Shown here: positions 1 to 33,700 of the stretch, piece by piece
Numbering within the stretch: position 1 is the first letter of the stretch
How the letters are laid out: the number at the start of each line of letters is the position of its first letter
Origin: Candidatus Gastranaerophilales bacterium
GTDB lineage: Bacteria > Cyanobacteriota > Vampirovibrionia > Gastranaerophilales > Gastranaerophilaceae
NCBI GenBank assembly: GCA_905236775.1
Contig: CAJOOM010000138.1
Location: forward strand, 1 to 33,700
Length of the DNA stretch: 33,700 bases
Reading direction: 5' to 3'
The notes under the pieces: generated by a model
Database searches by the model: none
Seen by the model: only the letters and a program-made list of their open reading frames with translations
What the model was told of the DNA's origin: nothing
Program-made: the position numbers and the translations under genes

Positions 1-28
1 CACACAAAATGGAAGAGAAGGTGGCATA

Positions 29-385
29 ATGAATAAAAATGTTGCTGAAATTATTGATGCACTTGCTGCACACCAAGATCATTCTTCTATCGAAGTATTA
101 GAAGAATTAGGTACAAATTCTCCTGACAATGAAGTTAGAGAATATACTTCAAGAGCTTTAGTAAAAAAGAATGTTCATGATTCTTTAGCAGTTGTTATTA
201 TTAATCAAGGTAAGGGGATAAATGACCTTTCTCCTGCAGTTGCAATGAGTACAATAAATGAAATTCTTTCACTAAAGGATAAAAGTGAAGTTATAAAAAT
301 TTTGGACGACACAATCAATATGCATTCTGACGAAACAGTTAAAGAGAATGCTCGTTCAGTAAAATCACTGCTTGCGTTAAGCTAA
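29..385 (+). CDS. Small helical hypothetical protein, possibly HEAT-like
   Basis: 118 residues, no signal peptide or membrane segment. A purine-rich ribosome site (GGAAGAGAAGG) lies just before the ATG at 29. The protein is predicted all-helical: helix pairs such as the one around SSIEVLEELG and the later VREYTSRALVKKN recall HEAT-type repeats, which usually serve as protein-binding scaffolds. That resemblance is by eye only. A strong hairpin terminator follows at 406-436, so the transcript ends here. Whatever lies upstream is outside the window. Coding is certain from the clean start, stop and terminator; the function is unknown. Confidence 0.7.
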   Translation: MNKNVAEIIDALAAHQDHSSIEVLEELGTNSPDNEVREYTSRALVKKNVHDSLAVVIINQGKGINDLSPAVAMSTINEILSLKDKSEVIKILDDTINMHSDETVKENARSVKSLLALS

Positions 386-405
386 GGCAAACAGTATCAA
401 AGTTT

Positions 406-436
406 AAAGGGGAAAGTGTAATCTTTCCTCTTTTTT
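406..436 (+). terminator. Rho-independent terminator after the first gene
   Basis: Arms AAAGGGGAAAG (406-416) and CTTTCCTCTTT (423-433) pair over 11 positions with one G:U pair and a 6-base loop. A run of T follows directly. Confidence 0.8.
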
Positions 437-457
437 GTACAAACTATATAATAAGTA

Positions 458-486
458 TTGCAATTTTATATAAAATATGACATAAT
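458..486 (+). promoter_or_regulatory. Sigma-70-type promoter of the 65-residue gene
   Basis: TTGCAA (458-463) and CATAAT (481-486) are separated by exactly 17 bases. They sit about 30 bases before the start codon at 519 and just after the previous terminator. Confidence 0.5.
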
Positions 487-518
487 ATAAATATCTTATG
501 AAATAGAAAGGTTAGAAT

Positions 519-716
519 ATGCAAATTACTGGAACAAGCAGTCAAATTAATGATTATATTAATCAAAGCGCAAAAGTAGAAGAAACAGAAGCAATGTATC
601 AAGTAAAGTTAATGAAAATGCAGCAGGAATCCAGTGCTGTTGTAGGTGATATACTTCAAGATACTGCAGAAATATCTCAAGAAGCATTGAATAAATGCTT
701 AGCGGAATTAAAATAA
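519..716 (+). CDS. 65-residue protein, weakly YjfB-like (putative motility protein)
   Basis: 65 residues with an AGAAAGG-type ribosome site 8-14 bases before the ATG. The N-terminus is polar; from about residue 25 a single amphipathic helix with Met, Gln and Lys (around YQVKLMKMQQESSAVVGDIL) fills the rest. The layout, a short Ser/Thr-rich start and then a Q/K-rich helix ending in hydrophobic residues, resembles the small YjfB family, annotated as putative motility proteins and sigma-D linked in Bacillus. The match is by eye and uncertain. It has its own promoter and terminator, so it is monocistronic. The convergent neighbour at 804-1691 has a sigma-28-type promoter, which makes a motility link a little more likely. 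Confidence 0.6.
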   Translation: MQITGTSSQINDYINQSAKVEETEAMYQVKLMKMQQESSAVVGDILQDTAEISQEALNKCLAELK

Positions 717-738
717 TCATCTTTTAAAATTAAATAAA

Positions 739-778
739 AAAAAGAGGCGCAATTATTATAAATTGAAAGCCTCTTTTT
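739..778. terminator. Bidirectional terminator between convergent genes
   Basis: AAAAAGAGGC (739-748) pairs perfectly with GCCTCTTTTT (769-778). The 20-base loop contains a smaller AATT/AATT pairing. T-runs on both strands serve the plus gene ending at 716 and the minus gene ending at 804. Confidence 0.8.
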
Positions 779-803
779 CTTTGCAGATTATCCTAAAAAA
801 ATA

Positions 804-1691
804 TTAGCCAGTAAATTCGCGACCTACTCTTTCAGCAGCATTTTGAGCCGATTTTGTGAAATCATCAATCATTTTTTTCCATGCTTCTAATTCAGAGAGA
901 TTTATACTATCTGTTGAACCTTCATCAGTCCAGTCTTTTTTAATTCTTTCAGCATCATTTTGAGCCAATTTTGCGGCTGTTTCTAAAAAATTATCCATCA
1001 TTCTTTTAAAGGCTTCTAATTCAGAGAGTCTATCAGCATCTGCTTCTGCTAGAGCTTTAGCACCAGCATCAAATCCATCAATTAGTTTTTGTAATTCACT
1101 TTCTGTATCTGTTTTGTCGCTATTATCTAGGTGCATGAGTGATAATGATGTATCATATCCGTTTTCAATATAATCTTGAAAAGCTTTTGTTCTTACTTCT
1201 TCATTATTGAGTGTATATTCTTTATCATGGAAAAATATTTCTAAATTATTAACATCAATATTTAGATTATTTTCTTTGATGTAATTTTCTAGTGCCTCAT
1301 GTCTTTCACCCGCTACTTCCATTACTATTAAAGAACTTGGCAAACCCTGTAACGGATATTGTTTCCAGATAGCAAACAAATCGTTCATATTGTCTAATGT
1401 AGGTTTTTTTGGTTCCGTATTTTCTGAACCTCTTGTTGCAACATCTTCTGTTTTAGTTTCTTTTACATCATTTTTTGCATAATCAGACATCTTATCCAAA
1501 TATTCACTCAAACGATTTGTACTGTCGCTTGCGGAGCCTCCACTTGGCAGCGGAGTCGGTTGAATACTACCTGAATCTGATGGAATTGAAGAGCCGGATG
1601 CTCCGGACGCGCTTGATGCGCTTGGTGCCATTTTCGAATTTTGCATAGCAACTCTGCGAGGCATAAAATTGTACTTTGAAATACCAGTCAT
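804..1691 (-). CDS. Ser/Gly-rich protein with C-terminal helical repeats, sigma-28-driven
   Basis: 295 residues of unknown family. An AAAGGAG ribosome site supports the ATG at 1691. Residues 1-60 are low-complexity Ser/Gly/Pro-rich with no classical signal peptide. Residues 95-190 look like a folded alpha/beta segment. The C-terminal third is a helical repeat region: two close copies beginning LSELEA (222-255 and 265-295) and a degenerate earlier copy from about 198, each ending near DAER or a variant. The two close copies are also alike at DNA level (about 829-900 and 945-1029), which points to recent duplication. Upstream lies a sigma-28 consensus promoter (1761-1787), otherwise typical of flagellar, chemotaxis and surface-motility genes. 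A secreted or motility-associated protein is plausible but not shown. Confidence 0.8.
   Translation of the reverse strand: MTGISKYNFMPRRVAMQNSKMAPSASSASGASGSSIPSDSGSIQPTPLPSGGSASDSTNRLSEYLDKMSDYAKNDVKETKTEDVATRGSENTEPKKPTLDNMNDLFAIWKQYPLQGLPSSLIVMEVAGERHEALENYIKENNLNIDVNNLEIFFHDKEYTLNNEEVRTKAFQDYIENGYDTSLSLMHLDNSDKTDTESELQKLIDGFDAGAKALAEADADRLSELEAFKRMMDNFLETAAKLAQNDAERIKKDWTDEGSTDSINLSELEAWKKMIDDFTKSAQNAAERVGREFTG
829..1029 (-). repeat. Internal tandem duplication in the 3' part of the 804-1691 gene
   Basis: Two segments (about 829-900 and 945-1029) share long stretches such as CATTTTGAGCC and GCTTCTAATTCAGAGAG in the same order. They encode the LSELEA repeats of the protein. Confidence 0.75.
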
Positions 1692-1760
1692 AATTAATTC
1701 TCCTTTCGTTTTCTTTATATGCTGATTCTTACAATCTCCATTTTGAGATTCGTAACATGT

Positions 1761-1787
1761 ATATCGGCATAATTTTTAAAAACTTTA
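1761..1787 (-). promoter_or_regulatory. Sigma-28 (FliA/SigD-type) promoter
   Basis: Read on the minus strand, TAAAGTTT (1787-1780), an 11-base spacer, then GCCGATAT (1768-1761). The textbook sigma-28 consensus is TAAAGTTT-N11-GCCGATAA, so 15 of 16 positions match with the exact spacing. The predicted transcript start lies about 60 bases before the ATG at 1691. Confidence 0.8.
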
Positions 1788-1841
1788 GTGATTTTAGTGA
1801 AATTGTTACAAAAATTTACAATCAATTAGCCAATATTATGC

Positions 1842-1856
1842 TTAACTGTTGGTTAA
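1842..1856 (+). promoter_or_regulatory. Palindrome TTAAC-N5-GTTAA, possible operator of the XRE gene
   Basis: A perfect 5-base dyad with a 5-base spacer, 33 bases before the XRE start codon and next to a possible -10 box (TATAAG, 1874-1879). Position and symmetry suit an autoregulatory HTH site. It also lies behind the divergent sigma-28 promoter. Confidence 0.4.
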
Positions 1857-1888
1857 ACTATTTGGCGAAATACTATAAGCTATTGTAT

Positions 1889-2209
1889 ATGAATTACCAA
1901 AAACTCATTACATCTAATATAAAAAATCTACGTTTAAAAAACGGATTAACCCAAGAGCAATTTGCTGAAAAAATAGGAATAACTATTAATGGTGTATCAA
2001 ATATAGAACGCAACAGATATCAACCAACGGCAAAAATGATTGATAAAATATGTAGTGCCTTTAATATCACTCCGGCTGAATTGCTAGTAACAAATACATC
2101 AGCATGTGAAGATTTAGTAATAAGTATTAACACATTAATATCTAATTGTTCTGTTAAGCAGCTTAAGCAAATACGAGATATAATTTTAATACTGCTAAGA
2201 AAAAAATAA
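1889..2209 (+). CDS. XRE-family HTH transcriptional regulator
   Basis: 106 residues from the ATG at 1889. Earlier in-frame starts exist back to 1757 but would add AT-rich, non-conserved sequence through the promoter region, so I reject them. Residues 8-62 form a Cro/C1-type HTH: NIKNLRLKNGLTQEQFAEKI, then the recognition helix around INGVSNIERNRYQPT and the closing ICSAFNITPAELL. The last 40 residues are hydrophobic and probably dimerise. No Shine-Dalgarno site precedes the ATG; a -10-like TATAAG ends 9 bases before it, so the mRNA may be leaderless. It is divergent from the sigma-28-driven gene and could control it or itself. Confidence 0.85.
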   Translation: MNYQKLITSNIKNLRLKNGLTQEQFAEKIGITINGVSNIERNRYQPTAKMIDKICSAFNITPAELLVTNTSACEDLVISINTLISNCSVKQLKQIRDIILILLRKK

Positions 2210-2226
2210 CTTTTTTGATAAAACAT

Positions 2227-2291
2227 CTTTACATATTGACATGAAAACTACATGTAAAGGAAAATATAAAGTATAATCCTAATTAAGGATT
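2227..2291 (+). promoter_or_regulatory. gcvT promoter region with two inverted repeats
   Basis: CTTTACAT (2227-2234) and ATGTAAAG (2252-2259) are perfect inverted arms 17 bases apart. A -10 box TATAAT lies at 2272-2277, overlapped by a second dyad AATCCT (2275-2280)/AGGATT (2286-2291). No good -35 is visible at the right spacing. The dyads may be regulator sites for the gcv operon. At about 80 bases before the SD, the region is too short for a glycine riboswitch. Confidence 0.4.
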
Positions 2292-2310
2292 GAAAAAGGA
2301 GTTAAATTAT

Positions 2311-3411
2311 ATGACTAAACGCACTTTTTTGTATGATAAGCATGTAGAACTCGGTGCAAAAATGGTAGATTTTGCAGGCTGGGAGATGCCGGTTCAATAC
2401 ACTTCTATAATAGAAGAGCATAAAAATGTAAGAGAAAATGTCGGATTATTTGATGTTTCACACATGGGAGAATTAATTGTTTATGGGGAAGATGCTCTAC
2501 CTTTCTTAAATAAGCTTGTTCCACAGGATATAAGTAAGCTTACGGATAAAAAAGCTGTTTATTGTCAGCTTCCGAATAAAGACGGAGGACTTATTGATGA
2601 CTTAATTATTTATAAACTTGAAGATAAAAAGTATTTAATTATAGCCAATGCATCAAGAGTTGATGAAGATTTAAATTGGATGAGTTTAAATCAATTAGGC
2701 TTCAACGTTGAGATTGATAATATTTCGCATAAATATTCACTTATAGCAGTGCAAGGACCAAAGGCTTGTGATTTGATTAACTGTGCAGGACTTATTGATT
2801 TACCACCATTTTTTTCAATTAAACGAGCAGAATTGTTTAATATAAATTTATGGGTTTCAAGAACAGGATATACAGGAGAAGATGGGGTTGAGATTCTTGT
2901 AAAAAATGAATTTGCCGAATATGTATGGGACAAATTATTAGAACTGGGAAAACAATACAAAGTCATGCCCGTAGGACTCGGAGCAAGAGACACGTTAAGA
3001 TTAGAAGCATCGTTGCATTTATACGGTAACGATTTAGATGAAAATACTACACCTGTTGAAGCCGGACTATCTTGGTCTGTTTCAAAAACAAAAACAGAGG
3101 ATTATAATGGTAAAAAGGTTATAATGGAGCAGTTAAAAAATGGTGGCAGAAAAAAACTTGTAGGATTTAGAATGCTTGATAAATCTATTGCACGGCACGA
3201 ATATGAAGTTTATTCAAACGGAGAAAAAGTTGGTGTAGTGACTTCAGGCGGAGTATCACCAATGCGAGGAGAAAATATTGGGTTAGCATATATAAATTCC
3301 CCTCTTGACAAATTTTCTGTAGGCTCTACAATTCAAATCATGATACGTGATAAATTACACGATGCTGAAATAGTAAAAAGACCTTTTATTGAGAAAAGGA
3401 ATAAAGTTTAG
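2311..3411 (+). CDS. gcvT: Glycine cleavage system aminomethyltransferase (T-protein)
   Basis: 366 residues. The ATG at 2311 is chosen because AAGGAG sits 9 bases before it; the in-frame TTG at 2290 precedes the ribosome site. GcvT moves the aminomethyl group from lipoyl-GcvH to tetrahydrofolate, giving methylene-THF and ammonia. Visible family features are the start LYDKHVELGAKMVDFAGWEMPVQY (shown by its ends here as LYDKHVELG and FAGWEMPVQY), DVSHMGE near residue 54, DGGLIDDLIIYK near residue 97 with the catalytic Asp, SRTGYTGEDG, and LGARDTLRLEASL. Length and the barrel C-terminal domain are normal. It heads the gcvT-gcvH-gcvPA set, 69 bases before gcvH. Confidence 0.96.
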   Translation: MTKRTFLYDKHVELGAKMVDFAGWEMPVQYTSIIEEHKNVRENVGLFDVSHMGELIVYGEDALPFLNKLVPQDISKLTDKKAVYCQLPNKDGGLIDDLIIYKLEDKKYLIIANASRVDEDLNWMSLNQLGFNVEIDNISHKYSLIAVQGPKACDLINCAGLIDLPPFFSIKRAELFNINLWVSRTGYTGEDGVEILVKNEFAEYVWDKLLELGKQYKVMPVGLGARDTLRLEASLHLYGNDLDENTTPVEAGLSWSVSKTKTEDYNGKKVIMEQLKNGGRKKLVGFRMLDKSIARHEYEVYSNGEKVGVVTSGGVSPMRGENIGLAYINSPLDKFSVGSTIQIMIRDKLHDAEIVKRPFIEKRNKV

Positions 3412-3480
3412 AGTGTTTTAAACAGCGCTCATAAAACCTCCCCTAAAATAAATAGAAACATATAATATAGGAGACGATGA

Positions 3481-3855
3481 ATGGACGAAAACATGTTATG
3501 TACCAAAACACACGAATATGTACTTGAAAAAGACGGAAAGTATGAAGTCGGAATTACGGATTATGCAATAAACCAACTGGGAGATATTGTATTTATAGAA
3601 CTTCCTGATACAAATACAGAGTTTAGTAAGGGAGAAGTTTTTGCAACAATAGAATCTGTAAAAGCTGCTTCAGAAGTTTATATGCCTATATCGGGTAAAG
3701 TTATTGAAGTTAATGAAGAGATTGTGAATAATCCGGAATTATTAAATGATGAAACTTATGAAGAGAAATGGTTTATAAAAATAGAATCAGAAGCAGATCA
3801 AGTGGAATTAGCAGATTTATTAGATTATTCAGATTATAGAGAAGAAGTGGAATAA
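3481..3855 (+). CDS. gcvH: Glycine cleavage system H-protein (lipoyl carrier)
   Basis: 124 residues, ATG at 3481 with an AGGAG site 8 bases upstream. The lipoyl carrier shuttles the aminomethyl arm between the P, T and L proteins. The lipoylation site is Lys61 in the motif TIESVKAASEVY. The preceding GDIVFIELPDT and the following PISGKVIEVNEEI are typical of the hammerhead fold. The stop codon overlaps the gcvPA start by one base (TAATG), which indicates translational coupling. A possible TATAAT at 3463-3468 overlaps the gap with gcvT, but one transcript with gcvT is the simplest reading. Confidence 0.96.
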   Translation: MDENMLCTKTHEYVLEKDGKYEVGITDYAINQLGDIVFIELPDTNTEFSKGEVFATIESVKAASEVYMPISGKVIEVNEEIVNNPELLNDETYEEKWFIKIESEADQVELADLLDYSDYREEVE

Positions 3856-5093
3856 TGAACAATTTTATAGCACATACTGATTCTGAAAGAAAAGAGATGT
3901 TAGAATCTTTAAAATTAGAATCAGTAAATGATTTATTTAAGCAAATTCCGGTAAAGTTTGATAATTATAAAATGGATAATCCTTTGAGTGAATTGGAAAC
4001 TCAAAAGAAAGTCAAAGCTTTAGCAAAGAAAAATAAAACTGAGTATATTTCTTTTTTAGGAGGCGGAGTATATAACAAGTTCATTCCCGCGGGAATAAAT
4101 TATATTGCTCAGAGATTTGAGTTCTTAACAGCATATACTCCGTATCAACCTGAAATATCTCAAGGAACTTTGCAAATTATATATGAATATCAAACTATGA
4201 TATCAAGAATAACAGGCATGGATATAGCAAATGCATCTGTATACGATGGCGCCTCAGCTTGTGCAGAAGCTGTTCTTATGGCCCATAGGATATCAAAAGG
4301 GAAAAAGAATAAAGCTTTAGTTTCTGCAAAATTAAATCCGGAATACAAAGAAGTTATCAAGACATATTGTTGGGCTCAAGGTGTTGAAGTTGAGTGGTTC
4401 GATAGTATTCCATCCGATACATCAGATGCGTTTTGTGTATTAGTACAATATCCTGATTATTATGGAGAAGTTTCAAATCTCGTTAAGCCGCAAACTATAT
4501 TTATTGTATGCGCAAATTTATCCGCACTTTCTATAATAAAACCTCCTGTTGAAGCGGATATTGTAGTAGGTGATGTTCAACCGTTAGGAATTCCAATGAA
4601 TTTTGGAGGACCGCATGCCGGCTATATGGCTTGTAAAGAAGCTTACATGCGTCAAATGCCAGGAAGACTCGTCGGAAGAACGATTGATGCAGATGGAAAA
4701 CAAGCTTTTACACTAACTATACAAACCAGAGAACAACATATTAAACGCGAAAAAGCTACAAGTAATATTTGTTCTAACCAATCTTTAATTGCTCTTTGTG
4801 CGACTCTTTATTTAAGTTTGGTAGGAGAAAAAGGATTTAAACAAACCGGTATTATATCAGCCAATAATGCTCATAATCTTTCCAAAAAGTTGGAAAATAA
4901 GGGCATAAAAACTTTAAATAAGAACTTCTTTAATGAGTTTGTTATTGAAGTTGATAATTCTGATGAGTTTTTAGCAAGACTAGAAGAAAGAAATATACTT
5001 GGCGGTATAAAAATAGATTCAAAAAAGATTCTGGTATGCGCAACAGAAATGAATACCGAAGATGATATCTCTGCATATGTAGAAGCTTGCTAA
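3855..5093 (+). CDS. gcvPA: Glycine dehydrogenase (decarboxylating) subunit 1
   Basis: 412 residues, slightly shorter than the roughly 440-450 usual for the family. It is the N-terminal half of the split P-protein, recognised by FIAHTDSERKEML, FLGGGVYNKFIPA, the YTPYQPEISQGTLQ segment, GMDIANASVYDGASA, and the later GIPMNFGGPHAGYMAC, PGRLVGRT and REQHIKREKATSNICSNQ segments. The PLP-bearing lysine lies on the partner subunit GcvPB, which normally follows immediately. Here the next gene is the convergent pyrG 38 bases on and no gcvPB is present. Glycine cleavage therefore needs a gcvPB and an lpd elsewhere, or this operon is non-functional. The reading frame itself looks intact. Confidence 0.93.
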   Translation: MNNFIAHTDSERKEMLESLKLESVNDLFKQIPVKFDNYKMDNPLSELETQKKVKALAKKNKTEYISFLGGGVYNKFIPAGINYIAQRFEFLTAYTPYQPEISQGTLQIIYEYQTMISRITGMDIANASVYDGASACAEAVLMAHRISKGKKNKALVSAKLNPEYKEVIKTYCWAQGVEVEWFDSIPSDTSDAFCVLVQYPDYYGEVSNLVKPQTIFIVCANLSALSIIKPPVEADIVVGDVQPLGIPMNFGGPHAGYMACKEAYMRQMPGRLVGRTIDADGKQAFTLTIQTREQHIKREKATSNICSNQSLIALCATLYLSLVGEKGFKQTGIISANNAHNLSKKLENKGIKTLNKNFFNEFVIEVDNSDEFLARLEERNILGGIKIDSKKILVCATEMNTEDDISAYVEAC

Positions 5094-5131
5094 TCAAATA
5101 TTAAATCTCAATTATCTGTAGAAGAATTTAC

Positions 5132-6742
5132 TTATTTAATACTTTTTTGTTTTACGACCGCATCAATAAGTCCTTTAAATAATGGATGTGGTCTTTCCGG
5201 TCTTGATTTGAATTCCGGGTGGAATTGGCATGCCACAAACCAATCTAAATCAGGAAGTTCAATAATTTCAGAAAGCATTCCGTCCGGTGACATTCCCGAA
5301 AATACTAAGCCGGCTTTTTTTAGCTGCTCTATGTAATCTGTATTAACTTCATATCTGTGTCTGTGCCGTTCTGATATTTTATTAGCTCCATAAATTTCGT
5401 GTGCTTTAGAGCCGGATTTTATTTTGCAATCGTATGCACCCAGTCTCATTGTTGCGCCATATCCTTTTACATTCTTCTGTTCCAACATTAAATCAATTAC
5501 TGGATTTTGAGCATTTTCATCAAATTCGGTAGAATTAGCTCCTTTTATTCCGGCAACATTTCGAGCATATTCAATTACTGCGCATTGCATCCCCAAGCAA
5601 ATCCCCAAAAATGGAAGATTATTTTCTCTTGCGTACCTAATTACATTTAATTTCCCTTCAATTCCTCTAACACCAAATCCGCCGGGAACTATCACACCAT
5701 CAATATCTGACATTAAATTCTTGCATGTTTCATAATCCAAACACTCTTCTGAATTTATCCATTTAATCTCTGTTTTAACTTCATCTGAGTATCCGGCATG
5801 CTTAATGGATTCTACTACAGAGATATACGCATCAGAAAGTTTCGTATATTTACCAGCAATTGCAATTTTTATTGTTGCTTTTGGATGATTAATTCTTTCA
5901 ACCAATTTTGTCCAAGCTGTCAAATCGGGTTTTTGCTCTGGAGTTTGAAGAAGTTTTAATACCACATTTGCAAAATTTTGTTCTTCTAAAGCAAGCGGAA
6001 CTTCATAAATACTTTTCATATCACGGCATTCTATAACGGCTTCTTTTACAACCGAACAAAATAGAGCAAGTTTCTCTTTTTCTGTTTTCGGAATCGGTTT
6101 GGCTGTTCTACAAACCAATATTTCCGGCTGTAAACCGTAACTTCTTAACACTGACACAGAATGCTGTGAAGGTTTTGTTTTTAATTCTCCGGATGTTTGC
6201 AGGTATGGAAGAAGTGTACAATGTATATTAATTGCATTTCCTATTCCGGCTTCAGTTTTAAACTGTCTTATTGCTTCAATAAAAGGCAAACCTTCAATGT
6301 CACCTATTGTTCCTCCTATCTCTATAATTTGGAAGTCAGGTTTGAATTGTTTTTGAGCCTTTACTATTCGGGATTTTATTTCATTTGTAATATGCGGAAT
6401 AACTTGAACCGTTCCGCCTAAGTAATCACCTCTGCGCTCTTTGTTTATAACAGTTTGATATACACTACCCGAGGTAACACTACTTAATTGAGAAAAATTA
6501 GAATCAATAAACCTTTCGTAATGTCCTAAATCTAAATCAGTTTCGGCTCCGTCATCTGTTACAAAAACTTCACCATGCTGAAATGGACTCATGGTTCCAG
6601 GGTCAACATTTATGTATGGATCAAATTTTTGTATTGCAACAGAAAACCCCCTTGCTCTAAGCAGTTTTCCTAACGATGCGCCGATAATACCTTTTCCTAA
6701 GGAACTAACGACACCGCCTGTTATGAATATATATTTGGTCAT
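5132..6742 (-). CDS. pyrG: CTP synthase
   Basis: 536 residues, full length. It makes CTP from UTP, ATP and glutamine. The N-terminal synthetase domain begins with the ATP loop [12 protein letters not shown] and includes [20 protein letters not shown] and [11 protein letters not shown]. The C-terminal class I glutaminase has the nucleophile Cys in [10 protein letters not shown] and the His/Glu pair in [11 protein letters not shown]. The start at 6742 follows AAGGAGATAATC. That Shine-Dalgarno site lies in one arm of a TCTCC-GTAA-GGAGA hairpin (6748-6761), so translation may be structure-controlled. gatC lies upstream on the same strand, 137 bases away, with two tandem-repeat arrays between. Confidence 0.97.
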
Positions 6743-6747
6743 GATTA

Positions 6748-6761
6748 TCTCCTTACGGAGA
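6748..6761 (-). promoter_or_regulatory. Hairpin covering the pyrG Shine-Dalgarno site
   Basis: On the minus strand, TCTCC-GTAA-GGAGA: a 5-bp stem closed by a GNRA-type tetraloop. The 3' arm is the Shine-Dalgarno GGAG of pyrG, 6 bases from its ATG. Folding would hide the ribosome site. Confidence 0.5.
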
Positions 6762-6762
6762 A

Positions 6763-6874
6763 GTTAATAGGTTAATAAGTTAATAAGTTAATAAGTTTAC
6801 ATAGATTAACAATGAATATATGAGCAAAGCGAATTTAATGAACTTATTCACTTATTCACGTATTCACTTATTCA
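6763..6874. repeat. Two facing arrays of 8-bp tandem repeats
   Basis: GTTAATAG then three copies of GTTAATAA (6763-6794) face four copies of CTTATTCA, one with a single change (6843-6874), 48 bases away. The arrays are near inverted copies (TTAATAAG against TGAATAAG, one mismatch per unit), so the gatC-pyrG transcript could fold into a long periodic stem. The 137-base gap holds nothing else recognisable. Confidence 0.8.
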
Positions 6875-6879
6875 CTCCT

Positions 6880-7161
6880 CTAATTAATCTTTGGTACTCT
6901 AAAAAATCCATTCTCCTCATCAGGAGCATTTTTCATAAGTTCTTCTTTTGTTTGTTCGTAGTAAACTTTATCTTCTCTCATCACGTTTACAAAATCAATT
7001 GCGTGTGCCATCGGTTCAACTTTTGACGTATCAACTTCATTCATCGCATCAACGTGCTTTAAAACGTCACCTAATTGCTTTGTAAATTTTTCTTTTTCTT
7101 CTTCGGTTAATTCTAAACGAGCCAATTTTGCTACGTGTTCTACATCTTTAATTGTAATCAT
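6880..7161 (-). CDS. gatC: Asp-tRNA(Asn)/Glu-tRNA(Gln) amidotransferase subunit C
   Basis: 93 residues, the normal length. GatC stabilises the GatA-GatB complex that amidates Glu-tRNA(Gln) and/or Asp-tRNA(Asn). Family features are the start MITIKDVEHVAKLARLEL, then EEEKEKFTKQLGDVLKHVDAMNEVDTSKVEP (abbreviated: EEEKEKFTKQL through DTSKVEP), MREDKV, and the closing NGFFRVPKI. A GGAG lies 11 bases before the ATG. gatA and gatB are not nearby. It is probably co-transcribed with pyrG across the repeat-filled spacer. Confidence 0.95.
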   Translation of the reverse strand: MITIKDVEHVAKLARLELTEEEKEKFTKQLGDVLKHVDAMNEVDTSKVEPMAHAIDFVNVMREDKVYYEQTKEELMKNAPDEENGFFRVPKIN

Positions 7162-7258
7162 AATTCTTAATACTCCAATATAAGTTTATTTTAACATAAA
7201 AGAAATATAAAATAGACTGACAAAGTAAGCATTTGCTAAATTACTTCAATTTTCAGGC

Positions 7259-8698
7259 TTAATTAAAAAGTTTTACCTTATCCGCTATTATAACATCTTT
7301 AATAGGAATTCCGAGTTCATAAGTTTTAAGCAAAGTACCATTTTTTAAATCTAAAAGAGAATAGTAATTATTTTTTAAATCGGTTACTACTGCATAATCC
7401 ATATCTACAATTTTTTGTAATCCCGCAGAATATCCGCCTGTTTCAAGCTTTATTGTACCTACAACGTTATCAGAAAGTGTATCAAGCATTTGTATCTCAT
7501 TATTTTGTGAACCCAAAACATACAAAATATTTCCGTACAATAACATCGCAGTAGGTTTGTTTACTGTAGTAAATTCACTTACTAATTCTAATGTATCATA
7601 ATCTATAACAGCAATACGACTTTTTGTTCTGCTTGATATAAATAATTTATTGTTTGAATATGCAAGCGCGGATACATTAGGAAATTTTCCAATATCTCTA
7701 AGCTCATAATTTTTTTGAAGTTCTATTGCCCAAATTTCATTATTTAATTTGTCAACATAGAATAATTTTCCTTCACTTAAAAGAATGTGTTCACAATAAC
7801 CATTAATCTTGATTTTCTGAATCAAACACATTGTCTTTAAGTCTATGACAAAAATAGTAGAAGCTGACGGAGATGTTACATATGCTCTATTTGTATTTTC
7901 GTCTAAAAGAATCTGTTCCGGATTAGACCCCAAACCTATTTGCTTAATAAACCTTGAATCTGCTACAGATACAATATCAACAAATGGTCTGTCATACGAA
8001 GTTACCATCAAAAATTTTCCGTTATTAACTGCTTTAACATCAATAGGAATCGATTGTTGTGCAAGCGAGTATTTAGGCATTGATTCAGCAGGTTCTAATA
8101 CTTGAATATTTTTGGAATAATTTGTAGTAACGAAAATCGTTTTATCTGCAAGTTCAGGAATTAAAGCCTGATGTGCGACTGGTCCTGCTTGTTTCAAAAA
8201 CTCTTCAAAAGAGTCATCAGTACTAACTTTTATTAAATCTTCGTTCTTGGTGTCTATCTTAAGGTTACCTATAATGCCTTTAATGTTTTCCGGAATAATC
8301 AAACCGCTGGGTACAAGCATGTCTTGCGGAAGAAGTCCAGTTCTAACTTGAAGCGGAGGCTCTGATTGGTGTAAAACAGTTCTGTGTCCTTGTCCGTCTG
8401 ATAGAAGTTTTAACAGGACAAAATCATTATTAAAAATGATTATGTCCGGTCTTTGTGTTATGTGCATATTTGCCGGAAATGTTTGTTTTACGTTAAGACT
8501 CTTTATGTCAGTAAACAGTGATGGATACAGCGGCAAATATACAGTATTATCAGGGAATATAATAACTCCGTCAAACCTTATATCAACGTTGGGAATATTT
8601 TGCTCAATATAATTCTTAACATCTTCCGGAATTTTAGCGCCGAAAGCAAAGGTTGATGACATAACAAGTATTCCCAGCATTATTATGAATTTACGCAT
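7259..8698 (-). CDS. Exported YncE-like beta-propeller protein
   Basis: 479 residues with a clear signal peptide (MRKF, hydrophobic core, AFGA, cleavage near residue 20). Residues 25-200 are a domain I do not recognise. From about residue 215 to the end, blades of about 42 residues repeat in the pattern I-x-V-I-D-x(3-6)-I-x-(K/E)-I-x-(L/N)-G-x-x-P, for example STIFVIDLKTMCLIQKI, SRIAVIDYDTLELVSEF and NEIQMLDTLSDNVVGTI. This is typical of YncE/NHL/PQQ-like seven-bladed propellers that act as periplasmic binding scaffolds. The ligand is unknown. TGGAG precedes the ATG. It lies 97 bases upstream of gatC on the same strand, with no clear terminator. Confidence 0.8.
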   Translation of the reverse strand: MRKFIIMLGILVMSSTFAFGAKIPEDVKNYIEQNIPNVDIRFDGVIIFPDNTVYLPLYPSLFTDIKSLNVKQTFPANMHITQRPDIIIFNNDFVLLKLLSDGQGHRTVLHQSEPPLQVRTGLLPQDMLVPSGLIIPENIKGIIGNLKIDTKNEDLIKVSTDDSFEEFLKQAGPVAHQALIPELADKTIFVTTNYSKNIQVLEPAESMPKYSLAQQSIPIDVKAVNNGKFLMVTSYDRPFVDIVSVADSRFIKQIGLGSNPEQILLDENTNRAYVTSPSASTIFVIDLKTMCLIQKIKINGYCEHILLSEGKLFYVDKLNNEIWAIELQKNYELRDIGKFPNVSALAYSNNKLFISSRTKSRIAVIDYDTLELVSEFTTVNKPTAMLLYGNILYVLGSQNNEIQMLDTLSDNVVGTIKLETGGYSAGLQKIVDMDYAVVTDLKNNYYSLLDLKNGTLLKTYELGIPIKDVIIADKVKLFN

Positions 8699-8724
8699 TT
8701 TTTCTCCACATTTCCTCTAATTTT

Positions 8725-8733
8725 ATTCTAGCA
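8725..8733 (-). promoter_or_regulatory. Extended -10 promoter of the propeller gene
   Basis: TGC-TAGAAT on the minus strand, 27-35 bases before the ATG at 8698. No clear -35 box. Confidence 0.35.
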
Positions 8734-8798
8734 CAAACAAAGTAAAAAGGAGAATAGACCTGTAACATTTTCATAATTTAACTGTTAGAAACTTTTAA

Positions 8799-8884
8799 TT
8801 GCACACTCAATTTTCTTTACATTCCTTAACAAATAAACAAAAAAAGGCAATTTCTAAAAACAGAAATACTTTATATATACATAA
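8799..8884 (+). promoter_or_regulatory. Conserved control region of the first 78-residue paralog
   Basis: Three blocks recur upstream of the second paralog in the same order: TGCACACTC (8800-8808), GCAATTTCTA (8847-8856) and TTTATATATACATAA (8870-8884). Spacers are 38 and 13 bases here, 37 and 13 in the other copy. The AT-rich last block probably includes the -10. Confidence 0.65.
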
Positions 8885-8965
8885 AGGATATTAAAGAAAT
8901 AAATAAGACACAAATAGTAATTCTACAATTACAAGTGCTTTTATTTATAAACGGAGAAAAAGAAT

Positions 8966-9202
8966 ATGGCAGTCGGAGCAAAAGATTTTATTGACAAATT
9001 ACTTGTTGAGAAATATGCACAAGAAAAAGTCGACAATCACGATGAGAATGGCTTGGTATCCAGAGTCTCGCCATCAGATATTCTTGATGCAATGGATAAC
9101 ACGGCTAATCACTATAAAAATATGCTATTCTTAAACCAGCGATTATCAATGGTTTGCTATGGAGTTGTAGCGAAATCTGCAAAATACATAGTGAGTGAAT
9201 AG
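8966..9202 (+). CDS. 78-residue protein, paralog of the protein at 11955-12191
   Basis: 78 residues, ACGGAG ribosome site, no signal peptide or membrane segment. The N-terminus MAVGAKDFIDKLLVEKYAQE is shared with the gene at 11955-12191: 22 of the first 26 residues are identical, ending in the KVDNHD motif. A second helical half follows, with the related patterns (I/M)L(D/E)AM(D/N), KNM and CY. It is predicted all-helical. The family is unknown to me and could be a lineage-specific small protein. Its promoter region is also conserved with the paralog. A terminator follows at 9262-9297, so it forms its own unit. Confidence 0.75.
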   Translation: MAVGAKDFIDKLLVEKYAQEKVDNHDENGLVSRVSPSDILDAMDNTANHYKNMLFLNQRLSMVCYGVVAKSAKYIVSE

Positions 9203-9261
9203 GTAAAAAATATTCATACATAATAACTCTCTTATAATCTTACATCTTACTTACAAATTTA

Positions 9262-9297
9262 GGCTCTTTGAATTTTTTCGTGAGCCGTTTTTTTTAT
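9262..9297 (+). terminator. Rho-independent terminator after the first paralog
   Basis: GGCTC (9262-9266) pairs with GAGCC (9282-9286), with a possible inner GAA/TTC pair. G plus a run of eight T follows. Confidence 0.75.
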
Positions 9298-9348
9298 TAA
9301 TTGAGAAAAACATGAAAGAAATAGCATATTTTACGAGTATATAGCTAC

Positions 9349-9370
9349 TTCTTAAGAAATATGATATAAT
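9349..9370 (+). promoter_or_regulatory. Promoter and palindrome before the sugar transferase
   Basis: -10 box TATAAT (9365-9370), about 40 bases before the start codon. A perfect 10-bp palindrome TTCTTAAGAA (9349-9358) sits where a spacer-binding regulator would act. No strong -35. Confidence 0.45.
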
Positions 9371-9409
9371 ATGTATCAGTTAAAAGAAGTACAATAGGAG
9401 CTTTGAATT

Positions 9410-10756
9410 ATGAAACATATATTTGTTTTAATAGATGCATTGATAGTAGGTTTAGCAGCTTTTATAGTCATGCTGTTATTAAAAAGTTCGTTAATGATAG
9501 ATATTAGTAATTACAAGCTAATCCCATTTCTAATAATCCCAATAATATTTACAAATGGAGTTTTCGGGTTAAAAGGTTTATACTCAACTCAAATATCAAA
9601 TCTTAAAAAATATTATATTTTATTTGAAAGCATAGCAATAGTGAGTTTAGTATTTGCAATTATTGCATTTTTGTTCTATCCGGAATTTGTGGTACTTGTA
9701 GCTTTATATACACTTTTAGTTCTTTTGATGACAGTATTTGTAAGATTATGTGCAGATATTTATAATAAATTTTTCAAACCTGTTAAAAATGTTCTTATTG
9801 TAGGTGCAGGTCAAGACGGTAAGCTTATTGCAGAAGAAATAAAGCAAAGACCGGAATTAAAATTGAATGTTGTTGGATTTTTGGACGATAATATGAATAA
9901 TATAGAAGATGAAGATTCTTCTATAAAGATACTTGGTTTAACATGCGATTCTGAGGCTGTAATAAAAGATAATGATGTAAAAATTGTAATTATAGCGGTT
10001 AAATCCAGAATGGATTCGGATATTTTAACAGACCTTGTAAAAGGAACTCCTTTGGGAGTAAAGGTTTGGAGAATGTACCGTTTTTACGAAAAGATTACAC
10101 AGAAATTTTTAGTTTCTAAAATGTCTGTTAATTGGTTATTTTACGACTGTGTAAGAAGAAAAGCTCTTTTTTATGCTTACTTAAAAAGAGTTTGCGATAT
10201 ATTCTCATCAATTGCAATTTTAATTCTAACACTTCCGTTTTCGATTATAGCTGCCATAGGAATAAAACTTTCTGATTTGGGACCTATATTTTTTACACAG
10301 ACCAGAATCGGAAAATTTGGAAAACCGTTTAAAATGATTAAATTTAGAACTATGTACCAAGATAAAGTAACTGATGATTTTGATGATGATTTAGCAGAAG
10401 TTCAATCTGATGATAAAAGGATTATGCCATTTTGTAAAATACTCAGAAAATTTCATATAGACGAAATCCCCCAAATGATTAATGTGCTCAGAGGAGACAT
10501 GAGTATAGTTGGTCCGCGACCAGTAAGAGAAGAAGTTTATTATGAAAATAAAGAAAATATACCATTCTGGGAATGCAGAAACTGGGTTCGCCCTGGTTGG
10601 TGCGGATGGCAGCAACTTAATGTAAATGAGCCTACAGCAGAACAAAGAATGGGGTATGATTTATATTACATAAAACATCAAAACTTAATTTGGGATATAT
10701 ATTTATTTATACGCTATGCTTGTAAAGTTATAATTGGTAAAGCTCGCGGGAAGTAA
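9410..10756 (+). CDS. Polyprenyl-phosphate glycosyl-1-phosphate transferase (WcaJ/WbaP-like)
   Basis: 448 residues, AGGAG 9 bases before the ATG. It attaches the first sugar-1-phosphate to a polyprenyl phosphate carrier at the inner membrane, starting an exopolysaccharide, O-antigen or glycoprotein glycan. Four N-terminal membrane helices (about 1-120) precede a Rossmann-like segment starting VLIVGAGQDGKLIAEEI (about 125-220). The catalytic bac_transf domain starts at KRVCDIF after about residue 260, with a membrane hairpin, KMIKFRTM, the catalytic Asp351-Glu352 pair in FHIDEIPQ, and GDMSIVGPRP. The C-terminal GWCGWQQLN is typical. The sugar cannot be told from sequence. The next gene is a GlmS-like isomerase, which suggests an amino sugar. 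Confidence 0.93.
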   Translation: MKHIFVLIDALIVGLAAFIVMLLLKSSLMIDISNYKLIPFLIIPIIFTNGVFGLKGLYSTQISNLKKYYILFESIAIVSLVFAIIAFLFYPEFVVLVALYTLLVLLMTVFVRLCADIYNKFFKPVKNVLIVGAGQDGKLIAEEIKQRPELKLNVVGFLDDNMNNIEDEDSSIKILGLTCDSEAVIKDNDVKIVIIAVKSRMDSDILTDLVKGTPLGVKVWRMYRFYEKITQKFLVSKMSVNWLFYDCVRRKALFYAYLKRVCDIFSSIAILILTLPFSIIAAIGIKLSDLGPIFFTQTRIGKFGKPFKMIKFRTMYQDKVTDDFDDDLAEVQSDDKRIMPFCKILRKFHIDEIPQMINVLRGDMSIVGPRPVREEVYYENKENIPFWECRNWVRPGWCGWQQLNVNEPTAEQRMGYDLYYIKHQNLIWDIYLFIRYACKVIIGKARGK

Positions 10757-10824
10757 TTTTTATATTTAAAAAGATTTCCAATCCTTTATTAGTATTATAG
10801 ACATTACAATAAAAATTTGATTCG

Positions 10825-10833
10825 TGGTAAAAT
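10825..10833 (+). promoter_or_regulatory. Extended -10 promoter before the GlmS-like gene
   Basis: TGG-TAAAAT, identical in form to the extended -10 before rseP and close to that before pdxJ. It lies 33 bases before the start codon, so the gene may have its own transcript. Confidence 0.4.
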
Positions 10834-10865
10834 TATAATGTTCGGATATATAAAAGAGGGTAATT

Positions 10866-11945
10866 ATGTTTGGAAAAAAGAAACAAACTAATATGGAATT
10901 GGAAATTATAGAACAAAAGAAAATTATACCTTACATATTACTAAAGTATATAAACCCTCAAAATGGTGATATAAAGATAGATTTGCCGCAAAATATCAGA
11001 AAAATTGTGCTGGTTGCAAGTGGTTCTTCATATCATGGTGCAAGATTTGCGGTTGATTTGTTGGAAAAATTTTCCGGTATTGAATCAAGAGCTATATATT
11101 CAAGCGAGTTTTTATTAAAAAATGTTATCCCGCACGATGAAAATACTTTGTATATTTTTATTACACAGTCAGGAGAAACAAGTGATACTGTAAAATCTGT
11201 AGAAAAAGTAAAAAAACAAACTACACTTAAAACATTATGTATTACAAATAATGAACATTCTACTATATGGAATCTTTGTGATTATAAAGTTGCATGCTAT
11301 GCAGGAACAGAGAGAGGAATTGCCGCAACAAAATCTTTTACGTCACAAATGCTTTGTTTAATACTTATTTCTTTGAAGCTTGTAGAAAATGTGCATGGAA
11401 TTGAAGCTACAAAATATTATAAGGAATCTCTCGTTCATCTTCCGATAATAATTGAAAAAGCACTGGCGAGAAGAGTTGAAATAAAAAAACTTGCTGATAT
11501 CTTATCAAAAGAAAGTAATATTATAATTGCTGCAGATGGCATTTCATATTCTTTAGCCAAAGAAGCAGCATTAAAGATAAAAGAAACTTCCTATAAAAAT
11601 ATTTCCGCTGCTATTTTGGGAGAATTTATGCATGGGCATGTAGCTGTATTAAATAACAAATCTACATTAATATACATAACAGTGGATAAAATCTCTGAAC
11701 GTTCTGTATCCAATATAAACAAAATAAAATCGGATTATAACCCTAAATTAGTAACAATTGGTCCGATATGTCCGGATATTAAATATGATTATAACATATG
11801 TATCGAATGTGAAAATGAAATTCAGCAAATGTTTGCAAATGTTTTGATATGCCAGCAACTTGCATTAGAGATTGCACTAAAACTTAAACGAAATGTTGAT
11901 AATCCAAAAGGTTTAAGTAAAGTTGTTAAAGATGAAAATCCTTAA
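10866..11945 (+). CDS. GlmS-like double-SIS isomerase lacking the glutaminase domain
   Basis: 359 residues, GAGGG ribosome site. It corresponds to the C-terminal sugar-isomerase half of glucosamine-6-phosphate synthase. Family features are ELEIIEQ (11-17), the first sugar-phosphate loop VASGSSYHGA (50-59), TQSGETSDT (100-108), AGTERGIAATKSF (146-158), KEAALKIKETSY (232-243) with the catalytic-type Glu, GEFMHGH (252-258), and the C-terminal NVDNPKGLSKVV. The N-terminal Cys-type glutamine amidotransferase of GlmS is absent; a 10-residue basic tail replaces it. It could run the ammonia-dependent or deaminating reaction (NagB-II, AgaS or GlmD style), or act on another keto- or amino-sugar phosphate. 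It follows the sugar transferase by 110 bases in the same direction. Confidence 0.88.
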   Translation: MFGKKKQTNMELEIIEQKKIIPYILLKYINPQNGDIKIDLPQNIRKIVLVASGSSYHGARFAVDLLEKFSGIESRAIYSSEFLLKNVIPHDENTLYIFITQSGETSDTVKSVEKVKKQTTLKTLCITNNEHSTIWNLCDYKVACYAGTERGIAATKSFTSQMLCLILISLKLVENVHGIEATKYYKESLVHLPIIIEKALARRVEIKKLADILSKESNIIIAADGISYSLAKEAALKIKETSYKNISAAILGEFMHGHVAVLNNKSTLIYITVDKISERSVSNINKIKSDYNPKLVTIGPICPDIKYDYNICIECENEIQQMFANVLICQQLALEIALKLKRNVDNPKGLSKVVKDENP

Positions 11946-11954
11946 GATAATAAT

Positions 11955-12191
11955 TTATGAAGCTCTGTCTTTAGATTTGTATCTTGCTTTTGCATTAATA
12001 GCATAACAAGTTGCGTATAGCTTTTGAGAAAGTAAAAACATATTTTTTTGTACTTCTGCTACATCATTCATAGCTTCTAACATTTTTTTCGGATCCACCA
12101 TAGACTCTAATGCGTCGTGATTATCTACTTTTTCATCAGCATATTTTTTTACTAATAGCTTGTCAATATAGTCTCTAGCTCCAACTGCCAT
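11955..12191 (-). CDS. 78-residue protein, paralog of the protein at 8966-9202
   Basis: 78 residues, TATGGAG ribosome site. MAVGARDYIDKLLVKKYADE and KVDNHD match the gene at 8966-9202. The second half diverges but keeps (I/M)L(D/E)AM(D/N), KNM, LSQKL and CYAINAKA. It is helical, with no signal or membrane segment, and of unknown function. It faces the GlmS-like gene with only 9 bases between the stop codons and no obvious terminator. Together with its paralog it brackets the sugar transferase and isomerase genes in inverted orientation. Its upstream blocks (12219-12302) match those of the paralog. Confidence 0.75.
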   Translation of the reverse strand: MAVGARDYIDKLLVKKYADEKVDNHDALESMVDPKKMLEAMNDVAEVQKNMFLLSQKLYATCYAINAKARYKSKDRAS

Positions 12192-12218
12192 TGTCTTTCT
12201 CCATAGTTTAATTTTCCC

Positions 12219-12302
12219 TTATACATATATAAAAACAAAAAAGCTGTAGAAATTGCTAATTTAAATTGAAATATTAAGAATTCTTTACAAACGGAGTGTG
12301 CA
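12219..12302 (-). promoter_or_regulatory. Conserved control region of the second 78-residue paralog
   Basis: On the minus strand: TGCACACTC (12302-12294), 37 bases, GCAATTTCTA (12256-12247), 13 bases, TTTATATATGTATAA (12233-12219). This is the same order and nearly the same spacing as at 8799-8884, while the intervening bases differ. Confidence 0.65.
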
Positions 12303-12373
12303 GAAAAAGTCGAGAAATGCGGGAATGAGTTGCTGCGCAACTCCCGCTTCCGCGGAATTTACTTGCAGAAAAA
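12299..12373. repeat. 55-bp GC-rich hairpin segment between 10-bp direct repeats
   Basis: TGCAGAAAAA occurs at 12299-12308 and 12364-12373. The 55 bases between are clearly richer in G+C than the neighbourhood and hold GAGTTGC-TGC-GCAACTC (12327-12343), extended by GCGG (12319-12322)/CCGC (12344-12347). This looks like a small non-autonomous insertion with a target duplication. Confidence 0.5.
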
Positions 12374-12390
12374 TCTTTATTACCTATAAT
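12363..12390 (+). promoter_or_regulatory. mutS2 promoter
   Basis: TTGCAG (12363-12368), 16-base spacer, TATAAT (12385-12390). The start codon is 9 bases further on, so the transcript would have almost no leader. The -35 spans the right boundary of the direct-repeat element. Confidence 0.55.
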
Positions 12391-12399
12391 CAAGTTATA

Positions 12400-14766
12400 A
12401 TGTCAATTATCCAAAAATCACAAAAAGCTCTTGAATATGACAAAATTTTGGCTGAACTATCTAAATTCGCAAAGATAGAACAGTCTAAGAAACTGTGTCT
12501 TGATTTAACTCCGTTTGTAAGAGCGGAAGATATTCACGAACAACTGGTTTTAACAAGAGAAGCCAAAGATGTTCTTGATTTGGCGCGAGATATTCCAATT
12601 GATAGAATTGAAAATTTTACAAAATTAAAAGAAAAAAACGAATACTTTATAGAAGAAGAACTTGTCGATATTGCAAAATCAATGAGAACTTCCAGATTAG
12701 TTAAGAACTTTTTGAAAGAAAATCTTCCTTTTGACTCAAGAATGGGAACTATTGCAGAGCTTTTGTATTCAGACAAAAAATTCGAAGATAAAATATTGAA
12801 TACTTTTGATGATAATATGATGGTTAAACAAGATGCTAATGCTGAGTTAAAAGGTTTATATTCATCATTGAAAGATACGGAAATCAATCTTAAAAAAAAC
12901 GTTCAGGATTTAATGAATTCACCGGAATTTCAAAAGCATTTACAAGAAAATATATATACTCTGCGTGATGACAGAATAGTTTTTCAAGTAAAAGCATCTT
13001 CTAAAAGTAAAGTAGGCGGAATCGTTCATGATGTTTCAGCTACTAACAGAACTTTTTACATAGAACCGGCATCAATCGTTCCGTTAAATAATAAAATTAG
13101 GGAAATTAAATCAAAAATTTATGCAGAAATAATTAGAATTTTAACCGGATTAAGCAATGAAGTCCGCGAACAAATGAATCTGCTTATAAATATGGAAAAA
13201 AATCTTGCTTTAATAGATTTTCATTTTGCAAAAGCTCGTTATGCAGTCAAAATCCAAGCTGTTGAACCGAATCTATCTATTAATAAAACTATAAAAATAG
13301 ATTTAATGAAACACCCGCTTTTAATTGGAAATGTAGAAAAAATCGTAGAAAATGATTTTGAGATAGGAAGAGGATATAAATCAGTTATAATCACAGGTTC
13401 TAATACAGGAGGTAAAACCGTAACATTAAAAACAGTTGGATTATTTATTTTAATGATGAAATCCGGTTTATTTCTTCCTTGTGCGGAAGCACATATTTAC
13501 CCATACGAAAAAGTTTTGGCTGATATTGGTGATGAACAGAGTATCTTACAAAATTTATCAACGTTTTCATCGCATATGAAAAATGTCATTGATATTTTAA
13601 ATCTTGCGGATTCTGAATCTTTTATTCTTATTGATGAACTTTGTGCAGGAACCGATCCTCAAGAAGGAGCGACACTGGCTGAAGTTATTTTAAAAGAATT
13701 TGCAAATAAGAAAGCTCAATCAATAATTACAACTCACTATGGAGAATTAAAAACTCTGGAATACACTGATACATATTTTAAAAATGCCTCTGTTGAATTT
13801 GATACTGAGTCTCTTTCACCGACATATAAACTTATAATCGGAATTCCTGGACTGAGCAATGCAATCTCAATCGCTTCAAATTTAGGTTTGAATGAGGATT
13901 TGGTTTGGAAAGCAAAGGAACTTTTAATTACTCAAAGAGATACTTCAAGTGTCGTTGTAGAAAAACTTCAGGATACACAGCAAAAGCTGGATACTAACTT
14001 AAAAGAAGCTGAAGAACGCAATCTTGAGGCTGCAGAACTTAAGAAACATTATGAAAAAGAACTAAACGAACAAAAAAAAGAAAAGAAAAAATCTTTAAAG
14101 ATTATAAAAGACAAATTTGAAAATCAGCTTGATAACGCAAAAGATACAATTAAAGAAATTTTAACTGAGCTTAGGCAAGAAAAATCTGAAAAAATTGCAA
14201 GACGTTCTTATGCAAGATTAGCTCAGCTTGAACAAGGATTCAGAGCTGATATGCAATCAGTTGAAGAAAATGAAAACTATTTGGAACTGGATTGGTCAGA
14301 AGTTCGTCCAAAAGACAGAGTTATGATAAAAGAGCTTAATCAGCCTGTTATAGTGCTTTCTCTTCCGGATAAAAACGGTTCATTATTTATTCAAATGGGA
14401 ATGATAAAAACTAAAATTACAAAAGATAAACTTGCGGTATATGATCCTCAATTAAGTAAAAAAGTTCACTTACCGATAGGCGCTACGAAAAAAGAAGGTA
14501 GCTTTTCTTTAAAAAGAACTAATATCTCAAATACACTTGATTTGAGAGGACAAAGAGTTGAAGAAGCTTTAGATGAGTTGGAAAGTTATTTGGATAAGGC
14601 GAGCCTTGCAAATTTAAGTCCTGTGTATATAATTCACGGACACGGAACCGGCGCATTAAAGTCAGCCGTAAGAGATTTTATATCAACTTCGCCGTATGTT
14701 GCTAAATTCAGAGCGGGAGAAGATTCTGAAGGCGGAGATGGTGTTAGTGTTATTGATATAAAATAA
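12400..14766 (+). CDS. mutS2: MutS2 family ATPase/endonuclease
   Basis: 788 residues from the ATG at 12400. An upstream in-frame GTG at 12298 would read through the hairpin segment and promoter and is rejected. MutS2 proteins suppress homologous recombination and/or act on stalled ribosomes; they lack the mismatch-binding domain of MutS. Seen here are an N-terminal core and clamp, Walker A GSNTGGKT (near residue 340), Walker B ILIDELCAGTDPQEG, the STFSSHM and TTHYGELK segments, and a long Lys/Glu-rich coiled coil (about 525-620). A KOW-like region follows, then a C-terminal Smr nuclease domain with LDLRGQR and HGHGTGALK. No Shine-Dalgarno site precedes the start, consistent with leaderless initiation. 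Confidence 0.95.
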   Translation: MSIIQKSQKALEYDKILAELSKFAKIEQSKKLCLDLTPFVRAEDIHEQLVLTREAKDVLDLARDIPIDRIENFTKLKEKNEYFIEEELVDIAKSMRTSRLVKNFLKENLPFDSRMGTIAELLYSDKKFEDKILNTFDDNMMVKQDANAELKGLYSSLKDTEINLKKNVQDLMNSPEFQKHLQENIYTLRDDRIVFQVKASSKSKVGGIVHDVSATNRTFYIEPASIVPLNNKIREIKSKIYAEIIRILTGLSNEVREQMNLLINMEKNLALIDFHFAKARYAVKIQAVEPNLSINKTIKIDLMKHPLLIGNVEKIVENDFEIGRGYKSVIITGSNTGGKTVTLKTVGLFILMMKSGLFLPCAEAHIYPYEKVLADIGDEQSILQNLSTFSSHMKNVIDILNLADSESFILIDELCAGTDPQEGATLAEVILKEFANKKAQSIITTHYGELKTLEYTDTYFKNASVEFDTESLSPTYKLIIGIPGLSNAISIASNLGLNEDLVWKAKELLITQRDTSSVVVEKLQDTQQKLDTNLKEAEERNLEAAELKKHYEKELNEQKKEKKKSLKIIKDKFENQLDNAKDTIKEILTELRQEKSEKIARRSYARLAQLEQGFRADMQSVEENENYLELDWSEVRPKDRVMIKELNQPVIVLSLPDKNGSLFIQMGMIKTKITKDKLAVYDPQLSKKVHLPIGATKKEGSFSLKRTNISNTLDLRGQRVEEALDELESYLDKASLANLSPVYIIHGHGTGALKSAVRDFISTSPYVAKFRAGEDSEGGDGVSVIDIK

Positions 14767-14784
14767 CAAACATTAATTATTTGA

Positions 14785-15294
14785 CTAAATCTCTTTCGCA
14801 AGTTTTTCTAACCGTTCTTTAAGCTCTGAACCTGCTTTTATAAGTGCATTTGCTCTTTGTACTTCTAGTTCATCTGCCAATGCCAACCAAGAAGTTCTTT
14901 TATCCATAAGTTCAAAACCGACGAGTTCTCCATAGTGCCTAAAAATAAAATCATTTATACCATAAAGGCACTGTTCTCCATCAGTCGAATTCCCTACACT
15001 TCCTATATTTTCATAAGCTTTTCTGTCATTTATATTTATTTGATATTTTTTATAATATCCTTCCGGAATTAGATTCGATTTTGTATGTTGCCCTTTTACT
15101 CCATCAATACTGAATGTTTTCATGTCTGTATCATTTTTAATATGTTCTAAAGCATTAAGAAATATATTTTTCTCATGTAATGAAGCTTGATTTTGTGCAT
15201 ATTTAATACCTGATTCCAGATAAGGTGTTTTAATGATTTTTGCTTTGAATTGAGTGTTATAATTACTAGTGTTTAAAATTTTTGGGACTTGCAT
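14785..15294 (-). CDS. Hypothetical protein
   Basis: 169 residues with an AAGGAAAAGGAAA purine tract before the ATG at 15294. The first 25 residues (MQVPKILNTSNYN then FKAKIIKTP) are Asn/Ser/Lys-rich, a start I associate from memory with many Gastranaerophilales proteins of unknown function. The rest mixes a beta-rich middle (about 55-110) with a C-terminal Leu/Glu/Lys helix (about 135-169). No signal peptide, membrane segment or known motif. Convergent with mutS2 with an 18-base gap and no visible terminator. A TATAAT box lies about 45 bases upstream on the minus strand. Confidence 0.65.
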   Translation of the reverse strand: MQVPKILNTSNYNTQFKAKIIKTPYLESGIKYAQNQASLHEKNIFLNALEHIKNDTDMKTFSIDGVKGQHTKSNLIPEGYYKKYQININDRKAYENIGSVGNSTDGEQCLYGINDFIFRHYGELVGFELMDKRTSWLALADELEVQRANALIKAGSELKERLEKLAKEI

Positions 15295-15607
15295 TTTCCT
15301 TTTCCTTTATTTAATGGTTTATTTTTTCTTACATCATATTATAACACTTGTAAAAATAAAATTTGCTAGTGGGGAGAAAATAAAATTTAGAGTGAAAAAT
15401 GGTTTTTTAAAAAAAGAGAAAAAGGCACTAAGGCATTTTCTCTCCGTTGGAGAGATTATTGGTGCAAGACTTGTTAGCTTGTTAGTTCTGTTAAAATTTT
15501 TCTTAGATACTAATGGGTTTTAAATGGAGTATTATGCTTAAAGATTTATGGTATAATTTAAGAGCATAAGATGATTTAATTGGATTAAAAACAGATTAGG
15601 AGAGGTT
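15295..15607. other. 313-base intergenic region with overlapping hairpins
   Basis: No credible gene: the plus frame open across 15269-15523 starts inside the opposite gene and codes for low-complexity sequence. On the plus strand two hairpins compete. AGAGAAAA (15415-15422) can pair with TTTTCTCT (15436-15443), and CTCTCC (15440-15445) with GGAGAG (15449-15454) over a GTT loop; they share 15440-15443. No T-run follows either. The pdxJ promoter is further right. Confidence 0.5.
15549..15557 (+). promoter_or_regulatory. Extended -10 promoter of pdxJ
   Basis: TGG-TATAAT at 15549-15557, about 50 bases before the pdxJ start codon. No strong -35, as expected for an extended -10 promoter. Confidence 0.55.
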
Positions 15608-16324
15608 ATGTTACTAGGTGTAAATATAGATCACGTAGCTACTTTAAGAAATGCAAGAGGAGGAAATGAACCTGACGTCTTGACTGCGGTCAGAATTTGT
15701 AAAGACTGTCAGGTAGCTTCAATAACAACTCATTTGAGAGAGGACAGACGTCATATAAAAGATGCTGATGTTGAAGCAATAAGGATGATTCCTCATGTAA
15801 GATTGAATTTAGAGATGGCAATGACAAAAGAAATGCAAAAGTTTGCGCTCAAAATCAGACCGCATGCAGTTTGTATAGTACCTGAAAAGAGGCAGGAGCT
15901 TACTACGGAGGGAGGTCTTGATGTTGCAGGACAGCTAAAGTGGGCGATAGAATTTACAAAACCTCTCATAGATAAAGGTATAGAAGTAAGTTTCTTTATT
16001 GACCCAGATGTTCATCAAATATCAGCTGTTTCTAAGACGGGTGCTCCGTTTATAGAACTTCATACAGGAAGATATTCTAATACTTTTGGAACTCCGGATG
16101 AAGAAAAAGCTTTTGATGATTTAAAAGGAGCTGCAGTATTTGCTCAGAACTTTGGTTTAAAAGTTAATGCCGGACACGGTTTAAATTATGATAATGTTTA
16201 CAGAATGCACGAGATACCGGGACTAGTAGAATTAAATATAGGACATTCAATCATATCTAGAGCTGTTTTTGTCGGATTGGAAAAAGCTGTTAAAGAAATG
16301 AAAGCATTGTGTGAGGGAGTATAG
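15608..16324 (+). CDS. pdxJ: Pyridoxine 5'-phosphate synthase
   Basis: 238 residues, full length, AGGAGAGG 7 bases before the ATG. It condenses 1-deoxyxylulose 5-phosphate with 3-amino-2-oxopropyl phosphate to pyridoxine 5'-phosphate, the last ring-forming step of the DXP-dependent vitamin B6 route. Typical segments are LGVNIDHVATLRNARGG, TTHLREDRRHI, NLEMA, CIVPEKRQELTTEGGLDV, SFFIDPD, IELHTGRYS, VNAGHGLNYDN and ELNIGHSIISRA. The PLP product would serve GcvP and other enzymes. Its presence implies a DXP-type B6 pathway rather than PdxS/PdxT. It is transcribed alone; the hairpin at 16326-16427 follows its stop directly. Confidence 0.97.
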   Translation: MLLGVNIDHVATLRNARGGNEPDVLTAVRICKDCQVASITTHLREDRRHIKDADVEAIRMIPHVRLNLEMAMTKEMQKFALKIRPHAVCIVPEKRQELTTEGGLDVAGQLKWAIEFTKPLIDKGIEVSFFIDPDVHQISAVSKTGAPFIELHTGRYSNTFGTPDEEKAFDDLKGAAVFAQNFGLKVNAGHGLNYDNVYRMHEIPGLVELNIGHSIISRAVFVGLEKAVKEMKALCEGV

Positions 16325-16325
16325 A

Positions 16326-16427
16326 CCCCTCACCCCTAACCCCTCTGTCTTGACTTGCTCGCATTAAACGGATATCGCAACCGCTTTCATCCTCTGCTCG
16401 CAAGTCGTTCCCACAAGGGGCGAGGGG
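16326..16427. repeat. REP-like hairpin element with an inner inverted repeat
   Basis: CCCCTC (16326-16331) and CCCCT (16340-16344) can pair with AGGGG (16416-16420) and GAGGGG (16422-16427). Inside, GACTTGC (16352-16358) pairs with GCAAGTC (16400-16406). The G+C content is much above the neighbourhood. The outer parts resemble a widespread CCCTCACCCC/GGGGAGAGGGG intergenic repeat, here split by a central segment. Confidence 0.55.
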
Positions 16428-16528
16428 AAGCGATTATATTTAGGCTACAAACCATACGACTTTCACACAAAAGCGAGAAGAGGATAGGTAACATAAATTT
16501 ATTAACCCAACAAAATAAGGATAAAAAA

Positions 16529-16864
16529 ATGAAATCAAAAGAAGAAGTTGTAAAAGAAATGCAATTAGTTGTTGAGCAGATGAGACTTGATGATATAGAA
16601 GAGAATCCCGACTGTGAACACGAATTTTTTACTTGTGATGCTTGTGGGGAAACAAAAAATTTAGCTGGTTCAGTGTTATATGGGCACCATAGACTTTGTA
16701 ACGATTGTGTATTGCTTGCAGAAGTAGGTTTTGAGCTAGGACAGATTAAAGATATTCACCAACTAATTGATGCTATGGAAGATAAACGTTTAGAGGCTGA
16801 TTGCGAATTTATTAAAGAAGATGAAAAACGTCAGCAGGCAATCGATAATGCAGAATTAAATTAG
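16529..16864 (+). CDS. Small protein with a four-cysteine (zinc-ribbon-like) motif
   Basis: 111 residues from the ATG at 16529, with AAGGA 8 bases before it. The frame is open back to 16355 but that part runs through the hairpin element. Helix 1-22 is followed by Cys36-x2-Cys39 (TCDACGE) and Cys57-x2-Cys60 (LCNDC), a spacing suited to one zinc ion. A helical acidic C-terminus (about 62-105) ends in KRQQAIDNAELN. It may bind protein or nucleic acid; the family is not recognised. Its likely promoter is inside or after the repeat element. Convergent with the amidohydrolase gene. Confidence 0.7.
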   Translation: MKSKEEVVKEMQLVVEQMRLDDIEENPDCEHEFFTCDACGETKNLAGSVLYGHHRLCNDCVLLAEVGFELGQIKDIHQLIDAMEDKRLEADCEFIKEDEKRQQAIDNAELN

Positions 16865-16887
16865 GGATATATTATATTAATTTAGTC

Positions 16888-17367
16888 TTAGTTTCCCAGA
16901 AAATTTAACAATCTCTCTAACACTGCTTGAACAAACCATTCTTTCATTTCTATTCTTTGAATTTCAGGGTGCATGTTTATCTGGAAAGTAACGGCCTTAT
17001 CTTTTGTGCAAATTGTAGAATACATGAGTCCAACCGGTTTCTCTATCGTTCCTCCGGTTGGTCCTGCAATACCTGTTGTAGAAATACAAATATCAGCATT
17101 TGTTAAATTATATAAACCGGAAGCCATTTCATAGGCACATTCTTCACTTACAGCACCAAAATTTTCAAGTGTTTCATTTCTTACACCAAGCATTTTATGC
17201 TTAGCTTCGTTAGAATATGTGACCAGATTTAAGTGTATAAATGCAGAACTTCCGCTTACATCTGTGAACTTAGAGCTTAATAAACCTCCGGTACAAGATT
17301 CTACTGTTGCAATGGTAAGTTTTCTATCTATCAATATTTTTGCGATTTCTTCTATGGTTGTTGTCAT
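16888..17367 (-). CDS. pncC: CinA C-terminal-type NMN amidohydrolase (PncC-like)
   Basis: 159 residues from the ATG at 17367, chosen because GAGG lies 7 bases before it; earlier in-frame ATG 17379 and TTG 17385 precede or overlap that site. This is the stand-alone C-terminal CinA domain, which deamidates nicotinamide mononucleotide in pyridine-nucleotide recycling. Seen are TIATVESCTGGLLSSKFTDVSGSS (key: Ser of ESCTGG), the VTYSNEAKHKMLGV segment with conserved Tyr and Lys, GAVSEECAYEMA, and TTGIAGPTGGT near residue 105. The N-terminal molybdopterin-like domain of full CinA is absent, as in PncC. It starts 14 bases after the stop of the exported protein gene, so the two are probably co-transcribed. 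Confidence 0.9.
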   Translation of the reverse strand: MTTTIEEIAKILIDRKLTIATVESCTGGLLSSKFTDVSGSSAFIHLNLVTYSNEAKHKMLGVRNETLENFGAVSEECAYEMASGLYNLTNADICISTTGIAGPTGGTIEKPVGLMYSTICTKDKAVTFQINMHPEIQRIEMKEWFVQAVLERLLNFLGN

Positions 17368-17381
17368 ATATAACCTCATTC

Positions 17382-17981
17382 TCAATACGTTGTTCTTGTA
17401 AGAATTATTCTATTTTTGGTATTGTATAATTTATGTTTATACCAAACACCCTCGAATTCTCCGTTAGGTTTAAATAAGTATTGGCAGTCTTTAGATGCAT
17501 AATATATAGCGCTAACAGGTTTTCCGGATATTCTGTACTGTATTGCGCTATATGGATAATCAGGGAAATACCCATCTATAAAATCAATGTATCTGAGATT
17601 CCCTGCAGCATCATAATAAAAAGCTGTAGATAAGTCTCTTTTATCTTGTAATCCATACATATAAAGGTATGGCATTTTTTTGTAGAAAAATGCAGATATA
17701 AAATTTCCGTTAAATTCTTTTAATCCTTCAGAAGCAGCTTTGTAATTCTCTATATAATTTTTATCTTTTAATTTGTCGTAAAAAAGCTTTTTTAAGTCTT
17801 TGCGATTTTCAAGTTTTGCTTTAAAAATAATATCCCTGACTTCTTGAATCATTTCTTCTTTTGCTAGTTCATCTTTATCTATCCAGTCATACTGAACATT
17901 TCCGACTAAAATATTATCTAAATCTGCAAAAACACATAGCGGAAATAATAAACAAAAAGTTAAAAACATTTTTTTTAGCAT
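17382..17981 (-). CDS. Exported hypothetical protein
   Basis: 199 residues, AGGAG ribosome site. Signal peptide 1-19 (MLKK, hydrophobic core with two Cys, VFA cleavage). Residues 25-95 are helical and charged. Residues 95-185 are beta-rich, with repeated aromatic turns (FYYDAAGNLRYIDF, YSAIQYRISGKPVSAIYY, YLFKPNGEFEGVW) resembling MORN/YD-like strand pairs. It probably acts in the periplasm or outer membrane; the family is unknown. It is followed by the PncC-like gene 14 bases on. Confidence 0.75.
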   Translation of the reverse strand: MLKKMFLTFCLLFPLCVFADLDNILVGNVQYDWIDKDELAKEEMIQEVRDIIFKAKLENRKDLKKLFYDKLKDKNYIENYKAASEGLKEFNGNFISAFFYKKMPYLYMYGLQDKRDLSTAFYYDAAGNLRYIDFIDGYFPDYPYSAIQYRISGKPVSAIYYASKDCQYLFKPNGEFEGVWYKHKLYNTKNRIILTRTTY

Positions 17982-18061
17982 AAAACACTCCTAAATAAAG
18001 TATATCACAGGAGAATTTGAACTAATAGGAGCTTGCGGAAAATTTAAAAATTTTTAATAAC

Positions 18062-18092
18062 AAAAAAGGTGAAATTTATTAATTTCACCTTT
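18062..18092 (-). terminator. Rho-independent terminator of the 101-residue gene
   Basis: AAAGGTGAAATT (18065-18076) and AATTTCACCTTT (18081-18092) form a perfect 12-bp stem with a 4-base loop. On the minus strand it is followed by a T-run. It ends the gene at 18132-18437. Confidence 0.85.
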
Positions 18093-18131
18093 ACACCTTA
18101 TAAATTTATTGCTCTTACTTATTTTGACAGG

Positions 18132-18437
18132 CTATGATTTTGCAGTACCTGCTCCGTTTTTATCTTTGATTTTGTACTGCTCTTCTTTTTCTTTTTCTTT
18201 GTCTTTTTCATTCTTAGTTTCTTGTTCTTCTACAAACATAGTCGCAAATTGAGCATATAAATCTTTATCGTCTAGAATTTCATCTATTTCTATATAGTTG
18301 TTATCATTTTCATTGATTTCTTCAACTTTATTGCGGTTTATATCAAAATGGTTTGCTCTGTTTAAGGCAATTTTATCTCCGCCTATTGTTTTTGATATAA
18401 AGTTTTTTAAAACATTTGCGCTAATATGTGCTGACAT
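18132..18437 (-). CDS. Small charged hypothetical protein
   Basis: 101 residues, AAGGAG 5 bases before the ATG at 18437, with its own terminator downstream. The N-terminal 25 residues (MSAHISANVLKNFISKTIGG) could be an amphipathic helix. Residues 30-55 are Asn/Glu/Asp-rich. The C-terminal 35 residues are almost all Lys, Glu and Asp and must be disordered or a single charged helix. No known domain. The region upstream contains TTTATATAT preceded at the same distance by GAAATT, a partial echo of the control region of the 78-residue paralogs. Confidence 0.7.
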   Translation of the reverse strand: MSAHISANVLKNFISKTIGGDKIALNRANHFDINRNKVEEINENDNNYIEIDEILDDKDLYAQFATMFVEEQETKNEKDKEKEKEEQYKIKDKNGAGTAKS

Positions 18438-18567
18438 ATATTGTCTCCTTAAATTTTCATCTTACAAATATATAAAGTATTTAAAATATATCGAATTTCA
18501 ATTTAAACTAAAATATTTACATAACTTAACATGTTTGCTTACGGTCTCGTGCGATTTAACATTCTAT

Positions 18568-18583
18568 GAGAATTAAAATTCTC
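18568..18583. promoter_or_regulatory. Inverted repeat GAGAATT-AA-AATTCTC
   Basis: A perfect 7-base dyad with a 2-base centre, just before the rseP promoter and between divergent genes. A plausible operator for rseP. Confidence 0.4.
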
Positions 18584-18607
18584 TATAACCTTGATAACGG
18601 ATGTTTG

Positions 18608-18616
18608 TGGTAAAAT
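18608..18616 (+). promoter_or_regulatory. Extended -10 promoter of rseP
   Basis: TGG-TAAAAT, 28 bases before the start codon at 18645. The only -35-like sequence (TTGATA, 18591-18596) is too close, so recognition probably rests on the extended -10. Confidence 0.45.
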
Positions 18617-18644
18617 ACTAACTATAACAAAGAGGGAGAATTAT

Positions 18645-20006
18645 ATGTCAATTTTAATAATGATACTTTTATTGAGTTTACTTATATTGGTTCATGAGGC
18701 AGGACATTTTGTAGCAGCAAGGGCTTTTGGAATAAGAGTCGATAAGTTTGGATTTGGACTGCCTGTTGGACCGACTTTGTATAAAACAAAAATTGGAGAT
18801 GTAGAAGTTTTAGTACATGCTATGCTTTTGGGTGGATATGTATCTTTTCCGGATGATGAAAAAGAATGTGATTTACCTAAAGATTCTCCGGAAAGGTTTG
18901 TAAATAAGCCGGCATGGCAAAGGGCAATAGTAGTATCAGCCGGAGTTATAGCCAATGTAATTTGTGCGATTGCACTTGTAATGATTGTAGCTATTTTTTC
19001 CGGAAAACTGCCATCTGGAGAGTACGAAGTATTTATTGGTGAAATAAATGCTCCAAAAGAGGCAAGTATTTGGCAATCCGGATTGCAAACAGGAGATAAA
19101 GTAATAAAGGCAAACGGATGTGACATAAAAAATGCTTATGCACTTGTTACTATTGTTAAAAATAGTGCTAAAAATAACGGTTTTATTGTACCGGAAATTG
19201 TAGAAAAAAATTATAAGACCTTAAAAAATCTTAACCCAGGATTTGTAAAGGAAGAAGAGATTCCGGCAGATCTTGCAATCAGATTGCCGGAGGTTATAAA
19301 CAGAGAAACAATTACAATGGACGAGTACGCAGCTAAAGGAGCTAAATATTTTAAACCAAAAGGCGAAAAGATAGAAGAAAAATTAACTGAACTATCAAAG
19401 AGTTTGGTGGGTAAAAAGATTTATATATCTGATGGTAAATATTCGCTTGCAGATATTGCCAAAGCATTGTCTAACGGTATTCATCCTGTAAATCTTGTGG
19501 TAGAGCGTAATGGTAAACCTATAGAACTGGCTCCAATTTACCCTGATGAAAACGGTGTTATAGGAGTCGGACTTTCTACTAAACAGACTATGATAGAAAC
19601 CAAAAGCCCTATTTCAGTCGTAAAAGAAAGTTGTGTTTATCTTTGGGATAATACATACATCATGATGTATTCATTGGGACAATTATTTACCGGAAATATT
19701 CCGCTAAAAGATATGCACGGAGTTGTTGCTATTACAAAAATAGGCGGAGACATGATTAATAAAAGCGGTACAAGTTCAGGAATATTACTTGCTGCTTTAA
19801 TCTCTATGAACCTCGCTATTTTAAATATTCTTCCTATTCCGGCACTTGACGGAGGACACTTAATGTTTTTAACAATAGAAAAAATTATAGGTAGACCTGT
19901 TGATGAAAAAGTAATAGAGGTTATATCAACAATATTTTTCTCGTTGCTTATTATTTTAATGATTGTTGTTGTATTTAATGATATTACACTCATAGTAAGA
20001 AAATAA
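18645..20006 (+). CDS. rseP: RseP/MmpA-type site-2 zinc metalloprotease
   Basis: 453 residues; the ATG at 18645 follows GAGGGAG, and the longer frame from 18591 lacks a site. An M50 intramembrane protease that cuts membrane anti-sigma or regulatory proteins. Helix 1 carries the zinc motif HEAGH (17-21). The third ligand segment is LNILPIPALDGGH (Asp near residue 402), followed by the last helix. The PDZ domain looks split: its first part (about 125-175, GLQTGDKVIKANG) and last part (about 270-310, VNLVVERNGKPIEL) are separated by roughly 95 extra residues. It is upstream of pheT by 57 bases. Confidence 0.93.
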   Translation: MSILIMILLLSLLILVHEAGHFVAARAFGIRVDKFGFGLPVGPTLYKTKIGDVEVLVHAMLLGGYVSFPDDEKECDLPKDSPERFVNKPAWQRAIVVSAGVIANVICAIALVMIVAIFSGKLPSGEYEVFIGEINAPKEASIWQSGLQTGDKVIKANGCDIKNAYALVTIVKNSAKNNGFIVPEIVEKNYKTLKNLNPGFVKEEEIPADLAIRLPEVINRETITMDEYAAKGAKYFKPKGEKIEEKLTELSKSLVGKKIYISDGKYSLADIAKALSNGIHPVNLVVERNGKPIELAPIYPDENGVIGVGLSTKQTMIETKSPISVVKESCVYLWDNTYIMMYSLGQLFTGNIPLKDMHGVVAITKIGGDMINKSGTSSGILLAALISMNLAILNILPIPALDGGHLMFLTIEKIIGRPVDEKVIEVISTIFFSLLIILMIVVVFNDITLIVRK

Positions 20007-20063
20007 AATATATTTTTCCTATCTTTGTAATATAATTAAAGAAAATAGAAAGGTAGTTAACAA

Positions 20064-22541
20064 ATGCAAGTTTCATTAAACTGGTTAAATGAATTAGTTG
20101 ATTTAAAGGATATAAGTGTCGAACAAATTGCTCATGAGCTTACAATGAGCGGTCTAGAGGTTGAAGAGATTGAAGAGGTTAAACCTCAATTTACAAATAT
20201 AATAACTGCAAAAATTGAAAAGATAGAAGCGCACCCAAATTCTGACAGATTACACCTTGTAACAGTAAATACAGGTAAAGACTTAAGAACAGTTGTTTGC
20301 GGAGGACAGAATATTGAGGTTGGACAGGTTATTCCGTACGCATCTGTCGGAAGTAAAGTTTTAGACAGAAAAACAGGCGAACAATTCGAGCTTACTCCTG
20401 CCGTAATCAGAGGGGTTGAATCTCAGGGTATGCTTTGTTCAGATGATGAGCTTGGTGTTGCAGACAGAAATTATCAAGAAGAAGACGGAATTTTAATCCT
20501 GAACAGAATTTTCCCGAATGTCGGCTTAGGTTTGAATGTAGAAGATGTTTTAGGATTTGAAAAAGATTATATTTTGCATACTGCACCCACTGCTAACAGA
20601 GGTGATCAAATGTCTGTTATCGGTATCGCAAGAGAGCTTAGCGCATTATTTGACAGAGCAATGAAGGTCGCAGACATCAATGTTGAAGAAAAGAAAACGA
20701 ACGACTTTAGAGTAGAAATCAAAGATAATGATGTTTGTAAATATTATTCAGTCGGTTTACTAAAAGGAATAAATATAAAACCCTCACCGGATTGGATGCA
20801 AAAAAGACTTCTTGCCTCAGGTATTAGAGCAATCAATAACGTTGTGGATATTACAAACTACGTAATGCTTGAATACGGAACTCCGCTTCACGCGTTTGAT
20901 TTTGATAAATTAAACGGTTATTTATGCGTAAGAAGAGCTGAAGAAGGCGAAAAAATAGTTACGTTAGATGAAGTTGAAAGAACAATGACAAGAGACACAG
21001 TTGTAATAGCGACAGAAAAAGAACCTGTATGCTTAGGCGGTGTTTTTGGCGGTCACAATTCTGAAATCGATGAAAACTCTAAAAATTTGGCGCTTGAAGC
21101 AGCATACTTTACTGCTCAATCAAACAGAAAAAGCTCTCGAAGTGTAGGGTATAAATCAGACGCTTGCGCAAGATACGAAAGAGGAATTGATATCAAAGCC
21201 GTTCATAAAGGTCTAATGAGAGCGGTTGAACTTCTTATAAAATATGCCGATGCTAAATTTGAAGGGTATGTAGAGACAGGAAATAACAACCCTGAACCTA
21301 TTACAATAACTTTAAGATTTCCTCAAATCAAAAGAATATTAGGTTGTGATATAGATTCAGAAAAAGCTTTAACTATTTTGGAAAGACTTGGCTTTACAAT
21401 TTTAGGCAAAAATGAAATGGCTTGCAGAGTTGAAGTTCCGTCTTTCCGTGCTGATGATGTAACAAGAGAGGTTGATTTGATTGAAGAGATTGCACGTATT
21501 AACGGCTATGACCAAATCACACCAACTCTTCCTGCTAGAGCCGGCACGGCAGAAATCTCAACTGCTGAAAAAGTTATGGCACGTGTTCACGATTTGATGA
21601 GAAGTGCAGGACTAAATGAACTTCAAACATCTTCTCTTATTGGAGAACCTCTTCTTAAGCAGTTCAACATGACTTTTGATAAAGAAAAAGCAATATACGT
21701 TGAAAATCCTGCTTCAGAAGATTGCACAATGCTTAGACAAACGCTTATGGCAAGCTTGTTACAATGTATGAAATACAACTATGATAACGGTCAAAAAGAT
21801 TTCTGGGGATATGAAATCGGAAGAAGTTACCTAAAAATTGGTGAGACAGATGAAAAGAATTCAGGCGTAAAAGAAACACTTACTCTTGCAGGTGTTATCA
21901 CAGGAAGTATTCAAAACTCTTTATGGCAAACAACCGGAGAAGTAGACTTTTATACAGTAAAAGGTATTATTGATAAGTTATTAGAAGAATTAGGATTAAC
22001 AAGAAGAATCAAGTTTACTCTTCTTGCAGAATCTCCTATTGCCGAATCACACGGTTGCTTACACCCATATAAAACAGCCGTTTTAACTCTTTTAGGCAAA
22101 CAGCCTGCTGTTGTTGGCTACTACGGCGAAGTTCATCCTGAAGTAAGGGGTAAATTAAAATTAAATCAAAATGCTTTCTTATTTAAGCTTGATTTGAATA
22201 TGATAATCGAAGCATATAATGAATCAGTTGTAAGATTCAAAAAGCTTCCTCAATTCCCCGAAGTCCAAAGAGATTTGGCGGTAATTGTACCTGCAAAAAC
22301 AACTTGGGACGAGCTTGAAAAAATCGTTAAAAAAGGTGTTAATAATAACGTATTTAACGGTTGTGAAGTATTTGACGTTTACCAAGGCGAACATGTTCAA
22401 GAAGGATTCAAGTCCGTTGCGTTCAGAATAAAAATGCAAGATGCTCATGCAACAATGACTGATGATTTAATAGAAGTTCAAATGGCAAATGTTAGGGCAA
22501 CTTTAAAGAAAGCTTTACCAGAATTGTCATTTAGGGAATAA
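20064..22541 (+). CDS. pheT: Phenylalanyl-tRNA synthetase beta subunit
   Basis: 825 residues, full length, GAAAGG ribosome site. With PheS it charges tRNA(Phe). In order: the start MQVSLNWLNELVDL, an EMAP-like tRNA-binding domain (about 40-150, HPNSDRLHLVTVNTG, VVCGGQN), B3/B4 editing domain (LEYGTPLHAFDFDKL, CLGGVFGG, SDACARYERGID), B5 domain (about 405-480, VEVPSFRADDVTREVDLIEE), the catalytic-like core, and a C-terminal FDX-ACB anticodon domain (FPEVQRDLAVIV to the end). pheS is not adjacent; unlinked pheS and pheT are also common in cyanobacteria. The genes downstream are close enough to be in one transcript. Confidence 0.97.
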   Translation: MQVSLNWLNELVDLKDISVEQIAHELTMSGLEVEEIEEVKPQFTNIITAKIEKIEAHPNSDRLHLVTVNTGKDLRTVVCGGQNIEVGQVIPYASVGSKVLDRKTGEQFELTPAVIRGVESQGMLCSDDELGVADRNYQEEDGILILNRIFPNVGLGLNVEDVLGFEKDYILHTAPTANRGDQMSVIGIARELSALFDRAMKVADINVEEKKTNDFRVEIKDNDVCKYYSVGLLKGINIKPSPDWMQKRLLASGIRAINNVVDITNYVMLEYGTPLHAFDFDKLNGYLCVRRAEEGEKIVTLDEVERTMTRDTVVIATEKEPVCLGGVFGGHNSEIDENSKNLALEAAYFTAQSNRKSSRSVGYKSDACARYERGIDIKAVHKGLMRAVELLIKYADAKFEGYVETGNNNPEPITITLRFPQIKRILGCDIDSEKALTILERLGFTILGKNEMACRVEVPSFRADDVTREVDLIEEIARINGYDQITPTLPARAGTAEISTAEKVMARVHDLMRSAGLNELQTSSLIGEPLLKQFNMTFDKEKAIYVENPASEDCTMLRQTLMASLLQCMKYNYDNGQKDFWGYEIGRSYLKIGETDEKNSGVKETLTLAGVITGSIQNSLWQTTGEVDFYTVKGIIDKLLEELGLTRRIKFTLLAESPIAESHGCLHPYKTAVLTLLGKQPAVVGYYGEVHPEVRGKLKLNQNAFLFKLDLNMIIEAYNESVVRFKKLPQFPEVQRDLAVIVPAKTTWDELEKIVKKGVNNNVFNGCEVFDVYQGEHVQEGFKSVAFRIKMQDAHATMTDDLIEVQMANVRATLKKALPELSFRE

Positions 22542-22580
22542 GGATAAATTAATAAATTAAAAAAAGGAGATATGTGTATT

Positions 22581-23024
22581 ATGCCAATCAATGTTAGACA
22601 AATTAATACAGCAGAATCGTTAACTGCCGTAAAAAAAATTAAATCTGCTGTAAAAAAGGAAGGTTTAGGATTATCTTTTGATATTCCGAAAGAATTCGCT
22701 GAAAAAAGAAAATATATGCAAAGTGATGAGTTTATAAAAGATGAACACAATGCTAAAATGTTTGATTTGTTTGAAAAACTTGGAGAACTTAGAGAAAAAA
22801 TCGGAGAAGAAATTGCAGAAAGAAATAAAAATGCAAAAGATGAAATTGTGCAAGGTATAAATGGATTTTCGAGAATAAAAAAATATCTTGATATAAATAA
22901 CGAAATGAATTTTTCTAAACAGCAATCTTTCCATACTCCATTAGAGAATGAATATAATATTTTAAGACGTTACAAAATTGGCAATCTTGCCAGAATTGCC
23001 AAAAACAATCTTGGTTTAAAATAA
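22581..23024 (+). CDS. Hypothetical helical protein in the pheT-glycosyltransferase gene string
   Basis: 147 residues from the ATG at 22581. AAGGAG is 10 bases before it; the in-frame ATG at 22572 is only 1-2 bases from that site and is less likely. It is all-helical: Lys/Glu-rich helices around 15-45, a leucine/glutamate helix (about 58-90, MFDLFEKLGELREKIGEEIA), and a basic C-terminus (YKIGNLARIAKNNLGLK). No signal peptide or membrane segment. It ends one base before the next gene, a GT9 glycosyltransferase, so they are co-translated. Function unknown. Confidence 0.7.
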   Translation: MPINVRQINTAESLTAVKKIKSAVKKEGLGLSFDIPKEFAEKRKYMQSDEFIKDEHNAKMFDLFEKLGELREKIGEEIAERNKNAKDEIVQGINGFSRIKKYLDINNEMNFSKQQSFHTPLENEYNILRRYKIGNLARIAKNNLGLK

Positions 23025-23025
23025 A

Positions 23026-23970
23026 ATGGATAAAAAAGTTTTTGTAATATTTAACACTGCAAGTATTGGTGACGTTCTTGTCACTAATACTTTAGTGCAG
23101 AATATTAAATATTACTATCCGGATTCGTACGTCGTTTTTGTCTGCAACAAACCTATAGAAGATGTTGCTAAATATCAAGAAGGTGTTGATGAAGTTATTA
23201 CTTATGAAAAGAAACTTTGTAACAGTGTACAAGGAATTTGGAAATTTGTTAAAAACTTTTTGTATAAAAAACCTTATGCATCTTTTGTTACTTATTCAAA
23301 CGAACGAAATCTTTTAATATCCAGATTAATAGGTGCAGAACATATTATATCTCACAATAAGTTTGCATTGTGGAATACTAAAGAAAATTATAAATTAAAA
23401 AATTACACTCATATGAAAGATATATGGGGCGGTATGATTGAAGCTTTAATAGGAGAACACCAAAATCTTCCGATTAAGTACTTGCCACCATTGGTTGAAA
23501 GTCCGATTATAGATAAAATTAAAAGTTTAAAGAATCCTGTGCCAATTTCTACAACAAGCAATTTTATAAAAAAAGATATGAGAGTAAATGACTGCATCGA
23601 ACTTATTAATCTTTTAAATCTTGAAGGTTTTACTCCTGTTATGACAGGTGCCGGTGAAATAGCAAGAAAATTTAATACTGAACTTAAAAAAGCAGGGTGC
23701 TTTGAATACACAGATATTGTTGACTGTACTTCTTTTATTGAATTAGCAAATATTTTAAAAATATGTAACTGCTGTATCTCAGTCGATACAGGAACTTTAC
23801 ATCTTGCAAATGCTCTTCAAGTTCCTGTAACAGGTATATTTTATGCCGGTCTAGCTGATATGTGGGGTTCCGATTCTACATTATACCCATCCGTTATTAT
23901 AGAGGGACAATATGTGAAACCTCAAGAAATTATGTCTGCATTTAAAAATTTGGTCGGAGTTTGTGTATGA
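23026..23970 (+). CDS. GT9-family (heptosyltransferase-like) glycosyltransferase
   Basis: 314 residues. GT9 enzymes add heptose or related sugars to LPS core on the cytoplasmic face. The N-terminal loop is VIFNTASIGDVLVTNTLVQNI (key: IGD near residue 15). The C-terminal domain carries PVMTGAGE (about 203-210) and the nucleotide-sugar signature CISVDTGTLHLANAL, then PVTGIFYAG. The start lies one base after the previous stop and the end overlaps the next start (ATGA), so three genes are translated as a string. No strong ribosome site, consistent with coupling. The LptD-like gene elsewhere in the window fits an LPS role. The substrate is unknown. Confidence 0.9.
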   Translation: MDKKVFVIFNTASIGDVLVTNTLVQNIKYYYPDSYVVFVCNKPIEDVAKYQEGVDEVITYEKKLCNSVQGIWKFVKNFLYKKPYASFVTYSNERNLLISRLIGAEHIISHNKFALWNTKENYKLKNYTHMKDIWGGMIEALIGEHQNLPIKYLPPLVESPIIDKIKSLKNPVPISTTSNFIKKDMRVNDCIELINLLNLEGFTPVMTGAGEIARKFNTELKKAGCFEYTDIVDCTSFIELANILKICNCCISVDTGTLHLANALQVPVTGIFYAGLADMWGSDSTLYPSVIIEGQYVKPQEIMSAFKNLVGVCV

Positions 23971-24860
23971 AGTTTATCCAATATTTTGACGGACATATTG
24001 TAATTAATTTTTTCGGATTAATGATAAGAATTAAACATAATAAAAAATATAAATGTCCGGATGTGAAAGAAATAGGCATCACTACTATAAAGCGAGATTT
24101 GCCGATAATTGTTTCACTTACAAGCTTTCCACAAAGAATTAATATTGTAGTAAAAACTATAAAAACATTACTTACTCAAACAATGAAACCGGATATGGTT
24201 ATTCTCTGGCTTGCTCCCGAGCAATTTCCGAATAAAGAAAATGATTTACCAAAAGAATTATTAGATTTAAAAGACTATGGTTTAACTATTGATTGGTATA
24301 AGGATATTCGTTCATATAAAAAAATCATTCCGACACTAAAAAAATATCCTGAATCAATTATAATTACAACAGATGATGATATTTATTATGCATCTGACAC
24401 AGTGGAAAGCCTGTATAAATCATATTTAAAACATCCCAAAGAGATTCAAGCGCACAGGTGTGATTGGCTTGGAGTAGGGGTAAATAATACGATAACTTGG
24501 GCAAAAACAAGAGAGCTCTACAAAGACAAACACAAAGATGAAGCAAGTTTTAGACAAAGATTAACAGGCTACGGAGCCGTACTTTATCCGCAAAATTCTT
24601 TGTACAAGGATGTTTTGGATGAAGAAAAAATTGCTAAAACTATCCCGACACACGATGATATTTGGCTTTGGGCGATGGCAGTTTTAGCAGGAACAAAAAC
24701 AAGACTTGTAAAAGGATACTCTGAATCCATAAATTATGTAGAAGATTCTCAACAGTACGGTTTGTGTAAAATTAATAAAAATGGAGTTGGCATGGGACTC
24801 AGCGAAGCCTATGATATTATTTTAAAAGAATATCCGCAGATTCTTGATGCTATACGATAG
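23967..24860 (+). CDS. GT-A-type glycosyltransferase with DDD motif
   Basis: 297 residues from the ATG at 23967 (CGGAG 7 bases before it), overlapping the GT9 stop by 4 bases. Residues 48-80 (LPIIVSLTSFPQRINIVVKTIKTLL, shortened to its ends) and the TQTMKPDMVILWL segment form the nucleotide-binding half of a GT2-like fold. IIITTDDDIYY near residue 135 carries the metal-binding Asp cluster. THDDIWLWAMAVLAG (about 227-241) is the likely acceptor or catalytic-base region. Such enzymes occur in LPS and capsule loci. It is the last gene of the string; the terminator at 24871-24905 follows. Confidence 0.87.
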   Translation: MKFIQYFDGHIVINFFGLMIRIKHNKKYKCPDVKEIGITTIKRDLPIIVSLTSFPQRINIVVKTIKTLLTQTMKPDMVILWLAPEQFPNKENDLPKELLDLKDYGLTIDWYKDIRSYKKIIPTLKKYPESIIITTDDDIYYASDTVESLYKSYLKHPKEIQAHRCDWLGVGVNNTITWAKTRELYKDKHKDEASFRQRLTGYGAVLYPQNSLYKDVLDEEKIAKTIPTHDDIWLWAMAVLAGTKTRLVKGYSESINYVEDSQQYGLCKINKNGVGMGLSEAYDIILKEYPQILDAIR

Positions 24861-24870
24861 ATATTTAATG

Positions 24871-24905
24871 AAAAACCTCAAAAATTTGTTAATTTTTGGG
24901 TTTTT
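24871..24905. terminator. Bidirectional terminator between the GT string and mnmE
   Basis: AAAAACCTCAAAAATT (24871-24886) pairs with AATTTTTGGGTTTTT (24891-24905), with one bulged base and a TGTT loop. T-runs on both strands serve both convergent genes. Confidence 0.8.
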
Positions 24906-24913
24906 CCGCATCC

Positions 24914-26275
24914 TCATTTCCCAATACAAAAATTATCAAAAATATTGTTAAGTATATCGTCAGTTATTAATTCCCCGGTTAATTCGTCAAGGGCAAGAAT
25001 TGCTGTTTTTACGTCTATTGAAATTAAATCTTGTAATTGTCTTATTTGTGCTCCAAGAAGAGCCTGTTCAATTGAATTTCTTGCTTTTCTTAAACATTCT
25101 TGCTGGCGAGTATTTGTGACAAATTCCAAATTTTCAGGATTAATATCACAAACTCTTTTTGTTAGTTCATTTTTTAAATCATTAATTCCCATGCCGGTAA
25201 GAGCTGACAAACAAATACAATTTTCTTCGTTTGACCGATAAATAATATTAGGATGAGATGCGGATTCAATAATATCTGCTTTATTCGCAATTATAAGATG
25301 TTTTTTGTCTTTTAATAAACTTAAAACTTCTTTATCATCTTCATTAATTCCCTTTGAAGCATCGTAAACGAAAAGGACTAAATCCGCATCTTCTATCGCT
25401 TGTTTTGAGTACTCGATACCAATTTTCTCTACTTTATTTTCGCCGTCCTCTCTTATTCCTGCTGTATCTATTAGTGTAACAGGAATTCCTAAATCAAGAG
25501 TTTCTTTTATTATATCTCTTGTAGTGCCGGCTATATCAGTAACGATTGCTCTATCTAAACTTAAAAGAGCATTAAAAAGCGATGACTTTCCGACATTCGG
25601 TTTCCCAACTATTGCAACAGAAACTCCTTGACGAAATATATTTGAAGTATTTGCACCTGAAAGAATTCTGTCTATCATTGAGATTATTTTTTCAAAAGAA
25701 GAAATTAAGTAGTTATACTCAGGCTCTCTAACTTCTTCTGGAAAATCAATTCCGGCTGTAATTTTAGATAGTACTTCGAATATTTCGTTTCTTATATTAT
25801 TTATTCCATCTTTTAAAGTACCGGAAAGATTCTTTACTGAAACTTTTGCAAATTCTGATGTTTTTGAGTGAATAATATCTGCAACGGCTTCTGCTTGAGA
25901 TAAATCCATTCTTTTATTTAAAAATGCACGCTTAGTAAATTCTCCTTTTTCTGCCATCCTTGCTCCGTTTTTAAGTACAAGGTTAAGAATATTTTTAATC
26001 ACATTTATTCCACCATGACATTGAATCTCTATAACGTGTTCTCCGGTGTAACTGTTTGGAGCGAAAAACGGAAGTATAATAACTTCATCAATTCTCTGCC
26101 CATTATCGATTATCCAGCCGTGGTTAAATTTTCGTTGCTCAAATTTTGGGTTTGTAAAAATTTTTTCTGTAATCTCAAAGGCTTTATCTCCGGAAATTCT
26201 TATAATACCAACTCCACCGGTTCCAATAGGAGTTGCAATTGCTGCGATTGTATCAAATTCATCTTTAATATTCAT
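24914..26275 (-). CDS. mnmE: tRNA modification GTPase MnmE (TrmE)
   Basis: 453 residues from the ATG at 26275; the in-frame TTG at 26293 lies in the promoter. MnmE with MnmG makes the 5-carboxymethylaminomethyl modification at the wobble uridine of tRNA. The N-terminal folate-binding domain begins DTIAAIATPIGTGGVGIIRISG (key: ATPIGTGGVGI). Then a helical domain follows, with the embedded G domain: G1 GKPNVGKSS (near residue 224), the TDIAGTTRD loop, G3 DTAG, G4 NKAD, and SALTG. The C-terminal FCIGK carries the catalytic Cys. No Shine-Dalgarno site; an extended -10 ends 8 bases before the ATG, so the mRNA is probably near-leaderless. Divergent from murF with overlapping promoters. Confidence 0.97.
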   Translation of the reverse strand: MNIKDEFDTIAAIATPIGTGGVGIIRISGDKAFEITEKIFTNPKFEQRKFNHGWIIDNGQRIDEVIILPFFAPNSYTGEHVIEIQCHGGINVIKNILNLVLKNGARMAEKGEFTKRAFLNKRMDLSQAEAVADIIHSKTSEFAKVSVKNLSGTLKDGINNIRNEIFEVLSKITAGIDFPEEVREPEYNYLISSFEKIISMIDRILSGANTSNIFRQGVSVAIVGKPNVGKSSLFNALLSLDRAIVTDIAGTTRDIIKETLDLGIPVTLIDTAGIREDGENKVEKIGIEYSKQAIEDADLVLFVYDASKGINEDDKEVLSLLKDKKHLIIANKADIIESASHPNIIYRSNEENCICLSALTGMGINDLKNELTKRVCDINPENLEFVTNTRQQECLRKARNSIEQALLGAQIRQLQDLISIDVKTAILALDELTGELITDDILNNIFDNFCIGK

Positions 26276-26282
26276 AAACCAA

Positions 26283-26311
26283 TTGTATACCAAACAAATT
26301 CAAAGTATAAT
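26283..26311 (+). promoter_or_regulatory. murF promoter
   Basis: TTGTAT (26283-26288), exactly 17 bases, TATAAT (26306-26311). The -35 overlaps the -10 box of mnmE on the other strand, so the two promoters may compete for polymerase. Confidence 0.6.
26284..26292 (-). promoter_or_regulatory. Extended -10 promoter of mnmE
   Basis: TGG-TATACA on the minus strand, ending 8 bases before the ATG at 26275. Same TGG form as at rseP, pdxJ and the GlmS-like gene. Confidence 0.45.
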
Positions 26312-26319
26312 AGGGGCAG

Positions 26320-26380
26320 GGGGTAAATAAAGGGGTAAATATAGGGGTAAATATAGGAGTAAATGCAAGGAGTAAGTTAT
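26320..26380 (+). repeat. 12-bp tandem repeat array filling the murF leader
   Basis: GGGGTAAATAAA, two copies of GGGGTAAATATA, GGAGTAAATGCA and, after one base, a degenerate GGAGTAAGTTAT that runs into the start codon at 26379. Each unit contains a Shine-Dalgarno-like G-run. The array occupies the whole predicted untranslated leader. Confidence 0.85.
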
Positions 26381-27740
26381 GAATACGGAAGAGCTTATAG
26401 AGGCAACTAATGCTAAAATTATAGGGCAGGCAAGTTTAAATAAAGAAATAAATATTTCAACTGATACGAGAACAATTAAGAGTGGAGATTTTTATTTGCC
26501 GCTAAAAGGAGCATCGTTTGACGGAGAAAAGTTTATAGCTCAGGCGATAGAAAAAGGGGCAATTGGAGCATTTTTTACTTCAAATCAAAACTTGCCAAAA
26601 GGAGTAAATGCTCTATTTCTTCAAGTCCCAAATACCCTTACAGCTTATCTTCAACTTGCAAACTATCGACTACATAAGTTAAAACCGTTTGTTATTGCGG
26701 TAACAGGCAGTTCCGGAAAAACGACAACAAAAGAACTTGTTGCATCTGTATTAAGTGAAAAATATAAAACTTTTAAAACACCACTAAATCATAATAACGA
26801 AATTGGTTTTTGCCAAACAGTATTTGAAGCGCCGGATGATGTGGAAGTATTGGTACTTGAGATGGGAATGCGTGGTTTGGGGGAAATTGAACTTCTTTCA
26901 AAATACTCTGAGCCTGATGTTGCAATTATTTCAAATGTTGGAACTGCACATATAGGCAGATTAGGTTCAAGAGAAAATATTGCAAAAGCGAAATGTGAGA
27001 TTGTTAAAGGTATTAAATCTCAAAAGACTTTGGCAATGGAGATAACACCTGCGCTTATTGCTCATAATGATGAGATTATAAAAAATACTGTAGATTTTAA
27101 CGGAGAGAAAATATTTTATTCTATAAATGATGTAAAAATTATTGAAAAATCAGCTAGTTATTCCAAATTTGAGTATAAAGAAAACATATATGAATTAAAT
27201 GTAGGTGGAGATTATAATATAGAAAATGCTTTATCTGCAATTAATATAGGTCTAAAATTGGGGCTTACAATTGAGCAGATTCAAACCGGTTTAAAAAAAT
27301 ATAAACCAATTGAAAAACGTTGGGAAAGTGTTACTGTTAATGTTAATGAGAAAAAATTTGAGATTATAAATGACAGTTATAACGCAAATCCAGAGTCCAT
27401 GCACGCATTTGTCGATACAATTTTTGAACATTATAAAAATTATGTTTTAATTCTCGGGGATATGGGAGAATTGGGAGAAAATGAAATACAATATCATAGA
27501 GAGCTTGGTGAATATATTAATAAAAAAAATAATTTAGCTCCAACTGCGAAGATAATCTCCATAGGAACTCTTTCAAAAAATATAACAAATGCTATTACTG
27601 CATGTGAAATCAAGCACTTTGATAATATTGAGAATGCTATTCCATATATAAAGTCAAATATCGAATCCGGAACTATACTATTTTTAAAAGCTTCCAGAAG
27701 TATGAAATTTGAACAAATAATAGAATTATTATCAAAATAG
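26379..27740 (+). CDS. murF: UDP-MurNAc-tripeptide--D-alanyl-D-alanine ligase
   Basis: 453 residues, AGGAG 7 bases before the ATG. It adds D-Ala-D-Ala to the UDP-MurNAc-tripeptide in the cytoplasm, the last step before the membrane-bound stages of peptidoglycan synthesis. Three domains: the N-terminal UMAG-binding domain with STDTRTIKSGDFYLPLKG (key: DTRTIKSGDFYLPL) near 28-44, the ATP domain with VTGSSGKTTTKE (108-119), then NHNNEIG and LEMGMRGLGEI, and a C-terminal domain with NDSYNANPESM and LGDMGELG. Length is normal. It has a promoter overlapping that of mnmE. The next gene follows 37 bases on. Confidence 0.97.
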   Translation: MNTEELIEATNAKIIGQASLNKEINISTDTRTIKSGDFYLPLKGASFDGEKFIAQAIEKGAIGAFFTSNQNLPKGVNALFLQVPNTLTAYLQLANYRLHKLKPFVIAVTGSSGKTTTKELVASVLSEKYKTFKTPLNHNNEIGFCQTVFEAPDDVEVLVLEMGMRGLGEIELLSKYSEPDVAIISNVGTAHIGRLGSRENIAKAKCEIVKGIKSQKTLAMEITPALIAHNDEIIKNTVDFNGEKIFYSINDVKIIEKSASYSKFEYKENIYELNVGGDYNIENALSAINIGLKLGLTIEQIQTGLKKYKPIEKRWESVTVNVNEKKFEIINDSYNANPESMHAFVDTIFEHYKNYVLILGDMGELGENEIQYHRELGEYINKKNNLAPTAKIISIGTLSKNITNAITACEIKHFDNIENAIPYIKSNIESGTILFLKASRSMKFEQIIELLSK

Positions 27741-27764
27741 ATTTTATAATTTTTTTGTTTATTG

Positions 27765-27770
27765 TATAAA
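27765..27770 (+). promoter_or_regulatory. -10 box placed for a leaderless transcript
   Basis: TATAAA ends 7 bases before the ATG at 27778, which places the expected transcript start at the A of the start codon. No Shine-Dalgarno site is present. Confidence 0.4.
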
Positions 27771-27777
27771 TATTTCT

Positions 27778-28182
27778 ATGAAGAGTTTAGCAGAATTTAT
27801 TAGAGAGAAAAGGGAAAACATCGGTTTATCAACAATAGGGCTTGCGAATAAGACTAACATTAAGTTAGAAGTGCTGGAAGATATTGAGTCTGGAAAAGAA
27901 TTATTTCTGTCAGTTACTCAGAGACAACAACTGGCAAGAGTTTTTAAAATATCCCCAAAAGAATTAAAGGAATATGAACGTAGTTACGAATTTCAAGAAA
28001 TTTCAGATGACGTAATTGATAATATAAAAGCCCAAATATTAAATCATAAAACAGACTTACATTGTCCTATTTGTGGTGAACTGCTGGTAACAAGAATTGC
28101 TAAAATGTATGATTTAGAAGATAATTTAGTTCTTCAACCTAAAGCTCATTGCACTAAATGTGTTTTTCAAATTAAAGATTAA
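27778..28182 (+). CDS. XRE-type HTH protein with C-terminal zinc ribbon
   Basis: 134 residues. Residues 4-62 are a Cro/C1-type HTH (SLAEFIREKRENIGLSTIGLA, shortened to SLAEFIREKR and LSTIGLANKT, then VLEDIESGKE, and VFKISPKELKEYE). After a linker, Cys96-x2-Cys99 (CPICG) and Cys125-x2-Cys128 (CTKC) form a likely zinc ribbon. The combination suggests a DNA-binding regulator whose second domain senses metal or redox state or binds a partner. I do not recognise a named family. It may be leaderless, with a -10 box ending 7 bases before the ATG. It is convergent with the aldolase gene 25 bases away. Confidence 0.85.
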   Translation: MKSLAEFIREKRENIGLSTIGLANKTNIKLEVLEDIESGKELFLSVTQRQQLARVFKISPKELKEYERSYEFQEISDDVIDNIKAQILNHKTDLHCPICGELLVTRIAKMYDLEDNLVLQPKAHCTKCVFQIKD

Positions 28183-28207
28183 TTATTATACACTTTGACA
28201 TAGAACA

Positions 28208-28831
28208 TTATCTCAATCCCAAAATAGCTTGAGTTTGTTCCTCATTCAAGATTTTTGCTCCTCCCAGAATTTCAGTATTCAAAACCACTTGTGCATATGA
28301 TTCAGCTAATTCAAGCTTTAAATACGCATCTTTGATAGTTTTTGAGCCGACTATAAAACCATGATTTGCCATCAAAACAGCATCGTATTTGTCAAAAAAT
28401 TTTACGGTATTTTCTACAAGTTCCATTGTTGATGGAAGAGCATACTCTGCAAGAGGAATCCCGCCAAAGTAAAATACATTTTCAGCCATAATAGGAGATG
28501 TTAAATCTCTTCCGGCAGATGCAAAACTACTTAAGTAAGGAGCATGCACATGGATTATAAAATTAAATTCCGGTCTCTTTTTATAAAGCTCTATATGCAA
28601 AAACTTTTCACTTGACGGTTTTTTGCCAGCCTCTAAAGATTTTCCGCTAAAATCAGTATAGACTATATCATTTGGTTCTAAATATCCATTTGCAGAACCT
28701 GATGTTGTTATTAACATTCCATTTTCATATCTTGCCGATATGTTACCGGAATACCCGGGAGTGAAATTTTTTTCTCCGCAAAGTTTACCATATTCAATTA
28801 TTTTATTAATTAATTCTTCTCTAGAGTACAT
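28208..28831 (-). CDS. Class II aldolase/adducin family protein (FucA-like)
   Basis: 207 residues from the ATG at 28831. The in-frame ATG at 28864 has no ribosome site and would extend further into the upstream gene. Zinc-dependent aldolases of this family split fuculose, rhamnulose or ribulose phosphates, or act in methionine salvage (MtnB). Seen are GYSGNISAR near residue 28, ITTSGSANG, KPSSEKFLHIELY with the catalytic Glu, the zinc pair IIHVHAPY, and the third His in LMANHGF. The substrate is not determinable. The start overlaps the last 11 bases of the LptD-like gene (coupled), an odd partner for a sugar enzyme. Confidence 0.9.
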   Translation of the reverse strand: MYSREELINKIIEYGKLCGEKNFTPGYSGNISARYENGMLITTSGSANGYLEPNDIVYTDFSGKSLEAGKKPSSEKFLHIELYKKRPEFNFIIHVHAPYLSSFASAGRDLTSPIMAENVFYFGGIPLAEYALPSTMELVENTVKFFDKYDAVLMANHGFIVGSKTIKDAYLKLELAESYAQVVLNTEILGGAKILNEEQTQAILGLR

Positions 28832-31001
28832 CTTCAACAGTCTTAATATCCTCAACTTGCGCATAATGAAGAACAGGAGCTTTATTTGTATTCTGGAATT
28901 CAGATTTTGGTTTAGCAGGCTGTTTTGAAGCTTCTACTTCTTCTTTTACTTTTTTGTCTTGTTTTATAACTAATTTATCATAATCAATTTTGGTTCCTTT
29001 TGCATCCATCATCATTTCTACAGTAAAGAATGTATTTTCACGGATAAAATCATATCCTATATTAAATTTGATATCATCCGGACCGATAGATACATAAAAT
29101 CCGTTTTCTTGAAATAACCTGTCCGTTGGCGAATTATTTGACAAATCCATAGAGCCAAACCACGATAGAGTCAAATATTTACAAAGTCTAAAATACTCAC
29201 GAGCATAGATACTTGATTTACCATATCTGAATGCATCATAAACAGGCAAAGGTGTATTATCTTTGTATACTGATTGGAAGAATCCAATATCTTGCATCCA
29301 ACGCTTCCATTGAGTATGTATTTGAGGTCCGACTCTTCCTACAAATTGAGTGTCACCCGTTCCATACAATGCAGCAGAAAGGTTACCAACAATATTAACT
29401 TCCAAAGCTGTCAGTTTATCTTCATTTCTATAGTTATATAAATTTTGTATTGCTTGCGCCATATATCTTGTTCTCATTGTACCCATTTGAGAACTGTGTA
29501 ATTTCCTAAAGTGGACATCTTCGTCCATATCGTGAAAGTAACCTATATCAAATTGATGAGCATATGAAGAGTTTAGACCTTTAAGTAAAAAACTGTTGCT
29601 CGAATAATTTCTTTTATAGGCTAAGTCCAACCCATATTTAGGACGACGTTTCCCCATCCACCAATCATCCAGATAATCATTCATTGCATATTGTAAAAAT
29701 AAGTTATCGTCTAACTTTTGCCTACCATGAACTAATATTTTACTTGAAGATGTTCCATATGCTGCTTGTGTTATGTTTGTTGCACTGCTAAATCTGCCTA
29801 CAGCACCGATACCAACTCTATGATGATAGTTCAACATTGGAATTGCTTTCAGAACACTACCTTTTGGCATTTCAAATACGAACCCGGGACCTATATACAT
29901 TCCTAATCCACGCATAGTTCCAAGTTCCCAAATATTTGTTTCTGCATATTCGTGATTTTTATTTGTATAAATTTTTATTGCCGGAATCTTTAAAATGGTC
30001 CATTTACCTTTTTTTACATTCCCACGTTTAATTGCCAGAGTTTCTAATTCTCCTTTTTGAGTAATTCTCAACTCTTTGGCATCCATCTTAATCATTCCTT
30101 TTTCCATGTCATTTGTTATGGTGGCTTCTTTTGGTACCATCATTCTGGATAATTGTGGTCCGCCTCCGGTTGAACGGAAATTTATAGGATAAGATTCATC
30201 TACAACAATTGAACCGTGTTCTTGAACGATTTTATCACCATAAACATAGCCTTTGTTTGCTTTTACTTCTATTGTAGCAGTTCTGGTCACGGGGTTTTCG
30301 ATTAAAGCACTTTCTTCGTTCAAATCAACAAAAATATAATCTCCGTTAATCGTTTGTCCGTTTTTTATTATTCTGACATTTCCTTCTGCTTTTATGGTGT
30401 TATTCGCTCTATCATAAGTTATTTTATCAGCTTTTACTATTGTTTGCTGTTTTACAAATTCTACGTTAACATTTCCGGTTGCATATAAACAATAATTCTC
30501 TGTATCATAATCCATATTTTCGCAATCTAAAATAATATTTTCCGTATTTTCATCCGGTTCATTAACATCATTTTTATTTTTTGCCCAAAAATGTTTTGCT
30601 TTTTTATTTTCTTCAACAGCCTCTTCATCAGCATCAAAACCGTCTGGCATCATATTTTCATCAAAATTCTCTTCAACCTCTTTTGATGCAAAGTCTGATG
30701 TATTTTTTTGAGTATTATATATACTTGCATCCGGATCAGTTGGAGCCAATTGTGTTTGTTGTTCTCTTTTTTCTTGACTTCTTTTTTGCATCTTAAGTCG
30801 CAACTGCTTTATAGGCGGTGTAGTAACTTTTTCTGAATGGCTATTTTCAGAATTGTTAACAACCGGCTTTTCTTCTCTTAAATCTGGATGCGTGAAAAAA
30901 GACTCACTTGCATAATTTGAAGTATCATAAAGCGAATCCGCTATTGCTGAAGTTGTTGCAAGTAATGTCAATATTAATGATGTTATAATTTTATTTTTCA
31001 A
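28821..31001 (-). CDS. lptD: LPS-assembly outer-membrane protein (LptD/OstA-like)
   Basis: 726 residues starting with TTG at 31001; AGGA lies 8 bases before it and no ATG fits the signal peptide. Signal peptide 1-21 (cleavage after AIA). A disordered Glu/Asn/Lys-rich stretch (about 25-150) precedes an OstA/LptA-like beta-jellyroll (about 155-300, MDYDTENYCLYATGNV and KADKITYDRANNTIKAEGNV). A long beta-strand-rich barrel region follows, with aromatic turns such as YFHDMDEDVHF. It inserts LPS into the outer leaflet. The four conserved cysteines of proteobacterial LptD are not evident, as in other non-proteobacterial forms. It lies 16 bases after an EnvC-like gene. Confidence 0.85.
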   Translation of the reverse strand: MKNKIITSLILTLLATTSAIADSLYDTSNYASESFFTHPDLREEKPVVNNSENSHSEKVTTPPIKQLRLKMQKRSQEKREQQTQLAPTDPDASIYNTQKNTSDFASKEVEENFDENMMPDGFDADEEAVEENKKAKHFWAKNKNDVNEPDENTENIILDCENMDYDTENYCLYATGNVNVEFVKQQTIVKADKITYDRANNTIKAEGNVRIIKNGQTINGDYIFVDLNEESALIENPVTRTATIEVKANKGYVYGDKIVQEHGSIVVDESYPINFRSTGGGPQLSRMMVPKEATITNDMEKGMIKMDAKELRITQKGELETLAIKRGNVKKGKWTILKIPAIKIYTNKNHEYAETNIWELGTMRGLGMYIGPGFVFEMPKGSVLKAIPMLNYHHRVGIGAVGRFSSATNITQAAYGTSSSKILVHGRQKLDDNLFLQYAMNDYLDDWWMGKRRPKYGLDLAYKRNYSSNSFLLKGLNSSYAHQFDIGYFHDMDEDVHFRKLHSSQMGTMRTRYMAQAIQNLYNYRNEDKLTALEVNIVGNLSAALYGTGDTQFVGRVGPQIHTQWKRWMQDIGFFQSVYKDNTPLPVYDAFRYGKSSIYAREYFRLCKYLTLSWFGSMDLSNNSPTDRLFQENGFYVSIGPDDIKFNIGYDFIRENTFFTVEMMMDAKGTKIDYDKLVIKQDKKVKEEVEASKQPAKPKSEFQNTNKAPVLHYAQVEDIKTVEDVL

Positions 31002-31017
31002 TGTTTTATTCCTATTC

Positions 31018-32136
31018 TTATAATGCTACATAACCCTTTGGATTACTAGGCTTTCCGTTTTCTCGAACTTCAAAGTGACAATGGGGACCTGTGCTATACC
31101 CTGTTGTTCCCTCATATCCTATAACTTGTCCCTTTTTAACCTGTTGACCGTTTACAGCTTTCACACTACTCATATGTGCGTAAAGTGTAGATACAGGTTT
31201 ACCATTAACTATACCATGCTCAATTATAACGACTTTCCCATATCCGCCATACCATCCTGTATATATGACCTTACCGGAATTTGAAGCTTTTATCTCTCCG
31301 TAATTCGGACCTCCGATATCAACTCCTGAATGGAATGTTCTGCTGTTAAAAATCGGATGTACTCTCCAACCAAATGGAGATGTTATTCTGCCTTGAATTG
31401 GTTTCATAAATCCTGATGCTACAACCGTTGTACTTGTATCTTTTGCGTTTCTACTTATATAGTGTTGTATGCTTCTTGATTGTTTATCTAAATCTTTTTC
31501 AGCTCTTTCATATGTAGCTTTATCCGTTTTTAATTTGCTTATTATGTTTTTGTTTCTTTCCATTGCACGTTGTATGTATGCTTTTTGAGTGTTTATAGAT
31601 GCAACGGAGCGCTCATAATTCCTTTTTCTGGTTTCTATGCTGTATTTAATTAAAGCTATTTCTTGAGCTTTTTGCTTTGCAGTTTTCATCCTGTTTAAAT
31701 CATCTTTTAATATTAATTTTTGGAAATATACTCTATCTACAAGCATATTTACATCTTCAGACGAAATTATTATCTCAAAAAGTGCTTTTCGCTGGGATTT
31801 AAAAACTTTCCTTATTCTGCTGGCAAGGATAGAATTCAGTCTGTTGTATTCTGATGTTGCTTTTTCTAACTGTCCTTGCATGCCGGATAATTCTCTTTGC
31901 GCATCTACAACTTGCTTTTCGGATTCTTCTAAATTTGTTTTTGCACTTTCCAGTTTCTGTTGATTTTTGTATAATTTGTTTTGTTCAACATTTTCTAGCC
32001 ATTTCACGTGTTCAATTTTTCTGCGTAATTCTTTTCTTTGTGTTTCAACATCTTTTGCTTGCACTCCGACGTTTAGAGTCCAATTAAACATAAAACACAC
32101 TATTAAAAATATTTTGAACAAGTTTCTTATATCCAA
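31018..32136 (-). CDS. EnvC-like M23 (LytM) peptidase with coiled coil
   Basis: 372 residues starting at TTG 32136, 8 bases after an AGGGGG site; the TTG at 32142 is too close to it. A hydrophobic N-terminal signal (about 8-30) is followed by a long coiled coil (about 35-225, Lys/Glu/Gln-rich) and a C-terminal M23 domain (about 245-372). The zinc motif is intact: His and Asp of FHSGVDIG, the YAHMSSV segment, and HxH in GPHCHFEV. It may therefore cut peptidoglycan itself, unlike E. coli EnvC, whose LytM domain is inactive and acts as an amidase activator. Likely periplasmic, in cell separation. It sits between a 38-residue membrane protein and lptD in one operon. Confidence 0.92.
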   Translation of the reverse strand: MDIRNLFKIFLIVCFMFNWTLNVGVQAKDVETQRKELRRKIEHVKWLENVEQNKLYKNQQKLESAKTNLEESEKQVVDAQRELSGMQGQLEKATSEYNRLNSILASRIRKVFKSQRKALFEIIISSEDVNMLVDRVYFQKLILKDDLNRMKTAKQKAQEIALIKYSIETRKRNYERSVASINTQKAYIQRAMERNKNIISKLKTDKATYERAEKDLDKQSRSIQHYISRNAKDTSTTVVASGFMKPIQGRITSPFGWRVHPIFNSRTFHSGVDIGGPNYGEIKASNSGKVIYTGWYGGYGKVVIIEHGIVNGKPVSTLYAHMSSVKAVNGQQVKKGQVIGYEGTTGYSTGPHCHFEVRENGKPSNPKGYVAL

Positions 32137-32154
32137 AAACAAATCCCCCTAATC

Positions 32155-32271
32155 TTATTGACCCATTGTAGGCTGAATTAACATTAGTAAACTTAGCCCC
32201 GCAGTCCAAAGAATAAACGAGATTGCTATAATCCCAATGATAAGTTTTTTATGTTCTCTAAAAAATTCCAT
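32155..32271 (-). CDS. 38-residue single-pass membrane protein
   Basis: 38 residues, too short for usual gene callers. GAGG is 6 bases before the ATG at 32271. The charged start MEFFREHKK is followed by one hydrophobic helix (about residues 10-33, with IIGIIAISFILW) and a short tail QPTMGQ, suggesting an N-in membrane topology. The start recalls the anchor of SurA/PpiD-type periplasmic chaperones (from memory), as if only the anchor remained. The stop lies 18 bases before the EnvC-like start, so the two are coupled. A TATAAT box (minus strand, 32301-32296) lies 24 bases upstream. Confidence 0.65.
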   Translation of the reverse strand: MEFFREHKKLIIGIIAISFILWTAGLSLLMLIQPTMGQ

Positions 32272-32362
32272 ACAATACCTCACTTATTACATAATATTAT
32301 AAAAAAATCCTAAGAGCAATTTTTTTAACATTATTAAAGAGAAGAAATTGTAAATAAATTCA

Positions 32363-33127
32363 TCATTCTATAAATTCATAATTATTCCTTTGTGAATCTA
32401 ACTGAGAAGCCACTTCTTTTGAAACTGTGTTTATAGATTTTGATAATAAATACGGCAGACTGTTAATGTCAGTTGTTTTATAAATCATACCACCGGTAGT
32501 ATTCGCTAAACAAGATAACTTTGTATCATCATAGGATGAAAAGAATAGAAAATTAGTTTTTACAAAAATTATATCAATATGTATGTCTTTTCTTTCTGCT
32601 ATTAGTCTTTTCGCATATTCGCAAGGATTATCTTTGCAGGTGTATCCTCCATCCGTAATCATAATTATTTTTTTTGGAGTACTCTTATCTAAATTCGCAA
32701 AATCTTCCTCTATTGCCCTTTGTATTCCTAAAACAAAAGGTTCATTTCCATAAACATCTGATTCCAAACTTGCTTTCAATATGGAAGCATTATTTGTTTC
32801 TATGGGTGCAAGCTGTCTTGTCATTGTACACGAAAAATCTCCACCCACTTTTCTTAATCCGACAGCCGTTGTCTTTGGTATAGTATCAATAACACTTTTA
32901 GTCGTATCTTTTAATTTGTCAACAACACTTTCCATAGAGCCTGAATAATCTACTAATATGTCAATATATTTTACCGCGGAGGAAGAAAATACATTTTGAG
33001 GCAGTGTTCCAGTAACTTTTCTGGAGTTATTTTTTATTTGACCGTAAGGATTAATTTTATACTTTTCAGCATAAACAAATCCCGATAAAAATATTGTAGT
33101 TAAAAGTAGTGTAAAAAATTTTTTCAT
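32363..33127 (-). CDS. Exported von Willebrand factor A domain protein
   Basis: 254 residues, AAAAGGA ribosome site. Signal peptide 1-20 (MKKFF, hydrophobic core, VYA). The VWA domain (about 53-225) has an intact metal site: Asp60-x-Ser62-x-Ser64 in DYSGSM, a Thr/Asn-rich loop, and IMITDGGYTC with the Asp. Two extra Cys (YTCKDNPC) may form a disulfide, consistent with export. VWA domains mediate metal-dependent protein binding. The partner is unknown; no MoxR ATPase gene is adjacent. A possible calcium-dependent adhesin or envelope factor. Confidence 0.85.
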   Translation of the reverse strand: MKKFFTLLLTTIFLSGFVYAEKYKINPYGQIKNNSRKVTGTLPQNVFSSSAVKYIDILVDYSGSMESVVDKLKDTTKSVIDTIPKTTAVGLRKVGGDFSCTMTRQLAPIETNNASILKASLESDVYGNEPFVLGIQRAIEEDFANLDKSTPKKIIMITDGGYTCKDNPCEYAKRLIAERKDIHIDIIFVKTNFLFFSSYDDTKLSCLANTTGGMIYKTTDINSLPYLLSKSINTVSKEVASQLDSQRNNYEFIE

Positions 33128-33186
33128 ATCATCCTTTTATTTTATTAATGTAGTATATTGAATGATACTTGGATTAAAGCCAAATA

Positions 33187-33486
33187 TTATCCTATAGCTT
33201 TGATTGGTTGTATCCTACTAATGTCATCTGCAATGTTACGTTTTGCCATCCTAAGTTCATAGTCCTCTTGATAGCGTAAAAAATAACCTTGTGATAGTCC
33301 AAAGTATGTGGTCAAGCGTAAATCTGTATCGGCTGTGATTCTTCTTTGACCTTTAATAATTTGGTGGATTCTGTTTGGTGGTACAAATATAGCATTAGCC
33401 AGAGCATTTTGCGTAAGACCAAAAGGCTCAATGAATTCTTCTTTGAGCATTTCACCAACTGTTGTAAGTTCAATATATTCAGTCAT
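33187..33486 (-). CDS. higA: HigA-family antitoxin (XRE HTH), orphan
   Basis: 99 residues, GGAG 9 bases before the ATG at 33486. Typical HigA layout: VGEMLKEEFIEPFGLTQNALANAI (key: EEFIEPFGLTQNALA), VPPNRIHQIIKGQRRITADTDLRL (key: RIHQIIKGQRRITADT), then YFGLSQGYFLRYQEDYELR. HigA neutralises the mRNA interferase HigB and represses the operon. No higB frame exists in the 214 bases upstream or before the VWA gene downstream, so this is either an orphan or a transcriptional regulator. The promoter region has two perfect palindromes, consistent with autoregulation. Confidence 0.9.
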   Translation of the reverse strand: MTEYIELTTVGEMLKEEFIEPFGLTQNALANAIFVPPNRIHQIIKGQRRITADTDLRLTTYFGLSQGYFLRYQEDYELRMAKRNIADDISRIQPIKAIG

Positions 33487-33505
33487 TTTGTTAATCTCCT
33501 ATATG

Positions 33506-33563
33506 GGAATATAGAAATATATATTCCTATATTTATTATACGGTACGTACCACGTAATTTCAA
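33506..33563 (-). promoter_or_regulatory. higA promoter with two palindromic operators
   Basis: On the minus strand TTGAAA (33563-33558), 17 bases, TATAAT (33540-33535). The spacer holds the perfect palindrome GGTACGTACC (33542-33551). The untranslated leader holds GGAATATA-N6-TATATTCC (33506-33527). Both sites are placed for repression by HigA. Confidence 0.7.
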
Positions 33564-33599
33564 CCCCACAAAAGTATTATGTTAAGATAGATAAACTTG

Positions 33600-33614
33600 T
33601 TCCCTCGCCCCTTG
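33600..33614. repeat. Partial second copy of the CCTCGCCCCTTG repeat
   Basis: The 15 bases here match, apart from one missing C, the inverted complement of 16414-16428 at the right end of the hairpin element. The remaining 86 bases to the window edge contain no recognised feature. Confidence 0.45.
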
Positions 33615-33700
33615 AGGCACTACTGTCCGAGATAATTTTTTGCAAAAAAGAGCATAGCGAGCAATAATCTTGCTTTTACTCTAAAATAAGGTTGTCGAGA

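Follow-up and report, generated by a model that had tools for sequence, protein, structure and literature searches.

A box resembling a flagellar sigma-28 promoter stands near one end of the 33,700-nt stretch of Gastranaerophilales DNA analysed here (the window), upstream of a gene whose product matched no Pfam family at the cut-off. The locus raises two questions: whether the box is a genuine promoter, and what kind of regulon the gene would then belong to.

The promoter and its gene

The features of the locus are listed below.

1761..1787, minus strand: FliA (sigma-28) promoter, matching the consensus in all but one base, with 37 exact siblings in the genome parts read
1787-1780, minus strand: -35 box TAAAGTTT, followed by an 11-nt spacer
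1768-1761, minus strand: -10 box GCCGATAT
1805..1822, read on the plus strand: HLR1-like direct repeat GTTACAAA-AA-TTTACAAT, 0 mismatches to KTTACAWW-NN-KTTACAWW
1700..1707, minus strand: ribosome-binding site GAAAGGAG, 8 nt 5' of the ATG at 1691-1689, read directly
804..1691, minus strand: regulon protein gene, 295 aa, pI 4.6, without signal peptide
1889..2209, plus strand: small HTH_3 (XRE-type) regulator gene, divergent, read from an inner ATG

The sequence TAAAGTTTTTAAAAATTATGCCGATAT at 1787-1761 (minus strand) had one mismatch, in the last base, to TAAAGTTT-N11-GCCGATAA, in agreement with the -35 TAAA(GTTT), the -10 GCCGATAA and the spacing of 11 that mark sigma-28 promoters. The near-perfect box claimed by the first-pass annotation, with its exact 11-nt spacing before the 804-1691 gene, was confirmed. 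The box lies 69 nt 5' of the ATG at 1691, and transcription from it would begin near 1753.

The window protein was Ser/Gly/Pro-rich near residues 20-58, and its C end consisted of two copies of a helical LSELEAxKxMxDxF unit; its earlier description as a Ser/Gly-rich repeat protein was fair. Single-sequence AlphaFold2 prediction gave a mean pLDDT of 39, too low to use. The only clear relative in another genome (G049, L086) had a box with 1 mismatch and an HLR1 with 1 mismatch at the same position as in the window, and a C-terminal paralogue in this genome (C139) was also boxed. A match in G042 resembled a FliH-type coiled coil and was rejected as an orthologue. At the window locus, the divergent HTH_3 gene showed no sign of regulon membership. 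A longer HTH_3 open reading frame from 1757 would extend across the promoter; its use is improbable.

The promoter family in the genome and the genus

Individual sites were analysed in the stretches of the genome that were read, and pattern searches covered the whole genome. At the 3-mismatch level, the 34-kb window contained 2 sites against 0.86 expected. The claim that the match is not due to chance did not hold at this loose level within the window, and it held by the genome-wide counts. The weight of the promoter call comes from these counts. The stretches read contained 37 exact TAAAGTTT-N11-GCCGWTAW sites, whereas 0.015 were expected genome-wide under a first-order Markov model. The spacer length was 11 in 37 sites and 12 in a single site; lengths of 8-10 and 13-15 did not occur. 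In the whole genome (2.1 Mb), 40 sites were found with 1 mismatch allowed, compared with 2 for the reversed pattern. With at most 1 mismatch to the E. coli-like consensus there were 24 sites, and many more had GCCGTTAT as the -10 box. The boxes mostly stood before genes.

Chance occurrence of the box in an AT-rich genome would fit the loose window matches, which were not above expectation. It is vanishingly improbable in view of the exact sites, their single spacing, their position mostly before genes and their conservation over 58 genomes. The window box is one of about 40 predicted sigma-28 promoters of this genome.

The genome encodes a FliA of 217 bits (family cut-off 189.6), with up to 88% identity to matching contigs, mostly from rumen and gut. 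Flagellins, FliD, FliP/FliQ/FliR and FlhA are also encoded. The scan and gene search suggested by the first-pass annotation gave about 40 promoters of the same form, some before fliD and flagellin, and a FliA above the family cut-off together with flagellins and FliD. Both the sigma-28 gene and further promoters of this form, whose absence it had named as counting against the prediction, are present. The boxes would be recognised by FliA.

In each of the 58 genomes examined from the genus, 13-50 sites were counted (median 28), with a median of 2 for the reversed-pattern control. Other families of the order mostly had 0-7 sites, near the control, and family f6 had 6-16. The count used the E. 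coli-like promoter form, so diverged promoters in other families would be missed. FliA above the cut-off with no flagellin was observed in G083, G084, G088, G089, G093 and G094 (families f11 and f12).

The HLR1-like element

A second element beside the box had been missed by the first-pass annotation. Upstream of the boxes, at fixed distances, TGTAA occurred twice in the same orientation with a 10-bp interval, and the opposite strand read KTTACAWW-NN-KTTACAWW. In the window, this HLR1 starts 35 nt upstream of the -35 box. Exact HLR1 was found at 27/42 promoters of this genome, 13/32 of G013 and 2/13 of G032; with 1 mismatch allowed, the G032 count was 7/13. Nearly all exact copies started 35 or 45 nt before the box. 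In an independent sample of 24 promoters from 24 other genomes, HLR1 was exact at 9 and present with at most 1 mismatch at 12. The background was 0.2% in random windows and 1.1% in AT-rich windows. A total of 526 kb held 44 exact HLR1 sites, 28 of them at boxes. The boxed flagellin C64 had no HLR1.

Away from the boxes, most HLR1 sites stood before further genes, many of them orphans, whose start region was TATA-like. These sites may represent another class of promoter under the same regulator. The sites with exact HLR1, a ACTTTATATATATGTAAG-like start region and no sigma-28 box were:

L246:5465
L321:2630
L321:3170
L055:2344
L044:2504
L358:6300

HLR1 is the RpaB site of cyanobacteria (PMC11633204, PMC13421787). 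In cyanobacteria, RpaB acts as an activator when bound to HLR1 at about -66 to -45 (PMC13421787), and the main class here would lie at about -69 to -52, assuming an inferred start 7 nt after the -10 box. The 18-bp consensus is identical and the position is near the activating one; in contrast to cyanobacteria, the putative RpaB site here accompanies sigma-28 promoters, and the lineage is not photosynthetic (PMC13421787, PMC11633204). Melainabacteria keep RpaA, RpaB and NblS (PMC3787301, PMC5877343), for which, without photosynthesis, the authors could only suggest another function (PMC3787301). By motif, no OmpR-type regulator, including rpaB, was found in the DNA stretches read.

The fixed, helically phased repeat at many promoters points to an OmpR-type regulator, and the protein binding the HLR1-like site would most likely be the RpaB homologue reported for the group. 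With somewhat less than even odds, the repeat instead binds a different regulator of the OmpR/PhoB type or serves the RNA polymerase alpha subunit as an AT-rich UP element. The AT-rich surroundings agree with such an element, but the full consensus at two phased places, with a frequency of about 1% in AT-rich windows, and the RpaB reported for the group (PMC3787301, PMC5877343) favor RpaB.

The promoters shared their -35 box, -10 box and 11-nt spacing with the class-III FliA/SigD promoters of E. coli. Class-III FliA/SigD promoters usually need no activator. The set described here differs from them in its far larger number of orphan genes and in the coupled upstream HLR1-like element.

Regulon products and their possible export

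In three genomes, the genes that follow the boxes were examined. Among known flagellar genes, boxes preceded fliD in two genomes, a flagellin gene and, in G013, an operon encoding a FlgI-like protein. In this genome, the fliD box was exact and that of flagellin C64 had 1 mismatch; the 320 nt preceding the second flagellin gene (C116:10800, L075:1801) contained no sigma-28 box. All three genomes read had boxes before a GAF/HD-GYP protein gene and the genes of several tiny proteins. Most of the remaining products belonged to no Pfam family, the exceptions being calpain-type proteases, a subtilase domain, dockerin/EF-hand motifs and a weak SprT-like match. Among 76 regulon proteins, 32 had no relative among the remaining ones. 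The HD-GYP protein and a MurC-like gene product were cytoplasmic in appearance. Judged from their sequences, most targets are orphan, signal-less, fast-changing proteins. The first-pass annotation had proposed either a flagellar, chemotaxis or surface-motility regulon or another use of sigma-28; both halves held, with a flagellar sigma-28 regulon that includes many proteins not known as flagellar parts.

Directly behind a box stood tiny proteins of 42-89 aa that were conserved in two or three of the compared genomes:

L076:1930-2088
L079:8212-8358
L057:2770-2898
L060:1811-1993
L057:14505-14774

Proteins of 93-111 aa, weakly alike, were observed just before proteins of 573-1778 aa, an arrangement like that of a chaperone and its substrate. 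The pI of these small proteins beside large orphans was 5.5-8.9; a type III export chaperone would be a small acidic protein next to its substrate, with a chaperone fold. The pairs were:

L063:196-5886
L064:3299-7560
L210:4510-6527

A boxed operon at L066:2084-8559 had signal-like N-termini and was fimbrial chaperone/usher-like by eye, unlike other regulon members.

The link between protein type and promoter was also examined from protein families. Among calpain-type (PF00648) open reading frames of the genus identified by HMM and having a readable 5' end, some of them near relatives of one another, 12/18 had a box within 100 nt, 10 of these with at most 1 mismatch. L068 was left out, having been found via its box. 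One further calpain-type frame of this genome was boxed with a 12-nt spacer, which raised the count to 13. The L068 product scored 28.2 bits against PF00648 (cut-off 23.8), and many other calpain-like proteins were below the cut-off. The catalytic Cys motif QGxxG(D/N)C(W/Y) was present in 16/19 calpain-type frames. A search of solved structures with a calpain-like protein gave no match. Proteins with the GGITQGI N-domain in other genomes were boxed in 8/11 cases, two of them alike and with two members of this genome left out of the count; the G013 member was the second gene of a boxed operon. The partner of this domain was a subtilase in G013 and a calpain-like part in G005 and G017. These arrangements showed that the predicted regulon targets are modular, with a common N-terminal domain and differing C-terminal parts. 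In domain layout they resemble modular effector or exoenzyme families in which a common N-terminal domain is combined with exchangeable C-terminal ones; here a single N-domain is linked to subtilase-like, calpain-like or uncharacterised parts.

Membrane segments were predicted in 3/76 regulon proteins, compared with 50/156 background proteins. By hydrophobicity only, an N-terminal stretch was hydrophobic in 2/76 regulon and 44/156 background proteins, as expected of proteins without a Sec signal. Compared with the soluble background, the N-terminal 25 residues contained more N/S/T/G/Q and fewer I/L/V/A/M, a modest signal. The few membrane segments, this N-terminal composition, the protease and Ca-binding motifs and the modularity are consistent with export. 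Against export, the regulon core includes likely cytoplasmic proteins.

We consider it probable, at about 0.55, that FliA and an RpaB-like regulator control a flagellum-co-expressed, probably exported, modular set. FliA would drive the filament genes and a large, fast-changing set of soluble proteins made with the flagellum, and the RpaB-like regulator on the HLR1-like repeat would help the FliA-RNA polymerase. Most products would be exported with no signal being cleaved off, either by the type III gate of the flagellum or by a second flagellum-type gate encoded in these genomes, and would act outside the cell. The stronger form, in which a non-photosynthetic sister lineage of cyanobacteria rewired RpaB, a light-response regulator, via HLR1 to the flagellar sigma and the pair deploys a large modular set exported by a flagellum-type gate, is offered tentatively. 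It is unlikely that the orphan proteins of a sigma-28 regulon act inside the cell, in motor control, signalling or protein turnover during flagellar growth. The GAF/HD-GYP protein and the several tiny conserved proteins boxed in all three genomes suit such a role, but core motor control would not usually involve fast turnover of the set, exchangeable C-terminal parts, giant sizes, or domains for proteolysis and Ca binding.

Export by a second flagellum-type apparatus, and not by the flagellum, was also considered. In most Gastranaerophilales genomes, FlhA (about 865 and 720 bits), FliF (186 and 115) and FliP (268 and 218) each fell into two classes. The two-class genes were located as follows:

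G000: contigs C172, C17, C110, C104 and C32
G067: L325, 9979-18621

These second FlhA, FliF and FliP classes, in most genomes of the order, speak for the second gate, as do two flagellin-less families that have retained FliA along with, in most cases, a single FlhA, FliF and FliP. However, the FliMN-FliO-FliP operon of the second apparatus had no sigma-28 box in 20/20 relatives, and the promoters are common to flagellin and fliD, which makes this route rather improbable. A box at C110:1009 had suggested that FliA drives the second apparatus; this idea was rejected and the box was assigned to the orphan gene in front, because all 20 relatives lacked it before the operon.

The G067 second-apparatus cluster also contained FlgB/FlgC/FlgG-like rod genes and a lytic transglycosylase-like gene. 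Two extra FlhA proteins with the soluble C-terminal part only (488 and 216 aa) were found beside two full FlhA:

G000:C3:47780-48832 (L320:9751-11217)
G000:C139 (L321:9756-10406)

Partial flagellar gene sets have been reported for some members (PMC4040986; MEL.A1 in PMC3787301), and the second apparatus may explain them.

Under the preferred reading of a flagellum-co-expressed, probably exported set, the closest known kind appears to be the sigma-28 co-expressed, flagellum-secreted proteins (Feds, flagellar co-expressed determinants) of Campylobacter jejuni, which are likewise non-flagellar, sigma-28-dependent and made with the filament (PMC5223770). The two were compared by description. There are four Feds and dozens of proteins here, and secretion is known for the Feds and predicted here. 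The HLR1-like sites and calpain-type domains are extra relative to the Feds.

At the level of sequence, the analysis established the promoter family, its spread through the genus, the HLR1-like element and the domain modularity. Of greater weight than the single promoter are the size and modularity of this predicted regulon and its coupling to HLR1, and the HLR1 link is new. The role of RpaB in these bacteria is now testable because most promoters here carry HLR1, and HLR1 at sigma-28 promoters provides a concrete target set for RpaB in Melainabacteria. Dozens of so far unnamed proteins of widespread gut and rumen bacteria can now be recognised by their link to a motility sigma factor, and the promoter can serve as a tag to find flagellum-co-expressed, probably exported proteins.
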